A stretch of 64,000 nt of DNA from Caldilineaceae bacterium SB0661_bin_34 (lineage in GTDB: Bacteria; Chloroflexota; Anaerolineae; Caldilineales; Caldilineaceae), in the NCBI GenBank assembly GCA_009841145.1, contig VXMJ01000006.1, positions 1 through 64,000 of the forward strand, written 5' to 3'. Below the pieces are notes generated by a model. That model made no database searches. It was not told where the DNA came from and was given only the letters and a program-made list of their open reading frames with translations. A program made the position numbers and the translations under genes. Every line of letters begins with the position of its first letter. Within the stretch, counting starts at the first letter, position 1. Below are positions 1 through 64,000 of the stretch, piece by piece.

Positions 1-130
1 GCCCGCCCCAGCGCTATCGCGGGCTACTGCCGGAGGTGCAACGCGGTCACTTGGCGCTCCCCGCGCAACGCCAGTGCAAAGACTGTGAACACTTGGTCCT
101 ACGCCATCAGGTTTTGTGGCCAGTCAAGCC

Positions 131-136
131 TATAAT
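131..136 (+). promoter_or_regulatory. Possible -10 box upstream of the toxin-antitoxin fusion
   Basis: A perfect TATAAT lies 64 bases before the start codon at 200. No convincing -35 element is found at 16-18 bases upstream, so this is a weak promoter call based on the -10 hexamer and its location alone. Positions 1-199 otherwise show no gene. Confidence 0.3.
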
Positions 137-199
137 CTCTCAATCGAAGCATCCCCGAGATGCACGTGGGCTTGGTGAGGCAGTCCATGGGACAGAACC

Positions 200-1774
200 A
201 TGTCGGGTGCCAAGTTGCAACAGGAAATCCTGGCCTTCATGGAGGCTGGGTCGCCCGACGAGCGGATTTTCCGACGGCGTGAGTTGGATCGGTTCGGTTC
301 GCCCGCGGATGTGGATCGGGCACTGGATCGCCTCGCCCGGGCAAGGAAGATCGGTTCGCCCGCGGAAGGGGTATGGTTTCCCATCCACTTTGTTGCCGGA
401 CTTGAGCACCCCGTTCCCCATGCCTCGCTGCGATGCCTGGCCACATCGCTGCTGCGACGGGAGGGAGTGATCACCCGCACCAGCCGTCAGGAGCGCAACC
501 ATCGCCTGTTTCACGAAACGGATGGCCGCGAAGGTGTGTGGGGTGTTCCCAACTTTGAAGCAATTGGCGTCGATCAGCCTGTCAACCTGTCCCTTCTATG
601 GAATCAGGGCGGAGCCTATACCGAACACCAAGGAGACCCAGTGGAACACGCGGACGATTGTGGTTTTACGGCCACGGAGATCCACGACCCGCAGAAACTG
701 CGCCGGCGGGCCGAGCAATTGGACCTTGTGCCCACTCGCATTGAAAAGGACATTTGTGTCAATGCTGCCTTGAAGGGATTTGGAAGCGCCCCGTGGCCGT
801 CCGGCGGATGTCTGCTGTTCGCCGGCGGAACCAGTTTGGTGAAGAGCTGGGAATTGTCGCCGCGCTTCTCCGAGGATGTGGATTTCTGGTACTTGGATCA
901 GGCGTATCCACCTGATTTGTCGGAAGCCAAAAAGGAGAGTGTTCATGCCCATCTGGTGCAAACACTGCAAGAATGGGTGCTTCCGTCCATACCGGGGACG
1001 GCACTGAATTCCGACAAGTCGGCGTACAGGTTGGGCAGTCCGGTTCAGCGTGCCTTTGTGGACTATCCGTCAGTGGTGGAGGACGGTCGTACCGGGACGT
1101 TGAAAATCGAGGTGATGTTTACGCGTTCCGTTCCGGGTTGGGAGGCTCAAAGTGTTTACGCCTTCCCGGCATTGACCCATGGGCCTGCGGTAGAACTTGT
1201 GTCTCGCTTCCCCTGCGCGGCGACTTGGGCCACCATGCAGGGAAAACTGCATGCGCTGACTCTCATGCACCCCGGGCAGGATTTCCAGGAAATGCGGCAT
1301 GTGCATGACCTGGGAGTGTGGATGCGCCGAACACCGTCCAAACACCACTACCCCCGTATGGTTCGACAGGGATTTGTTGATGGCGTAATGCGCAATTTGT
1401 TGGACGGACTGCTTCCGGCACTTGAAACCTTCGCGGAAAGCGAGGCATGCCATCGTGCCTACCGCCGGTACATTGTGGACATGTACCCCAGCAGCCGCAG
1501 GGGAGATGCGCCCGACTGGGATTCAGCTGTCCGGTCCGTCCGGCGCCTATGGGAGGAGATGTGTGCGTCGGACTGGGAAAACTCCGATTATGACCCCGAT
1601 CCTGTGGACCTGCCGATAGAAGCCGATTTCAAGGATCCGCCCTCCCACGCTGCCGACAGTGCCGAACTGAGTGCCCAGACCAAAGCCATGAGGGCAGCGA
1701 CTGAAATGGTTCACGATTCCGAGGCTGAGATTTACGCGGATTACTGGCGGAAGCGAAGTACTCGGGAAAGTTAG
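200..1774 (+). CDS. Fused AbiEi-like antitoxin / AbiEii-like nucleotidyltransferase toxin
   Basis: The 524-residue protein carries the nucleotidyltransferase signature of AbiEii/AbiGii toxins: GGTSLVK at residues 209-215 followed by SEDVDF with the acidic pair D226/D228, then a KLHAL segment and an RHVHDL segment that match the later motifs of the family. The first ~60 residues look like the winged-helix AbiEi/DUF6088 antitoxin domain (RRRELDRFGSPADVDRALDRL, then a G-x-W-F-P end). In known type IV systems antitoxin and toxin are separate adjacent genes; AbiE toxins transfer nucleotides, probably to tRNA ends, and AbiEi represses the promoter. Here both appear in one chain, so the front half may be a DNA-binding or self-inhibiting module. 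No separate antitoxin gene is adjacent on the right; the left side is cut by the window. The toxin-domain call is secure, the antitoxin-domain call moderate. Confidence 0.8.
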   Translation: MSGAKLQQEILAFMEAGSPDERIFRRRELDRFGSPADVDRALDRLARARKIGSPAEGVWFPIHFVAGLEHPVPHASLRCLATSLLRREGVITRTSRQERNHRLFHETDGREGVWGVPNFEAIGVDQPVNLSLLWNQGGAYTEHQGDPVEHADDCGFTATEIHDPQKLRRRAEQLDLVPTRIEKDICVNAALKGFGSAPWPSGGCLLFAGGTSLVKSWELSPRFSEDVDFWYLDQAYPPDLSEAKKESVHAHLVQTLQEWVLPSIPGTALNSDKSAYRLGSPVQRAFVDYPSVVEDGRTGTLKIEVMFTRSVPGWEAQSVYAFPALTHGPAVELVSRFPCAATWATMQGKLHALTLMHPGQDFQEMRHVHDLGVWMRRTPSKHHYPRMVRQGFVDGVMRNLLDGLLPALETFAESEACHRAYRRYIVDMYPSSRRGDAPDWDSAVRSVRRLWEEMCASDWENSDYDPDPVDLPIEADFKDPPSHAADSAELSAQTKAMRAATEMVHDSEAEIYADYWRKRSTRES

Positions 1775-1872
1775 GGGCCAGAACCCGGACAAACTGTTTG
1801 CTGCAACGGACGGTACGGTATCGCTCTTTGCCTGAATCCAAGCCAGCCGTCCGGAATTGGGTCCCGACTTTG

Positions 1873-3210
1873 TCACTCGGCGACATGTCGCGCTGCGTCA
1901 AGCACCTGTTCCAATTGACTGCGGCTCGAGAGGCCGGCAGTCGTGTTCATGAAGGTGCGCAGGTCGGGTGACAGCCTGCGCAGTTCTTCCAGTATCGGAC
2001 CTAGGTCGCTCGAACTGCCGCCGGTGGTCGCGTATGTTCCGTGGAACGCAAAGTAGGCTTGGTTGAGCTTGCGGATGAAGTAGCCGTGGGCGTTGATGTA
2101 CTGGCGTCGAGCTTCCATGTAGACCTCCGCGTCTTCGATTAACCCTTCTGCCAGGAGCCGGTCCGTTTCCAATCTGGTTTCGCGCATCGCATCCTGGAAA
2201 TCGAAACCGCTTTCCGATTCGGACTCATCTGTTTCGCCGGTGGCAATTCCCGGACCGGACTCCGCCTCCTCCGGCATCGGGTCCGGTTGGATGGGAAGCA
2301 TGGTGGCGGGTGGGGGTCTGCCGATAAGTTCCGGGTAGTAGCGCAGCATGATGCGCCGGCCCATTTCCTCACCAAAGATCGTGGCCACCGTTTCGTTGAT
2401 AGTGCGCAAGTCGTCTGACTGCAGGTAGCGAATGCCCAGGGGCCTGAAGACCAACCAGGTGTGAATCCACTCGTGGGCCACCACTTCGTACAGGTATTCC
2501 AGATCTCGGATGAGGGGATTGACCGATGTCGGATAGGTGGCAATCCCGCCCACACGGCTAAGGTGGGCACTCAAATTGTGCTCGGTCAGCACCATGTCCT
2601 CATAGGTGTCGGCCTGGGCCCAAGGCGTGCTTGGGCGGACATAGGCAAAGCCGATGGTCTGAATCACATCGCGCGGGCTGTACGTGACCAAAATTGGAGG
2701 ATCCGTCAACCTGAACACAACGGGCGGGAATACCCGGCCAGGGGAAACGAGCCCTAGGCGCGCGAGTTCCTCCATCACCTCGAACTGCACAACGAGTTCC
2801 AGTTCGTTTCGGTGAAGACCAAGCCACGCATCTTCCTCGAGCCGCTTGGCATCGTACCGGTAGTAGTTTACATAATCGAAAGGATCCAGGAGTTGGCTGG
2901 CCAGCCAACTCCCTTCATTGGCCTGCCAACGGGCCTCAAGATGGGATGCATATCGCCTGACAAACTCGCGGCGTTCCCTGTCGGTCCACGCTCGGGGACG
3001 TTCATTGACGAGGCGTGCCAGTGCGTAGCCGGCGGCATCGAGTTCCAGTTGGAGGACCGAATACCGCCAGGTTTCAAGATGGGCTAGGCCCGGAATGAAG
3101 GGATCCGGCCTGAGTACCGGTGCGAACGACGGCACTACGCTGATCAGGATCAGCCACCAATGCAGCCGCAGGCCCAGCAGGATGCGCGCGGCGCGCCACT
3201 TGCCGTTCAT
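1873..3210 (-). CDS. Membrane-anchored putative zinc metallopeptidase
   Basis: The 445-residue protein begins with a short basic stretch and one hydrophobic segment (about residues 13-33) that should act as an uncleaved anchor. In the middle is HEWIHTW, an HExxH zinc-binding helix, followed about 25 residues later by NETVATIFGEE, which supplies a glutamate in the position expected for a gluzincin-type third ligand. This layout resembles the predicted aminopeptidases of the DUF2265 type, but I cannot assign a named family. An acidic Glu/Ser-rich linker separates the catalytic part from a helical C-terminal region. It lies on the minus strand downstream of rluD with a 96-base gap, so it may be the last gene of the lspA-rluD transcript. 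The substrate is unknown; proteolysis at the outer face of the membrane is inferred. Confidence 0.6.
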   Translation of the reverse strand: MNGKWRAARILLGLRLHWWLILISVVPSFAPVLRPDPFIPGLAHLETWRYSVLQLELDAAGYALARLVNERPRAWTDRERREFVRRYASHLEARWQANEGSWLASQLLDPFDYVNYYRYDAKRLEEDAWLGLHRNELELVVQFEVMEELARLGLVSPGRVFPPVVFRLTDPPILVTYSPRDVIQTIGFAYVRPSTPWAQADTYEDMVLTEHNLSAHLSRVGGIATYPTSVNPLIRDLEYLYEVVAHEWIHTWLVFRPLGIRYLQSDDLRTINETVATIFGEEMGRRIMLRYYPELIGRPPPATMLPIQPDPMPEEAESGPGIATGETDESESESGFDFQDAMRETRLETDRLLAEGLIEDAEVYMEARRQYINAHGYFIRKLNQAYFAFHGTYATTGGSSSDLGPILEELRRLSPDLRTFMNTTAGLSSRSQLEQVLDAARHVAE

Positions 3211-3306
3211 GGGCGATTCCGGTGTTGCTCCGGTCGCGGTGTGCCTGTCGTCGGGGAAATCAGCCGGTTTCCGGTTGGCGGATGAAGCCAGGTCGAGCGA
3301 CCGTGC

Positions 3307-4275
3307 TCAGTCTGCCGGATCAAGGCCGGCGAGGGGACCTGCCAAATCTCCGGGCAGATCGGATTGGAACGTCATGTGTTCCCCGGTACACGGGTGATCG
3401 AAGGACAACCTTGACGCATGAAGAAACTGTCTGGACATGTGCAATCTCGGTTTCGTCAAGCCGTACACTCGATCGCCTACCACCGGGAATCCCAGCCATG
3501 CCATGTGAACCCTGATTTGGTGGGTCCGGCCCGTGTGCAGGCGCAGGTCCGTCAAGGAAAATGGATGCTGCAGACCCGGCGGACGCGAGACCAGGTAGCG
3601 GGAGACCTTGAAGTCCGTCAGGGCATCCCGTATTCGGATCCCGGCAACCGCGGAACCTGCTGGAAAGGCAGCCTGACGCTGGTGCCAGCGCGGGTGGCGT
3701 CCTAGCGGAACATCCACGGTTCCGCTCTGGGGTTCGAGCCACCCGTCCAACAGGGTCGTGTAGGACTTGCCTACGGTGCGTTCGCTGAATTGTCGCTGGA
3801 GCTTGACTTGGGCGGCCGCAGTGCGCGCGACCACCACCAGGCCCGACGTATCCATGTCGAGACGGTGGACCAGACCCAGGCGGCTGTCGGGACCAAGGGT
3901 GTGCCAATCGGGCCAGCGATGGACGAGTGCGTTAACCAAAGTCCGGTTGGGATGGCCGGGCCCCGGGTGCATGGACAGACCGGGCGGCTTGTCAATGACC
4001 GCCAGGTGCTCATCCTCAAAGACAATCGACAGGTTGGTGGACCAGGGTTCGATGGTTTCCGCCAACGGTGCAGGCATTTCGACCGTGACGGTTTGGCCCG
4101 GGTTTACACGGAATGACGGTGTGGACGGCCGGCCGTCCACCAGGATACTGCCCTCCTGGACCAGCGCCTTGACTCTGGTTCTGCTCAGAGGTGCCAGTCG
4201 GCTGGCACACACTTGATCAAGTCGGAGGCCCGCGTCGCCCAACTCTGTCCGGAACGACAGCTGTTGTACATCCAC
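3307..4275 (-). CDS. rluD: RluA-family 23S rRNA pseudouridine synthase (RluD type)
   Basis: The 322-residue protein has an N-terminal S4-like RNA-binding domain (LRLDQVCASRL to VDGRPS) and then the RluA catalytic core with HRLDMDTSGL around residue 139, whose aspartate is the catalytic residue of the family. The later motif HTGRTHQIRVH is also intact. RluC/RluD-type enzymes with an S4 domain modify uridines of 23S rRNA in the large ribosomal subunit. The gene begins with GTG directly next to the TAG stop of lspA, so translation is probably coupled; lspA-rluD adjacency is common in bacteria. Assignment to RluD rather than RluC rests on architecture only. Confidence 0.9.
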   Translation of the reverse strand: MDVQQLSFRTELGDAGLRLDQVCASRLAPLSRTRVKALVQEGSILVDGRPSTPSFRVNPGQTVTVEMPAPLAETIEPWSTNLSIVFEDEHLAVIDKPPGLSMHPGPGHPNRTLVNALVHRWPDWHTLGPDSRLGLVHRLDMDTSGLVVVARTAAAQVKLQRQFSERTVGKSYTTLLDGWLEPQSGTVDVPLGRHPRWHQRQAAFPAGSAVAGIRIRDALTDFKVSRYLVSRPPGLQHPFSLTDLRLHTGRTHQIRVHMAWLGFPVVGDRVYGLTKPRLHMSRQFLHASRLSFDHPCTGEHMTFQSDLPGDLAGPLAGLDPAD

Positions 4276-4881
4276 CTATACCCCGGAGTCGTTGCTGCCA
4301 CCCGACGCCTCCGGCGCCAGCGTCAAGGTGTCGGATTGGCCCTCTTCCTGCTGCTCGTCGTTGGCGAAGATGTCGTGTCGCCAAGCCATGAAGGTCATGA
4401 TCAGGACACCGACTACGATGCTCGAATCGGCAATATTGAAGTTGGGCCAGTAGGCCTTGCCGGGAATGCCCACCTTCACAAAGTCGGTCACGTAGCCCAG
4501 CGTCATGCGGTCGATGAAGTTCCCAATGGCACCACCCAGAATGAGTCCCATGAGAACCTGCATACCTCGTTGCGATATTCCCAAACGGCCAATGCTGACC
4601 AGGATCGCAATGGAGATGACCACCGTGGTGATGACGAACAATATCCCCGCGTTCTGGAGGATTCCGAAGGCGGCTCCGTAGTTGTGGACATGTTCCAGCA
4701 TGAAGATGCCTTCAAGCCAGGCAATAGGGGTGGACGAGTGATGCAGTTCGATGTGTTCGCGAACCAGCACCTTGGTCCACTGGTCCAATGCAACCACTAT
4801 TGCGGCACACAGCAGTGGGAGCCAGGCTCGGTTGAGGTAGCCGCGAATCATGGCAGGCGGTTGGTGAACGGGAAAGGACAC
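4276..4881 (-). CDS. lspA: Lipoprotein signal peptidase (signal peptidase II)
   Basis: This 201-residue membrane protein has the four hydrophobic segments and conserved motifs of LspA: ALDQWTK near residue 31, HNYGAAFG at 66-73, GNFIDRM with catalytic D124, and NFNIADSSI with catalytic D152. It removes the signal peptide of prolipoproteins after lipid attachment, within the cytoplasmic membrane. The C-terminal ~30 residues form a polar acidic tail beyond the usual family end. The listed start is GTG at 4881; an internal ATG at codon 11 is equally possible because neither has a clear ribosome binding site. It is followed without gap by rluD. Confidence 0.95.
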   Translation of the reverse strand: MSFPVHQPPAMIRGYLNRAWLPLLCAAIVVALDQWTKVLVREHIELHHSSTPIAWLEGIFMLEHVHNYGAAFGILQNAGILFVITTVVISIAILVSIGRLGISQRGMQVLMGLILGGAIGNFIDRMTLGYVTDFVKVGIPGKAYWPNFNIADSSIVVGVLIMTFMAWRHDIFANDEQQEEGQSDTLTLAPEASGGSNDSGV

Positions 4882-4922
4882 GGAGGACCACGCGTTGACA
4901 ACGCTTTCGATGGTCCTTGGGC

Positions 4923-4950
4923 ATTATGCTATACGCGACGTGTTTGTTCA
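4923..4950 (-). promoter_or_regulatory. Candidate promoter for lspA-rluD
   Basis: On the minus strand TGAACA (4950-4945) and CATAAT (4928-4923) are separated by 16 bases, placing the transcription start about 35 bases before lspA. The -10 is good, the -35 only fair, so this is a moderate guess. Confidence 0.35.
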
Positions 4951-4975
4951 GGCGTAGGTTCACAACAGGCGCGAC

Positions 4976-5748
4976 ATGGCACCAAGTCAAGAGGGATGGG
5001 TCCGCTTGGACACCACAACTGGCAACGTGGAGCCATGGATCGGCGGAACATTGCAGGTCCGGTGCCTTGTGCCAACGTTCGGCCAAGCGGGATTGGCCAC
5101 CAATGGGGAGTTGGCATCCTTGCGGACGACCATCGTGCCCGCGGAGGTCGATGGATCGGTATCCAACCGCCATCGTTCAGCCGTTGGGCCGGCCATGATC
5201 CCGAACTTGCCATATTCATCCATGCCGACCAAACTGCAATGGACCTGTTTCAGGCTCTGATTGCCCACGGCAACGCCTGCGGCAAACGCGTCCTCGCCCA
5301 GGCTGACTGGGAGACGGACAGTGACACCATCGAATACAACTGTGTCGAAACCCGGCGCATGCTGATCGAGAAGGCTTCCTTCTCCAGCAGTGGAATGGGG
5401 ATGTCCGGGACCAGAATGCGGTTTTGGCTGACCGAAGTCAACTACGTGGTGGAGAAGTATTTTGGGCCCGATCTGGCCCCGGTTGGCTGGTTCATGCCGG
5501 TCTGCGAGGAGGTCACAAATGTGGACCGGCGGCTGCAAACCTGTACGCTGTACCTCGGCATGGTGGCCAACCGCACCCGGAAACTGGTTGTAACTGGGGA
5601 GCGACCTCTGGAACAGGCAGTCTCCGAGCATCGGTTGACCCGGCAGGCTGCGGACCGGTACCAGGAGCGGCTGCGCCAATTGCGCAGGGATTGTCTTTCA
5701 GGCCGGTTTCCGCCTGCCATCGTGCGAAACTTCGAGTTGGACGGTTGA
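4976..5748 (+). CDS. Hypothetical protein, reading frame appears to shift
   Basis: Two adjacent plus-strand frames look coding here by third-position GC and protein-like composition. The first (from ATG 4976 to a stop at 5260) reads convincingly to about 5190; the second continues from about 5200 to the stop at 5748 with a solid ~180-residue stretch (for example DWETDSDTIEY and RLTRQAADRYQERL). The second frame has no good start near the switch, only ATG 5035 far upstream or ATG 5239 inside. The simplest reading is one ~255-residue protein with a natural or assembly frameshift between about 5190 and 5240. It sits 14 bases before hisH on the same strand. I do not recognise the family, and cannot exclude two overlapping genes. 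Confidence 0.35.
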
Positions 5749-5762
5749 TCGGGGGACGGCAC

Positions 5763-6425
5763 ATGACAGTGGCCATCATCGACTACGGGGTCGGCAATCT
5801 GCGCAGCATCAGCAACTCGTTCACGCATGTGGCCGGTCCGCTGAACATCGAAGTGGCGATTTTGGACCGGGCTCAATGCCTGACCGGATTCAGTGCCCTG
5901 GTGCTGCCGGGTCAAGGCGCGTTCGGGAGCAGCGTCGACAATGTCCGCAACAAGGGTTGGGAAGAGCCCATGCTGGAGGCGGTGGCTGACGGGGTGCCGT
6001 TGTTTGGGATTTGCGTAGGCATGCAGTTGTTGCTGGATGAGAGCGAGGAAATGGGACACCATCAGGGTCTGGGCCTTGTGCCTGGTCAGGTCCTGCGCTT
6101 CCCGGAGGCGATGGCCGATCCTCGGGAGCCGGCGCGTATGTTGCGCGTCCCGCAAATTGGGTGGAATCAACTTCACCAACAGCGAACCGATCCGTTGCTG
6201 GACGGAGTCCCGAACCATGCCTATGCCTATTTCGCTCACTCGTACCGGTGTGTTCCTGCCGACGAGTCCGTGGTTTTGGCCACGACCGACTACGGGGTGC
6301 CCTATGCCAGCGTGCTGCAATCCGGCAATCTTTGGGGTATCCAATGCCATCCCGAAAAGAGCCAACAGGTTGGCCTTCGAATCCTGACCAACTTTATGCG
6401 GACTGTTGAGGAACGGGTTGCTTGA
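5763..6425 (+). CDS. hisH: Imidazole glycerol phosphate synthase, glutamine amidotransferase subunit
   Basis: HisH supplies ammonia from glutamine to HisF in the fifth step of histidine synthesis. The 220-residue protein starts MTVAIIDYGVGNLRS and has the class I amidotransferase triad: nucleophile C84 in FGICVGMQ, and H196 and E198 in QCHPEKS. I chose ATG 5763, after a GGGGGAC stretch, because everything upstream in that frame is unrelated to HisH. It opens the his cluster, with a 74-base gap before hisA. Unlike many bacteria, hisB is not next to it. Confidence 0.97.
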   Translation: MTVAIIDYGVGNLRSISNSFTHVAGPLNIEVAILDRAQCLTGFSALVLPGQGAFGSSVDNVRNKGWEEPMLEAVADGVPLFGICVGMQLLLDESEEMGHHQGLGLVPGQVLRFPEAMADPREPARMLRVPQIGWNQLHQQRTDPLLDGVPNHAYAYFAHSYRCVPADESVVLATTDYGVPYASVLQSGNLWGIQCHPEKSQQVGLRILTNFMRTVEERVA

Positions 6426-6499
6426 AAATACACGTTGTCCTGGGATGTGACCGTCGGCCGGTGGATGGAATTCAACCCCGAAATTTTTGGTGATGCTCA

Positions 6500-7255
6500 G
6501 TGATCGTATTCCCCGCAATCGATTTGCGCAACGGTGCCTGTGTGCGGCTGCGCCAAGGCGACCCTAGTGCTGAAACCGTCTTTAGCCAGGAACCTTCGGC
6601 CATGGCCCGACATTGGGTTGACGAAGGCGCCGAGTGGCTCCATGTGGTAAACCTGGACGGTGCCTTGGGGCAGGTCGTGGGTGAAGCAGCCGAGGTGCCG
6701 GTGAACGTGCAGGCGTTCTCGGACATCCGCCGGGCCGTGGACGTGCCGGTGCAGTTCGGCGGCGGCATCCGCTCCCTGGACGACGTCAGGTACATCCTGG
6801 ATCTCGGAGCGACCAGGGTGATACTCGGTACGGTGGCCGTACGCGAGCCCGATGTGGTGAAGGACGCTGTTTTGGAGTTTGGGGCCGACCGGGTAGTGGC
6901 GGGGCTGGACGCACGGGGTGGCATGGTGGCCACGCACGGGTGGCAGGAACAGACCGATCTGGCCGCGGTGGAGGTGGCTAGGCGCATGCAGGACCTGGGT
7001 GTGGAACTGATTGTCTATACCGATATTGCGCGGGATGCGATGCTGACCGGCGTGAATCTCCAGGAGACGGCGGACCTCGCCCGCGAGTCGGGCTTGAGCG
7101 TCATTGCCAGCGGTGGCATTGGTTCTCTGGCGGATGTGCAGGCCCTGGTCAACCTGACGGAACCGGGAATCATCGGGTTCATTTCCGGCCAGGCCCTGTA
7201 CACCGGGGCCTTGAAGCTGCCGGAAGCCATCGCCGCCTGCAAAGCCGGGAGTTGA
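6500..7255 (+). CDS. hisA: ProFAR isomerase (HisA)
   Basis: HisA catalyses the Amadori isomerisation of ProFAR to PRFAR in histidine synthesis. The 251-residue TIM barrel begins MIVFPAIDLRNG with catalytic D8, carries the phosphate-binding QFGGGIRS loop, and has the second acid D175 in YTDIARDA. Length is normal for the family. The start codon is GTG. hisF follows after three bases, so hisA and hisF, whose products act in sequence, are probably translated together. The specific PriA-type bifunctionality (also acting in tryptophan synthesis) cannot be judged from motifs. Confidence 0.96.
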   Translation: MIVFPAIDLRNGACVRLRQGDPSAETVFSQEPSAMARHWVDEGAEWLHVVNLDGALGQVVGEAAEVPVNVQAFSDIRRAVDVPVQFGGGIRSLDDVRYILDLGATRVILGTVAVREPDVVKDAVLEFGADRVVAGLDARGGMVATHGWQEQTDLAAVEVARRMQDLGVELIVYTDIARDAMLTGVNLQETADLARESGLSVIASGGIGSLADVQALVNLTEPGIIGFISGQALYTGALKLPEAIAACKAGS

Positions 7256-7258
7256 TAC

Positions 7259-8047
7259 ATGTTGGCCAAACGGGTTATTCCCTGTCTGGACGTTCACAAT
7301 GGACGTGTGGTCAAGGGCGTGGAATTTGTGGACTTGGTGGATGCCGGGGATCCGGTCAGCCAAGCCATCTTCTACGACCGGGAAGGCGCGGACGAACTGG
7401 TATTCCTGGATATCACCGCAACCCACGAAGCCCGTGAGATTGTCACCAACATGGTGCGGCAGGTGGCTGATGCCGTATTCATTCCATTCACGGTCGGCGG
7501 CGGGATTCGCAGCGAGGACGACATGCGGGCGATTCTATTGGCCGGCGCGGACAAGGTGTCCGTCAACAGCGCGGCGGTTCGCAACCCCGACATCATCTCC
7601 CACGGTGCCGAGCGGTTCGGCAGTCAATGCATCGTGACGGCCATCGATGCCAAGCGGAGGGGAACACCGTCCGGGGCCGGCCCCGCCTGGGACGTCTATG
7701 TGAGTGGGGGGCGCATCAATACGGGCCTGGATGCCGTGGAGTGGGCCCAACAGGTGGAAGAGAAGGGAGCGGGGGAGTTGCTACTGACATCAATGGACGG
7801 CGACGGAACACAGGAAACCTATGATCTCGACTTGACCCGGGCCGTTAGCGATGCCGTCTCGATACCGGTCATTGCCAGTGGGGGCGCGGGCCAGGCCAGC
7901 CACTTTGCCGATGCCGTAACCAAGGGCGGCGCCGCCGCGGCCTTGGCTGCATCGCTGTTCCACTTCCGGCAGTTGAGCATTCGGGAAGTCAAGGAACACA
8001 TGGCGGCCAAGGGAATTCCGGTCCGCCTTGACGGGTTCGGTTCCTGA
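7259..8047 (+). CDS. hisF: Imidazole glycerol phosphate synthase, cyclase subunit
   Basis: HisF is the synthase partner of HisH and converts PRFAR plus ammonia to imidazole glycerol phosphate and AICAR. The 262-residue barrel has the catalytic aspartates at the canonical places, D11 in CLDVHNG and D130 in TAIDAKR, with GGGIRS and the C-terminal SGGAG phosphate loop. The insertion at about residues 130-150 (RRGTPSGAG) is usual for the family. The gene lies three bases after hisA and 10 bases before hisI. Confidence 0.97.
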
Positions 8048-8057
8048 AGGAGCAGTC

Positions 8058-8429
8058 ATGACGACCGACGCACAGGTGCTGAATAGCGCCGAGTTTCTGG
8101 AAAGCGTCAAGTTCGATGCCCAGGGTTTGGTTACCGCGGTGGTCCAGGATGCCAATTCCCTCGAAGTCCTGATGGTTGCTTGGATGAACCGAGAGGCGTT
8201 GGAGCGAACCACCGAGTTGGGCCAGGCCGTGTTTTGGAGTCGCAGCCGCCGGGAGCTCTGGCACAAGGGAGCCACCAGCGGACACTTTATCGATGTCGAG
8301 GAGATCCTGGTCGATTGTGACGGGGACACGTTGGTCCTGCTGGCCAGGCCGTATGGCCCGGCCTGTCACACCGGTGCCCGGACGTGCTTCTTTCGCCGGT
8401 TGGAATCGGACTTGGAGCGAGAACAATGA
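8058..8429 (+). CDS. hisI: Phosphoribosyl-AMP cyclohydrolase
   Basis: HisI opens the purine ring of PR-AMP in the third step of histidine synthesis. The 124-residue protein has the family motifs WSRSRRELWHKGATSG, the metal-binding DCDGD, and a C-terminal ACHTGARTCFF with the zinc cysteines. I chose ATG 8058 because AAGGAG lies five bases upstream; an earlier in-frame TTG overlaps hisF and is unlikely. hisI and hisE are separate genes here rather than the fused hisIE; their stop and start overlap as ATGA. Confidence 0.95.
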   Translation: MTTDAQVLNSAEFLESVKFDAQGLVTAVVQDANSLEVLMVAWMNREALERTTELGQAVFWSRSRRELWHKGATSGHFIDVEEILVDCDGDTLVLLARPYGPACHTGARTCFFRRLESDLEREQ

Positions 8430-8707
8430 GCGATGTAGTTCGGGACCTTGAACGAGTCATTCGGCAGCGGCAGGCCGACATGCCGGAGGGTTCCTACACC
8501 ACGTCTCTATTCAGGGACGGAACACAACGGATTGCGCAGAAGGTTGGGGAAGAGGGCGTTGAAGTTGTGATCGCGGCCCTGGCACAGGATGATGGCCGAT
8601 TGACCAGCGAGATGGCGGACCTGTTCTACCACAGCCTGGTACTGCTTGCGGACAGGGGGTTGTCATGGGCGGATGTGGAGGCGGTGTTTGTCCAGCGCGC
8701 CCAATGA
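8426..8707 (+). CDS. hisE: Phosphoribosyl-ATP pyrophosphatase
   Basis: HisE removes pyrophosphate from PR-ATP, the second step of histidine synthesis. The 93-residue protein is a typical all-alpha MazG-like domain with the metal-binding EEGVEV helix and the EMADLFYH helix. ATG 8426 overlaps the hisI stop by four bases (ATGA), indicating translational coupling. It ends the histidine cluster; hisG, hisD, hisC and hisB must lie elsewhere. Confidence 0.95.
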   Translation: MSDVVRDLERVIRQRQADMPEGSYTTSLFRDGTQRIAQKVGEEGVEVVIAALAQDDGRLTSEMADLFYHSLVLLADRGLSWADVEAVFVQRAQ

Positions 8708-9120
8708 GTTTGTGCAGGCACTCTGCCCATCCGCGACGTTTGTGGCGTTCTGGATTCAGCGTGTACTGGCAAGTGGGTCAATTGATGTCGCCTGTCGACC
8801 ATCGGCGGCCAACTGCGAACGGAAACAGTGCCTGTGATGGTTGGCCTGGTTATGGCTTCGTAGAAGTTGGGTCAAACCCGGAACAGTCTGAAGAGCCCTT
8901 TTGATGTTTGGAGAGACAACGCCAACATGGAACTTCTTGGTACGGACTTCATTTCGGCCTTGGTCCATCCCGATAGCCCATTCCCCCATCCCGATCCGCC
9001 GGTTGTGATTCCCAGCGACGAAGGGACTGCAACTGAACGTTGAAACAAGGGCTCAATCTACCAGCGTGGCCGGGTAGAATGGGGGGAGTCGTGCGAAGTG
9101 GCCGGCAACGGGAGACGAAG
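8708..9120. other. Intergenic region with no gene seen
   Basis: About 410 bases between hisE and the Uma2 gene. Several short open frames exist, but none has protein-like composition or a homologous motif, and I saw no tRNA, clear terminator or promoter. Confidence 0.5.
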
Positions 9121-10323
9121 ATGGCTGCGGTTGAAGTGCGGACACCGGAACGGACATTGGTTCAGACGGATGCCAACGGACGCACACGGGAACGGTACGT
9201 CGATGCGACCATGACACGCGCGGCGCGGGAGGCGCGGATTGCCTGGCGACTGGAGCACCTTGCGGCTTGGCAGCACGACCTGGAAAGCCTGGCCCACTTC
9301 GACCCCGACTATCCGTACGACGTCGCCCACGAATACGACCACGACTGGACAACCGACCCCGACTATGGGGCCGAAGGCGTGCATTTCAGCGAATTCGAAG
9401 AGGACGGCGTGCTGATCGATGGCGACTCCAGACCCAGCAGGCTCCAGGAGCGCATGTTCGATACGGCCCAAGACCGGATTGGCGATCGTGCGTTGACCGA
9501 GGCGTACTACGTCTTTGTGCCGCAACTGGTCGAACATCTGGAGTTGTCCACCCGGCAGGGCAGCCCGGTGGACCGGGTGAAACCGGATCTGCTAGTGATG
9601 CCGACCGAAGCGGATCTGCAGGAGGCACACAACCGGGACCCGGACCGGACCACGCAGCTCGACGATCCCGTCCCGGAGCTGGTGCTCGAGGTCCTGTCGA
9701 AGACCACGGTGGCGCGGGACCTCGACGACAAGCGGCGGCTGTACGAGGCCCTGGGAGTGCTCGAGTACCTGGTCTACGACCTGGGCGGCAAGCGTTGGGC
9801 GGATTCGCCGCGCGAGCTACTGATGTGGCGACTGGAGGGCGGGGTGTACCACAGGATGGATCCCGACCTCGATCTGTCCCAGCCAAACGCGTTGGCGTAT
9901 CGGAGCGAAGTATTCGGCACCCACATTCGCTTCCTGCCGGATTCACGGGAGGATGCCGAAGAGTTTCGCCGGTTGCCGGCGGAACGCCGGCCGCAGCCGC
10001 GCTTCCAGTGGTGGGATGCCACGGAGTCCCGCTGGCACGACCGGGAGAGCGACGAATGGGATCGCATCGCACAGGAAACCCGGCAAGCGGAACGGATTGA
10101 CCAAGCCGTCGCAACGCTGCGCGAGTTCCTGGACATGATGTTGTCGCCGGCAGTCCTGGATCTCATCGAAACCACATGGCGCCGGGACGGCCTACCGCCA
10201 AACCATCTCCGGCAAATCAAGGCCGTGCTGCGCATGCCCTCCGAGTGGCGTTCCCTGTTGATGCCGGACGAACCGGACGACGCAGGTAGTCCCAATCACA
10301 CGCCTGCCGCGGGGCCGACATAA
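9121..10323 (+). CDS. Uma2-family PD-(D/E)XK endonuclease-like protein (first copy)
   Basis: The 400-residue protein contains the Uma2 (DUF820) core: a PDLLVM motif with the first metal-binding aspartate, then VPELVLEVLSKTT with the glutamate, followed by DLDDKRRLYEALGVLEYLVYD. The family has the restriction-endonuclease fold and is expanded in cyanobacteria and Chloroflexota, but its biological role is unclear. I chose ATG 9121, which follows a GGGAG sequence; an in-frame upstream start at 9040 would add 27 atypical residues. An unusually long acidic N-terminal part (about 130 residues, rich in D/E/Y/H) precedes the core, and a helical charged tail follows. It is unrelated in detail to the second Uma2 gene at 45.8 kb. 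Confidence 0.8.
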   Translation: MAAVEVRTPERTLVQTDANGRTRERYVDATMTRAAREARIAWRLEHLAAWQHDLESLAHFDPDYPYDVAHEYDHDWTTDPDYGAEGVHFSEFEEDGVLIDGDSRPSRLQERMFDTAQDRIGDRALTEAYYVFVPQLVEHLELSTRQGSPVDRVKPDLLVMPTEADLQEAHNRDPDRTTQLDDPVPELVLEVLSKTTVARDLDDKRRLYEALGVLEYLVYDLGGKRWADSPRELLMWRLEGGVYHRMDPDLDLSQPNALAYRSEVFGTHIRFLPDSREDAEEFRRLPAERRPQPRFQWWDATESRWHDRESDEWDRIAQETRQAERIDQAVATLREFLDMMLSPAVLDLIETTWRRDGLPPNHLRQIKAVLRMPSEWRSLLMPDEPDDAGSPNHTPAAGPT

Positions 10324-10678
10324 GTTCCCACTGCCGATTCCCGGAAGTGTGCGAGGGGCTCGCATCGATTTCAACTAAACGGAGACAGTGGCCAAAATCG
10401 TAGAGGATTTTGACAGAGAAACGCACCCGCAGTTGAGTTGAGCCAGGCTTCTTCCCTGTCCGCTGGATCGTGGCTCCAACCACATCCCTGGGCGGGTGTT
10501 TTTGAGTATTATCGTGCTCATCGACAGCCAAGGTCGTTATGGCTTGGCATATTTCGTTGATTGCCAATCATTCCATTGCGCACGATGGGCTTCAATGTCC
10601 CGCAAAGTGATGCCTGGAACTCAGCTGTGTTCGGACCTTTGAAAGGCAGGCAACACAAAGGGGTGCTCCGGGAGTCTT
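10324..10678. other. Intergenic region between convergent genes
   Basis: About 355 bases between the convergent Uma2 and hyuA genes. It holds no convincing gene. A short stem (ACAtCCC paired with GGGTGT, 10482-10499) followed by TTTTT to 10503 could be a weak terminator for the Uma2 transcript. Confidence 0.35.
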
Positions 10679-12697
10679 TCAGCCTATCGCGATGTGCAGT
10701 TCCCCATGGGAACCCACAGTCAGAACGTCGTCCTCATGCAGCACGGTCGTGCAGGTAGGTTCCTCAACGATGGCCGGGCCATGCAATGACATTCCCCTGG
10801 GCAAAGCCGCGCGTTCGTAGACGGCATATGTGTCCGGTGATCCCGCAACAGCGCGCTCTCCCTTGGGTTGGGGAACTTGCGGTGTCGCGCCCCCCTGCAT
10901 CTCGGGAATGTCGGGCCTCGGGAGCAGGCCGGTCGCGCGCAGGCGCAGCGTAACAATTTCGACCGGATCCTCCATGCTGTGCCCGTAGTGCCGTTCGTGC
11001 ACTGTATTGAAACGGGCGACCAATTCCGGCACGTCGTCCGGGGTCAATGGGTTCGCGGGCAGGGGAATCGTCACCGCGTGTTCCTGTCCCGTGTAGCGCA
11101 TTTCGGCAAACGGTTCGAGACGGCGGTCCTGCGGACCGATGCCATCGGCATCCAATGCGGCGCGGGCTTCCTGCGCAAGCAACTCGCGTATACGGTTTAC
11201 CGCATCCAACTGGAGGGAGGCGATACCGGAGATAAACGTTTGGGCGAAGTCGTGCACCACGTCAACCATCAGCATGCCGAACGCCGAGAAATTGGCCGCG
11301 CCCGGAGGTACTACGACGGTAGGCAAACCCAATTCCCTCGCCACGCTGCAGGCCAGCAACGGCCCTCCGCCGCCAAAGGCGAAGAGTGAGAAGTCGTGCG
11401 GGTGGTGTCCCTGCTCCACCGAGATTTCCCTTACCGCACCGGCGATCTTGACCGTGCTGATGCGAAGGACTCCGTTCGCGACATCCAAGGGTTGCATGCC
11501 GGTTTGTTTGGCCAGTTGGGAAAGCAACGCGTGTGTCCGGGTTTCCTGCAGTGCCATTTCGCCACCCAGGAAGTTGCCCGGGTCGAGGTAGCCCACTGCC
11601 AGGGCGGCGTCAGTTACCGTGATTTCGCGGCCGCCCTTACCGTAGCAGACTGGTCCGGGTACGGAGCCCGCACTTTGGGGGCCCACCTGCAGGTGACCTC
11701 CCGCGTCCACCCAGGCGATGCTGCCGCCGCCGGCGCCAATGGTGTGGATGTCGATGGCGGGTTTGGAAATGGGCAGACCCTCAAAGATCTGGTCATTGTT
11801 GTATCGAGGCTGTCCGTCCACGATAAGCGAAGTGTCGAGGCTGGTGCCGCCCATGTCGAGCGTGATCAGATTCGGAACCCCGATGACCTCGCCGAAGGCG
11901 GCCGCGCCGATGACTCCCGCTGCTGGTCCCGAGAGAATCAGTTGCACCGGCTCCGCTTGGGCCGAGGCCACCGTCATCACGCCGCCGCCGGAGCGGGTCA
12001 GCAGGAATTGACCGTGCGAACCGGCTTCCGCCAGCGTCCGGTCCAGCTGTCCCAGATAGGCACGCGTGATCGGCTGGATATAGGCATTTACCACTGCCGT
12101 GCTCGTCCGTTCGTACTCCCGGTACTCCCGGCAGAGATCACTGGAGAGGGTTACCGGCAGGTCGGGACAGACCTGTGCCAGTGCTTTCTGCATTGCAAGT
12201 TCATGGATCTGGTTGGCATAGCTGTGCAGAAAGCAGATCGCCACCGCCTCCGCACCGGAGTTTCCAATGCGGGATGCAACTTGGAGTGCGTCGTCCTGGT
12301 TGAAGGGAGTGAGGATTTTGCCTCGGAAATTCAGACGTTCCTCGACCTCGAAGACTCTGTGCCTCGGCACGAGGGCCGGGGGTTTGCGGTACTTGAAGTC
12401 GTACATCGGATCGCGGTCGGTCCTGCCCAGTTCGTATACGTCGCGAAACCCGCGTGTGGTGACGATTGCGACGTTGGCTCCGGTGCGCGTCAGAAGCGCG
12501 TTGATGCCGAGGGTCGTGCCGTGTATGAAGTAGGCGATTTTCTGCGGCTCGACTACCGCCTTGTCCAATCCGGCCAAAACCCCGGAGGCGGGATCCGACG
12601 GTACGGTCTCCACCTTTTCGAACCGGTAGGCACCGGTCGCTTCGTCCAGGATGCTGACATCCGTGAAGGTGCCGCCAACGTCAACTGCTATATGCAC
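10679..12697 (-). CDS. hyuA: Hydantoinase/5-oxoprolinase subunit A
   Basis: The 672-residue protein belongs to the HyuA/OplA ATP-dependent amidohydrolase family (also acetone carboxylase beta-like). It opens with VDVGGTFTDVS, the ASKHA-type phosphate loop, has the HGTTLGINALL segment and, in the centre, LDMGGTSLD and GAGGGSIAW. These enzymes hydrolyse cyclic amides such as hydantoins or 5-oxoproline using ATP together with HyuB. The GTG start at 12697 is fixed by a strong GGGAGGA four bases upstream. hyuB lies 165 bases upstream on the same strand. Substrate cannot be told from sequence. Confidence 0.92.
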   Translation of the reverse strand: MHIAVDVGGTFTDVSILDEATGAYRFEKVETVPSDPASGVLAGLDKAVVEPQKIAYFIHGTTLGINALLTRTGANVAIVTTRGFRDVYELGRTDRDPMYDFKYRKPPALVPRHRVFEVEERLNFRGKILTPFNQDDALQVASRIGNSGAEAVAICFLHSYANQIHELAMQKALAQVCPDLPVTLSSDLCREYREYERTSTAVVNAYIQPITRAYLGQLDRTLAEAGSHGQFLLTRSGGGVMTVASAQAEPVQLILSGPAAGVIGAAAFGEVIGVPNLITLDMGGTSLDTSLIVDGQPRYNNDQIFEGLPISKPAIDIHTIGAGGGSIAWVDAGGHLQVGPQSAGSVPGPVCYGKGGREITVTDAALAVGYLDPGNFLGGEMALQETRTHALLSQLAKQTGMQPLDVANGVLRISTVKIAGAVREISVEQGHHPHDFSLFAFGGGGPLLACSVARELGLPTVVVPPGAANFSAFGMLMVDVVHDFAQTFISGIASLQLDAVNRIRELLAQEARAALDADGIGPQDRRLEPFAEMRYTGQEHAVTIPLPANPLTPDDVPELVARFNTVHERHYGHSMEDPVEIVTLRLRATGLLPRPDIPEMQGGATPQVPQPKGERAVAGSPDTYAVYERAALPRGMSLHGPAIVEEPTCTTVLHEDDVLTVGSHGELHIAIG

Positions 12698-12862
12698 AAA
12701 ATCCTCCCTGTAAACCCAACCTGCCTTGGTGTTTCGGCGTTTGGTTTGGATGACCGCTCGCGGAACCGTTTGGCGGCGATGCGGCCCCCTTGTTCCAAAG
12801 TCGGGAGCGGAATTGCCGAAACGGATCTGGACAGCCGCGGCCCTGCAACGGTCGGCAAGGCC

Positions 12863-14599
12863 CTACAGCGTACCGTTACCACTGTCACCTTCCCGCAAAG
12901 CTTTCGTGGCTGCCTCGTCGACCTCCATGCGTTCCAAGTCGATGGCAACCCGGTACTCGGATCGGGCGGCTTCGGGTGAGACGTATTCCATCCGAACATC
13001 TTCCAGGACTGCTTCCGGATCGCGCCGGACAGGATCCCCCCACCCTCCGCCACCTCCGGAACAGTTGACCAGTACCTCGTCGGGTTGCATGTGTTCATAG
13101 ACGGCACCGGTGACCTTCTCCCGTTCCGTACCGGGTCGAACGATCACCTCTCCCTGAACGCCATCTCCACCTCCGGCCATGCCCCACGGACGGGTACGGG
13201 TCTTCTTGACCAAGGTAAGGCAGGCCGCGTCCGCCAGGAAGCGGTAACTGCGCAGAACCCCAAGGCCGCCGCGGTGCTGGCCCGTACCTCCCGAGTCCCG
13301 ACGTATGGCGTAGGCTTCGATCAACCACGGCGCCTTGGTTTCCAGCACTTCGATGGGATTGTTCCGGCATCCGGGTTCGGACAGGTGCATGATCCCGGTC
13401 TCGCCGTCGCCTCCGGCGTGCGCCCCGAACCCAACACCTTCGTTGGTTGCCTCCAGCCAGTACTGACCGGTGTCCGGATGGATGCCGACCCCCATCACGT
13501 CGAACACGTCACCGCCTGAACAGGCCGGAATCACATCGGGCATGCCCTGGGCCAGGGCCTTGGTGATTACTTCGGGAGCCAACAAGGAAGTCCAGAGGGT
13601 AAAGGTGGGAGCCGGCGGTTGTGCATGCATGACGCAACCTTCCGGCGCGATGACCTTCAAGGGTCGGAAGTTGCCGGCGTTGGCGGGGCTGTCGGGCGTG
13701 GTGATCGCCTTGAACACCAAGGCACTGATGCCCATGGTGGAGCCGATGGGCAGGTTGATGGGGCCCTTGACAGCGGAATCGGAGCCGGACCAGTCCACGA
13801 CCATCTCCCTTTCCGAAACGGTCACCGTTGCCTGCATCTTCACCAGCCGGTCCGTGTCGATGCCGTCGTCGTCCAGAAAGTCATGGGCCGTCCAAGTTCC
13901 CTTCGGTAGCTTTGCCAGACCTGCATGGGCCAGCCGCTCGCCGTGATCGAGGATTTCGGTTACTGCCTCCCGGTACGTATCAATGCCGAAACGCGCCACC
14001 AGGTCCTGTACCCGTCGTTCCCCTGTGCGGCAGGAGGAGATTTGGGCGTGCATGTCCCCGATGACCCGATCGGGCATGCGCGTGTTGAAGCGGATGAGAT
14101 TGAGCACTTGGCGGTTCAGAACGCCCCGCTCGTAGATTTTGCTGCAGGGGAGGATCAGGCCTTCCTGATGGACGTCCGTTGTGTCCAAGCAGTAACCTGG
14201 ATCCTTCTGGGCCAGATCCAGCCAGTGCTGCTTCACGGCGGTGAAACCCATCAATTCCTCCTCGTGGAAGATGGGCGATACCGCCAACACGTCCAGGATG
14301 TGGGCGGAACTCCAGTAGGGGTAGTTGAGGAGGATCAGGTCGCCCGGATGGATGTTGTCCTCGCCGAGGAACTCCACCACCTTGCGCAGTCCGTAGTCAT
14401 TGCCTCGGGTGAAGACTGCCAGGCCGGGTGCTTCGGCCAACAGGTTGCACTGGTGGTCGTAGATGCCGAGGCCAAAGTCGTGGATCTCGTAGATGATGGT
14501 GCTGTAGGAGGTGCGGATCAGGTTGCGCTGCATCTCGCGCGCAGCTGACAGCAGATAGTTGTGGATGACTTCTACCAGAATGGGATCCGAGAGGGGCAT
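12863..14599 (-). CDS. hyuB: Hydantoinase/5-oxoprolinase subunit B
   Basis: The 578-residue protein is a full-length HyuB/OplB family member: DPILVEVIHNYLLSAAREM at the N-terminus, RTSYSTII, an NYPYWSSAH segment with metal-binding character, and a C-terminal GGGGGWGDP glycine-rich end typical of the family. It forms the second half of the ATP-dependent cyclic amide hydrolase with the downstream hyuA. A GGAGAG lies nine bases before the ATG. The 165-base gap between hyuB and hyuA is longer than in most such pairs but holds no other gene. Confidence 0.92.
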   Translation of the reverse strand: MPLSDPILVEVIHNYLLSAAREMQRNLIRTSYSTIIYEIHDFGLGIYDHQCNLLAEAPGLAVFTRGNDYGLRKVVEFLGEDNIHPGDLILLNYPYWSSAHILDVLAVSPIFHEEELMGFTAVKQHWLDLAQKDPGYCLDTTDVHQEGLILPCSKIYERGVLNRQVLNLIRFNTRMPDRVIGDMHAQISSCRTGERRVQDLVARFGIDTYREAVTEILDHGERLAHAGLAKLPKGTWTAHDFLDDDGIDTDRLVKMQATVTVSEREMVVDWSGSDSAVKGPINLPIGSTMGISALVFKAITTPDSPANAGNFRPLKVIAPEGCVMHAQPPAPTFTLWTSLLAPEVITKALAQGMPDVIPACSGGDVFDVMGVGIHPDTGQYWLEATNEGVGFGAHAGGDGETGIMHLSEPGCRNNPIEVLETKAPWLIEAYAIRRDSGGTGQHRGGLGVLRSYRFLADAACLTLVKKTRTRPWGMAGGGDGVQGEVIVRPGTEREKVTGAVYEHMQPDEVLVNCSGGGGGWGDPVRRDPEAVLEDVRMEYVSPEAARSEYRVAIDLERMEVDEAATKALREGDSGNGTL

Positions 14600-14840
14600 G
14601 GGTGGGCTCTCCGGGAGCGTGGTGCTGTAGGTTGGCCTTGACAGATAACCAGGATTCTACGGAAACTGGTGGACTTACAGAAACACGAAGGAATGCGAGG
14701 AATGGATTTCTATCCAGCCTCCAGTCGATTGCAGAAGCCAGCCAGAGTCGGCTGGTTGGTCCCTCACACACCTCGCGACGGCCAGACAGGTCCGTTCGCA
14801 CTTGTCCTTCTTTCAATGTACTCAATGACTTGGATGATAC

Positions 14841-15797
14841 CTATTCACCGTGTTGTGCCAAAATCACACTGACCTTTGAAGTTTGTACACCACAATCATC
14901 CAAAAGTTTGGCTGTGATGCTGCAAATCGACTGTGCATCATAATTGGTAAGCAAAAATAATTTAGCACTGATTCGAATTTGTGCTTTGATCTTCGTGCCG
15001 TGCTTATTGTAAATTTCTGATTGCTGAAGTGTGTTCCTATTGCTTTTGGGGGTTGCCTTCCATGGCATATCTACAGTTAAACGCTTGTTGACCAGTAACC
15101 ACTTCGTGGTCTCTTCCAAAACAGAATTCCACTTGGAAATCTGCTTTTGGGTACCGTCTGGAAACAACAAACCAGTTGGCTTTCTGTGGGAGACGTCGGG
15201 TGGGTTGCTCAATTTGAATGAGTTTGGTGGCGGTGGAGGTGGTGGCAGTGGCCGATCGTCATCAATCAATTTGCTAAGTGCCGGCGCGATTTGATCAATT
15301 GAGGTTTGCGATGTGAGCAACCCTTTCCACAGCGAAAGCAGCTTGATGGCCGCCAGAGTTGGACGCTGGTTTATGATCGAGACTGCCAGCAGCTGTTTGA
15401 AAAGCAAGTCGGCACCTTGTCTCTCTCGCTTGTAAACGGCCCAATTCGCACCATTAGTGGCTATAGCATACGGAACCGACTCGCCGGTTCCATACTCGAA
15501 GAGCTGATCTTGAGCAAGACCAAGATCCGTGCCATAGCTCTTGGCTTCCACAAACGCGATTGGTTTCTGATTTGAGGCAAGAAGGGCATAGTCCGCTCTA
15601 GTGTTTCGGTTGCGCTGGCGCACTGGATACTCAACTCTTACGCTGGATGGGTCTTGAGGATCCCAGCCAAGTACTGTGAGCACCGGATCAACCAGAGACA
15701 GTCAGGTTTGCGATTCGTTGTTCGTGAATTCCCGTTCGAAGTTCTTGATACGTTCCTGTACCAGTCCCAGTGCGTCTGTCAACGGTTTGAGAAGCAT
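14841..15797 (-). pseudogene. HsdR-N-like PD-(D/E)XK nuclease gene interrupted by an in-frame TGA
   Basis: The intact frame from 15683 to 14841 encodes 280 residues with the type I restriction R-subunit N-terminal fold: LGWDP, then RADYALLA and FVEAKS, which give the D...ExK metal site. Reading further upstream in the same frame gives 31 sensible residues from ATG 15797 (ending FTNNESQT), then TGA at 15704-15702, then LSLVDPVLTVLGWD. Families of this type normally read through here with T-R-x-x-L-V/I-D-P-L, so the TGA most likely arose from CGA (Arg). The gene is either broken or restarts at the GTG (15683). The middle holds a run of seven prolines. The region has visibly lower GC than its neighbours, consistent with transfer. 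No helicase or methylase gene adjoins it. Confidence 0.7.
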
Positions 15798-15837
15798 GGT
15801 TCAAGCCTTGGTGGTTCGGAAACTTCGGTTTTTTCGT

Positions 15838-16404
15838 TCATTGGGGCATGGTCTTTATCGAGTCAAACACCCAAGCTGCTTCTGCAGCGAGAATTTTCTG
15901 CTTGATCGCCTTCCCCCAACGATAGTCGAGTGGACCTGATCCTTTTCTAAGGGCACGGTGACAGGGGATGACCAGAGCCAATCGGTTGGCTCCGCACGCC
16001 GCTCCCACCGCCCTGATCGCCGCTGGCTTACCGATGGAGTTTGCCAAGGCACCATACGTGGTGGTTTGTCCCGCAGGAATTTTGCGGAGTGCCTTCCACA
16101 CGGCTGTCTGGAAGGGCGTGCCCTGAATGTCCAACGGGTAGTCAAAGGCGTACGTTGGGTCTTCAGCCAAGTTCAAGACCGCGGTTAGCCAAGGAGGCTG
16201 TTCATCACCGTCAACCCAAATGACAGCACTCTTGGCTGATCGGCGGTAACTCTCGGTCAATTCATCGCGGTTCGTGTCCAAGTGTACGTCGCAGATCCCT
16301 TTGCCAGTCGCTGCCACAAGGACGGCACCATACCGGCAGGGAGCTGTTGTGAAGTTCACGACACCTGTGGGTAGCGAACTTTCTGATGTGAGTGCAGCTG
16401 ACAT
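15838..16404 (-). CDS. ogt: Methylated-DNA-protein-cysteine methyltransferase
   Basis: The 188-residue protein has the Ogt/Ada C-terminal domain: GTPFQTAVWKALRKIPAGQTTTYG, helix-turn-helix residues AIRAVGAACGANRLALVIPCHR with the acceptor cysteine in PCHR, and a GSGPLDYRWG tail. It repairs O6-methylguanine in one suicidal step. The N-terminal ~90 residues correspond to the usual Ogt ribonuclease-like domain. The tail keeps the general GxLxxYRWG form but the last strand lacks the usual second glycine. It lies just upstream of the broken nuclease gene on the same strand and shares its lower GC. Confidence 0.9.
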   Translation of the reverse strand: MSAALTSESSLPTGVVNFTTAPCRYGAVLVAATGKGICDVHLDTNRDELTESYRRSAKSAVIWVDGDEQPPWLTAVLNLAEDPTYAFDYPLDIQGTPFQTAVWKALRKIPAGQTTTYGALANSIGKPAAIRAVGAACGANRLALVIPCHRALRKGSGPLDYRWGKAIKQKILAAEAAWVFDSIKTMPQ

Positions 16405-16446
16405 TGGATTGCCTTCGCAAGGGCCGGAGACGGAAGAGGACAGGAC

Positions 16447-17229
16447 TTAACGCCCGTGGAACGCCGGGTTTGTCCGCTGCTTGTTCTTGAAGGCCTCAAC
16501 GCCCGCGCTCGCGTCTTCCGTGAACTGTGTCAAGGCTCCCGCAATCCCCTCCAAGTGAGGACCGTCGTGGCGGCTCGACTCCGCGTCCACCAGTGCTTTA
16601 GTCGCTTGCACGGCAATAGGGGCATTGGCTGCGATGGCTTCGGCCATGGAGGCGATTCGTTGCTCGATCTCCTCCGGTTCCACCACTTCGTTGATCAGCC
16701 CCCAGCTCCCGGCTTTGGCTGCAGGGATGATCTCGCCTGTGAATATCAACTGTTTGGTTCGGCTGGGACCAATCACCTGCTTGAGAACCTGTGTGCCGCC
16801 CCATCCAGGAATGATGCCCAGCTTGGCTTCGGGCATCCCGACACGAGTCGTAGTAGTGGCAATCCGGATGTCTGCGGCCAATGCCAGCTCCAAACCTCCG
16901 CCAAGGGCCAATCCGTTCATCGACGCGATCACCGGGATCGCCAATGCCCTGATGCTGTTCATCAGGCTGCTGCCGGTCTTGATCCAAACTCTCCACATTT
17001 CGACCGGGGACATGGCGGCCCACTCGATGATGTCCGCGCCGCAGCAGAATGAGCGGTCGCCTGTGCTGGTGATCACCAGGACCCGGACTTCATGGTTGCG
17101 GTCCACTTCCTGAACATGCTCCGTCATCGCGTGCAGCATGTCCACATTGAGAGCATGAAGCTTGTCGGGCCTGTTCAGCGTGAGTTCCGCGACATGGCCA
17201 TCGACGCGGAAGTTGATGTGTTCACTCAT
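16447..17229 (-). CDS. Enoyl-CoA hydratase/isomerase family protein (crotonase fold)
   Basis: The 260-residue protein is a full crotonase: CCGADIIEW oxyanion-hole strand, ALGGGLELALAADIR, and PEAKLGIIPGWGGTQ, whose PE glutamate matches catalytic Glu144 of rat enoyl-CoA hydratase. The position of the second catalytic glutamate (Glu164) is occupied by glutamine (RTKQLIFTG), so simple hydratase activity is doubtful; isomerase or another crotonase reaction is possible. I start it at ATG 17229 (MSEHINF) because a truncated second copy begins at the same codon. It is the last gene of the CoA-transferase/GMC/crotonase operon, 34 bases after the first GMC gene. Confidence 0.85.
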   Translation of the reverse strand: MSEHINFRVDGHVAELTLNRPDKLHALNVDMLHAMTEHVQEVDRNHEVRVLVITSTGDRSFCCGADIIEWAAMSPVEMWRVWIKTGSSLMNSIRALAIPVIASMNGLALGGGLELALAADIRIATTTTRVGMPEAKLGIIPGWGGTQVLKQVIGPSRTKQLIFTGEIIPAAKAGSWGLINEVVEPEEIEQRIASMAEAIAANAPIAVQATKALVDAESSRHDGPHLEGIAGALTQFTEDASAGVEAFKNKQRTNPAFHGR

Positions 17230-17263
17230 GTGTGTAGTTTGTGTAGTTGTTGTATCAAGACGG

Positions 17264-19531
17264 CTACCCAATGTCGTTGTTGGTCAGCCGCTGGATGATG
17301 TCCTCGGCAGCCCGCGTGCACATTGCCATCATGGTTAGGGAAGGGTTGATGCCGGGACAGCTGGGGAACACACCGCCGCTGAAGACAAAGAGACCGAGGG
17401 TGTCATGCACTTCCAGGTTCGGATCCACGACCGAAGCGGCCGGGTCCTCGCCCATGCGGATCCCTCCCAGATCGTGGCAACTGCCGACACCGGTGAATCT
17501 GGGACCCGGCCACGGATTCTGTCCGCCCATCTCAAGCAGGATTTCCTCGCACTTGTCTTCCATCCACTGCGACAGCTTGTGTTCGTTTTCGCGCATGTCG
17601 TAGGTGATGCGAAGGACGGGCAGGCCCAGACCGCTCTTGTCTCGATACAGCGGGTCCAGGTCAACGAAGTTGTGGGTGTGCGGCAGGGTTTCCGGTTGTA
17701 TGCGCAAAACTCCCTGGTGTTGCCAGTTGCGGATATGTTCCTTGTACCTCGGCCCCCAGTCGGGCACGTCCAGAGGCAGGGCCTCCTTGCTGATGGCGAG
17801 TGGATTGACGTTCGGTTCGGCGCTGATGGTGGCCCCGCCAAGGAACCCGTTCGCTTCGGCATCGAAGTCGTCGTAGAGAAAATCGTCCAGGATCAAGGAC
17901 TGGGGTGCGAACCCGGCATGGCGGTTGAAAACCTGATCCGGGAACATCGCCAAGACGTGGGCGAAGTTCTTGGTCATCACGTTCCGGCCCAACTGCTCCC
18001 GGTTGTTGCCCAATCCTCCGGGATGTCGGTCGTCGTTGGAAAGGAACAGCAGACGCAGGTTTTCCCACAGGTAGGTGCCCAGGATCAGGCAACGTCCCCT
18101 TTGGACGTGAACCTGGCCGTCAGGTGCAAAGTATTCAACTCCGCACGCGTGGCCCGAATCGTCCGCCAGGATGCGGAGCGCCCGGCAGCGTGCCTTCAGT
18201 TCGAGGTTGCCGGTTGCCAAGGCCTTCGGCACACATTCGGTTGCCGGCATCCAGACACTATCGTCAAAGGTCCCAAAACCGCATATCCAGCCGGAGTATG
18301 TGGTGGCCGGGCGGCCGCGGTAGGGCACCGTGTTGATTCCGGACGGGACCGGGTAGGGTTGCAGCCCCATGCGCTCGGCCGTCTCCCGGAACACCTCTCC
18401 GTAGCGGAAGGGCAGCATCGGTGGGTTGGGCAGGTCCCGGCTGCGCGGGATTCTGGGCAGATGGCTGACCCCGGAGATGCCAATGTCCCATTCCAGCTGG
18501 GAATAGTACGGTTCCAGGTCCTCGTAAGAAATCGGCCAGTCGGCCGCCGGACTGTTGTCCGGGAGCAGGTGGTCCCAGCCGTTCTCTTGGATGCGGGAAC
18601 GGAGGCGGAAGTGGTGTGGGTGGAAACGCCGCAGCCAGGTGCCGTAGTGGTACGAAGATCCGCCCACACCGTTCACCATCCGGCCCAGCGAATAGGTGGC
18701 CGGTTGGGTTGGCTCGCCTTCATTGCGGCGCCAACGGGGGGATTCGCTGTTGAACTTCGGCCCCAAGCCGGCTCGCGCGTAGTAGGCCTGCTGCAATTCA
18801 TCCGGGAGGTAGTCGCGCCGCGACAGATACGGTCCGGCCTCCAAGGCAACGACCTTGAGGCCGGCCTCGGCGAACAACGGTGCCACCACGCTGTTCAGCA
18901 TGCCCAGCCCAATCAGAATGACATCGGCCTCGCCGTCCGGCGGGTTGAGGCCGGCGTCCGGGTCGAACTGCGGCGGAACCGGCAACTGACCGTCGGGCCT
19001 GGTGAACTCAAGGCCCTGCAAATCCTCCAGCGATTGGAACCGGCCTCCTTTCGTGACCGGTTCGGAGGACATCATCTCCTCGGGAGAGTGGCTGAGCCAG
19101 ACACCGGGATGCCCGATGGTCTTCCAACCCAGTTTGTCCCGGTTGCCTCCGTGAACCGGATCCGAAAACACTCCCTCCCGCATGTGACCGATCGCCATGT
19201 CCATGAAGTCGGGGCCGGTGGGATGGCGAAACCCGACCAGTTCGCCGGCCTCAAGGGTCTTGAGCAGATCGTCCTTCTGTTCGTCGCTGCACGCTGCGAA
19301 ATGGAGACCGGTCAGGTCCACGGCGCCCTGGTCCAGACTGTCCAGTCCCTGTCGGTAGGCAGGCGCGTCCTCCTGGGCATACCCGGTCAAGGTATTTTCC
19401 AGGTACCCCATGACGCCAATCTCGGCAGCGCCGGGCAGCCCGTCGTCGGCGGGGAAGAGCCGCTCGAACAGGGCGGCGGCGGTTTCGTGCTGACGCGGCG
19501 AAAAGACAGGGGACGACTTCGGTTGGGACAT
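17264..19531 (-). CDS. Gluconate 2-dehydrogenase-like GMC oxidoreductase with fused subunit 3 domain (copy A)
   Basis: The 755-residue protein joins two modules. Residues 1 to ~175 match the gluconate 2-dehydrogenase subunit 3 domain (FSPRQHETAAALFERLFPADD, FSDPVHGGNRDKLGW, GHPG). From ~190 on is an FAD-dependent GMC oxidoreductase: VILIGLGMLNS (Rossmann, third glycine replaced by Asn), ALEAGPY, the C-terminal CHDLGGIRMGEDP and the active-site GINPSLT. Enzymes of this class oxidise sugars, sugar acids or polyols and pass electrons to a cytochrome, which is not encoded nearby. No Tat signal is visible. It starts at ATG 19531; the open frame continues upstream to 20164 only because of the duplication junction. 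Copy B is at 20192. Confidence 0.88.
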   Translation of the reverse strand: MSQPKSSPVFSPRQHETAAALFERLFPADDGLPGAAEIGVMGYLENTLTGYAQEDAPAYRQGLDSLDQGAVDLTGLHFAACSDEQKDDLLKTLEAGELVGFRHPTGPDFMDMAIGHMREGVFSDPVHGGNRDKLGWKTIGHPGVWLSHSPEEMMSSEPVTKGGRFQSLEDLQGLEFTRPDGQLPVPPQFDPDAGLNPPDGEADVILIGLGMLNSVVAPLFAEAGLKVVALEAGPYLSRRDYLPDELQQAYYARAGLGPKFNSESPRWRRNEGEPTQPATYSLGRMVNGVGGSSYHYGTWLRRFHPHHFRLRSRIQENGWDHLLPDNSPAADWPISYEDLEPYYSQLEWDIGISGVSHLPRIPRSRDLPNPPMLPFRYGEVFRETAERMGLQPYPVPSGINTVPYRGRPATTYSGWICGFGTFDDSVWMPATECVPKALATGNLELKARCRALRILADDSGHACGVEYFAPDGQVHVQRGRCLILGTYLWENLRLLFLSNDDRHPGGLGNNREQLGRNVMTKNFAHVLAMFPDQVFNRHAGFAPQSLILDDFLYDDFDAEANGFLGGATISAEPNVNPLAISKEALPLDVPDWGPRYKEHIRNWQHQGVLRIQPETLPHTHNFVDLDPLYRDKSGLGLPVLRITYDMRENEHKLSQWMEDKCEEILLEMGGQNPWPGPRFTGVGSCHDLGGIRMGEDPAASVVDPNLEVHDTLGLFVFSGGVFPSCPGINPSLTMMAMCTRAAEDIIQRLTNNDIG

Positions 19532-19548
19532 CGTAGTGGTCAGGTGGC

Positions 19549-19912
19549 TGGCTGCAGCTTGAGGTTTATCGATTCGGGTGCAAACAGGGAGGGATCCATC
19601 GAGCGCATGTCGGACGAGCGGTGCAACCGGAACCCACACTGAGCCTGGACATCCCGGTCGAAGTCCACGCCGGGCGCGATCTCCGTGACGATCCAGCCAT
19701 CCGCCCCGAGCTGTAGCACGCAGCGCTCCGTAACTACCTTTACGTTCTGGTCCCGCTCCTTGGCATGGTGTCCGCTGAACGTGACATGCTCGACTTGGTC
19801 GACAAACTTTCACACCTTGCCCTCGTTCCGGATGTGGAGGCTCCGCTCCTCCATCTCCAGGTTGAGGCCGGCCGTGGTGAAGGTGCCGCTGAACACGATT
19901 TTGCGGGCGTGG
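19549..19912 (-). pseudogene. 3' fragment of CoA-transferase gene left by the duplication
   Basis: This stretch repeats the last ~120 codons of the CoA-transferase at 22,468 with only a few base differences (near 19,811, 19,862 and 19,900), ending in the same stop 17 bases before the GMC start. It lacks a start codon and the catalytic part. It is continuous on its left end with the truncated crotonase fragment. Confidence 0.85.
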
Positions 19913-20164
19913 CTTGATCCACGTTCGCCACATTTCCACCGGGGACATGGCCGACCACTCGATGATGTCCGCGCCACAGCAGAACGATCGGTCGCCCGTG
20001 CTGGTGATCACCAATACCCGGATCTCATGGTTGCGATCGATGTCCTGGACATGCTCCGCCAGCGTGTTCAGCATGTCCACATTGAGTGCGTGAAGCTTGT
20101 CGGGCCTGTCCAGCATGAGTTCCGCGACATGGCCGTCGACACGGAAGTTGATGTATTCGCTCAT
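19912..20164 (-). pseudogene. 5' fragment of crotonase gene left by the duplication
   Basis: The first ~83 codons of an enoyl-CoA hydratase-like gene (starts MSEYINFRVDGHVAE) are present, closely matching the full gene at 16,447-17,229 up to the shared WIK codons, then the sequence switches to the CoA-transferase fragment. The oxyanion-hole strand CCGADIIEW is kept but the rest of the fold and the catalytic glutamate are missing. Its frame happens to stay open through the fragment into the GMC gene. Confidence 0.85.
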
Positions 20165-20191
20165 ATTTGTGTTGTTGTTGTGTCGAGACGG

Positions 20192-22459
20192 CTACCCAAT
20201 GTCGTTGTTTGCCAACCGCTGGATGATGTCCTCGGCGGCCCGCGTGCACATTGCCATCATGGTCAGGGACGGGTTGATCCCGGGACAGCTGGGGAACACA
20301 CCGCCGCTGAAGACAAAGAGACCAGGGGTGTCATGCACTTCCAGATTCGGATCCACGACCGAGGCGGTCGGATCCTCGCCCATGCGGATCCCGCCCAGAT
20401 CGTGACAGCTGCCGACACCGGTGAATCTGGGACCCGCCCACGGATTCTGTCCGCCCATCTCAAGCAGGATTTCCTCGCACTTGTCTTCCATCCACTGCGA
20501 CAACTTGTGTTCGTTTTCGCGCATGTCGTAGGTGATGCGAAGAACGGGCAGGCCCAGTCCGCTCTTGTCACGATACAACGGGTCCAGGTCAACGAAGTTG
20601 TGGGTGTGCGGCAGGGTTTCCGGTTGGACGCGCAACATGGCCAGGTGTTGCCAGTTGCGGACAAATTCCTTGTACTTGGCCCCCCAGGTGGATGCGTCTG
20701 GAGGCGGGGACTCCCTGCTGATCGAGAGCGGGTTGCTACTGGGTTCGGCGCTGATCGTGGCGCCGCCAAGGAACCCGTTCGCTTCGGCATCGAAGTTGTC
20801 GTAGAGAAAATCTTCCAGGATCACGGACTGGGACGCGGACCCGGCATGACGGTTGAAGACCTGATCCGGGAACATCGCCAAGACGTGTGCGAAGTTCTTG
20901 GTCATCACATTCCTGCCCAACTGTTCCCGGTTGTTGCCCAAACCTCCGGGATGCCTTTCGTCGCGGGACAGAAACAGCAGCCGCAGGTTCTCCCACATGT
21001 AGGTGCCCAGAATCAGGCACCTGCCCCTTTGAACGTGGACCTGGCCGTCGGGTGCGAAATATTCGACCCCGCACGCACGGCCCGAATCGTCCGCAAGGAT
21101 GCGCACGGCCCGACAGTGCGCCTTCAAGTCCAGGTTGCCGGTTTCCAAGGCCTTGGGTACGCACTCGGCGGCCGGCATCCAGACACTGTCGTCGAACGTC
21201 CCAAAACCACAAATCCAGCTGGAGTACGTGGTGGCCGGGCGGCCGCGGTAAGGCACTGTGTTGACTCCAGACGGGATCGGGTAGGGTTGCAGGCCCATGC
21301 GCTCCACTGCCTCTCGGAATACCTCCCCGAATCGATAGGGCAGACTCGGCGGGTTGGGCAGGTCCCGGCTGCGCGGGATTCTGGGCAGGTGGCTGACCCC
21401 GGAGATGCCAATGTCCCATTCCAGCCGGGAATAGTAGGGCTCCAGGTCCTCGTAGGTGATGGGCCAGTCGGCCACCGGGCTGTGGTCCGGCAGCAGGTGG
21501 TCCCATCCGTTTTCCCGGATCCTTGAACGGGCGCGGAAGTGGTGCGGGTGGAAACGCCGCAGCCAGGTGCCGTAGTGGTACGAGGACCCGCCCACACCGT
21601 TCACCATCCGGCCCAGCGAATAGGTGGCCGGTTGGGTTGGCTCGCCTTCATTGCGGCGCCAACGGGGGGATTCGCTGTTGAACTTCGGCCCCAAGCCGGC
21701 TCGCGCGTAGTAGGCCTGCTGCAATTCATCCGGGAGGTAGTCGCGCCGCGACAGATACGGTCCGGCCTCCAAGGCAACGACCTTGAGGCCGGCCTCGGCG
21801 AACAACGGTGCCACCACGCTGTTCAGCATGCCCAGCCCAATCAGAATGACATCGGCCTCGCCGTCCGGCGGGTTGAGGCCGGCGTCCGGGTCGAACTGCG
21901 GCGGAACCGGCAACTGACCGTCGGGCCTGGTGAACTCAAGGCCCTGCAAATCCTCCAGCGATTGGAACCGGCCTCCTTTCGTGACCGGTTCGGAGGACAT
22001 CATCTCCTCGGGAGAGTGGCTGAGCCAGACACCGGGATGCCCGATGGTCTTCCAACCCAGTTTGTCCCGGTTGCCTCCGTGAACCGGATCCGAAAACACT
22101 CCCTCCCGCATGTGACCGATCGCCATGTCCATGAAGTCGGGGCCGGTGGGATGGCGAAACCCGACCAGTTCGCCGGCCTCAAGGGTCTTGAGCAGATCGT
22201 CCTTCTGTTCGTCGCTGCACGCTGCGAAATGGAGACCGGTCAGGTCCACGGCGCCCTGGTCCAGACTGTCCAGTCCCTGTCGGTAGGCAGGCGCGTCCTC
22301 CTGGGCATACCCGGTCAAGGTATTTTCCAGGTACCCCATGACGCCAATCTCGGCAGCGCCGGGCAGCCCGTCGTCGGCGGGGAAGAGCCGCTCGAACAGG
22401 GCGGCGGCGGTTTCGTGCTGACGCGGCGAAAAGACAGGGGACGACTTCGGTTGGGACAT
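20192..22459 (-). CDS. Gluconate 2-dehydrogenase-like GMC oxidoreductase with fused subunit 3 domain (copy B)
   Basis: This 755-residue paralogue has the same architecture as copy A. The first ~309 residues, covering the subunit 3 domain and the FAD Rossmann part, are identical in both; over the remaining ~445 residues I count about 50 substitutions, with a dense cluster near residues 570-610 (SSNPLSISRESPPPD versus NVNPLAISKEALPLD). All C-terminal catalytic motifs (CHDLGGIRMG, GINPSLT) are intact, so both copies look functional and may differ in substrate range, since the variable half forms the substrate-binding domain in GMC enzymes. It starts at ATG 22459, eight bases after the CoA-transferase stop. 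Confidence 0.88.
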   Translation of the reverse strand: MSQPKSSPVFSPRQHETAAALFERLFPADDGLPGAAEIGVMGYLENTLTGYAQEDAPAYRQGLDSLDQGAVDLTGLHFAACSDEQKDDLLKTLEAGELVGFRHPTGPDFMDMAIGHMREGVFSDPVHGGNRDKLGWKTIGHPGVWLSHSPEEMMSSEPVTKGGRFQSLEDLQGLEFTRPDGQLPVPPQFDPDAGLNPPDGEADVILIGLGMLNSVVAPLFAEAGLKVVALEAGPYLSRRDYLPDELQQAYYARAGLGPKFNSESPRWRRNEGEPTQPATYSLGRMVNGVGGSSYHYGTWLRRFHPHHFRARSRIRENGWDHLLPDHSPVADWPITYEDLEPYYSRLEWDIGISGVSHLPRIPRSRDLPNPPSLPYRFGEVFREAVERMGLQPYPIPSGVNTVPYRGRPATTYSSWICGFGTFDDSVWMPAAECVPKALETGNLDLKAHCRAVRILADDSGRACGVEYFAPDGQVHVQRGRCLILGTYMWENLRLLFLSRDERHPGGLGNNREQLGRNVMTKNFAHVLAMFPDQVFNRHAGSASQSVILEDFLYDNFDAEANGFLGGATISAEPSSNPLSISRESPPPDASTWGAKYKEFVRNWQHLAMLRVQPETLPHTHNFVDLDPLYRDKSGLGLPVLRITYDMRENEHKLSQWMEDKCEEILLEMGGQNPWAGPRFTGVGSCHDLGGIRMGEDPTASVVDPNLEVHDTPGLFVFSGGVFPSCPGINPSLTMMAMCTRAAEDIIQRLANNDIG

Positions 22460-22467
22460 CGTAGTGG

Positions 22468-24075
22468 TCAGGTGGCTGGCTGCAGCTTGAGGTTTATCGA
22501 TTCGGGTGCAAACAGGGAGGGATCCATCGAGCGCATGTCGGACGAGCGGTGCAACCGGAACCCACACTGAGCCTGGACATCCCGGTCGAAGTCCACGCCG
22601 GGCGCGATCTCCGTGACGATCCAGCCATCCGCCCCGAGCTGTAGCACGCAGCGCTCCGTAACTACCTTTACGTTCTGGTCCCGCTCCTTGGCATGGTGTC
22701 CGCTGAACGTGACATGCTCGACTTGGTCGACAAACTTTCGCACCTTGCCCTCGTTCCGGATGTGGAGGCTCCGCTCCTCCATCTCCAGGTTAAGGCCGGC
22801 CGTGGTGAAGGTGCCGCTGAACACGATCTTGCGCGCATGGGCCGTGATGTCGATGAAGCCGCCGGCCCCGGCCGTGATGGCCGGCCTGGCGGCGATCCGC
22901 GACACGTTGACGTTGCCTTCCCGATCGATTTCCAAGAACGACAGCAGCGCCTGATCGAAACCGGCTCCCTGAAAGTAGGTGAACTGGTCCGGGGACGGTA
23001 CCAGGGCCTGGGCGTTGACGGCGCATCCAAACTGGAATCCCAGCAGCGGCAGGCCGCCCACTGCTCCCTGTTCAATGACCCATGTGACGGACCCGTCCAG
23101 GCCTTCCTCGAGCAGAATGTAGGGAACCAGGGCGGATATGCCGAAGCCGAGGTTGACGGTCTGGCCGTCGGCCAGTTCCTGGGCGGTACGCCGGGCGATG
23201 ACCTTCTCGGGCGACCAGGCAATCGGCTCCAAGTCGGCAACGTCGACCATTGTTTCCCCGCTGATGGCCGGGTCGTAGTCGGTTTGTGTGGTCTGGCGCT
23301 GGTCGGGGGCCACGAACAAGTGGTCGACCAGGATGCCGGGTACCCGGACGGTCTGCATCGGCAGTGAACCCGCCGGCACGATTTCACTGACCTGGGCAAT
23401 GGTCGTGCCGCCGTTGTTGCGGGCCGCCAAGGCCTGTTCATAGGCGCCCAGATAGGCGCCCTCGCGCCGAAAGGCCAAATTGCCGTTGGTGTCGGCGGTT
23501 GTGGCCCGGACGACGGACACGTCGGGAGTCAGGGCGGGATAGAACAGCCACTCCTCGCCCCTGAACTCCTCAACTTCCACCAGGGTCGCGGCGGTGCGGC
23601 GGTTCATGCGACCCCCCTGCCGGCGGGGATCCACGAACGTTCCCAACCCGACCTTGGTCAGCACCCCCGGCCGTTTGGCCGACCCTTCGCGCAACATGTG
23701 GAAGATGATGCCGCTGGGTAGGTTCCAGGCCTCGATCTCGTCGTTGTCGACCATGGACCAGATCCTTGGGGTGGGTGCGCTGGACGGTCCGCTGGGATAG
23801 GACCCGGCGATGATGCGCGCAATCAACCCCGGCTGGGCGATGCGATCCACCCCCTTGACGCCATACATGTCCCCCGCTGCGATGGGGTGGATCAGCACCA
23901 GGTCGCGCGGCGTACCGGTTTGGCGGAAATGTTCGCCCAGCGCCGCCAGCACGGCGTCCGGGCAACCCAGTCCGCTGGAGGAACTGACGGATACGAGGTT
24001 TCCGTCCGCGAAGAGGGCACCGACCTCTGCCGCGGACTCGAGAATCGCAGGGCGCGGCATCCGCGTTGGGTCCAA
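22468..24075 (-). CDS. Acyl-CoA:acetate/3-ketoacid CoA-transferase, fused alpha-beta type
   Basis: The 535-residue protein is a single-chain family I CoA-transferase (propionate CoA-transferase/YdiF type). The N-terminal alpha half carries SSSSGLGCPDAVLAAL, GLIARIIAG and KVGLGTFVDPRRQGG; the beta half has NLGFGISALVPY and VIEQGAVGG with the glutamate that forms the covalent CoA thioester. It moves CoA between carboxylic acids, preparing an acid for the crotonase encoded at the operon end. It is the first gene of the duplicated operon; its 3' end is repeated at 19,549-19,912. Confidence 0.9.
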   Translation of the reverse strand: MDPTRMPRPAILESAAEVGALFADGNLVSVSSSSGLGCPDAVLAALGEHFRQTGTPRDLVLIHPIAAGDMYGVKGVDRIAQPGLIARIIAGSYPSGPSSAPTPRIWSMVDNDEIEAWNLPSGIIFHMLREGSAKRPGVLTKVGLGTFVDPRRQGGRMNRRTAATLVEVEEFRGEEWLFYPALTPDVSVVRATTADTNGNLAFRREGAYLGAYEQALAARNNGGTTIAQVSEIVPAGSLPMQTVRVPGILVDHLFVAPDQRQTTQTDYDPAISGETMVDVADLEPIAWSPEKVIARRTAQELADGQTVNLGFGISALVPYILLEEGLDGSVTWVIEQGAVGGLPLLGFQFGCAVNAQALVPSPDQFTYFQGAGFDQALLSFLEIDREGNVNVSRIAARPAITAGAGGFIDITAHARKIVFSGTFTTAGLNLEMEERSLHIRNEGKVRKFVDQVEHVTFSGHHAKERDQNVKVVTERCVLQLGADGWIVTEIAPGVDFDRDVQAQCGFRLHRSSDMRSMDPSLFAPESINLKLQPAT

Positions 24076-24083
24076 CCGTTGGC

Positions 24084-25475
24084 TCAGGAAGCCGCCGGTT
24101 TCGGGGCCGGAGAAATCCGGAGCGCGTGGGCCGGTGCCCCGTCCAGGGGGGAGTCGGTCCGGAAAACCAGGCCCTGCTCGGTTTGGTTCAGGGCTGCTTT
24201 CGTTCTGTCGGCCAGGACCGTGGCCCGGGCATCGGGGCCAGCCACCAGGCCGTTGATGGCAAACTCCCGACTGCCGGGGTTATCCATCAAAATGGCGTAC
24301 AGGTCTCCGTCACGGGTGGTGTAGCGGACGTCAACCCCGCCGTCGGTGGAGCCTTCAGCCGTGCGCCAGGGACGGGAATCGAAGATGGCTTCTCCGTTAC
24401 CGGCGAGCCAGGTGCCGAGGGACCGGAGCCGTTCGGCCTGCATGGGGGGTATCCGCCCATCCGCGGTGGGACCCACGTTGATGAGCAGGTTTCCATTCTT
24501 GCTGACGATGTCGATGAAAGAGTGGATCAGAGCCTCGGCCGAGAGGTACTGGTCGACCCCTTCCTGGCGGTTGTATCCGAAGGATGCCCCAATGCCGCGG
24601 CAACTCTCCCACTTCTTTTCCTGGATTGAGTCGTACTGCTGGTACTCCGGTGTGGTGAAGTCATGGTGCACCGGCGCGAGCTGGGATGCGCCCGAGGAAT
24701 CGAAGATCTGGCCGAACCGGTTGTTGACCAGGCCGTCCGGCATGGCGTTGAAGTAGTCCGCAAACAACTGGTTGGTGTTGTGGTGTCGCGGCCACCCGAT
24801 GTCGTTCCACAGAATTGCGGTTTCGTAACGGTCAATCAACTCCCGCCAGTGGGCATCCGCGTAGGCGACATACTCCGGGCTCTGAGGGCAGGCGGCCCTG
24901 AGATCCATCCTGCTCCTGATGACCTGGGGCGTAAAGGTCCAGTCCACCCCTCCGGAGTAGTAGTAGGCCATCGTCAGGCCGCGGCCGCGCACGGCCTGTG
25001 CCAGCTCGCCGCACAGGTCCCGGCGGGCGTAGTACCCCTCGAGGTACGGATTGGGCGTGCGACTGGGCCACAGCAGAAACCCGTCATGGTGCTTGGTGGT
25101 CAGGACCACATACCGCGCGCCCACTTCCTTGAACAGATCGGCCCACGAATCGGGATCCCACTGTTCGGCCCCTTCGTTGAACGGACCCACGAAGTCGCGG
25201 TAGGCGTGTCCGTGGCCGTAGGTTGCGAAGTGGTGCTGCTGGGTTGGGCTTCCGGGGATGCGGTAGGTGTTGGCGTACCACTCGGCATAGGCGTTGACGG
25301 TGAACCAGTCGGCCCAATTGCCACTCTCGATCACCTCGCCCAGATCCCCTGAGTTGGGTGCCCAGGCCGGTACGGAGTACAGCCCCCAATGAATGAAGAT
25401 GCCAAGCTTGGCGTTGTGGAACCAGGTCGGCACAGGGTGCTGTGACACCGACTCCAGCGTGGGCTGGTATTGCAT
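24084..25475 (-). CDS. GH29 alpha-L-fucosidase (first)
   Basis: The 463-residue protein is a glycoside hydrolase family 29 enzyme: WFHNAKLGIFIHWGLYSVPAW near the N-terminus, VVLTTKHHDGFLLWPS, the nucleophile aspartate in AILWNDIGWP, and NLLINVGPTADG. It releases alpha-linked L-fucose with retention. I start it at ATG 25475, which has GAGGA five bases upstream; the longer frame to 25580 would overlap the PhyH gene. No signal peptide is visible, so it probably acts inside the cell. It follows the PhyH gene on the same strand and precedes the CoA-transferase by eight bases, so these genes may share a transcript. Confidence 0.92.
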   Translation of the reverse strand: MQYQPTLESVSQHPVPTWFHNAKLGIFIHWGLYSVPAWAPNSGDLGEVIESGNWADWFTVNAYAEWYANTYRIPGSPTQQHHFATYGHGHAYRDFVGPFNEGAEQWDPDSWADLFKEVGARYVVLTTKHHDGFLLWPSRTPNPYLEGYYARRDLCGELAQAVRGRGLTMAYYYSGGVDWTFTPQVIRSRMDLRAACPQSPEYVAYADAHWRELIDRYETAILWNDIGWPRHHNTNQLFADYFNAMPDGLVNNRFGQIFDSSGASQLAPVHHDFTTPEYQQYDSIQEKKWESCRGIGASFGYNRQEGVDQYLSAEALIHSFIDIVSKNGNLLINVGPTADGRIPPMQAERLRSLGTWLAGNGEAIFDSRPWRTAEGSTDGGVDVRYTTRDGDLYAILMDNPGSREFAINGLVAGPDARATVLADRTKAALNQTEQGLVFRTDSPLDGAPAHALRISPAPKPAAS

Positions 25476-25533
25476 GCGGTCCTCGGTTGGCTGAATCAGC
25501 AGGGTGCCGCCCGGCTGGCCCGAACGGCGGGGT

Positions 25534-26925
25534 CTAGAACAGAGAGTCCGGGGTCGTGGAATAGCACCAGCGATTCTCAAGCAGGTAGTCGCACACCTTG
25601 GCCAACGCCTCCTGCGTGCCGATCTGCTTCAGAGCCTCGACCGCGAAGCCGCGGACATAGCGGTTTTCGTCTCGCAGCGTGGCCATTAGGGGATCGATGG
25701 CCTCTGCGGCATCGGCCCGGTACCGCCCCAGGGACAGGGCTGCACTGTAGCGCACCTGGTCGTCGTCGTCCTGCAGCGCCGGGATCAGAACCGGGACGGC
25801 GGCGGACACATCCTCCAGCATGCCGAGGGCCTCGACCGCGGTGCGCCTTACCCAGCGGTCCCCATCCTGCACGCAGGCTGCAATGTTCGGGGTGATGTCG
25901 GCGGCGGCCGCCCCCTGCTCGCCGGCAGCAAACAGGGCATGGCGCCGGGCCAGGGCCGATTCGTGTCCGATACCTTCGTGAATCGTCGCCAAGGCCTCCG
26001 GACCGGCCGTGCTGAGCCCGTAGCCGGCGCGGCGGCTGACGGCCGTCGACTTGGATGCCAGCAGTTCACGCAGTTGCCGAATGCCGTCGCGCCCGCAATG
26101 GGCCAGTTCATAGGCGGCGCCGACGCCGTCGGGCTCGTAGTCGCCGGCCACCAGCTCTGCGAGTTCGGTGGGTTCCCGGTCCGATGTCGGGCCGTTCCCG
26201 TTCGCGTCCGGCCGCCCGGACAACCAGTTCCAGTGATCCCGCCATAGGGTTTCGTGTGTGTGCGGAGGGCCGTCACCGTTGAGGCCTTGCCACTCGTCGG
26301 TCCGGTTGTCCCAAGTCGGTTCCGTGGGTCGGGTCATCCGGGTAAACTGGAACTTCAGCATAGCGCGGTTGCGGTTGGAGAGGTTGGCGCCGCCGCGGTG
26401 CCACAGGTCGTAGTGAATCAACGCGAAGGTGCCGGCCCGGCCTTCCAGGAACAGGGGCTGCTCGGTTTCGTCGCCCGGTCGCTTGTCGTAGTACTGCGTG
26501 CCCGGGATGATGCCGGACGGCCCCATCTCGGTATCCACCGTCTGCGGATAGTAGAAGATCATGGCCCACCACTGCCGGTGGTTGCGTACGCGGGCGTAGC
26601 CCCAGTAGCTGTCCTTGTGCCAGGACTGGACCTTGCGGCCCGGCGAGGTGAAGTGGCAGTGCCGGTGCGGCTGGGTGAGGTAGTCGGGCCCCAACACGCT
26701 GCCGACCGCGCCGCGGATTACGGGATGGCGAAAGACTTCCTGGACCTCGGGGACGCGCGGCAGGATGTTGTTGCCGGGATTGCCCTCCTGTTCCATGACC
26801 GCTTCGATCCGGGTATTCATGGCGTTGTGAAAACTGTCCGGAAAGTCCGTATTGAGGATCAGGTAGCCGTGGGCGATGAAATGGCGCATCTGCTCGTCGG
26901 TGAGCAGAATCGGATCGGGTGTCAT
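25534..26925 (-). CDS. Phytanoyl-CoA dioxygenase family protein with C-terminal HEAT repeats
   Basis: The 463-residue protein has a PhyH-type Fe(II)/2-oxoglutarate oxygenase domain over residues ~1-250: the WHKDSYW motif (HxD) and LWHRGGANLS (distal His) form the iron site, and YYPQTVDTEMGPSGIIPGT is the typical core. From ~260 on come about five HEAT-type helical repeats (for example VRRTAVEALGMLEDVSAAVPVLIPAL and VRYSAALSLG). PhyH enzymes hydroxylate small molecules; HEAT repeats bind proteins or nucleic acids. The fusion is uncommon in characterised members. A strong promoter lies upstream and the GH29 gene downstream. Confidence 0.85.
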   Translation of the reverse strand: MTPDPILLTDEQMRHFIAHGYLILNTDFPDSFHNAMNTRIEAVMEQEGNPGNNILPRVPEVQEVFRHPVIRGAVGSVLGPDYLTQPHRHCHFTSPGRKVQSWHKDSYWGYARVRNHRQWWAMIFYYPQTVDTEMGPSGIIPGTQYYDKRPGDETEQPLFLEGRAGTFALIHYDLWHRGGANLSNRNRAMLKFQFTRMTRPTEPTWDNRTDEWQGLNGDGPPHTHETLWRDHWNWLSGRPDANGNGPTSDREPTELAELVAGDYEPDGVGAAYELAHCGRDGIRQLRELLASKSTAVSRRAGYGLSTAGPEALATIHEGIGHESALARRHALFAAGEQGAAAADITPNIAACVQDGDRWVRRTAVEALGMLEDVSAAVPVLIPALQDDDDQVRYSAALSLGRYRADAAEAIDPLMATLRDENRYVRGFAVEALKQIGTQEALAKVCDYLLENRWCYSTTPDSLF

Positions 26926-27342
26926 GGGGGTACTCCGGGTGCCGGCATGCAGTCGCTGAAAGGCGTAAACACAACCGCAGCGTATGGATTTCGGGCCAAG
27001 GAACAGGGAACGGTGGGTAGTGGATTATAGATTCGTGCCTAAGTCGGGTCAATGCAGTCTGGTTAATGGCGTCTGTCTGCGGTGAAGCAATAGTCGTGAG
27101 GCCTGCCGTTGCTGGGCGCCTGGAAACTTCGGTCAGGCCAACCAACGAATTCAGTGGCCGGGGACGGACTTCTTTCACTCATGTCCATCGTCTCCGGTAC
27201 AGATGGCGCCTTGCCAACGGCAATGGACTGCAAGGGCACTGTCCCCGGACCCTCGAAGCCTAGCTCCCCGGCCCGATAGCCCACCATCGCGAACCGTCAC
27301 CCCAAGGTCAACAGCTTCAACCGCACGTCGGACTCTCGCTTG
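26926..27342. other. Intergenic region upstream of the PhyH gene
   Basis: About 415 bases without a convincing gene. It contains the minus-strand promoter at 27,024-27,052; the rest to 27,342 shows no recognisable element. Confidence 0.5.
27024..27052 (-). promoter_or_regulatory. Sigma-70-type promoter for the PhyH-fucosidase operon
   Basis: On the minus strand TTGACC (27052-27047) and a perfect TATAAT (27029-27024) are separated by exactly 17 bases. Transcription would start near 27,017, giving a leader of about 90 bases before the PhyH start at 26,925. Confidence 0.75.
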
Positions 27343-27753
27343 TCACGGTTGCCGGAAATTCTCTCGCCAGAGGCTCCAGCCCGTGGTAGCGAGTACCAAG
27401 GGGATCATCATCGCAATCAATTGCCAAACAACTTCATGGTGCACGCTTGTGGATTCGCCTGTCTCCAAGGTGAGCAGGCTTATCCAGTTGTGGAAGAACC
27501 AGATAGCAAGGGCCGCGTTGGCATAGAACAGTGTGTGGACGCCGCGCCGGAGCATAGGGTTGCCGTCGGACTGTGAGTTCATCCGCCGGAGGTTCACCAC
27601 CAGAGCGACAAGAATGCCCAGTCCTGAGATGACGTTCATCACGTCCCACACACGCTGCGGATTGTCATACAACGGACTGAAAAGGAACTGCGCCAGGTAT
27701 AGTGCCGAGTACACCATCATGAGGCCGCCAATCCCCCGCGCAACCGTGGTCAT
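27343..27753 (-). CDS. Small membrane protein, four hydrophobic segments
   Basis: The 136-residue protein starts MTTVARGIGGLMMVYSALYLAQ; an AGGAG lies nine bases before ATG 27753, so I prefer this to the longer open frame. It has four probable transmembrane helices (about residues 7-25, 42-60, 78-96 and 110-128) linked by short polar loops, with a basic MNSQSDGNPMLRRG loop in the middle. I do not recognise the family. It stands alone, between intergenic regions of several hundred bases on both sides. Confidence 0.65.
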   Translation of the reverse strand: MTTVARGIGGLMMVYSALYLAQFLFSPLYDNPQRVWDVMNVISGLGILVALVVNLRRMNSQSDGNPMLRRGVHTLFYANAALAIWFFHNWISLLTLETGESTSVHHEVVWQLIAMMIPLVLATTGWSLWRENFRQP

Positions 27754-28298
27754 AAGAACCTGCTCCTGCCTTTCGCTCGTGTAGCCGGATCGTTGTTCAC
27801 CTACCGCACAGGGTTCTCCGGCAAGGGAAATTGGCCCCATCCGGTCCTTCGTTGCAGGCGGCAAGGAGAAATTGTATCCGCCTGCTAACGTGCCCTTTGG
27901 CCGGTGCCCCGGTGATCGTTCCGGTGTCGGACAAGCCGGGAGCCAAAACAACCGGCGGGACTGCCGTGGATTCTTACCCCGATGGTGCCCAGGTCATTTC
28001 CAGCAGGGTCTACTTCACTCTCTTTGGATCTGCCTGGATTGATGTGCCCCGATCGGTTGCCCTGGATCAGAAGAATGCAGGTTATTGGCAATGCCAGCTG
28101 AGAGGTATCCAGCAAGTGGGGGCACACTTCCTGCTTGCGGCGCAGACCATTGGGCTGCACCGGTTTTGCCGCGAGGTTTTGCCGCCTATATATCATTGAC
28201 TGGGCCCGCAGTCTTCAAGGCTGCGGATCCTGCTCCCATGGAGCCGTCATGTGGCTCGGCGGACACGGGAACCCACCCACTGAAGAAGGAACTCGGCC
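27754..28298. other. Divergent intergenic region
   Basis: About 545 bases between the divergent small membrane protein gene and the second fucosidase gene. No gene is convincing. A possible plus-strand promoter sits at 28,166-28,193. Confidence 0.45.
28166..28193 (+). promoter_or_regulatory. Possible promoter for the fucosidase/sugar-acid gene set
   Basis: TTGCCG (28166-28171) is followed after 15-16 bases by TATATAT (28187-28193), about 105 bases before the fucosidase start. The spacing is short, so this is only a weak candidate. Confidence 0.3.
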
Positions 28299-29549
28299 AT
28301 GCAGGATGCATCCATTCAGGTAGACAGGGGGCAGCGACCAGGCGCCGAACAGGACACCCGCCTTGACTGGTGGCGGAACGCCAAGTTCGGCCTGTTCATT
28401 CACTGGGGGCTGTACGCCATTCCGGCCGGCGTGTGGCAGGGCGAGCATGTGCCCGGCATTGGCGAATGGATCATGTTGCGGGCCCGCATCCCGGTCGCGG
28501 AGTACAGCCCCCTGGCTGAACAGTTCAATCCGGTAGCCTTCGACGCCAGGGCGTGGGTTGCGTTGGCCAAGGCGGCCGGTCAGAAGTACATCGTCATCAC
28601 CTCGAAGCATCATGACGGGTTCTGCCTGTTCGATTCGGCCGAGACCGACTACTCCATCGCCAGGGGCACGCCGTTCGGCCGGGACGTGATCCGGGAACTG
28701 GCGGACGAATGCCGACGGCAGGACATGCGGTTGGGGTTCTACTACTCCCAGACCCAGGACTGGTACCAGCCCGACGGCGATGGCAACGACTGGGACTACG
28801 ACGAGTCGCAGAAGAACTTCGCGGCCTACATCGACAACTATGTCAAGCCCCAAGTGCGCGAACTGCTGACCAACTACGGGGACGTGGCCCTCATCTGGTT
28901 CGATACCCCGAAGGGCATCACCGAGCGGCAGAGCCGCGAACTGCTCGAACTCTGCAACGAATTGCAGCCGGACTGTCTGGTCTGCGGGCGTCTGGGCAAC
29001 ACCTTGGGCGACTACGCCACCACCAATGACAACACCATTCCCGCAGGGGCCGTGCCGGGCGACTGGGAAGTGCCGGCAACCATGAACGACACCTGGGGAT
29101 TCAAGACCCACGACCACAACTGGAAGAGTGTTACGGATCTGATTCAAAAGCTGGTGGACATCGTCAGCAAGGGCGGGGTATACCTGCTCAACGTGGGCCC
29201 CACCGCACTGGGCGAGATTCCGCCGGAGAGCATCGAGCGGCTGGAGGCGATGGGCGCGTGGCTGGCACGGTACGGGGAATCGCTCTATGGAACCCGGGCC
29301 GGCCCGGTGCAGGACGTGGCAGGTATGCGCACCACCCGCAAGGGCGAGGTCATTTACCTGCACGTGTTCGACTGGCCCGCCGATGGGAATCTCTCCTTGC
29401 CGGACCTGGACGTGGACACGGCCGACGTGCTGGGTGGCAGTGGCGAGGCGATAACGGTGGCGCGGTCCTCCGACGGTCTCCTGCTGTCCAATCTTGGCTC
29501 CGCACCGGATCTCCATTGCTCCGTCATTCGCCTGGACCGGAACGCATAG
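28299..29549 (+). CDS. GH29 alpha-L-fucosidase (second)
   Basis: The 416-residue protein is a GH29 member: WWRNAKFGLFIHWGLYAIPAG, VITSKHHDGFCLFDS, nucleophile aspartate in LIWFDTPKG, and LLNVGPTALGEIPPE. A short C-terminal beta domain of ~60 residues follows. It lacks a signal peptide. It is clearly a different subfamily from the first copy (little identity outside the motifs), so the two may attack different fucosyl linkages. It opens a plus-strand run of six genes leading to the ThDP enzyme at 36.6 kb. Confidence 0.92.
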   Translation: MQDASIQVDRGQRPGAEQDTRLDWWRNAKFGLFIHWGLYAIPAGVWQGEHVPGIGEWIMLRARIPVAEYSPLAEQFNPVAFDARAWVALAKAAGQKYIVITSKHHDGFCLFDSAETDYSIARGTPFGRDVIRELADECRRQDMRLGFYYSQTQDWYQPDGDGNDWDYDESQKNFAAYIDNYVKPQVRELLTNYGDVALIWFDTPKGITERQSRELLELCNELQPDCLVCGRLGNTLGDYATTNDNTIPAGAVPGDWEVPATMNDTWGFKTHDHNWKSVTDLIQKLVDIVSKGGVYLLNVGPTALGEIPPESIERLEAMGAWLARYGESLYGTRAGPVQDVAGMRTTRKGEVIYLHVFDWPADGNLSLPDLDVDTADVLGGSGEAITVARSSDGLLLSNLGSAPDLHCSVIRLDRNA

Positions 29550-29592
29550 ACGGCGCACAACCGATCGCCCACTGAACAAGGGACCCCAATTC

Positions 29593-30870
29593 GTGACGCA
29601 GGAAACCGTCTTCTCCGTAGACACTTCATCCATCAAGTTCGGCCCTGGCTCCATCTCCGAAGTCGGCGAGGACCTGACCATTCTGGGTGTGCGCCGCGCA
29701 ATGTGGCTGTGCGATCCCAACCTGGTCGGCACGGATGGGCAGGTCCGGCTCGCCGGACACCTGGCGGACGCCGGTATCGAATTCGAGCTGTTCGACGCCA
29801 TCCGGACCGAGCCATCGCTCGATTCGTTCAAGGCCGCCGCCGATTTTTCGGTGCAGGGCAACTTCGATGGGTTTCTGGCGATGGGGGGCGGCTCCACCAT
29901 CGACACCGGCAAGATCGCCAACCTGTTCTCGGTCTATCCGAACGACTTCTTTGCCTACGTGAACGCGCCCATTGGGCAGGGCAAGCCGGTGCCCGGCCCG
30001 CTGAAGCCCATGATTGGGATACCGACCACCGCCGGAACCTCCAGTGAAATCACCGGTGTGGCCATCTTCGATGACAAGGCGACCAACTCCAAGACCGGCA
30101 TCTCCCACCGGTTCATGCGACCCTCGATGGGGGTGCAGGATCCGGAACTAACCATCGACCTGCCGCCGATGGTCACGGCGTGCACCGGCCTGGACGTGCT
30201 GTGCCACGCGATCGAGAGCTACACCACCATCGACTACACCTCCCGTCCGAAGCCGGAAGGCAGCCTGCACCGCCCGACCTACCAGGGGTCGTCCCCTGTG
30301 AGCGACATCTGGGCCTGCGAGGCGATCCGGCTGGTGGCACAGAACCTGCCCCGGGTACTGAGGGCTCCGGCCGACCTCGAGGCTCGTTCGAACATGATGC
30401 TGGCGGCGGTCTACGGGGGCATGGGGTTCGGCAACGCCGGGGTGCACCTCTGCCACGGCATGTCCTATCCGGTCTCCAGTCTGGTGCGGGAGTACCGGGC
30501 GCCCGACTACCTGACCGAACATCCGCTGGTGCCGCACGGCATGTCGGTTGTCCTCAATGCACCTGCGGTCTTCCGGTTTACGGCCGCCGCGAATCCGGCC
30601 AAGCACCTGGAGGCGGCCCGTCTCATGGGCCGCGACATCGCCGGCGTGCCCGAAGCCGAAGCCGGCGAACTGCTGGCGGACTGCCTCATTGAGATCATGA
30701 AGGCCACGATGATGCCCAACGGATTGGAGGCAGTGGGGTACGGTCCCGCCGACGCGGAAGTCCTGGCCGAAAAGACCCTGCCGCAGCACAGGGTCACCAA
30801 GCTGTCCCCCCGACCCGCGGACGGCAACGATCTGACCCGTTTGTTCCTGGAGGCGATGAGGATTTGGTAA
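29593..30870 (+). CDS. Iron-containing alcohol dehydrogenase, hydroxyacid-oxoacid transhydrogenase type
   Basis: The 425-residue protein is a group III alcohol dehydrogenase: GGGSTIDTGK nucleotide loop, then metal ligands in CTGLDVLCHAIES and GNAGVHLCHGMSYPV and VPHGMSV. The insert with RPKPEGSLHRPTYQGSSPVSDIWA is characteristic of the ADHFE1/HOT branch, which couples oxidation of 4-hydroxybutyrate or similar hydroxyacids to reduction of 2-oxoglutarate. I chose GTG 29593, preceded by AAGGGA, because the protein then begins VTQETVFSVDTSSIKFG, matching the family; the longer frame overlaps the fucosidase. It is 43 bases after the fucosidase and 13 before the MFS gene. Confidence 0.88.
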   Translation: MTQETVFSVDTSSIKFGPGSISEVGEDLTILGVRRAMWLCDPNLVGTDGQVRLAGHLADAGIEFELFDAIRTEPSLDSFKAAADFSVQGNFDGFLAMGGGSTIDTGKIANLFSVYPNDFFAYVNAPIGQGKPVPGPLKPMIGIPTTAGTSSEITGVAIFDDKATNSKTGISHRFMRPSMGVQDPELTIDLPPMVTACTGLDVLCHAIESYTTIDYTSRPKPEGSLHRPTYQGSSPVSDIWACEAIRLVAQNLPRVLRAPADLEARSNMMLAAVYGGMGFGNAGVHLCHGMSYPVSSLVREYRAPDYLTEHPLVPHGMSVVLNAPAVFRFTAAANPAKHLEAARLMGRDIAGVPEAEAGELLADCLIEIMKATMMPNGLEAVGYGPADAEVLAEKTLPQHRVTKLSPRPADGNDLTRLFLEAMRIW

Positions 30871-30883
30871 TGGAAGTTGTGCC

Positions 30884-32128
30884 ATGAGCCGCGCCGAACC
30901 TTCGGACCGCATGACCCGGGCGGTGGTGGTTGCCATCATCGCGTCGGCTCTGTCCGTGATGCTGAGCGCCGGGATCCGTCAGGGATTCGGGCTGTTCCTG
31001 ACGCCAATCACCGCCGAATTGGGGGTGGGCAGGGAAACATTCGGCATCGCGGCCGCCATCAGCAACCTGATGTTCGGCATCCCCGTCATGGGATTCCTGG
31101 CCGAGCGCTTCGGGTCCCGTCTGGTGCTGGGCGCGGGGGGTGCCATTTATGCGGCCGGGTTGCTGCTGGTAACCCAATGGGTGGCTACAGCCGGCCTGAT
31201 TACCGGCCTTGGGATTCTGGTCGGCATCGGCCTTGCCGCCACCACCTACGTGGTTGTCCTTGGTGCTCTGGTGCAACTGGTGTCGCCGCGGCAGCGGGGG
31301 ACGGTGTTCGGCATCATCACGGCCATGGGTTCGGCCGGATTTCTGGTGATGCCCCCGGTGGCCCAGTGGCTGGTCGACACCTACGGCTGGCAACAGGCGA
31401 TTCGGATTGAGGCTGTGCTGATTCTGTCGGTCGTTCTGTTGTCCCTGGGACTTCCCGGCAAGCAGAAGAAGGGACAACAAACCGCCGCGGGCAAGGTCAT
31501 GGAGCCCGAAGTGCCCTTGTGGTCGTTCGTCCGGGAAGGCTTCACCAAGCCCAGTTATCTGTTGCTGGTGTCGGGTTTCGTCGTGTGCGGGTTTCACATC
31601 GCCTTCATTGGCACGCACCTGCCGGTGTATTTGGAAGACAACGGGATCGGGCACATCCGCGGTGCCGCGCTGGCGTTCATCGGAGCTTTCAACCTGGTGG
31701 GCTCCCTGACCTTCGGTTGGCTGGCGGACCGGCTGCCCAGACGGTTTCTGCTCAGCTTCATCTACGGCATGCGCGGCGTGATCCTCCTGATCTACCTTCT
31801 GACCCCGATTACGGTGGTTTCAACCCTGCTGTTCAGCGCGGCCATGGGACTCCTGTGGTTGGCCACGGTGCCGGTTACAAGCGGCACGATCGCCCTGCTG
31901 TTTGGTCCCAAGTACCTGGCCATCATGTATGGCTTCGTCTTCTTCAGTCATCAAGTTGGTGCCTTCTTCGGCGCCTGGTGGTCCGGCAAGGTCTATGACG
32001 CGACCGGCTCCTACGATCTTGGGTTCTATGTCGCGATTGCACTGGGGCTGTATGGCCTGTTGGTGCACTTGCCGATTCAGGAAAAGCCCATCGAGATGAA
32101 GCTCACCCAGGCCCACGCCGCGGCATAG
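30884..32128 (+). CDS. MFS transporter
   Basis: The 414-residue protein has about twelve hydrophobic helices with a polar central loop near residues 190-215 (PGKQKKGQQTAAG) and MFS-type inter-helix signatures such as GFLAERFGSR and GWLADRLPRR. It resembles the oxalate/formate antiporter or monocarboxylate branch. In this setting an organic-acid or sugar-acid substrate is likely but not shown. It lies between the transhydrogenase and the dehydratase on the same strand. Confidence 0.88.
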   Translation: MSRAEPSDRMTRAVVVAIIASALSVMLSAGIRQGFGLFLTPITAELGVGRETFGIAAAISNLMFGIPVMGFLAERFGSRLVLGAGGAIYAAGLLLVTQWVATAGLITGLGILVGIGLAATTYVVVLGALVQLVSPRQRGTVFGIITAMGSAGFLVMPPVAQWLVDTYGWQQAIRIEAVLILSVVLLSLGLPGKQKKGQQTAAGKVMEPEVPLWSFVREGFTKPSYLLLVSGFVVCGFHIAFIGTHLPVYLEDNGIGHIRGAALAFIGAFNLVGSLTFGWLADRLPRRFLLSFIYGMRGVILLIYLLTPITVVSTLLFSAAMGLLWLATVPVTSGTIALLFGPKYLAIMYGFVFFSHQVGAFFGAWWSGKVYDATGSYDLGFYVAIALGLYGLLVHLPIQEKPIEMKLTQAHAAA

Positions 32129-32131
32129 TGC

Positions 32132-32148
32132 CGGTTTGCCGCAAACCG
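32132..32148. repeat. 17-base palindrome after the MFS gene
   Basis: CGGTTTGC-C-GCAAACCG is a perfect inverted repeat starting four bases after the MFS stop and 38 bases before the next start. It could be an operator for the dehydratase gene or a small RNA hairpin that limits read-through. Confidence 0.4.
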
Positions 32149-32185
32149 ACCGCTTGTCAACCGCAACTCCGCCCATGAGGAATCC

Positions 32186-33466
32186 ATGAACATACAGGCC
32201 CTGCACGTCTACCCTATCGCGGTGGGCGATCCCCCTCTCCTCAATGCCGGAGGCCTTCATGCCCCGTACGCCCTCCGTTTGATTGTGGAGCTGGTGTCGG
32301 ACGATGGAATCTCGGGCTTCGGCGAGGTGCCGGGCCACTTCAAGACTCGGGCCGCCCTGGAGGCGGTGCGTCCGGTGGTGGAAGGGGCCAGCCCCTTTCA
32401 CTTGAACGATGTCCTGAACCGGATTGCCGCCTACCTGGATGTCGAGGACGATCGGGGTGACCGGCCATGGGACAGCCGGCAGGCAGTCCACGTGCGCAGT
32501 GCGATCGAAGTGGCCCTGCTGGACCTGCAGGGACGGATGCTGGGGCGTCCCGTGCACGAACTGCTGGGGGGCAAGGTCAGGGATCGGGTGGAGTTTTCCG
32601 CCTATCTCTTCTACAAGCACGAAGGGGCCGGGGGCGAACTCGGCTTCGATACGAAGCCCGGATTAACGGGCTGGGCCCAGGCCCGTCAGGCCGCTGCCCT
32701 GGATCCCGACGGAATCGTGGCGCAGGCGCGGGCCATGTGCGACGAATACGGGTTCAAGTCCATCAAGCTCAAGGGCGGGGCGTTTCCTCCCGACGAGGAG
32801 GCGGCGGCCATCCACGCGATGCGGGCCGCGTTTGGCCCGGGAACGCCCCTGAGGCTGGACCCCAACGCCATCTGGACGGTGGAGACCGCCATTCGCATCG
32901 GCCGGGATCTGGAAGGCGTGCTCGAGTACTACGAGGATCCGGTGCGCGGCCAGGAGGCGATGGCCGAAGTGCGCCAGGCCCTGGACATCCCCATGGCCAC
33001 CAACATGTGCACGACTTCGTTCGAGGATCTGCCGGGAAGCGTTTCGCGCGGTTCGGAGGATGTCATCCTCAGCGACCACCACTTCTGGGGCGGCCTGCGG
33101 CCCAGTCAGGAACTGGCCGCGTTCTGCCGGGTGTTCGGTAGGGGCCTATCCATGCACTCCAACAGCCACGTCGGTATTTCCCTGGCCGCCATGACCCAAC
33201 TGGGCGCCACCATCCCCAACCTGACCTATGCCTGCGACACGCACTACCCGTGGCAGGAAGACGAAGTGGTGGCCGGTGGCCACATCCAATTTGACGAGGG
33301 CTGTGTCGAAGTGTCGGACGAACCGGGTCTGGGGGTGGAAGTCGACCGGGACGAACTGGTGCGTCTGCAGGCCCAGTACGAGGTCTGCGGTCTGACGCAC
33401 CGCGACGACGAAGTGGAGATGCAGAAAGTGGAGCCGGGCTGGAAGTTCGCGGCGACGAGGTACTAG
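32186..33466 (+). CDS. Enolase-superfamily sugar-acid dehydratase, glucarate dehydratase-like
   Basis: The 426-residue protein follows the glucarate dehydratase pattern: FKSIKLKGG (KxK base), LRLDPNAIW, LEYYEDPV metal ligands, MATNMCTTSFEDL, then SDHHFWGGLR and the catalytic SMHSNSHVGISL and ACDTHYPWQ segments. Such enzymes remove water from acid sugars such as D-glucarate to give 2-keto-3-deoxy acids. The differences around the active site (for example HHFWGG instead of PHFW) mean substrate is open. It is preceded by the MFS transporter and followed by the aminotransferase. Confidence 0.87.
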   Translation: MNIQALHVYPIAVGDPPLLNAGGLHAPYALRLIVELVSDDGISGFGEVPGHFKTRAALEAVRPVVEGASPFHLNDVLNRIAAYLDVEDDRGDRPWDSRQAVHVRSAIEVALLDLQGRMLGRPVHELLGGKVRDRVEFSAYLFYKHEGAGGELGFDTKPGLTGWAQARQAAALDPDGIVAQARAMCDEYGFKSIKLKGGAFPPDEEAAAIHAMRAAFGPGTPLRLDPNAIWTVETAIRIGRDLEGVLEYYEDPVRGQEAMAEVRQALDIPMATNMCTTSFEDLPGSVSRGSEDVILSDHHFWGGLRPSQELAAFCRVFGRGLSMHSNSHVGISLAAMTQLGATIPNLTYACDTHYPWQEDEVVAGGHIQFDEGCVEVSDEPGLGVEVDRDELVRLQAQYEVCGLTHRDDEVEMQKVEPGWKFAATRY

Positions 33467-33548
33467 AGTGCGATACCGTTCCCTTTGGCAGGCATAATGG
33501 CTGTTCGAACAAATGTGAACCGACCAAGGCAATGAGGACGCGCCAACC

Positions 33549-34877
33549 ATGGCCAGAACCATTCACGAGAAGGATGAGCAACTCATCCACCCCCTGCACC
33601 ATCCGCAGACTGTGCCCCAGACCATGGTGTTTGATCGCGCCGAGGGCATCTACCTGCACCGGGTGGACGGCCACAAAGTGATCGACGGCATGTCGGGCCT
33701 CTGGAACGTAAACCTGGGTCACGGCCGGCCGGAGTTGGCGGAGGCTGCGCACCGGCAGATGATGAGCGTGGCCTATATGTCCAATTATTCCGGTACCGGG
33801 TGCGCCACCACGATTGAGCTTGCGGACCGCCTCGCCGGGTTTGCCTACCCGGATCTCAACTCGACTTTCTTCACGTCGGGCGGAGCCGAGTCGACCGAGA
33901 GTGCGTTCAAGACGGTGCGCTGGTACTGGAAGCAGATGGGCAAGCCCAACAAGACGGCGATCATTTCGCGTTTCCGGGGCTACCACGGCGTGACTCTGGC
34001 CGCGCTCAGTGCCACCGGCATCCCCGGCTACTGGAAGCACTTCGAGCCCGTGATGCCGGGGTTTGTCCATGTCAACCCGCCGTACCCCTACCGGTTCGCA
34101 GGCGAAGTGCGCGAGGGGGAGACTGTGGGGTTGGCGGCGGCCCGCGAACTGGAGGAGAAGATCGAGGAACTGGGCGCGGACAATGTCGGCGCGTTCATCG
34201 CCGAACCTGTAATGGGCGCCGGCGGCGTGATCGTGCCTCCGGACGACTACTTCCCGCGCATCCGGGAGATCTGCGACGAGCACAACATCCTGTTGATTTC
34301 GGATGAGGTGATCACGGGCTGGGGCCGAACGGGCGAGTGGTTCGGTCTGCACCACTGGGGCGTCCAGCCGGACATGATGACCTTCGCCAAGGCCATCACC
34401 AGTGGCTACCTGCCGCTGGGCGGCATCCAGGTGCACGACCGGATCAAGGACGTGATGGACACCTGTCCGTTCGAGGATCGCTGGTTCCACGCCTACACCT
34501 ATTCCGGCCACCCGACGTGCTGTGCCGTGGCCCTGGCCAACCTGGACATCCTGCAGGCCGGCGAATATCACAAGAAGGCCCGGCATGCCGGCACCTACCT
34601 CCTAGGTGCGCTCAGGCACCTGGAGGAGCATGACAACGTGGGTGAGGTGCGCGGCAAGGGGTTGATGCTGGCCGTGGAGCTGGTTGAGGACAAGGAGTCG
34701 CGGACGGAGGCCGGCACCGCCGAGGCCGTGAAGAGCGCCTGCATCGAAAAGGGGTTCATGCCGCGCGTGGTCGGCAACCTGGTTGTCATGTCTCCGCCGC
34801 TGATTTCCACCGACGCGGAACTGGACCGGATCGCCGATATCCTTGCCGAGGCCGTGGAAGAGGTTCACGCTGCCTGA
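33549..34877 (+). CDS. Class III (omega) PLP-dependent aminotransferase
   Basis: The 442-residue protein has the class III signature: SGLWNVNLGHG near the N-terminus, TSGGAESTESAFK cofactor loop, ISDEVITGWGRTGEW, and MTFAKAITSGYLPLGG with the PLP-binding lysine. The family transfers amino groups from beta-alanine, GABA, taurine or polyamine-type donors to pyruvate or other keto acids. It lies between the dehydratase (82-base gap) and the ThDP enzyme. Donor specificity cannot be deduced. Confidence 0.9.
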   Translation: MARTIHEKDEQLIHPLHHPQTVPQTMVFDRAEGIYLHRVDGHKVIDGMSGLWNVNLGHGRPELAEAAHRQMMSVAYMSNYSGTGCATTIELADRLAGFAYPDLNSTFFTSGGAESTESAFKTVRWYWKQMGKPNKTAIISRFRGYHGVTLAALSATGIPGYWKHFEPVMPGFVHVNPPYPYRFAGEVREGETVGLAAARELEEKIEELGADNVGAFIAEPVMGAGGVIVPPDDYFPRIREICDEHNILLISDEVITGWGRTGEWFGLHHWGVQPDMMTFAKAITSGYLPLGGIQVHDRIKDVMDTCPFEDRWFHAYTYSGHPTCCAVALANLDILQAGEYHKKARHAGTYLLGALRHLEEHDNVGEVRGKGLMLAVELVEDKESRTEAGTAEAVKSACIEKGFMPRVVGNLVVMSPPLISTDAELDRIADILAEAVEEVHAA

Positions 34878-34920
34878 TCCGCACGCCGGATTCTTGCCAG
34901 GAGTTTGAACAGATCGGTAC

Positions 34921-34942
34921 AGGGGCTCCTTCGGGAGCCTCT
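34921..34942 (+). terminator. Strong stem-loop with UUCG tetraloop before the ThDP gene
   Basis: AGGGGCTCC-TTCG-GGAGCCTCT forms a nine-pair stem (one G-T) closed by a C(UUCG)G loop. It lies 43 bases after the aminotransferase stop and eight bases before an AAGGAG ribosome site. There is no T-run, so it may be a processing or stabilising hairpin, or a partial terminator, rather than a full terminator. Confidence 0.5.
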
Positions 34943-34961
34943 GCTGATTAAGGAGAATTCC

Positions 34962-36596
34962 ATGCCCATGTGTGCTGAAGTTCTGGCCCGTTCACTGCAC
35001 GATCTCGGTGTACGTACAGTGTTCGGTTTGCCGGGCGGGGAGAATGTCCGGATCCTGGACGCCCTCCGGTGCCAGGGCATCGAATTCGTGTTGGTGCGCA
35101 ACGAATCCAGTGCCGCATATGCAGCATCCGCGCGCTGGACCCTGACCGGGAAACTTCAGGCATGTCTGACCACGTTGGGGCCTGGCATTACCCATGCCGC
35201 GGCCGGGGTGGGGCACCTGTGGCTCGACCGGGCCGGCGTGGTGGTGATTAGTGCGTGCACCGCGGAGGGATCCGGGCCCATGCACACGCACCAGGTATTG
35301 GATCAGGAACACTTGATGGCTCCGATGGTCAAGGCGCACATCAAGGTGGAGCCGGACAATATCCATTCCCTACGCGACGTGTGTTCCCTGGCCGCGGAGG
35401 GCAGGCCCGGTCCTGTCTACGTGCAGATTTCCAACGAAGTTGCCGGCTTGGCGGCCGCAGGCGATGGCACCGCCCCCGAACCTCGGCCTCCCGCCGGTCC
35501 GGAACCGGACATGGACGGTATGGAAAAGGCATGGGCCCTCATGGCACGCGCCCACCGGCCGGTGGTGGTTGCCGGGCTTGGAGCGCGGGACGCGTCCCTA
35601 CGGACCTCGGTGCAAGCTGTGGCCAGCTCGTTGCAGGCCCCCATTGTGGCAACGCCCAAGGCCAAGGGCATCGTGCCGGACCGCCATCCGCTGGCCGCGG
35701 GAGTCATTGGATTGACCAGGACCGATCCGATTTACGAGCTTCTGGAGCAGGCGGACCTGGTGATTGCCATCGGGTTCGACGTAGTCGAGCTGGTTCTGCC
35801 GTGGGAATTCGACGGCGCCTTGGTGTGGGTTGCGGAGTGGCCCAATGTGGATCCGCCCCTGCCGGCCGATGTGGAACTCACGGGGGATGTCGCGGGACAT
35901 CTCAGAACCCTGGCCCAGACCGCAGAGCCGGCGACGGGGTGGATCGATACCGACTTCCACGCCTTTAGAAAGGATCGCACAGTGCCGGCTCCCGAGGCCA
36001 CGGCCGAGGGTCGGGTAAGCCCGCAGGCGGTCATGCGGTCCTTGCGCCGGCATTCGGACCCCGATGCAATCATGACGGTGGACGTGGGGTCCCATAAGAT
36101 TCATTTTGCCCTGGACTGGCCCACCCACGACGTGTCCGGTTTCCTGCTGTCCAACGGTCTGTCGTGCATGGGATTCGGTCTGGCCGGGGCCATCGGAGCC
36201 GCGACGCTGGATCTCGGGAGACAGGTGATCTGCGTAATCGGTGACGGTGGATTGGCCATGTGCGCCGGCGAACTGGGCCTGCTCCGAGAACTGGGTGCCA
36301 ATGTCAAGGTGGTGGTGATGCAGGACGAGGCATTGGACCTGATTCGTGTGGCACAACTGCGTGCGGGCAGTCCGGTGCACGGAACCGAGTACAGAGTGTC
36401 GGTGGACCACACACGGCTGGCGGCGGCCTATGGGATTCCCAGCCGGCGGGTCACGGACAATGCCTCTCTGGATGATGGTGTGCGCACAGCCTGCACCCAG
36501 ACTGGTCCCTACTTGATAGAGGTCATGCTGGATCCCGTGTCCTATCCGACCTTTCCTTCCACGCCAGATGGCCGCGGCGCAACGTATCCGCAATAG
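34962..36596 (+). CDS. ThDP-dependent acetolactate-synthase-like enzyme
   Basis: The 544-residue protein has the three domains of the family: an N-terminal PYR domain with FGLPGGENV and the catalytic glutamate in VRNESSAAYAA, a central Rossmann-like domain, and a C-terminal PP domain with GDGGLAMCAGEL. The usual NN that closes the ThDP motif is replaced by QD (VVMQDEALDL), which is unusual but seen in some branches. It should decarboxylate or ligate 2-oxo acids. I chose ATG 34962 because AAGGAG lies seven bases upstream. It is not adjacent to ilvN or ilvC, so a catabolic role with its neighbours is more likely than branched amino acid synthesis. Confidence 0.85.
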   Translation: MPMCAEVLARSLHDLGVRTVFGLPGGENVRILDALRCQGIEFVLVRNESSAAYAASARWTLTGKLQACLTTLGPGITHAAAGVGHLWLDRAGVVVISACTAEGSGPMHTHQVLDQEHLMAPMVKAHIKVEPDNIHSLRDVCSLAAEGRPGPVYVQISNEVAGLAAAGDGTAPEPRPPAGPEPDMDGMEKAWALMARAHRPVVVAGLGARDASLRTSVQAVASSLQAPIVATPKAKGIVPDRHPLAAGVIGLTRTDPIYELLEQADLVIAIGFDVVELVLPWEFDGALVWVAEWPNVDPPLPADVELTGDVAGHLRTLAQTAEPATGWIDTDFHAFRKDRTVPAPEATAEGRVSPQAVMRSLRRHSDPDAIMTVDVGSHKIHFALDWPTHDVSGFLLSNGLSCMGFGLAGAIGAATLDLGRQVICVIGDGGLAMCAGELGLLRELGANVKVVVMQDEALDLIRVAQLRAGSPVHGTEYRVSVDHTRLAAAYGIPSRRVTDNASLDDGVRTACTQTGPYLIEVMLDPVSYPTFPSTPDGRGATYPQ

Positions 36597-36617
36597 GTTC
36601 CGCATCCGAACAGTGGA

Positions 36618-36635
36618 ATTGCCGCGCGGCAGTTG
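36618..36635. terminator. Inverted repeat between convergent genes
   Basis: AATTGCCGC facing GCGGCAGTT (one mismatch) can fold into a seven-pair stem with a GCGC loop, midway between the convergent ThDP and glycosyltransferase genes. It lacks a T-run; a bidirectional stop signal is possible. Confidence 0.3.
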
Positions 36636-36644
36636 AGAACCGTT

Positions 36645-37844
36645 TCACACGTAGATGCCTTCGAGCGTGGGAGCGATCGCGCTCCAGTCAAAGCGGGTTT
36701 CGACCAGGCGTCTCCCATTGGCCACGCGCGACCATGCAGGTTCCGGCTCAGTCCAGGTCCGCGCAATCGCGGTAACCAGATCGCTCGGGTTGTCCGCCAG
36801 CAAGCAGTGGGTTCCGTTTTCCAGAGGCAGGCCTGCAATCCCCTGGTTCGTTGATACCAGAGGGATGCCCGCGGCCAGGGCTTCCAGAACCTTGAATCTT
36901 GTTCCTCCCCCCTGAAACAGCGGCACAACGAAGGTGGCAGCCTGTTCCAGGAATGGCACCAGGGACTCGACGAAACCAGTGACAGTGACTCCCGGCATGT
37001 CATTGAGGGCCTGTACGTCCGCGGCCGGATCTCGGCCCAGGATCGTGAACGATGCGTCCGGGAACCGTTCGCGCAATGCAGGCATGACTTCGCGACAGAA
37101 CCAGGTCACACCCGTGACATTGGGGCGGTAGTCCATCTTGCCCATGAACAGCAGGCTGTGGGGACGTACCGAATTCCGGTCGACCTTCGGCAAGGACCGG
37201 ACATCCAGGCAATTGGGAACCAGCGATACGCGATGTGCAGGAACGTGTTCCAGGACTTGGTCCCGGTCCTCGGGGCTGACGGTTGAAACGTGCCAGGCAC
37301 TTCGCCAGGAACCCGTTTCGTGGTGCCTGGTCCTATGGGTCTGCAGGTGGTTGTAGAGGCGATAGGGAATATCAGCGACGGACAAGGTCTCATCGGCCTG
37401 CATCGATTCCCGCAGGCGATACTCGATGTTGTGTTCATCCAGGACGTAGGGAACCCTGGCTGAGAGCCGGTGACGGACCCGGTTCCATGTTCCCATCATC
37501 TCGAATCCGGCCACATGGACGCAGTCGAAGGGTTTGGTTGTATGCCGGGCCAACGCCGTGTCCACCAATGGGTCGCTTGCATAGGCCTGCCAGATGTCGG
37601 GTACGTGTCTGCCCATGTCCAGGAACCTGGTTGCCAACGGACGTGTCGGCCACACGACGACTGCGGCGAACTCGGCGAGAGTCGCGACTTCCGAGGGCAG
37701 GGTGGGCGGGCCTGCGTCGAAGGTGCCGCACAGCAGCTCCACCTCGTGCCTTTCCGCCAAAATTCTGAGGAGGTGGAAGTTGCGCAGGTTGCGGCCTTGG
37801 GTAAGCGGCCACGGTACAACAGGGGCAAGGAACAGGATGCGCAT
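36645..37844 (-). CDS. GT4-family glycosyltransferase (second of pair)
   Basis: The 399-residue protein starts MRILFLAPVVPWPLTQGRNLRN, a GT-B N-terminal strand with the sugar acceptor loop, and in the C-terminal domain has SLLFMGKMDYRPN and a donor-binding region FVVPLFQGGGTRFKVLEALAAGIPLVST. It transfers a sugar from a nucleotide donor, probably to a cell-surface polymer. It is 15 bases downstream of another GT4 gene on the same strand, a pair typical of surface polysaccharide synthesis. Donor and acceptor are unknown. Confidence 0.88.
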   Translation of the reverse strand: MRILFLAPVVPWPLTQGRNLRNFHLLRILAERHEVELLCGTFDAGPPTLPSEVATLAEFAAVVVWPTRPLATRFLDMGRHVPDIWQAYASDPLVDTALARHTTKPFDCVHVAGFEMMGTWNRVRHRLSARVPYVLDEHNIEYRLRESMQADETLSVADIPYRLYNHLQTHRTRHHETGSWRSAWHVSTVSPEDRDQVLEHVPAHRVSLVPNCLDVRSLPKVDRNSVRPHSLLFMGKMDYRPNVTGVTWFCREVMPALRERFPDASFTILGRDPAADVQALNDMPGVTVTGFVESLVPFLEQAATFVVPLFQGGGTRFKVLEALAAGIPLVSTNQGIAGLPLENGTHCLLADNPSDLVTAIARTWTEPEPAWSRVANGRRLVETRFDWSAIAPTLEGIYV

Positions 37845-37859
37845 GGTCTCTTTACCGGA

Positions 37860-38978
37860 TCATGTTTGGCGGGCCGCCGCGCGGTAGACGTTCAGGGTCT
37901 GTCTGGCTGCCTTTTCCCAACTGAACTCCAAGACCCTTTTGTGGCCCTTGTTCACCAGGTCGGAAACGAGCTCCTCCGAGTTGAGCAGCGCCAAGATATT
38001 CGAGGCAACCGCCTCGGGGTCCCCGGGGTCGTGGGTAAGGGCGGCGTTGCCTGCGATCTCCGGCAGGCAGGACGCATGGCTGCACACCACGGGCGTACCA
38101 CTGGCCATGGCCTCCAGAAGCGTAAAACCGAAGCCTTCGTACAGCGCCGGATGAACCAGGCACTTGGCATGCCTGTAGGCTTGGGCCAAGGATGGTTCCG
38201 ACAGTTGTCCGGCAAAGACACAGGCATTCTCGATGCCGCGCTTGGCGGCCTGTTCCTCCATATCGTCCTGGAGCCAGCCCGAAGCACCCGCCAGCACCAG
38301 CTTCAGCCGACGGCCTTCGGGACGGGCATGGACCATGGCGAAGGCAGTCAGCAGGGTGGCAATGTTCTTCCGGGGTTCCAGTGTACCCACGTGCAGAAGG
38401 TAGTCGTCGGGCAGCCAGTCGGGTTTGGGGATTGCGGTGGAATCCGGTTCCATGCTGTTCTGCAGAAATCCCGGATCAACGGCATGCGGCACAACAGTCG
38501 TCTTGGCGGCCGCTTCCGGGAAACGGGCGGCCAAGTCGGCAGCCGTGTGTCGGCTTGGCACCAGAATGCCCGCGGCATGCCGCACGGCACGGGGCAATTG
38601 GCCATAGTAGGCGGCGGCGTCATCCGTTAGGACCTCGGGCCATTTCAGGAAGGCCAGGTCGTGGACCGTGATTACGGTTGGCAATCTGGTCTGCAATGGT
38701 CCGATGAAGTCCGGGAAGTGGACCACATCCCATCTTCCCAGCGAGAGTTCCAGGGCCAGGCTGGCTTGTTCCCAGGCGTGGTGGACTGGACTGAACAGGG
38801 TCCGGTGGCGCCACTCCGTCGGCACGCGCTGTGCCGGCGGCTGGCGCCTGTGGTGAAAGACGGTGAATCGGTCCCCGGAATCGAGCGCGCGCAGTGCGGA
38901 ACACAGGTTGCGGGTATACCGCGTGATGCCGGCCTGCCGATGGTATGCAAGCCTGGCATCAACGCCGATTCGAATCAT
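37860..38978 (-). CDS. GT4-family glycosyltransferase (first of pair)
   Basis: The 372-residue protein has GT4 layout: MIRIGVDARLAYHRQAGITRYTRNL, a VITVHDLAFL acceptor-domain segment, LLHVGTLEPRKNIATLL, and the E-x7-E donor motif in EGFGFTLLEAMASGTPVVCS. It resembles mannosyltransferases of bacterial surface glycans. It is the promoter-proximal gene of the pair; its upstream region is shared with the divergent coiled-coil/selB genes. Confidence 0.9.
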   Translation of the reverse strand: MIRIGVDARLAYHRQAGITRYTRNLCSALRALDSGDRFTVFHHRRQPPAQRVPTEWRHRTLFSPVHHAWEQASLALELSLGRWDVVHFPDFIGPLQTRLPTVITVHDLAFLKWPEVLTDDAAAYYGQLPRAVRHAAGILVPSRHTAADLAARFPEAAAKTTVVPHAVDPGFLQNSMEPDSTAIPKPDWLPDDYLLHVGTLEPRKNIATLLTAFAMVHARPEGRRLKLVLAGASGWLQDDMEEQAAKRGIENACVFAGQLSEPSLAQAYRHAKCLVHPALYEGFGFTLLEAMASGTPVVCSHASCLPEIAGNAALTHDPGDPEAVASNILALLNSEELVSDLVNKGHKRVLEFSWEKAARQTLNVYRAAARQT

Positions 38979-39046
38979 CGGTGGGTGCAGACTTTTCTAT
39001 AAATTGGTCGGTCGTGGCGGCCGACATCCTCTGGACACTTCAGTGG

Positions 39047-39059
39047 CACAATTATTGTG
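39047..39059. promoter_or_regulatory. Perfect 13-base palindrome in a divergent promoter region
   Basis: CACAAT-T-ATTGTG is a perfect dyad, 69 bases before the GT gene start on one side and 107 before the coiled-coil gene on the other. It has the form of a transcription factor operator, and it lies in one of the few A+T-rich stretches of this region. The regulator is unknown. Confidence 0.35.
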
Positions 39060-39165
39060 ACATCATGTGTCGCCAACGGCACAGGGACCGTTTCGGCCAC
39101 AAACCGCCCGGTTCCGTTCACCAGCAATCGCGTCGCTTTGCCGACCGGGCATGAGGTCTAGCATC

Positions 39166-40458
39166 ATGGATTTGCCACAGCTGGAACAAATCGTCAATTG
39201 GCTCGACGAGGAACACAAGCGCAACCGCACGGAGATCGTGCGGTTGGGGCACCTGCTGGAAATGCAGGGCAACAGCCAGGTCGGACAGACCAAGCAGCTG
39301 CAGGAGCTGGAAGGCTCAGTCATGCGCTTCGAGGCCCAGGTGGCCCGGTTGCAGCAGTATGAGAGCACTCTGGATGGCTCCCGACAGGAACTCCTCGGGC
39401 TCATCGAACGGGAAGAGACCCAGCGCATCAAGGCCATCCGCGAGTTGGAACGGGCCCGGGAGGCGGATCGGGACACAGCCCAGCGCGACATTGCCGCCCT
39501 CCAAAGGGACGCGCACCGGTCCTCCCAGCTCGAACAGGATCTTCAAATCCGACAGTCCGACTTCACTCGCCTGGCCGAGTCGCTCCAGACGATGGACGGC
39601 CAGATCAAGGCGCTGGAGGCCGCACTGGAGGAAAAGACCCAGAACATCGACTTCATGCTGGAACTGCGCAGCACCGAGGTGCAGCGCATTACGCAGCAGC
39701 AGGAAGAGCAGACGGTCCATCTGCGCCGCCTGGATGAATTGGAGAGCATCAACATCCAGCAGGACCAGGAAATGCGCAGGCTGCGTCAGGAACTGACGGA
39801 GCTGCACGAGGCGGGCAACCGGCATGGCCGGAACTTCGATGAGCTGGCGGATGAAATGCGAGGCCAGATGATCGACTTCAGCAAGCAGATAAGGGCCGTG
39901 GATGCCGCCGTGCAGGAGTTGCCGCCTTTGATCGAGGGTCTGCAGAACCAGTTGCGCCTGCAGGCCGAGGCACAGGATCACATTCGCAGGTCCGTGCTCG
40001 ATTCGCGGGGCTTGCGGGAGCAAATCGATCAGGCTATCCACCAGTTCCAGGAGTCGGAACGGCTGTTCCAGGCGCGGATTGAAAGTTCGCTCGAGGAGGC
40101 CAAGGCCGGGGTGGCGGAGCGGGAACGCAAGGAGCGAATGCAACGGGACCACCAATGGCAGGAGCAAGCACAGGACAACGTTGCGACGAAGGAAAGCCTC
40201 ATGTCCCTGTCCCAGTCCCTTAAGACCCACGAGGCGTTGCTTAAGCAACTGTGGTCCCTCCAGGAGACCTATCCCCAGCAGGCGCTGAGGGCCGCGCAGT
40301 CCCAGGTGGATGACCTTCAGGACAGCCTCAGGGAACGGGACCGGATTGTCCGGGCCCTAGAGGACGAATGGATGCGGCTGCGCCGCAATGTCGAGTTGTA
40401 TGCCAACGGTTCGAGCAGACAGGAAACCGACAGCGTGGATGGCGCGGCGGTGCCGTAG
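39166..40458 (+). CDS. Long coiled-coil protein of unknown function
   Basis: The 430-residue protein is almost entirely heptad-rich helix (for example LDELESINIQQDQEMRRLRQEL) with no globular domain or membrane segment that I can see. The predicted coiled coil spans about residues 30-410, broken by QELPPLIEGL near 245-250. I chose ATG 39166; an in-frame start at 39,067 would add an Arg/Pro-rich stretch unlike the rest. It ends two bases before selB, so the two are almost certainly co-transcribed. Such genes resemble Smc-like or chemotaxis-type scaffolds, but no function can be assigned. Confidence 0.75.
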   Translation: MDLPQLEQIVNWLDEEHKRNRTEIVRLGHLLEMQGNSQVGQTKQLQELEGSVMRFEAQVARLQQYESTLDGSRQELLGLIEREETQRIKAIRELERAREADRDTAQRDIAALQRDAHRSSQLEQDLQIRQSDFTRLAESLQTMDGQIKALEAALEEKTQNIDFMLELRSTEVQRITQQQEEQTVHLRRLDELESINIQQDQEMRRLRQELTELHEAGNRHGRNFDELADEMRGQMIDFSKQIRAVDAAVQELPPLIEGLQNQLRLQAEAQDHIRRSVLDSRGLREQIDQAIHQFQESERLFQARIESSLEEAKAGVAERERKERMQRDHQWQEQAQDNVATKESLMSLSQSLKTHEALLKQLWSLQETYPQQALRAAQSQVDDLQDSLRERDRIVRALEDEWMRLRRNVELYANGSSRQETDSVDGAAVP

Positions 40459-40460
40459 GC

Positions 40461-42383
40461 ATGCGCGTCCTGAGCACGGCCGGGCATGTGGATCATGGCA
40501 AGTCCGCCCTGGTGCAGGCCCTGACCGGCACGGATCCCGATCGGCTGGCAGAGGAAAAGCGTCGTGGACTGACCATCGAGCTGGGCTACGCCTTCCTGGA
40601 CTCCGACCCGCCTGATCCGGCGCGCCGCACCGGACTGGTCGATGTCCCGGGCCACCTCGACTTCATCCGCAACATGCTGGCGGGGTTGAGTGGGATCGAT
40701 GCGGCGATACTGGTTGTGGCAGCGGACGACGGGGTAATGCCGCAGACGCGCGAGCATCTTTCCATCCTGAACCTGCTGCGGGTTCCCGCCTGCCTGCCGG
40801 TCCTTTCCAAGGTGGATGCCGTCGACGATCCCGAGTGGCTCGAACTGGTCGAACTGGATCTTGCCGACCACCTGGCGCAGACGCGGTACGCGGATACGGC
40901 GATTCTGCGGGTGAGTGCACAAGAGGGCATCGGCCTGGAGGACCTGCGCCAGGCGATTTTCGACCTGCCGGAGCGGAGTCCCGAAGCCGTTCTCGACCAA
41001 CCCGCGCGCTTGCACGTTGACAGGGTGTTTGTGCGGTCCGGTTTCGGCACCGTGGTTACGGGCACGCTGTCTGCCGGGACCTTGGCATTGGGACAGACGG
41101 TTGGCTTGCAGCCGTCCGGTCTCATCGGGCGCATCAGGGGTTTGCAGTCCTACCATGAGACGAAAGACCGCTGCGTCGCGGGGGCCCGGGTGGCCGTGAA
41201 CATCAGCGGGGTATCCCACGGCGACGTTCAGCGCGGCGATGCGCTGTGCACCGAGGGAACCATGGTCCCGAGCCGCCTGGCGGATGTCAAGGTGGAACTG
41301 CTGTCCGATGCGTTCAAGGGGCTGGAACACAACCTGGACATCATGCTGTTCCATGGGACCACGGAAACCATTGCCCGCGTGAGACTGATTGGTTCACAGG
41401 TGATCGAACCGGGTCGGAGAGGCTATTGCCAGCTTGTCCTGTCGGAACCGATGGTGTTGGATGCCGGAGACCGGTTCATCGTCCGTCTACCATCACCCAG
41501 TGTGACGCTGGGAGGCGGAGAGGTTTTGGACCCGGCCCCCGATCGCCATTGGAAGCGGTTTCACACCGGCAGCCTGGAACGCTTCCGGGTCCTGGACGCC
41601 GACGACTTCAAGCTGCAGCTGGATTACAAAATCCGCACCCGTCCCCTGATTAGCCAGTCCGAACTGCTTGCCCAGGCCGGCACCGAGGCAGCTCAGTGGC
41701 GCCGGCACTTGGAACAGGAAATCGCGGAGGGTCGGGTATGGTTCCTGGAGAGCAGCAGCGGTCCTTGGCTTGTGCCCGACCGAACGGCACGGGAATGGTG
41801 GGACTTCGCGGAGGAAACGCTTGGGGAGTGGCATCGGACATGGCCACTGCGTCCCGGCCAACCCCGCGGTGAGCTCCTTGCGCGCCTGACCGGGTGGATG
41901 CGTCGTCGGCACCAGGTGTCGGCCTCGGCCCCGCAACTGAACGCAGCGATGGCCGCTTGGCATGCTGACAACAGGATCGTGGCCGATGGTGATATCGTGC
42001 GCCTGCCTGATCACAAAGTGAAGTACTCGCCGGAACAGGCTCGGTTGACGGACAGGTTGACGCAAACCCTGGAGGCGGCTGAATTCCTGCCGCCCAACAA
42101 GGGGGATGTCCTGCAGATGTTGGAAGGAGACCAGGAACTCCTGGATCATCTTCTGGTCTCCGGCCAGTGTGTGGCGCTCGACCAGGACGTGATTTTCCTG
42201 GCCTCTGTTCATCGACGGGCTCAGGAGGCCGTGTTACGGATTTTGGACGAACTTGGCAGTGTCACCATGGCACAGGTCAGAGACCGCTTACCGACCAGCC
42301 GCAAGTATGCACAGGCACTGTTGGAGCGGATGGACCAGGATCAGCTCACCCGGCGCGACGGAAATCTCCGCACCCGTGCCTGA
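40461..42383 (+). CDS. selB: Selenocysteine-specific translation elongation factor
   Basis: The 640-residue protein opens with the SelB GTPase signatures: GHVDHGKSALVQALTG, EEKRRGLTIELGYAFLD, DVPGH, DDGVMPQTREH and SKVD in place of the usual NKxD/TKxD. After the elongation factor domains come C-terminal winged-helix repeats (for example around RPLISQSELLAQAG and DELGSVTMAQVRDRL), which bind the SECIS hairpin in mRNA. SelB delivers Sec-tRNA to UGA codons, so this organism should make selenoproteins. selA, selD and tRNA-Sec are not in the window. ATG 40461 lies two bases after the coiled-coil gene. Confidence 0.95.
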   Translation: MRVLSTAGHVDHGKSALVQALTGTDPDRLAEEKRRGLTIELGYAFLDSDPPDPARRTGLVDVPGHLDFIRNMLAGLSGIDAAILVVAADDGVMPQTREHLSILNLLRVPACLPVLSKVDAVDDPEWLELVELDLADHLAQTRYADTAILRVSAQEGIGLEDLRQAIFDLPERSPEAVLDQPARLHVDRVFVRSGFGTVVTGTLSAGTLALGQTVGLQPSGLIGRIRGLQSYHETKDRCVAGARVAVNISGVSHGDVQRGDALCTEGTMVPSRLADVKVELLSDAFKGLEHNLDIMLFHGTTETIARVRLIGSQVIEPGRRGYCQLVLSEPMVLDAGDRFIVRLPSPSVTLGGGEVLDPAPDRHWKRFHTGSLERFRVLDADDFKLQLDYKIRTRPLISQSELLAQAGTEAAQWRRHLEQEIAEGRVWFLESSSGPWLVPDRTAREWWDFAEETLGEWHRTWPLRPGQPRGELLARLTGWMRRRHQVSASAPQLNAAMAAWHADNRIVADGDIVRLPDHKVKYSPEQARLTDRLTQTLEAAEFLPPNKGDVLQMLEGDQELLDHLLVSGQCVALDQDVIFLASVHRRAQEAVLRILDELGSVTMAQVRDRLPTSRKYAQALLERMDQDQLTRRDGNLRTRA

Positions 42384-42481
42384 GGCCTTTGACCCAAGGG
42401 CCTGCCGGATTGCGGCTTCCGATTTGTGCGTCAGACAATCCGGCCATCGATCGATTGACTACACGGGCGGAAGTTTCAAGC

Positions 42482-43597
42482 ATGCGCATTCAAACGGTAC
42501 AAGTTGATCACTACCGGATTCCATTGCCAGTTGTGTTGTCGGATTCCACCCACGGCGACATGAGCCACTTCGGCTTGGCAACCGTCCGTGTCCTGACCGA
42601 CGAGGGCGTCGAGGGCATCGGCTACAGCTACGTTGTGGGTGACATTGGCGGCGGCGCGTTGCATGCGATGCTGGCACAGGATTTGGCACCGGTGCTCCCG
42701 GGTCGCGACAGCGACGACCGCGAACGGATCTGGCATGAACTCTGGTGGCGGGTCCACTTTGTTGGCCGAGGCGGACTGGTGTCTTTCGGTCTGGCCGCCG
42801 TCGACGTGGCCTTGTGGGACGCCGCGGCCAAGCAGGCGTCCAAACCGTGGTGGAAGTTGCTTGGGGGCTGGCGCAAGCCGGTGTCGGCCTATGCGGGAGG
42901 GATCGACCTGCAGTTTCCGCTGGACAGGCTCCTGCACCAGGCCGACGGATTTCGGGACGCTGGATTCCGGGCGATCAAAATGAAGGTGGGGCGTCCGTCA
43001 TACAAGGAAGATGCAGACCGGGCTTTGGCCATGCGCGCCCACTTGGGTGACGGTTTCCCCCTGATGGCGGATGCCAACATGCAGTGGCTGCCCCATCAGG
43101 CCATTCAGGCGGTCCGGGCCTTGTCGGACGCCGACCTGTATTGGATTGAGGAGCCGACCATTCCGGACGACTATGCCGCCCACGCCCGGATTGCCCGCGA
43201 GGGTGGTCTGCCAGTGGCCACAGGCGAAAACCTCCACTCGATCCACGAATTCGAACACATGCTGGATCTGGGCGAGGTTGCCTTTCCGGAGCCGGACTTG
43301 GTGACTCTGGGCGGGGTGACGCCCTGGCTCAAGGTGGCGCACATGTGCGAGGCCCGCAACCTGCCCGTGACCACCCACGGAGTCCACGATTTGCATGTTC
43401 ATCTTCTGGCAGCCGTGCCCAACGCTTCCTATCTTGAAGTGCATGGGTTCGGCCTGGAAAGATATATGGAAGAGCCGCTTGAGGTCCGCGACGGGACGGT
43501 TCTGCCCCCCGAGCGACCCGGACACGGGGTGGGACTGCTTTGGGATCGGCTGGAACCACATCGGCGGTCACCGTCCGTGGTCCTGACACGGGATTGA
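42482..43597 (+). CDS. Mandelate racemase/muconate lactonizing enzyme family protein
   Basis: The 371-residue protein is a second enolase-superfamily member: GFRAIKMKVGRP (KxK), MADANMQW, YWIEEPT and ATGENLHS metal ligands, and THGVHDLHVHL near the C-terminal base. It follows the mandelate racemase subgroup rather than the glucarate dehydratase one. Likely reactions are acid-sugar dehydration or racemisation by proton abstraction next to a carboxylate. I chose ATG 42482. It is followed by an aldo/keto reductase and an SDR on the same strand. Confidence 0.88.
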   Translation: MRIQTVQVDHYRIPLPVVLSDSTHGDMSHFGLATVRVLTDEGVEGIGYSYVVGDIGGGALHAMLAQDLAPVLPGRDSDDRERIWHELWWRVHFVGRGGLVSFGLAAVDVALWDAAAKQASKPWWKLLGGWRKPVSAYAGGIDLQFPLDRLLHQADGFRDAGFRAIKMKVGRPSYKEDADRALAMRAHLGDGFPLMADANMQWLPHQAIQAVRALSDADLYWIEEPTIPDDYAAHARIAREGGLPVATGENLHSIHEFEHMLDLGEVAFPEPDLVTLGGVTPWLKVAHMCEARNLPVTTHGVHDLHVHLLAAVPNASYLEVHGFGLERYMEEPLEVRDGTVLPPERPGHGVGLLWDRLEPHRRSPSVVLTRD

Positions 43598-43663
43598 CTT
43601 TCCGTCGGCCGGTACAGATACAACGTACGCATACTCAGAACAACAGAACAACAGGAGCGAGAC

Positions 43664-44632
43664 ATGCAATATCGCAACCTGGGCCGTGCCGGTCTCAAGA
43701 TTTCGGCCATCGGCCTCGGAACCATGCAATGGCGGTGGCGAACCACCGAAGAGGAGGCGTACACAATCATGGACGCCTACCTTGAACACGGAGGCAACTT
43801 TCTGGATACCGCCAACATCTACAGCCGGTGGGTGCCCGAGCTGGGCGTGGGAACCAGCGAGACGGTGATTGGCAATTGGCTGCAGGCGCGCGGCAACAGG
43901 GACCAGGTGGTGCTGGCCACCAAGGTGCGCGGCCCGATGTCGGACCGGCCCAACGGCGAGGGACTGTCCCGCTGGCACATCATGGAAGCCTTGGAAGACT
44001 CGTTGCGGCGGCTGCAAACCGATTGGGTGGATTTGTACCAAATGCACTGGTACGACGCAGAGACTCCAATCGAGGAAACGCTTGAGGCCTTGACTGCGCT
44101 GATCCGGCAGGGCAAGGTGCGCTACATCGGCTGCAGCAACTATCCCGCCTGGCGGCTAATGCAGGCGCTGTGGGCCAGCGACAAGCACGATCTGCATCGG
44201 TTTGCCAGCCTGCAGCCGCACTACAACCTGCTCCATCGCCGCGAGTTCGAGCAGGAACTGTCCGAGGTGTGCGAAACCTACGGCATTGGCGTTGTGCCCT
44301 ACAGCCCGATGGCGGGAGGCGTCCTGACCGGGAGCTACAGTCGGGACCAAAGTCCGGAGACCCCTCGGGCGGAAGGCAACCAGGCCAAGTACGGCCGGGA
44401 AGAGGTTTGGCAGGTCGTGGACGCCGTACGCGACATCGCGGAAGGACACGATACCTGGCCCGGTGCCGTGGCCTTGGCTTGGCTCCTATCGCGGCCGGCC
44501 GTGACCTCACCCATTGTGGGTGCCAACTCCATTGAACAGTGCAGGGCCAATCTGGCGGCTGCGGACTTGCAGTTGAGTCAGGAGGAGTTGGATCGCCTGA
44601 CAGAAGCCAGCGACAGAATTGGTTTGGCCTGA
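43664..44632 (+). CDS. Aldo/keto reductase
   Basis: The 322-residue protein is an AKR-type TIM barrel with the catalytic tetrad in place: D and Y in FLDTANIYSRW, K in LATKVRG, and H in YQMHWYD, plus the C-terminal NADPH-binding VGANSIEQCRANLAA. It resembles the oxidoreductases that act on sugars or reduced aldehydes (L-glyceraldehyde 3-phosphate reductase-like branch). It sits 66 bases after the enolase-superfamily gene; an operon for sugar-acid conversion is likely. Confidence 0.9.
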   Translation: MQYRNLGRAGLKISAIGLGTMQWRWRTTEEEAYTIMDAYLEHGGNFLDTANIYSRWVPELGVGTSETVIGNWLQARGNRDQVVLATKVRGPMSDRPNGEGLSRWHIMEALEDSLRRLQTDWVDLYQMHWYDAETPIEETLEALTALIRQGKVRYIGCSNYPAWRLMQALWASDKHDLHRFASLQPHYNLLHRREFEQELSEVCETYGIGVVPYSPMAGGVLTGSYSRDQSPETPRAEGNQAKYGREEVWQVVDAVRDIAEGHDTWPGAVALAWLLSRPAVTSPIVGANSIEQCRANLAAADLQLSQEELDRLTEASDRIGLA

Positions 44633-44690
44633 AGTCGAACCTATACTGACCACTGCCAACCAATCCAATCCATCAACACAAGGAAGTCCA

Positions 44691-45467
44691 ATGTCCAATC
44701 TCTTCAGCCTGGAAGGCAAGGTCGCCCTGGTAACCGGCGGCAACGGCGGTATCGGCAAGGCCATCGCGCTGGGTTTCAAGGAAGCCGGCGCCGTGGTTGT
44801 GGCGGCGGGCCGCAGTCAGGAAAAAAACCAGGCGATGGCCGATGAACTGGGCGAGGGTCACGCCGTTCTCGAACTCGACATCCGCGACGAGGCCGCTGTC
44901 GACGCGGCGGTGGCTGGCCTGGTGGAAACGCATGGGTGCTTGGACATTGTGGTCAACAATGCAGGAATCGGTCGGCGTGGAACCGTTCTCGAGAGTCCGA
45001 CTGTCAACTGGACCGACCTCCTGGATACCCATCTGAACGGTGCCTTCTATTGCGCGCGGGCCGCCGCGCGGCACATGTCGGAATCCGGACGCGGCGGCAA
45101 GATCATCAACATCGGGTCAATGTACTCCTTCTTCGGGCCGCCCAACGCCGCCGGCTATGCCACGGCCAAGACCGGCATGGTGGGCCTGACCAGGGCCTTG
45201 GCGGTGGAATGGGCCGAGTACAACATCCAGGTCAACGCCATCTGTCCGGGTTGGCATACCACCGACCTGAATAGGCCGCTGCTGGCCGTGATTGGCGAAG
45301 ACATCGCCCTCAAGACCCCCGCCAGACGTTTGGGCACGACCCATGACTTGGCTGGTGCAGCGGTGTTCCTGGCGGCACCGGCATCCGATTTCGTCACCGG
45401 GCAGTGCCTGACCGTGGACGGGGGCTACAGCGTTCAGGATCGCCGGTGGGACGAAGGCCAAGAGTGA
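44691..45467 (+). CDS. Short-chain dehydrogenase/reductase
   Basis: The 258-residue protein is a classical SDR: TGGNGGIGKAIA cofactor loop, VVNNAGIGRRG, catalytic serine in INIGSMYSFFG and tyrosine/lysine in GYATAKTG. It is closest in feel to the gluconate 5-dehydrogenase / 2-keto-3-deoxygluconate dehydrogenase branch, which fits the neighbouring sugar-acid genes. I chose ATG 44691, with AAGGAA upstream, because it gives the standard SLEGKVALVTGG opening. Confidence 0.9.
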   Translation: MSNLFSLEGKVALVTGGNGGIGKAIALGFKEAGAVVVAAGRSQEKNQAMADELGEGHAVLELDIRDEAAVDAAVAGLVETHGCLDIVVNNAGIGRRGTVLESPTVNWTDLLDTHLNGAFYCARAAARHMSESGRGGKIINIGSMYSFFGPPNAAGYATAKTGMVGLTRALAVEWAEYNIQVNAICPGWHTTDLNRPLLAVIGEDIALKTPARRLGTTHDLAGAAVFLAAPASDFVTGQCLTVDGGYSVQDRRWDEGQE

Positions 45468-45486
45468 TTCCGAGGTCGTGAGGCAT

Positions 45487-45517
45487 CGAGCCTGCCATTG
45501 CATTGGAGGCAGGCTCG
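45487..45517 (+). terminator. Hairpin downstream of the SDR gene
   Basis: CGAGCCTGCC and GGCAGGCTCG form a perfect ten-pair stem around an 11-base loop, 20 bases after the SDR stop. No T-run follows, so it is a probable but not textbook terminator. The remainder of the gap to 45,762 shows nothing else. Confidence 0.55.
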
Positions 45518-45762
45518 CGGTCCGGTCAGTCCACCAGTGCCGGCTTCAGGGTTGCCGATTGTTGCTGCTCTTGAACTCAACGGCACGCACTCTGATTCCA
45601 TCCCCTACCGTCGGGAACCCGGAACTCTGGCGTGCAGGTTCCAGACCGAGCATCCGCCTCATTCAATCCATGGCCGGGAGTGTGCGTGCAATATTGACAA
45701 CCCCGGCAAGCCCGGCACAGGCTGCATGCCACACCGGTTCCCGAATGGCGATGTGACGTTCC

Positions 45763-46782
45763 CTACGGACCCGTACGGGACACTCCGAAATATCGGCCTG
45801 CCGCATCGAGGAATTCTTCGGTGGACGGGGCTGCCATCCAAGCCTGCACCATCTGCCGCGCAGGCATTGGAGCGGAACTCTGCTGCATCAGCTCCTCCAG
45901 TTGTTCCACAACCGAATTCCCATAGCGGAACCTCGCGAGGTCGGTGATAAATGCAGCGACTTCAGTGCCCTGGTCTTCCAACCGTTGCCGCTGTTGTTCC
46001 AAGTGGACATCCTGCTCCGCCAGCAGTTCGTCCTTTTCAGCCAGCAGTTCGTCCTTCTCGTTGCTACTGGCCAGTGGCTCGCCCGTCTCGGGATCCAGAA
46101 TCCGGTAGCCACCGTCGGTTTCCTCCCTGTGCAGTTCCTGCGAGAGGAGAATGTCACAGTCCAGGACCGACGAGTAGGCGGTCCACGTGCGTGCGGCCGC
46201 GTCCCAGAATGTTTTCAGCGGCTCGTAGCGGCTCTGCTCCAGCCGCCAGCCCATCAGGGGGCCGCCGGGCAGCAGCACGCCGCGTTCGAAGTAGGCAGGG
46301 TCGTTGGAGTCGATCGGATCCAGGATCCAGTACTCGCGAACTCCCATCCAGGCATACCATGTCTTCTTGATTCCCAGGTCGTTGTCTGCAGTGGATTGGG
46401 ATGCGACCTCGATGACGCAGTCCGGTGGACAGGGCATGTCCTGGCGGCGCAGGGAACCCCTTCCGGTGTTGGGGAAGGGCATGATGATCAGGTCCGGATC
46501 ACACCGCTGCGCTTGGCCGCGGGCGTCGATAAAGTGGAGCCCGATTTCCTGGTTGACGGCGAAGGGGCGACCGCGCCTCCTCAGGAGGGTGGACAAGGCA
46601 CTGTACAGGTAGTGCAGGATGACGACGTGTCTCGGGGCCACTGACATCTCATCGCTCCTGGGCCATTCGGCGGGGTATTCCGGCGTGTTCCAGGAAGGGA
46701 TGGGCTTGGACAGGTCCACCAAGGGAACCGGTTTAGCCGTGAGCGGTTCCTCCGGTACTGTCCAGGGTTTGGTGATGGCCAT
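45763..46782 (-). CDS. Uma2-family PD-(D/E)XK endonuclease-like protein (second copy)
   Basis: The 339-residue protein has the Uma2 core: CDPDLIIMPFP with the first aspartate, CVIEVASQST with the glutamate, then DLGIKKTWYAWMGVREYWILDP. A C-terminal coiled coil carries a short repeat in which KDELLAE occurs twice in succession before a longer helix. I chose ATG 46782, preceded by AGGGAGG, because the longer frame adds only six residues. The coiled-coil tail is typical of Chloroflexota and cyanobacterial Uma2 proteins whose function is unknown. Confidence 0.82.
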   Translation of the reverse strand: MAITKPWTVPEEPLTAKPVPLVDLSKPIPSWNTPEYPAEWPRSDEMSVAPRHVVILHYLYSALSTLLRRRGRPFAVNQEIGLHFIDARGQAQRCDPDLIIMPFPNTGRGSLRRQDMPCPPDCVIEVASQSTADNDLGIKKTWYAWMGVREYWILDPIDSNDPAYFERGVLLPGGPLMGWRLEQSRYEPLKTFWDAAARTWTAYSSVLDCDILLSQELHREETDGGYRILDPETGEPLASSNEKDELLAEKDELLAEQDVHLEQQRQRLEDQGTEVAAFITDLARFRYGNSVVEQLEELMQQSSAPMPARQMVQAWMAAPSTEEFLDAAGRYFGVSRTGP

Positions 46783-47002
46783 CGGTCGCCTCCCTTGCAA
46801 GCGGCATCATTGTACCCGGCTTGCGACCGTCTGTGCCGGCCGGCGTACCGCGCGGCATGTCGGCATTGGGTCGAAGTAGACAAGGGGCAGGTCGTCACAT
46901 GCCACGGTGCTACAATTGGTTGTCGAGAGTTCCGCGCACCGTCGCGGACATGGTCATGCAATGGCTGACTCGGCGGTTTGTTCCACCGTTGCACCTCCCC
47001 GC

Positions 47003-47935
47003 ATGAACAAGACAGAGCGAGTTCGCGCCGTCCTGGCCGGTGAACAACCGGACCGGGTTCCGGCTAGTTTCTGGTTCCATTTCCCGGAAGGGGCCAAGCA
47101 CGGAACCGCCTCGGTCAAGTCCCACATGGACTACCTGGCCGAGACGGATGTGGACTTCCTCAAAATATTCAACGAACACCCCTACCAAACCGAGTTCGAC
47201 ATCAAGGAACCGGCGGACTGGGGCCGTTTGCGGCCGGCTCCGCTGTCGTCTCCGTTCTTCCAATCCATGCTGGAGGAAACCCGCGCCATCGTCGAAGCCG
47301 TGGATGGACAGTGCCTGACCGTGACTACTGTGTTCGGACCGTTCGGGGAAGGCAACCACGCCACTGGCGGTTTGGTTACGGACCACTACCGGGAGGATCC
47401 GGCGGCCGTGGCGCACGGACTTAAGGTGATCGCCGAGAGTCTGGCCGAGTTCAGCCTGGCCCTTCTCGACTGCGGCACGGACGGCATCTATTTCTCGGCT
47501 CAGGGCGGTGAGCGTGATCGCTTCAGTGAGGAACAGTTCCTGTCCGATCTCAAGCCCTGTGACCTAACGGTGCTGGAGGTGATCGACGGCAAGGCCGAGT
47601 TCAACCTACTGCACATTTGCAAGGATGACGTGCGGCTGGAGCACTACACCGACTATCCCGCCAACGCGGTCAACTGGGCAGCGGCCAAGAGCAACTGGAG
47701 CATGGCCGAGGGCCTGGCGCAATTCAAGCGGCCGGTGGTCGGCGGCCTGCACGATCGCGGCGTGATTGTGGATGGCAGCCTCGATGACATCGAGAAGGCC
47801 GTGCACACCGTCCTTGACGATGTCGGGGATCGCAACTTCATGGTGGGTGCCGACTGCACGCTGCCCACGGACAACAGTTTGGCAAACATCAGACAGGCGG
47901 TGCAGGCCACGGCCAGTTGGTCTGCGCCTGCCTGA
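47003..47935 (+). CDS. Uroporphyrinogen decarboxylase family protein
   Basis: The 310-residue protein has the URO-D fold markers: MNKTERVRAVLAGEQPDRVPAS at the start, DFLKIFNEHPYQTEFDI, and LLDCGTDGIYFSAQGGE, GDRNFMVGADCTLP near the end. The short length and divergence from HemE suggest one of the URO-D-like methyltransferases (MtaA/MtbA branch) or a decarboxylase of unknown substrate rather than a haem enzyme. I chose ATG 47003; the frame further upstream is not protein-like. The molybdenum enzyme gene follows after 85 bases. Confidence 0.8.
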   Translation: MNKTERVRAVLAGEQPDRVPASFWFHFPEGAKHGTASVKSHMDYLAETDVDFLKIFNEHPYQTEFDIKEPADWGRLRPAPLSSPFFQSMLEETRAIVEAVDGQCLTVTTVFGPFGEGNHATGGLVTDHYREDPAAVAHGLKVIAESLAEFSLALLDCGTDGIYFSAQGGERDRFSEEQFLSDLKPCDLTVLEVIDGKAEFNLLHICKDDVRLEHYTDYPANAVNWAAAKSNWSMAEGLAQFKRPVVGGLHDRGVIVDGSLDDIEKAVHTVLDDVGDRNFMVGADCTLPTDNSLANIRQAVQATASWSAPA

Positions 47936-48020
47936 ACATTCCCCGATTCCTGTCCCATCAAGTCCCGTATTGTTCCTCAAGCCATTTTCAACAACCCTGT
48001 TTCACACCGAGGATTCATCC

Positions 48021-50279
48021 ATGGCCAATTCTGAATACAAGGTTATCGGCACGCGCCCCATTCGCCACGATGGTGTCGACAAGGTCACTGGCGCGGCCAA
48101 GTACGGAGCCGACGTCCGCCTCACCGGCATGTTGCACGGCGCCATCAAGCGCAGCCCCCATGCCCATGCCGTGATCAAGGGCATCAACACCGAAAAGGCG
48201 GCCGCCCTCCCCGGCGTCACGGCCGTCATGACCGGGGCCGATCTGCCGGCCGTGTCCCACGAAATTGTGGAGATGGGCGAGGATTCAGTGGCTCAGGACT
48301 ATCTCAGCGCCAATGTCATGGCCCGCGACAAGGTGTTGTTCCATGGCCACCCTGTGGCGGCTGTGGCGGCTACCGAGTTGCAGACAGCCCTGGACGCCAT
48401 TGAACTGATTGAGGTCGAGTACGAATTGCTTGAACTGGTGCTGGATGTTGAAGAGGCAATGGAATCGGACGCGCCCATTCTCTGGGACGACCTGCGCACC
48501 AATTCGATGGGAGAGGAAGGGACCGAGCCAACCAACGTGGCTTCGCACTTCCGCTACGAGTTCGGGGATATCGAAGCCGGCTTTGCCGAAGCGGACCACA
48601 TCGTGGATCGCACCTTCCACACGGCAATGGTTCACCAGGGCTACATCGAACCCCATTCCTCCACATGCGTCTGGCGCAAGGACGGCCGAGTCGAGGTATG
48701 GACCGCCACTCAGGGTGCATTCCAGATTCGCGAACAACTGGCCAGCCTATTGAAGCTGGAGCTGTCCCAGGTCAAGGTGACGCCAATGGAGATTGGCGGC
48801 GGCTTTGGCGGTAAGTTCACCTGCTACACGGATCTGCCGGCGGCTGTGCTCTCTCGCATGAGTGGCGGTCGGCCCGTGAAGATCACCATGTCGCGCACGG
48901 AAGTGCTGCAAGCCACCGGTCCGACCTCGGGTTCGGTGGTCAAGGTCAAGATGGGAGCCACCAGCGACGGCCGCCTCACTGCCAGCGAAGCCTCGCTGAT
49001 CTACGAGGCCGGAGCCGTTCCCGGATCGCCCGTGGGTGCAGGGGCCGGGGTCATCCTGGCGCCCTATAAGCACACGAACGTGCGGATTGACGGTTACGAC
49101 GTTCTGGTCAACAAGCCCAAGACTGGGGCCTACCGGGCCCCGGGCGGCACCAATGCAGCTTTTGCGTCGGAGTGCGTCATCGACGAACTGGCCAAGAAGG
49201 TGGGCATGGATCCCCTGGAATTCCGACTGCTGAATGCGGCGGAGGAAGGCGATCGTCGTCCCGACGGTCCGATCTACCATCGCATCGGTTTCAAGGAAAC
49301 GGTGGAATCCGCCATCGACCATCCCCATTACGCGACTCCGCTCGAGGGCAAGCACCGGGGACGCGGTGTGGCCTCCGGCTTCTGGTTCAACGGCGGCGGT
49401 CGCTCCAGCATGTCGGCCTCTGTTGAGGCCGACGGCATGGTCAACCTGTTGGAAGGTTCGACGGACATCGGCGGTACCCGTGCCTCGATTGCCATGCAGT
49501 TGGCGGAATCGCTGGGCATCTCCTCCGACATGATCAATCCACAGGTCGTGGATACCGACGCGGTCGGCTACAACGACGGCACCGGCGGCAGCCGTGTGAC
49601 GTTCGCGACCGGCTATGCAGCCTGGGATCTTGGTCAGAAGCTGGGCCAGCAGATGTGCGAGAAAATCGCCGAGGTTTGGGAGGTCGAAGAGGGCAGTGTC
49701 GAGTTGAAGGACGGCGTGTTCTCCCACAACGGCAAGTCGGCGAACTTCGCCGAGGTTGCGGGCGAACTGGCTTCCAACTCAACCCCCGTGGTGGCCAGCA
49801 CCTCTGTCTCTCCCCCACAGCCAGGTCCGGCGTTTTCCACCCACATCGTCGATGTGGAGGTGGATGTGGAAACCGGCAAGGTGCAGATCCTGAACTACAC
49901 GGCCATCCAGGACGTGGGGATGGCCATCCATCCCAGTTACGCCGAAGGCCAGATCCAGGGCGGCGTGGTGCAGGGCATCGGCTGGGCGCTCAACGAGGAG
50001 TACATCTACAGCGACGACGGCCATCTGGTGAATGCCAGCCTTCTGGACTATCGGATGCCGACCGCACTTGACCTGCCCATGGTCGAGACGCTGATGATCG
50101 AGGTGCCCAACCCCGGCCATCCGTACGGGGTCAGGGGCGTGGGTGAAGTTCCGATCGTGCCCCCGGCGGCAGCCATTGGCAACGCCATTGCGGACGCCAC
50201 CGGCATGCGGTTGACCCGGTTGCCGATGAGTCCGGCCGCGGTCCTGGAGCAGCAGTGGAGCGACCAAGCCTGCGGCTAA
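48021..50279 (+). CDS. Xanthine-dehydrogenase-family molybdopterin-binding subunit
   Basis: The 752-residue protein is the large subunit of a xanthine dehydrogenase/CO dehydrogenase-type molybdenum hydroxylase: RHDGVDKVTGAAKYGADV opening, GGGFGGK at about residues 259-265, GAYRAPGGTNA, and the active-site glutamate E709 in GVRGVGEVPIVPP. It hydroxylates carbon centres of small molecules at a molybdenum cofactor. The partner genes for the two iron-sulfur centres and FAD are not next to it, unlike in almost all such operons, so the small subunits must be elsewhere. GAGGA lies upstream of ATG 48021. Confidence 0.9.
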   Translation: MANSEYKVIGTRPIRHDGVDKVTGAAKYGADVRLTGMLHGAIKRSPHAHAVIKGINTEKAAALPGVTAVMTGADLPAVSHEIVEMGEDSVAQDYLSANVMARDKVLFHGHPVAAVAATELQTALDAIELIEVEYELLELVLDVEEAMESDAPILWDDLRTNSMGEEGTEPTNVASHFRYEFGDIEAGFAEADHIVDRTFHTAMVHQGYIEPHSSTCVWRKDGRVEVWTATQGAFQIREQLASLLKLELSQVKVTPMEIGGGFGGKFTCYTDLPAAVLSRMSGGRPVKITMSRTEVLQATGPTSGSVVKVKMGATSDGRLTASEASLIYEAGAVPGSPVGAGAGVILAPYKHTNVRIDGYDVLVNKPKTGAYRAPGGTNAAFASECVIDELAKKVGMDPLEFRLLNAAEEGDRRPDGPIYHRIGFKETVESAIDHPHYATPLEGKHRGRGVASGFWFNGGGRSSMSASVEADGMVNLLEGSTDIGGTRASIAMQLAESLGISSDMINPQVVDTDAVGYNDGTGGSRVTFATGYAAWDLGQKLGQQMCEKIAEVWEVEEGSVELKDGVFSHNGKSANFAEVAGELASNSTPVVASTSVSPPQPGPAFSTHIVDVEVDVETGKVQILNYTAIQDVGMAIHPSYAEGQIQGGVVQGIGWALNEEYIYSDDGHLVNASLLDYRMPTALDLPMVETLMIEVPNPGHPYGVRGVGEVPIVPPAAAIGNAIADATGMRLTRLPMSPAAVLEQQWSDQACG

Positions 50280-50306
50280 TGCCATTGCAGTCTTGACACC
50301 CGTGTG

Positions 50307-50338
50307 GAACCCGCACCAATCGGTGCGGGTTCTTCTTT
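50307..50338 (+). terminator. Intrinsic terminator after the molybdenum subunit
   Basis: GAACCCGCACC-AATC-GGTGCGGGTTC forms a perfect 11-pair stem with a four-base loop, followed by TTCTTT. It lies 27 bases after the stop codon. Confidence 0.9.
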
Positions 50339-50787
50339 AGCTCTTGGGTTGTCGGCCAGGATGTCGTTGTAGGCATCCGCACCAACCGACTGGCAGTCAG
50401 GTTCGCACACTTCAAATCGCGGTCGCGTATGACACTGGGGCGCGCAATGTTCCAGATCCGATGGCGGACGCCATGGCCTGAAGCAGGCGCATGGAACCGT
50501 CCCACGCGCGGGGACATCCCCCCAAGCACCGCAGGAGACGGTGACCAGAACACAAGCTGCTGGATCGAAGGTACTGTACGCGAAGCCGGTCCGGGTTGCC
50601 GTTGCGGCCCTTCCCGGCTCGAAAGATAGGATGCTGGTTGGGAAACCGAGAGTGCTCCGGATAATCCTTGTGCGTTGTTTTGAGTTCATGCTTGGGGTGC
50701 CAGACAGCAACGGCAGCGATTGCGATCCGGCCCATCGTGTTTGCCTGGTTCTTCCCCGGTAGTCGTTCGTTCTCGGACTACAATCGG

Positions 50788-50800
50788 ATTGACTGTCAAT
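50788..50800. promoter_or_regulatory. Perfect 13-base palindrome before the AAA-ATPase gene
   Basis: ATTGAC-T-GTCAAT lies 37 bases before the ATG at 50838. Its first half, ATTGAC, also resembles a -35 box, so it might be an operator that overlaps a promoter. There is no direct support beyond symmetry. Confidence 0.3.
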
Positions 50801-50837
50801 ACCCGAGGTGTACTGGAAGTAGTGGGAGCATTTGGAC

Positions 50838-52637
50838 ATGGCCGAGCGCGAGATCCCAATCGATGTTGCCCGGAAGCACTGTCCGGACAACGATGGGCCT
50901 GTGCTGCGGCCCGGCATCTCGGACTACGTACGCCTCCGACGTGCCAATCACGCCTATGTCGACAAGACTCGTGAATTGGCAAACTTGCTCGACTCAGGCG
51001 AGTTCCTGTTTCTGGCCCGGCCCCGTCGCTTCGGGAAGACCCTGATGTTGTCAACCATCGAGTGCATGTTTCAGGGGGACCGGCCCAATGTTCGGGATCC
51101 GTTCGTGGAAATGGCTCATTCGATCCCTCAGGTACCGGACGACCTCCTGTTTGCAGGCACATCTTGGGAATCGAGTGCTGCCAAAACTCCCAGACGACCG
51201 GTGATCCGACTGGACATGAGCGCGGTTGCGGGCGATAGCCCGGTGGAAATGAGGATTTCCCTGAAGCAGCACGTCGCGCATCAGGGGTTGCTTTGGTATA
51301 GGCGGGGACTCGATCCCGGAATCGAGTTGATGCATCTGCGGGATTCAACCAGCTATCCCCACACACCCCAGGTCATGCTTGAACAGTTGATCCAGTCTCT
51401 CAAGTCACAGGCGGGGGACCCGGTGGTACTGGTGGACGAGTACGACACACCACTCTTGAAGTTGCTGGGCCACGAACCAGCTGCAGTTGAGCCGTTCTTT
51501 GAGTTGTTCCGAGAATTCTATCGACTGTTCAAGCAGTGTGAATCGGACCTGCACAAGGTTCTGATTACCGGAATCACGCGGCGGGCTTACGGTGAGATGT
51601 TCTCGGCGCTCAACAACCTGCGGGACTGTACTTGGAAGGAAGAATTCGGTGCGGTCTGTGGCTTCACGGAAGGCGACTTGGACCAAGCCCCGTTATTAAC
51701 CTACACCGAAACGGCGGCGGAAGGTCTGGGCATGCCAATCGATGAACTTCGGGAACGCTTGAGGGAGAACTACAACGGCTATCGATTCGATCCGGACGGT
51801 TTCGGACCGGCGGTCTACAACCCGTGGTCACTGTGCAACGCGCTGACCGACCTGCTGGTGCCGCAGGGACGGGCTCGTATCCAACGACGGGGGTTCCCGG
51901 CGCACTGGTCGGATTCCGGAGTGTCGAAGTCCTTGGTGGATGCGTTGCGGCGGCAACCTTCGGCAGTCGATCCGACACCATTTTTGGATCTAGACGAATT
52001 GGATGCGGACTTCTATAGCAACCGTGCGACCGGCCTAAAGTCGCTGATGTTGCAGAGCGGATATCTGACACACCATCCTGCACGGGACGGTCAACCTGCG
52101 CAGCTGGGCTGGCCCAATCGGGAAGTTGCGCGGACGGTGTTGCGGGATCTGGCGCGTACCCATGTTGGACATGAGCTTCCGGGAATCGAACGGCTCCGGA
52201 CATGTCTGGCAACGGGGGACTACCGGAAGTTGCCGAAAGTCCTGCTGGACTGCCTGTACGCGTTTCCCTACAACATCATGGATGACGAATACTCCCACCA
52301 CGCTGCGCTACACGGCATCTTCCTGGGAATGGGAATTGTGCCTCGGTCGGAGCGACGCGAGCTGTCCGGGACGTACGACCTAGCGGCCATCTTCCGCGGC
52401 CGGGCCTGTGTTTTCGAACTGAAGTACAACCGTAGTCTGCGGGAGGCACAGGTACAGGCCGACCGCCGACAGTATGGACGCAGCTTGTTGATGGAGTTGG
52501 AACAAACGAAAGACGTCACCTGTATAGCCCTGCACGTAACCAAGACCGGGGATGGGCAAGTATGCATTGAGGGAGCACAACGGCCGGTGCGTGATGTTGA
52601 TGCGGAATGGACCCCTCTCAACACCGAGCAGCGGTGA
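50838..52637 (+). CDS. AAA-ATPase-like protein with C-terminal PD-(D/E)XK nuclease domain
   Basis: The 599-residue protein belongs to the AAA-ATPase-like/DUF1703 family: YVDKTRELANLL, then FLARPRRFGKTLML, the Walker A variant typical of the family, and VVLVDEYDTPLL (Walker B). The C-terminal domain has CVFELKYN with acid and lysine residues of the restriction-nuclease fold followed by QVQADRRQYGRSLL. The family is often multicopy in gut and marine bacteria, with no settled role; defence or mobile-element biology has been suggested. I chose ATG 50838 because GGGAG lies upstream; a TTG two codons earlier is possible. No partner gene is adjacent. Confidence 0.85.
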   Translation: MAEREIPIDVARKHCPDNDGPVLRPGISDYVRLRRANHAYVDKTRELANLLDSGEFLFLARPRRFGKTLMLSTIECMFQGDRPNVRDPFVEMAHSIPQVPDDLLFAGTSWESSAAKTPRRPVIRLDMSAVAGDSPVEMRISLKQHVAHQGLLWYRRGLDPGIELMHLRDSTSYPHTPQVMLEQLIQSLKSQAGDPVVLVDEYDTPLLKLLGHEPAAVEPFFELFREFYRLFKQCESDLHKVLITGITRRAYGEMFSALNNLRDCTWKEEFGAVCGFTEGDLDQAPLLTYTETAAEGLGMPIDELRERLRENYNGYRFDPDGFGPAVYNPWSLCNALTDLLVPQGRARIQRRGFPAHWSDSGVSKSLVDALRRQPSAVDPTPFLDLDELDADFYSNRATGLKSLMLQSGYLTHHPARDGQPAQLGWPNREVARTVLRDLARTHVGHELPGIERLRTCLATGDYRKLPKVLLDCLYAFPYNIMDDEYSHHAALHGIFLGMGIVPRSERRELSGTYDLAAIFRGRACVFELKYNRSLREAQVQADRRQYGRSLLMELEQTKDVTCIALHVTKTGDGQVCIEGAQRPVRDVDAEWTPLNTEQR

Positions 52638-52957
52638 AGCAACCGAGCAGTGGACGCTGCTCGGTTCACTGTCTCTGGAAAGCGCGGCACGCTCCGTGCA
52701 TTACCGCTAATGAGTGGATGTTCCTCCTACCCACCCACCGGAATTGATGCCGCAGGGCGGCCATCCGAAACCGATGTTGTTGTTGCCGTACTCTTGACCG
52801 GGACCTATTCGCGTCGGAGAGCGAGCAACGTACGGATTAACCGGTAACAACTCCGACAAATCTATGTGTTGGCGGGAGGAAGTGCAGCCAAACGGGTTGA
52901 ATAGCCGCGGGCGGGACTGGAAACAACTCCCAGTCCCGCCCGTTCAATGACAACGGA
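52638..52957. other. Intergenic region between convergent genes
   Basis: About 320 bases with no gene that I can support, apart from the hairpin at 52,909-52,941. Confidence 0.5.
52909..52941. terminator. Strong hairpin downstream of the cysteine-rich gene
   Basis: GGGCGGGACTGG pairs perfectly with CCAGTCCCGCCC across a nine-base loop. It lies 17 bases beyond the stop of the minus-strand secreted protein gene and between convergent genes, so it could stop transcription from both sides, although neither side has a clear T-run. Confidence 0.6.
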
Positions 52958-54340
52958 TCAGCTTCGGCAGAGCAGCGGCTGCCGGGCGTCCGCGTTGTAG
53001 TCCCAGGGGTTGCCTGTGGCAACCGATACAAAGTCCCGATTGCTGAATCCGGACCGGCACAGGCAGTCTGCCGCCTGGCGCCGTGCGGAATCCACTTCCG
53101 AACGAAGAACTTGGGCGTGGGCCGGTGACAGAAGACCTCTGAGCAGGCCCAGGTTATACATTCGGAGCAGTTCTTCCTTGACACCGATGCCTCGTGTCGG
53201 GCAGGCACCGTTGGCTGTGGCGATCCGCGAATCACACGCCTGGAGTACCGGGTCGTCAAACTCCATCACCGTCGGGCCGGAGTACGGGATTCCTTGGGCT
53301 GAGAGGCACGACCTGGTTTGCGGATCGGTGATTTGGATGAACACACGGCCTAAGTGGCCGGACATTCCCGTGCCGGAACCAATTACACTGATGCAGCCTT
53401 GCGCCGTGTTGCACTCGCCAAAGCCGCTGGCCGTGTCCAGGTAGCCGCCATAGTTGACGTATACGGCATCAAGGTACAGAGTGCCACTGTGGCGCGGCTG
53501 TGCCGGAGGGTGGGAAGGCTGGTATATAGGCTGGTACACGGGTGCCGGAGGCACAGGTGTGGGCTGTCGCCGAGGAGTGCGACGAGTGTACGGCTGGTCG
53601 CCGACATCGTCCAGGTCGTTTTCGTAGTCCTCCAGGGTGAAGCCGCGTGTGTCGTCTTCCTCGTCGTCCAGGTCGTTGTAATCGTCGCCGCTGCGCATGT
53701 TGTCATCGAGCCAGTCGTCGAGGGCATCGTCGATGCACTCCCAGACATCTTCATCGTTCTCGTCGCCGTCGTGCAGGCACGAACCCGCCTCGTCCCAGAG
53801 TTCGCCCACTTGCGTCCATGACTTTCTGCCATAGCTGTTGCCGTCGCAGTCGTTGGCGTTGAAGCAGATGTGCAGTTCTTCGGCGCACACTTCATCGCCG
53901 CGCTTGCAGTACGGGGTGATCTCAAAGTCGTCGCCGGGATTGATGGAAGGCCAAGTTACGGTGAAGTTTTCACTAGAAGGCCAACAATTTTCGAAGTCCT
54001 CATAGCGCTCGTCGTGCCTTCCTTCGGAGCAAGTGGTCTCGGAGGTTAGCCGGTGGTCCAGTAGTGCTGCCCATTTGTTGGGGTTGCCAGTGGCATTGTT
54101 GACAGCTGTCACATCTGGCAACGTCCCCGATACCCTGACCGCACAGTTTTCGTCTTTATCTTCACAGCTCCTGTTGATCGAGAAGTAGGCGTAACTGGAT
54201 CCAGCTTCTACCACATCGAAGTAGCTGCCGTGGAGATCGGTATCGGTCGCCAGCGAGACTGAGGTCAGGCCGACAACAATCAGAATGGTGCCCAGCAACA
54301 CCAACAGGAACTTGGCTGGGAGTTTCGAGTATCTGTTCAC
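52958..54340 (-). CDS. Secreted cysteine-rich acidic protein of unknown function
   Basis: The 460-residue protein begins with a signal peptide (basic MNRYSKLPAK, then hydrophobic FLLVLLGTILIVVGLTS, cleavage near VSLA). The mature part contains 18 cysteines by my count, an Asp/Glu-rich stretch around residues 200-255 (for example DALDDWLDDNMRSGDDYND), a Pro/Gln/Tyr-rich linker (QPTPVPPAPVYQPIYQP), and a C-terminal cysteine-rich region. The acidic stretch could bind calcium. I recognise no domain. A TAGGAGAG precedes the GTG start. It is transcribed in the same direction as the LysM-PA14 gene 97 bases upstream, so the two may act together at the cell surface. Confidence 0.7.
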   Translation of the reverse strand: MNRYSKLPAKFLLVLLGTILIVVGLTSVSLATDTDLHGSYFDVVEAGSSYAYFSINRSCEDKDENCAVRVSGTLPDVTAVNNATGNPNKWAALLDHRLTSETTCSEGRHDERYEDFENCWPSSENFTVTWPSINPGDDFEITPYCKRGDEVCAEELHICFNANDCDGNSYGRKSWTQVGELWDEAGSCLHDGDENDEDVWECIDDALDDWLDDNMRSGDDYNDLDDEEDDTRGFTLEDYENDLDDVGDQPYTRRTPRRQPTPVPPAPVYQPIYQPSHPPAQPRHSGTLYLDAVYVNYGGYLDTASGFGECNTAQGCISVIGSGTGMSGHLGRVFIQITDPQTRSCLSAQGIPYSGPTVMEFDDPVLQACDSRIATANGACPTRGIGVKEELLRMYNLGLLRGLLSPAHAQVLRSEVDSARRQAADCLCRSGFSNRDFVSVATGNPWDYNADARQPLLCRS

Positions 54341-54437
54341 GGTGTCTCTCCTACGGAGGCGTGAGGGACGGGTTGAGTTGTAGCCTGAGTGTCAGGGTAC
54401 CGACTGGGTACTGTGCGAGTTCTCAAAGGTAGGTCCC

Positions 54438-55364
54438 TCAGTTGGGAGCCCAGTCCACCATGATTTGGGCGGCAGAGCCCGAGTCGTAGTACTCGACCCT
54501 GACCAAGTGGGATCCGGCGGGCGGCGCGTAGTCCTTGAAGTAGAGTGTCGCCGACTGGGGTACCCAGCCGTCAATGACAAGGGTGTTGCCCACCCACACC
54601 CGTACGCCATCGTCCGACAGCGCCACGAACCGGTAGTTCCGGCCATTGAAGTGGAATGTGTTGGTCCAGGACACGCTGAACAAGTCGGCATGCACGCCCC
54701 GTCCAGGACTGCCCTGACCCCAGTTGAAGTTGATCGCTTGATCCGTTCGGGTCAGGACCAACGCGGCCGGAGGCTGGTAGTGGTAGTAGCTGGCACTCCA
54801 CGGCCCTGCGGGGACATGTGCGGCCGGAATGGGCGGTGGGGCGGGCACGTAGGAGGGTGCGGCGGGGACTGGTACGGGTGCCGGAGCGGGCCCGGTGCCC
54901 TGCCACGAGTAGTTCAGCCTCGCGTAGGACGGTAGGCACAGAATATTGCCCGGATTGACTGTGGCACCGGCATGAAGGTTGTTGAGTTGCGCCAGCGCGG
55001 TCGGATTGACTCCGTAGGCACCTCCAATCCATGCCAGCGTCTCGTTGGGATTGACGGTGTGCATCTGTGGGCACTGGGATGGAGTAGGCCCGATCAACCC
55101 CGGAATCGGTACATTCAGCGTGGTTCCGACTTGTACGTACCCATGGGTCGGAATGCCAGGATTAATGCTCGCCAGTTGCTGCACGGTGATGCCGTGCCGA
55201 ACGGCAATGCTGTGCACGGTGTCGCCATGCTGGACATAGTAGCCCGACCCGACAGGAGCCTGTGCCAAAACTGTGGATCCACCTACCGTTAACAAAAAGA
55301 GCAGGGCGAGGGCCAAGGCTCGCACCGTTTGCCCCGGTAGGTTGCGTGTAAAGTACCCGTGCAT
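54438..55364 (-). CDS. Secreted LysM-PA14 protein
   Basis: The 308-residue protein has a signal peptide (residues 1-~35), two LysM repeats (about 41-88 with YYVQHGDTVHSIAVRHGI, and 100-146 with HTVNPNETLAWIGGAYG), an Ala/Pro-rich linker, and a PA14-type domain (about 192-306, including FSVSWTNTFHFNGRNYRF, DDGVRVWVGN and RVEYYDSGSAA). LysM binds peptidoglycan and PA14 typically binds carbohydrate, so the protein probably sits on the cell wall and captures glycans or anchors neighbours. This domain combination is frequent in Chloroflexota. Confidence 0.9.
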   Translation of the reverse strand: MHGYFTRNLPGQTVRALALALLFLLTVGGSTVLAQAPVGSGYYVQHGDTVHSIAVRHGITVQQLASINPGIPTHGYVQVGTTLNVPIPGLIGPTPSQCPQMHTVNPNETLAWIGGAYGVNPTALAQLNNLHAGATVNPGNILCLPSYARLNYSWQGTGPAPAPVPVPAAPSYVPAPPPIPAAHVPAGPWSASYYHYQPPAALVLTRTDQAINFNWGQGSPGRGVHADLFSVSWTNTFHFNGRNYRFVALSDDGVRVWVGNTLVIDGWVPQSATLYFKDYAPPAGSHLVRVEYYDSGSAAQIMVDWAPN

Positions 55365-56154
55365 GGACGTGCTCCCGAGCTAGCCGGGTTCTGCGTGTCG
55401 CGCTTGTTGCGCGGTGCCGGCCTTTGCCGATCAAGGTGGCGCTGGCCTGAGCTGTCTGCGAAGTAGAACGGGCGGACAACCCTCGGTGAGGAGGCTGAGG
55501 GCTGTGAGAAGGAGAGGAGAGTGTTGCTGGCCTGTTCACACCATTTAGTTCAGGACTGGCGCGAACCTTAAGGGCGGTCTTGGCTGGTGCAGGACCTCGT
55601 TGGCTGAGTCAATATTTCAAGTATACACCTAATCGCGCAGTGGTGGGTGTTGTAGATCCTTAAACCCCTGCCGTTGTTCTCGATCCAGGTCCGGGCTTGG
55701 CGATGAGCCCTCGCAATGGTCGCACGCAAGACCAGTTGGGATTCGGTGCCCATGGTGTTTTGTGGGGCGGCGCACTATCGGTGAATTGGTCGCCACCGCG
55801 ATGGAATTGGTGGTGCGATCTGTGCCTAGCACATCATCGATTTACGCTCGCACGGTCCATGCGGGTTCATGGTTCCCACACCTCCATCGAGGACCGCACA
55901 GCTTTGCTGGAGTGGCCATGTTGGATGTTGTGAAGAGTCCGGAACAGGTCCTTGCCAGCCCTTGAAGCCCTCCTAAGGTTATGAGAAAGGCGGGCAGTGG
56001 CATGAGGCTCATGACTCGGTGGAAAGGGAGTCGAGAGCCCGCGCACGGGTGTTGCCTTTCCGGGAGGCTGTTAGCTTGATTGCAAAGATTCGGCAGTGTG
56101 CATTGCTTCCCTACAGGGTTGTGGGGGCTGTGATTCTAAGGGTGATCAACGAAT
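55365..56154. other. Long intergenic region, no gene supported
   Basis: About 790 bases between the LysM gene and the FolD-like gene. Frames of 60-80 codons occur on both strands but lack protein-like features, and I found no tRNA-like GTTCGA arm or clear terminator. It likely contains the promoter of the LysM gene on the minus strand. Confidence 0.45.
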
Positions 56155-57051
56155 CTACTCCTCAACGGATGGCCAATCCCATTCTGTCCAAATCGCCTCT
56201 CCAAGCTGGCGGGCCAGAGCCCTGTAGGCATTGCGCATAAGCATAATGGTGGTAAGGGGTCCAATGCCTCCCGGTACCGGAGTCAACCAACCGGCCTTGG
56301 AACCCACTGAATCCGGATCGCAATCTCCCAGCACCGTCTTACCGACATATGTGGTCCCGATGTCAAGAACCACGGCATCTTTTTTTACATGATTGCCGGT
56401 GATGAGACCTGGCTTGCCTACTGCCACGCATAGGATGTCGGCTTCCGCGGTGAGGGATGCCAGGTTCCTGGTGTGCGCGTGGGCAATGGTTACCGTACAG
56501 CGCCGGTTGAGCAGGCGCATGGCCAGTGGTTTTCCGACAATCGCGCTGTGGCCCACAACCACCGCCTGCTGACCGCTCAACTCAAGGTCCAGGCTGTCCA
56601 GCAGGGCCATTGCGGCAGCCGGGGTGGGGGGTGTGAAGAATATGCCGGTATCGGCAAGCAGGTGGCCCATGTTGCCGGGCGACACGCCCTCCAAATCTTT
56701 CGAAGGTGCGATTCTCCATTGCAGCATAGTCTGATTCAGATGGGTCGGCACGGGTGTCAGCAAGATGATGCCGGTAATCTCCGCAGCAAGGTTCAGTCGA
56801 TCGATGGCCTCCATGGCGTCCGACATCCGGCAGTCTCCCGGTAGTCGCACAAGTTGATAGCCGATGCCCGTGTTGGCGCTGGCCCTGCTTTGGGCGCGCG
56901 CATAGTTCAGGGCACCTTGATCGTCCCCGACAATCACGGCCGCGATGGTGGCCGCATGGCCAGTGCGTTCCTGGAATTCGCGCACATCCTTCGCGGTCCG
57001 GCGTCGGAGTCGCCGGGCCAACGCGCGGCCCTTGAGCGGTTTGGCAGTCAC
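56155..57051 (-). CDS. folD: FolD-like methylenetetrahydrofolate dehydrogenase/cyclohydrolase with altered active site
   Basis: The 298-residue protein has the FolD fold: an N-terminal catalytic domain, the NADP-binding VVGHSAIVGKPLAM loop and the conserved C-terminal GWLTPVPGGIGPLTTIMLMRN. However, at the places of the E. coli catalytic residues K54, Q98 and D121 it has Q54, L98 and E121, with Y50 kept, so cyclohydrolase activity is probably lost and dehydrogenase activity reduced or changed. The GTG start at 57051 overlaps the TGA of the cyclodeaminase-family gene (GTGA), so the two are translated together and should work on related folates. It may be a specialised paralogue of a normal FolD encoded elsewhere. 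Confidence 0.85.
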   Translation of the reverse strand: MTAKPLKGRALARRLRRRTAKDVREFQERTGHAATIAAVIVGDDQGALNYARAQSRASANTGIGYQLVRLPGDCRMSDAMEAIDRLNLAAEITGIILLTPVPTHLNQTMLQWRIAPSKDLEGVSPGNMGHLLADTGIFFTPPTPAAAMALLDSLDLELSGQQAVVVGHSAIVGKPLAMRLLNRRCTVTIAHAHTRNLASLTAEADILCVAVGKPGLITGNHVKKDAVVLDIGTTYVGKTVLGDCDPDSVGSKAGWLTPVPGGIGPLTTIMLMRNAYRALARQLGEAIWTEWDWPSVEE

Positions 57052-57701
57052 CGAGATTGATCCATGCGTTCCGTACAACGGTCCAGGGTGCGACTGCTGA
57101 ACCTGACCGCATCCTTGATGCAGGCCGCGATGTCGGCTGCCAACGCTTGTTGCTCCGCACCGGGTGTGGCCATGCACAGGTTGACATGCACATTGACGTT
57201 GCTGCTGTGAACGGCTGCCAGTAGCAGGTGGGTGCCTACCATCACATCGGACAACACCGTCCTGTTGCCGCGGTTTGCCACTTCCCAGGTGTCCCCGAGC
57301 ACCCCCCGGCAGGTGTCCGCGACCTGAAGGGGCACGGTGGCTGCCGTGTGCAGAGCCCGGTCGAGTTCCGCGCGTCGGACTGCCCGTGCAGATGGATCGT
57401 GTGCCGACAGCTTCAGGCAGCGGTCCACTTCGGCATACGCGGCAGCGTCCTGATCGGCCAGGTTCAGCAACTCCAAACGGCTGGCCTCCAGCCGCTGCTG
57501 GATCGGCCGCAGGATCCCGTCGTGGCGCTGAAACCGCCTGCGGCCTACTGTCAGATTCAGGACCATGCACAGCAAGGCTGTTCCGTGGGAGCCGGTCACG
57601 GCGGCGGCAGTTCCACCACCCGGAACGGGCTCGCGGGACGCAAGGGCGTCCAGGAACGCGGCGGTGGGGATGGACTGGAACGAATTCAAGGATGGGGGCA
57701 A
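57048..57701 (-). CDS. Formiminotetrahydrofolate cyclodeaminase family protein
   Basis: The 217-residue all-helical protein matches the FTCD C-terminal (cyclodeaminase) domain: FLDALASREPVPGGGTAAAVTGSHGTALL near the start and the later helix AADIAACIKDAV. The family converts 5-formimino-THF to 5,10-methenyl-THF and ammonia, linking histidine or purine breakdown to the folate pool. Here it is a stand-alone protein without the formiminotransferase half. Its coupling to the FolD-like gene supports a role in one-carbon metabolism. Confidence 0.88.
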   Translation of the reverse strand: MPPSLNSFQSIPTAAFLDALASREPVPGGGTAAAVTGSHGTALLCMVLNLTVGRRRFQRHDGILRPIQQRLEASRLELLNLADQDAAAYAEVDRCLKLSAHDPSARAVRRAELDRALHTAATVPLQVADTCRGVLGDTWEVANRGNRTVLSDVMVGTHLLLAAVHSSNVNVHVNLCMATPGAEQQALAADIAACIKDAVRFSSRTLDRCTERMDQSR

Positions 57702-57901
57702 GGAGCCGACGGAACGCGCGATTATAAGTTGTTAACCAGGCCGCGGTCCCATATCCGGTGTCCTTGACTGTTGGATTTACGGTCTGTGTATGTGTTCCGT
57801 TAAGGTTCGCCGGAGGCCGGTTTTGCGGCGAATCCTTGTGCTAGACTCGCTTTTCCAAGGCAGAAACCGCCTGCCTGGCGCAGAAGGTAGACAGTCCCCA
57901 G

Positions 57902-60493
57902 ATGGATGACGAACGGGTAGACAACCACTCGGATCAGGAAGAGGTTCTGTATGAATCGGACGAGATCAGGAATCTGGGAGACCCCGAAGTGTCGGAGGGG
58001 GAGGCGGACCACCTGAAGGATCTGCCGGTCATTCCCCTTCAGGGTCTGGTTGTGTATCCGTACATGTGGATACCCCTGACCATGGGGCAGCCCCGCAGCC
58101 TGCGCATCATCCGCGACAACATGCCCACCCAGCGCCATGTTGTGCTGGTGGCCTCCCGATCCGAGGACCAGGAACCCGGCCCGGACGAAATTTCCGGTAT
58201 CGGTGTGGTCGCGGTCATCCACAAAGTGATGAGGGCGCCGGACGGCGTCCTGCGCGTGCTGGTACGGGCATTGGACCGGGTCCGAGTCACTACCTGGAGC
58301 CAGTTGGACCCGTACCTGCGGGCGGAGGTGGAGGCCCAGCCGGAAACGGTTGAGGAAGGAGAGGAAATGACGGCGCTGGTGCGGCTGCTGCGCACTCGGT
58401 ACCGGGAATATGCCGAACTCGACCGCCAGACTCCCAGCGAAGTGGCCGAGATGGCGTTGGACACCCGCTCCCCCTTGCAGTTCACCTATCTGATTGCCGG
58501 CAGCCTGCCCATGGACGTGGAGCAGAGCATGCAGGTCCTCGGCGAGGACAGCACTGCGGCGAAGATGCGCATCGTGCTGGGCATCCTGGACCAGGAAATC
58601 AAGATCATGGAGCTGGGACAGCAAATCCAGTCCCAAGCCCAAGGCGAGATGGAACGCTCCCAAAGGGAGTTCTTCCTGCGCGAACAAATGAAGGTCATCA
58701 ACAAGGAACTCGGCGACGAAGATGACCAGATGGTGGACATCAAGGAACTGGAGGCCAGCATTGCCGAGGCGAACATGCCCCCCACGGCCACGGAGGAGGC
58801 GACGCGTGAGTTGAACCGGCTGCGGCGGGTGCCGATTCAGGCGGCCGAATATTCCGTGATCAAGTCGTACATCGAAACCCTGGTCGGCCTGCCCTGGAAC
58901 AACAGCTCGTCCGACAGCCTGGACCTGCGCAGGGCCCGCCGCGTCCTCAACGAGGACCACTACGGCCTGACGGACATCAAGAGCCGTATCCTCGAGTATC
59001 TGGCGGTGCGCAAGCTGCGCCAGACCCGGCGGTCCGAGCAGCATGAGGAAGTGAACCTGTGGGACAAGATTCGCAGGGAGCGCGAAGGGGTGGTCCTGTG
59101 CTTTGTGGGGCCACCCGGCGTGGGCAAGACCAGCCTGGGCATCAGCATTGCCCGCGCCATGAAGCGGGAATTCGTGCGTCTGGCACTGGGCGGTGTGCGC
59201 GACGAGGCCGAAATCAGGGGTTTCCGGCGCACCTATGTGGGGGCCATGCCGGGCCGCATCATCCAGAACCTGCGGCGGTGCGGAACCAACAACCCCGTCT
59301 TCATGCTGGACGAGGTGGACAAGCTGGGTTCGGACTTCCGCGGCGATCCCAGCAGTGCCCTGCTCGAAGTGCTGGATCCCGAGCAGAACCGGGAATTCAA
59401 CGATCACTACCTCGACGTGCCGTTCGACCTGAGTAATGTGATGTTCATCACGACCGCCAACATGGTGGAGGCCATTCCGCCGGCCCTGGCTGATCGGATG
59501 GAAATCATCCAGCTGAGCAGCTACACGGAGGAGGAGAAGGTCAAGATCGCGCAGAACTACCTGCTGCCGCGCCAGGTTCGGGAGAATGGCCTGCACGAGG
59601 ATGAAATCGGCTTCACGAAAGGTGCCCTGCAAACCATCGTGCGCGGCTATACGAACGAAGCCGGTGTCCGCGAATTGGAGCGCAACATCGCCAAGCTCTG
59701 TCGCAAGACCGCCACGGACATTGCCACCGGTTCCTGTTCACGCATTACGCGTGTCCGCAAGAACCAGGTGATGGAGCACCTGGGCAAGCCCAAGTACCAC
59801 AGCGAACAGCTCTCCCACCGCACCGACATGCCGGGTGTGGCCACCGGTCTGGCTTGGACCATGACCGGCGGCGACGTGCTGTTCATTGAGTCCATCATCA
59901 TGCCCGGCGAGCAGGCCTTCCAGATTACGGGCCAGTTGGGGGACGTAATGCGGGAGAGTGGCCAGGCCGCCCTGAGCTTCATCCGTTCCCGAGCCCGCGA
60001 TCTGGGTATCGAACCCGGCATGTTCTCCAACCACTCCATTCACGTCCACATTCCAGCCGGTTCCATCCCCAAGGACGGGCCGAGCGCCGGCATTACGATG
60101 GCAACGTCGCTGGCATCGCTGTTGACCCGGCGGCCGGTACGCAAGCAGGTTGGCATGACGGGGGAAATCACCCTGCGCGGCAAGGTGTTGCCCGTGGGAG
60201 GCATAAAGGAAAAGGTTTTGGCCGCCGAGCGGCTGGGCCTGACCACCATCCTGCTGCCCCGGCGCAACGAGGCGGACCTGTCTGACATACCGGAAGCCAT
60301 TCGCCGCAAGCTGAAGTTTGTCCTAGTGGATGATGTCGACCAGGTGCTCGAAGCGGCCCTGGAGCCAAACGTGGACACGGTCTGGGTGAGCAGGGCCAAG
60401 CGCGATCCGCAGTCGGAGCCGCGGCCCCTGCCATTGGACTTGCCCCTGAAACTGCCCAAGGTGACTTCCAGGGATCCGCAACCCAGGGTGTAG
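57902..60493 (+). CDS. lon: ATP-dependent Lon protease
   Basis: The 863-residue protein is a full Lon A: N-terminal LAN domain (residues ~35-250, starting [16 protein letters not shown]), AAA+ module with Walker [12 protein letters not shown] near residue 403 and [10 protein letters not shown], and the C-terminal protease domain with catalytic S728 in [11 protein letters not shown] and K769 in [11 protein letters not shown]. It degrades misfolded and short-lived regulatory proteins in the cytoplasm. The N-terminal ~30 acidic residues are an extension. The gene is divergent from the cyclodeaminase gene, with about 200 bases between. Confidence 0.97.
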
Positions 60494-60806
60494 GCCGGGA
60501 CAGTCGAGTACCAACTACTTGGGATGGCGTCGCCTGCGGCTACGTTCCATACGCGGATTTGGGCGTCACCAGCTCAGCGACGCAACAAATGCAGGACCAG
60601 GCGGTGACGGCCCTGTCCGACCGCAAAGGCAGAGCACTGTGGAAGCAGTTGTCTTGGTGGTAGCCGATCCGCTGCCGTGGTCGGACACTTTCGTCAGTGT
60701 CGACGGTTGAAACGGATCCAAAGGCGTTGGGTGGCAATGGTTCGGCCAAAGAGGCGTCGTCAAACCTGCCTTCCAGTTCGCTCCGCACGACACCGGAACA
60801 CTTGGA
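60494..60806. other. Intergenic region between convergent lon and sulfatase genes
   Basis: About 310 bases. I see no gene and no clear hairpin with a T-run; short frames here are not protein-like. Confidence 0.4.
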
Positions 60807-62261
60807 TCATTGAGCGAAGGACCTGAAGGCTGGCTGTTCGCCCGGGACCGGGGAGTTGGTGAACGCTCCGCGCGCCAATACCGCCGCCCGACCACCGGCT
60901 GCGGCCACGCGGGCAACCTGGTCGGAATGGGCTTCGGCGTTGACGGAGTCCGGGTCCAGCAGCGCGCGCAACTCATCCGCGAATCCTCGCATCCTTGCCG
61001 CGTGTTCGGGGAGATCGGCAAGGTTGGTTAATTCCAAAGGGTCTTCAAGCATGTCGTACAGCAATGGACTGCGGCCCGTGAAGTGCACGTACTTGTACCT
61101 ACGGTTTCTCAACAGGTACCAGGCATCCTCCGTGCCGACCGTGTGGTATTCGCTGAAGACGGTGCGGTCGCCAGCCTCGTCCGCCAAGGTGCCAAACAAC
61201 GATTGGCCGGGCAGATCCCGATCCTCCGGCTGTTCGGCGACGCCCGTGGCCTCCAGCACGGTCTGGAAACAGTCGACCAGGCTGACGGGCACTTCGCAGG
61301 TGCGATCGGCCGGAATCTCCGGCCCCGCCATGATGAGAGGCACGGCGCAGGTTTCGTCATGAGGGCTGAACTTCCCAAACAGCCCGCGCGCACCATGGCT
61401 TTCCCCATGGTCGCTGCTGTACAGGACCCGGGTGTTGGCGGCCAGGCCCAGATCGGTTAGGGCATTCAGTATCTGGCCGATCTGGTCATCCAGGAAGGTG
61501 CAGACGCCGTAGTAGGCGGCCATCATGTGCCGCATCTCGGCTTCCGTCACGTCCTCAAGGGAAAAGAACTGCCGCATCCAGGCCAAGGCTGGATGGGCGC
61601 TTCCTGCGGGTTCGGGGGGCAGTGTCAGGCTGTCGGGATCGTACAACTCGAAATACTCGGGCGGGGCGATGTATGGTGGATGGGGACAGACATAGGACAG
61701 GAACAGGGCCCACGGAGGCTCGTCCGCTTCTGCGCGCGCCTGTAGCCATGCCTTGGCGTTGGCGGTGTTGCGCCGGTCGTACTCAAGATACGTTGAGTTG
61801 CCCGGACCGGCCTCGCGCACCCCGCGCCAGGCCTGTCGGCGCGGTGGATCCCGTCGTACGGAAGCCAGGATGTCCCCCTGTCCGTCGACGATGTGCAGCG
61901 GTTCGATCTCGCGGCCGAAGCCGTTGTCGTCCTGCGCACCCCTGAAATGAAGTTTGCCGATGGAGTCGACTCTGTGGCCCGCTTCGCGCAGCCGGTGGTG
62001 CCAACTGGGTACCGAACCCGTGTACGGCATCGAGTTGTCCCAGGTTCGAAGCTGGTGGACATAGCGGCCCGTGGCCAGCGAGGCCCGTGCCGGTACGCAG
62101 ATGGGACAGGGTGTATAGGCTGCACTGAAACGCGTTCCGCCCGCAGCCAAACGGTCCAGGTTGGGCGTGTGGACCTCCGGACTCCCAGCGTTGCCCATGG
62201 CCCTGGGATTGTGTTGGTCTGAGAGGATGAACAGTAGATTGGCTGGTCTTACCTTGTCCAC
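60807..62261 (-). CDS. Type I sulfatase
   Basis: The 484-residue protein belongs to the arylsulfatase/choline-sulfatase class: LLFILSDQHNPRAMG metal-binding start, CPICVPARASLATGR with C55 as the residue converted to formylglycine (C-x-P-x-R), GKLHFRG, and SSDHGESHGARGLFGK. It hydrolyses sulfate esters; no signal peptide is seen, so its substrate would be internal or imported. Activation needs a formylglycine-generating enzyme or anSME, neither of which is in the window. The GTG start overlaps the end of the UbiA-type gene by 13 bases, so they share an operon. Confidence 0.9.
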   Translation of the reverse strand: MDKVRPANLLFILSDQHNPRAMGNAGSPEVHTPNLDRLAAGGTRFSAAYTPCPICVPARASLATGRYVHQLRTWDNSMPYTGSVPSWHHRLREAGHRVDSIGKLHFRGAQDDNGFGREIEPLHIVDGQGDILASVRRDPPRRQAWRGVREAGPGNSTYLEYDRRNTANAKAWLQARAEADEPPWALFLSYVCPHPPYIAPPEYFELYDPDSLTLPPEPAGSAHPALAWMRQFFSLEDVTEAEMRHMMAAYYGVCTFLDDQIGQILNALTDLGLAANTRVLYSSDHGESHGARGLFGKFSPHDETCAVPLIMAGPEIPADRTCEVPVSLVDCFQTVLEATGVAEQPEDRDLPGQSLFGTLADEAGDRTVFSEYHTVGTEDAWYLLRNRRYKYVHFTGRSPLLYDMLEDPLELTNLADLPEHAARMRGFADELRALLDPDSVNAEAHSDQVARVAAAGGRAAVLARGAFTNSPVPGEQPAFRSFAQ

Positions 62262-63160
62262 ATCGGCATCCCATAAATGACTGTGAGCGTGGCTGCCAGA
62301 TATCCCAGCAGGGACAGCAGCAACGGTTTGCAGAGAAATGGCAGGAGTTCAGGCTGTTCGCCGGCGTGATGGCGCAGAACCTGCCACAGGTACAGCCCTA
62401 TTATCAGGCCGGCAAAGGGGATGGTGATCCCCATCGACCAACCGGGGGCCGTGCGCGAAGAGGCTGCGAGTGCATACAGGGTATAGGCCCCTGCCAGGAC
62501 GGTGGCAGAGGCCCAAACGGCCGCGCCCGTTGTACGCAGCGATACTTTGCGCAGTCCCGGCCTGAACTGGACGGCGACTCCACCGTGGGAACCGAGTTCC
62601 GAGTGGCGCTTTCCCGCAGCCAGCAGCAAGGCAGTGATGCCAGCGCATGCCAGGAGCCAAGGGCTGGTGTTGCCGATGTCGTTTCCGGCGCCGGCTAAAA
62701 CCCGTAGTGGAAAACCGAGGGCGATGATGATGATGTCAAGGCCCGGATGTTGCTTCAGACCTGCCGAGTACAGGGTGTTGACCAACAGGAAGATTGCCAC
62801 CCAAAAGGTGGCGGTTCCGCCGGCCGCCGCCGACACTGAGAGGCTGGTCACTGCCAGTAGGGCGGCAAAGATTCGAGCGGCTCGGATTGATAAGGAGCCA
62901 TCGGCCACTGGCCGGCCGCGTTTGCGGGGGTGCAGCCGATCCAGTTCGACATCCTGCGTGTCGTTGAATGCATAGGCGGCACTTGAGGCCAGGCAAAACG
63001 AGACCACCGCAACAACACTGGAGGTCAGTTCGCCGGGATCCAGCAGGGTGCCGGCAAAAAACGGGACGGCCACCACGAACAGGTTTTTGGTCCACTGCTG
63101 GGGCCGTGCCAGGCGCAGCCATGGCAGGATCCGGTTCGCCGCGGTCCCGTCGGCGGCCAC
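62249..63160 (-). CDS. UbiA-family prenyltransferase, decaprenyl-phosphate phosphoribosyltransferase type
   Basis: The 303-residue membrane protein has the UbiA motifs FNDTQDVELDRLHPRKRGRPVADG and about eight to nine hydrophobic helices; the opening LRLARPQQWTKNLFVVAVPFFAG is characteristic of the DPPR synthase branch that makes decaprenyl-phosphoryl-ribose 5-phosphate for arabinan assembly in actinobacteria. In Chloroflexota the branch occurs too, with unknown polymer. It lies between the LCP-family gene (three bases upstream) and the overlapping sulfatase gene. Confidence 0.85.
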   Translation of the reverse strand: MAADGTAANRILPWLRLARPQQWTKNLFVVAVPFFAGTLLDPGELTSSVVAVVSFCLASSAAYAFNDTQDVELDRLHPRKRGRPVADGSLSIRAARIFAALLAVTSLSVSAAAGGTATFWVAIFLLVNTLYSAGLKQHPGLDIIIIALGFPLRVLAGAGNDIGNTSPWLLACAGITALLLAAGKRHSELGSHGGVAVQFRPGLRKVSLRTTGAAVWASATVLAGAYTLYALAASSRTAPGWSMGITIPFAGLIIGLYLWQVLRHHAGEQPELLPFLCKPLLLSLLGYLAATLTVIYGMPMWTR

Positions 63161-63163
63161 GGC

Positions 63164-64000
63164 CTAGGAACTGGCGTCGGCGGCCACCGACGGGGCATGC
63201 AATGGTTTCACGAAAACGCCAAAAAAGTCGGACAACGCGGCTCGAATGGCCGTTCGGTCCGGGATCAGGACCCACATGCCTTCTTCGGAGATGGCCTCTT
63301 CGCCATGATGTCGATCCAGGATGAGCCTGCGCCCCATTTGAGGGGTGTTGGCCGCTCCCATTTGGGCCAGTTGCAACATCCGAGCGACGTTCATGTCGGT
63401 GCCGAAGTTGCCCCGTAGCGTACGGATGATGTTGGGCGCGGCCGCCAGCAGACCGGCGGTGTTGTTGGGATCGGATACCTGACGAAGCACTGCGCTGATA
63501 ACAGCCTGTTGCCGGCCAATTCGGCCATAGTCGCCGTCCTGGGTGCGCGTGCGGGCGTACTTGAGGGTCGTAATCCCGTCAAGGTGCTGGAAACCAGCCG
63601 GCAGTTCGAAGGTTTCGACACCGTAGTCGGGCGTTGGGTACTTCTCGTCGTAAATGGCCCACGGGACATAAATGTCGATGCCGCCCAAGAGGTCGATGAT
63701 GCGGACAAACCCGTCGAAGTTGACCCAGGCGTAGTGGTCGATGGGTTGATTCAGGAATGCGGACAGCGTGTCGGCCAAGAGGCGTTCGCCGCCGCCGGTG
63801 GAAGGCACGGTTTCGCCGAGCGAGTAGACCAGATTGACTTTGGTCGGAGGAAATCCGGGCACCGGAACCCACAGGTCGCGGGGAATCGAAAGGATGTCAA
63901 GCGCATTGGTGTCCTGGTTCCAGCTCAGGAGCATCAGTGTGTCCGTACGCGGGGCAGACGGATCTTGCACGCGGGTGTCGAAACCGAACAACAAGATGTT
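63164..64000 (-). CDS. LytR-CpsA-Psr family protein (5' end beyond the window)
   Basis: The visible ~279 residues of the LCP domain include NILLFGFDTR, RTDTLMLLSWNQ, LSIPRDLWVPVPG, VNLVYSLGE, DGFVRIIDLLGGIDIYVP, and GDYGRIGRQQAVISAVL, all characteristic of phosphotransferases that attach glycopolymers to peptidoglycan. The N-terminal membrane segment lies past position 64,000. It is three bases upstream of the UbiA-type gene, so surface polymer attachment and lipid-linked ribose synthesis are probably in one operon. Confidence 0.9.
   Translation of the reverse strand, partial: NILLFGFDTRVQDPSAPRTDTLMLLSWNQDTNALDILSIPRDLWVPVPGFPPTKVNLVYSLGETVPSTGGGERLLADTLSAFLNQPIDHYAWVNFDGFVRIIDLLGGIDIYVPWAIYDEKYPTPDYGVETFELPAGFQHLDGITTLKYARTRTQDGDYGRIGRQQAVISAVLRQVSDPNNTAGLLAAAPNIIRTLRGNFGTDMNVARMLQLAQMGAANTPQMGRRLILDRHHGEEAISEEGMWVLIPDRTAIRAALSDFFGVFVKPLHAPSVAADASS

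Follow-up and report, generated by a model that had tools for sequence, protein, structure and literature searches.

A Caldilineaceae FolD without the catalytic lysine and its overlapping FTCD_C gene: a probable division of the two FolD activities

A division of the FolD activities between two proteins is said to have been described by Aluri and colleagues in 2016 for Clostridium perfringens, whose FolD reportedly acts as a dehydrogenase only, with a separate FchA as cyclohydrolase, both being required to replace E. coli folD. C. perfringens also possesses Fhs. The Wood-Ljungdahl cluster of Acetobacterium woodii has the order fhs-fchA-folD (PMC10472528), and fchA and folD are likewise found in the acetogen cluster of T. 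acetatoxydans (PMC3584212). In FolD, a lysine (K54 in E. coli numbering, used throughout) is the acid/base of the cyclohydrolase reaction and a glutamine (Q98) positions that lysine, the catalytic residues having been called strictly conserved in orthologues (PMC3338484); an aspartate (D121) binds the pterin (PMC3368264, PMC6443876). In E. coli, the K54N mutant retains about 19% of the dehydrogenase activity while its cyclohydrolase is undetectable, the Q98H mutant retains 8% of the dehydrogenase and about 1% of the cyclohydrolase (PMC5688156), and mutation of D121 leaves 0.17% of the wild-type kcat/Km, as cited in PMC6443876.

Here we examined a pair of folate genes on the reverse strand of a 64,000-nucleotide stretch of a Caldilineaceae genome (the window). 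The first (57048..57701; PF04961, 160.8 bits; TTG start at 57701 uncertain) belongs to the FTCD_C family and putatively encodes an FchA-like methenyl-THF cyclohydrolase. The second (56155..57051; GTG start at 57051) encodes a FolD homologue of 298 aa that lacks K54 and is predicted to be a dehydrogenase only. As the preliminary description had it, the start of FolD overlaps the stop of the FTCD_C gene: read directly from the sequence, the FolD GTG (57051-57049) and the FTCD_C TGA (57050-57048) form a 4-nt GTGA (57048..57051, reverse strand), which all four members of the genus share and which might serve translational coupling. The flanking genes, a divergent Lon gene upstream and a LysM gene downstream, keep their order across the genus, and scans for promoters and terminators returned nothing exceeding chance. 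The bacterium is presumably sponge-associated, to go by its bin name, and a relative with a 97% identical FolD is the Caldilineaceae MAG IRC1_bin_30. Elsewhere in the window (50832-52637) lies a predicted AAA-ATPase gene with a C-terminal part that by eye is nuclease-like, and a sister genome (L107) has three tandem copies at that place.

Aligned in E. coli numbering, the window FolD has Gln at position 54 (codon CAA, 56890..56892), Leu at position 98 (CTG, 56758..56760) and Glu at position 121 (GAG, 56689..56691; all on the reverse strand), and it keeps Y50 (codon TAT), K118, D119 and G122. Its residues at positions 50, 54, 98 and 121 are thus Y-Q-L-E in place of the bifunctional set with the YxxxK lysine, Gln98 and Asp121. 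These replacements, and the retained Y50, are as first described; the further statement that all three catalytic residues are missing holds for the replacements as such but overstates D121E, which is a conservative change that keeps the carboxylate. Both FolD Pfam domains are matched (PF00763, 81 bits; PF02882, 180 bits), and an AlphaFold2 model (pLDDT 92.9), built on an alignment of window and locus proteins only, places the protein within the FolD fold, with Z 41.4 and rmsd 1.2 Å over 283 residues against human MTHFD1 and Z 37.9 against E. coli FolD. Among the best 25 of 30 matched models, no NCBIfam model for bifunctional FolD reached its cut-off, the highest score, 235.7 bits, falling short of a cut-off of 423.

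The nucleotide site differs as well. Arg, His and Ser are the ligands of the NADP 2'-phosphate in the human and Leishmania enzymes (PMC3368264). By alignment, the window FolD has His for the Arg in GRS (position 167 of E. coli; codon CAC, 56548..56550) and Ala for the Ser (position 191; GCG, 56476..56478; both on the reverse strand), which makes a His/His/Ala set where an NADP-dependent FolD would have Arg/His/Ser; two sister genomes have Lys instead of that Ala. The NADP loop, at first thought to be kept, is therefore kept in its GxSxxVGKP backbone but not in two of its three 2'-phosphate ligands, the Arg of GRS and the Ser that follows the conserved His. The changed ligands might reflect a cofactor switch in the window genus; E. 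coli FolD itself has Ala/His/Arg at these positions, so the window FolD may still use NADP.

Within the genus FolD has a dN/dS of 0.14-0.25 and FTCD_C one of 0.14-0.37, which indicates purifying selection, and the Q/L/E state is shared by all 4 congeneric genomes. The FolD ratio and the conserved synteny argue against a pseudogene or artefact, and by these sequence measures purifying selection maintains FolD as a working gene. Fast evolution specific to FolD was considered and set aside, being largely genus-wide: PurH and FTCD_C show it too, identities between the window and other genera, as against those genera among themselves, being 55%/72% for PurH, 41%/65% for FolD and 33%/59% for FTCD_C. 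The genome is 98% complete and its PF02882 domain occurs once, in this FolD, so that no second, canonical folD was found; the FTCD_C gene of the locus is likewise the only one. Fhs was looked for in the same 98%-complete genome and none was found; purH is present, and PurH needs 10-formyl-THF. A stand-alone glutamate formiminotransferase gene (FTCD_N) lies on another contig (L177:5879-6868), where it adjoins galT and an enolase-superfamily gene; a scan of its neighbours revealed no recognisable hut gene.

It could be argued from D121E, K54Q and Q98L together, and from the altered NADP-phosphate ligands, that FolD has lost all catalysis and serves FTCD_C as a regulator or scaffold. We regard this as extremely unlikely, and the earlier suggestion of a regulatory, non-catalytic partner is not supported either: the gene is the sole FolD of a genome with purH and with no Fhs found, it is under purifying selection, its fold is intact with invariant nucleotide-binding and PGG motifs, and Glu121 occurs in other lineages too.

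The genome thus combines a FolD without K54 with an FTCD_C/FchA gene, the combination that marks a dehydrogenase-only FolD with an FchA partner. In the reading that we favour, with a probability of about 0.8, a bifunctional enzyme has been split, FolD being left with the dehydrogenase while an FchA-like cyclohydrolase comes from the overlapping FTCD_C gene. FolD would convert 5,10-methylene-THF to 5,10-methenyl-THF, assuming flux in that direction, the FTCD_C protein would convert methenyl-THF to 10-formyl-THF for purine synthesis, and the 4-nt overlap may cause the two proteins to be made in step.

The FTCD_C protein of the window stands alone (217 aa), without the fusion to a formiminotransferase domain that defines FTCD, and keeps 14 of 16 near-invariant positions of a core defined by conservation. 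Its best PDB match by sequence is 7vg4, the Methylobacterium-type FchA, a methenyl-THF cyclohydrolase, and its sole NCBIfam match is the FchA model NF045657, at 129.5 bits and hence below the curated cut-off of 275; FolD-linked relatives score 128-259 on that model, Methylobacterium scores 338, and hut-linked FTCD_C proteins score much as the FolD-linked ones do. Two related genomes (G031 and G034) carry a full-length FTCD and a separate FolD-linked FTCD_C. Taken together, these sequence comparisons make an FchA-type cyclohydrolase, which takes the product of FolD, more likely than a cyclodeaminase that supplies it with methenyl-THF. The preliminary description had FolD receiving methenyl-THF from a cyclodeaminase, and the 7vg4 match, the FchA model as the only NCBIfam match and the additional FTCD of the two genomes speak against that direction. 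It seems unlikely that FTCD_C is a true cyclodeaminase, turning formimino-THF into methenyl-THF during histidine breakdown and so feeding a FolD that reduces it or regulates the branch. The formiminotransferase gene elsewhere in the genome makes such a role possible, if only as a side role, both reactions may fall to a single FTCD_C, and the similar scores of hut-linked proteins on NF045657 count in its favour; but the formiminotransferase gene has no recognisable hut gene beside it, and since no Fhs was found, the loss of K54 would leave the genome with no cyclohydrolase to form 10-formyl-THF unless FTCD_C is one.

We surveyed 149 FolDs, mostly from Chloroflexota, with named outsiders from a plasmid collection. 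K54 is present in 0 of the 85 FolDs adjacent to FTCD_C and in 46 of the 64 that are not, counts that describe a pattern and carry no significance test, since the loci were chosen by us from hand-picked genomes, many of them close kin, and few independent events underlie the association. Aligned with these FolDs and FTCD-linked homologues, the window protein has neither Lys54 nor Asp121, in agreement with what had been described. Every one of the 103 K54-less FolDs comes from a genome that also carries FTCD_C or a K54-bearing FolD paralogue: among the 18 non-adjacent ones, 11 are second copies in genomes with an adjacent pair as well, 3 have FTCD_C elsewhere, and the other 4 are two outsiders with FTCD_C elsewhere (Fusobacterium, Acetoanaerobium) and two members of tandem pairs. 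An overlap of exactly 4 nt was found in 60 of the 84 FolD/FTCD_C pairs measured, including those of Nonomuraea and Arthrobacter; pairs at L027 and L045, with implausible gaps, and at L174, with a large negative gap and reversed gene order, were left uninterpreted.

Of the 43 genomes of the window's order whose FolD passes the cut-off, 42 have it adjoining FTCD_C. The adjacent FolDs of the order read Y-I-L-D (one Y-L-L-D) and those of the window genus Y-Q-L-E; in G032, the only one of the 43 in which FolD does not adjoin FTCD_C, FolD is a canonical Y-K-Q-D. The window pair is therefore no singular oddity, the only genus-specific steps within the order being D121E and I54Q. Across the phylum sample FTCD_C-adjacent FolDs are mostly Y-I-Q-D, and genomes negative for FTCD_C have a FolD with K54, with one exception (a tandem FolD of G095). 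The converse fails: a K54 FolD coexists with a standalone FTCD_C elsewhere in the genome in G032 and G221, and with a full-length FTCD in, for example, G338.

It may be asked whether FolD can do without the lost residues and is still bifunctional, with FTCD_C doing no more than boosting flux. Both activities of Bombyx MTHFD are little affected by K53A and Q97A (PMC6443876), so loss of the lysine need not abolish the cyclohydrolase in every FolD. Yet E. coli K54N behaves otherwise (PMC5688156), and within the survey K54 is never lost unless FTCD_C or a K54-bearing FolD is present in the same genome; we consider continued bifunctionality very improbable. The proposal of a predicted dehydrogenase-only partner of an FTCD-family gene, by contrast, is well supported by the phylum-wide association and the E. 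coli mutants (PMC5688156).

Several loci of the survey show other arrangements. In G221 (L102, about 3035-5085) the standalone FTCD_C adjoins a gene that by eye is a predicted aminotransferase, and the FolD of that genome is canonical. In Fusobacterium vincentii (L092, L100), where FolD is Y-Q-N-D, FTCD_C adjoins genes resembling a histidine-utilisation cluster. A second K54-less FolD apart from FTCD_C (for example Y-L-L-D or Y-V-L-D) occurs in several Chloroflexota (L162-L171). In G318 the gene order is reversed, from FolD to FTCD_C, with a Y-L-Q-E FolD (L174/L180) and two further K54-less FolDs with E121 (L159, L167).

Two Chloroflexota without FTCD_C, G095 (L153/L178) and G151 (L161/L179), each have two adjacent FolD genes. 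In both, copy 1 lacks K54 and keeps the GRS NADP loop, and copy 2 keeps Y-K-Q-D and has VNVDN or VSADN for the GRSN loop, with Pro for Ser. They look like a dehydrogenase-only copy and a cyclohydrolase-only copy, and such a division between paralogues would account for the K54-less, FTCD_C-negative exception of G095; G151 has, on another contig (L149), one more FolD with K54, so that there the division is not strictly needed. As read from their motifs, the tandem pairs lend independent support to the meaning that we give to K54 loss. The tandem genes of G095 lie within what by eye appears to be a Wood-Ljungdahl cluster.

The losses are nested. Q98 and D121 are present in all 46 FolDs with K54, and are kept in 49 and 95, respectively, of the 103 without it, a pattern which suggests that K54 went first, Q98 later at the level of the order, and D121 last, in the window genus. 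Because the lysine is the acid/base and the glutamine serves to position it, loss of K54 would end the need for Q98. K54 would have disappeared long ago where a lineage had a separate cyclohydrolase, Q98 would then have been free to drift and was probably lost in the Caldilineales, and D121, whose carboxylate holds the pterin, may have changed to Glu in the window genus. On the trees, K54 loss takes 3-4 changes, and the AU test (p 0.004) rejects a topology that unites all K54-less FolDs in one clade; separate losses fall in the large FTCD_C-associated group, in Fusobacterium and in the tandem pairs, the exact placement of the long branches (Fusobacterium, Acetoanaerobium) being unsure. With an SH-aLRT of 96, the window genus is nested in the clade of the Caldilineales, and its residue state therefore derives from a K54-less ancestor. 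Position 121 needs three changes, E121 occurring outside the window genus in the three copies of G318 and in a second copy of G057, all without K54. The wider proposition, for which we would give even odds, is that the FolD activities have been separated repeatedly in bacteria with a replacement cyclohydrolase each time (FTCD_C in at least two lineages, a tandem FolD in two FTCD_C-less Chloroflexota), the window genus standing at the far end, with changes reaching the Asp that binds the pterin and the ligands of the NADP phosphate.

Carolacton needs K54 to bind the E. coli enzyme (PMC5688156), so K54-less FolDs are predicted to be naturally insensitive to it. The survey contradicts the strict conservation of FolD catalytic residues stated in PMC3338484. 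The survey suggests a rule that can be put to the test on individual enzymes: K54 is lost first, and Q98 and D121 are lost only after it. Annotation is affected too: NCBIfam and similar models name K54-less FolDs bifunctional, so cyclohydrolase capacity is probably mis-assigned in many Chloroflexota with FTCD_C-folD, and FTCD_C beside folD tends to be annotated as the cyclodeaminase of histidine breakdown.

Compared with known systems, the window pair resembles the reported FolD and FchA of C. perfringens in the predicted split between a dehydrogenase-only FolD and an FchA; unlike in C. perfringens, which has Fhs, none was found in the genome of the window, the two genes overlap, and Q98 and D121 are lost too. 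The acetogen clusters share the adjoining fchA and folD, and Acetoanaerobium noterae also has a K54-less FolD (Y-A-F-D), but the window differs from those clusters in gene context, in the overlap and in that no Fhs was found. Yeast MTD1 (PDB 1edz), a monofunctional NAD-dependent methylene-THF dehydrogenase without cyclohydrolase, has the same fold (Z 29.8) but is only 24% identical, the window FolD being closer to bacterial FolD and MTHFD1. With canonical FolD (E. coli, human MTHFD1) the window protein has in common the fold, Y50, the backbone of the nucleotide-binding loop and K118/D119/G122, and it differs in the replaced K54, Q98 and D121 and the changed NADP 2'-phosphate ligands. Our literature search, of partial coverage, found no paper describing the overlapping pair phylum-wide, the nested losses or the tandem FolD pairs. 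Already known, then, are the dehydrogenase-only FolD with FchA that is reported from C. perfringens, yeast MTD1, and fchA beside folD in acetogens; new here are the phylum-wide overlapping gene pair, the nested losses that appear to end in D121E, and the tandem FolD pairs.
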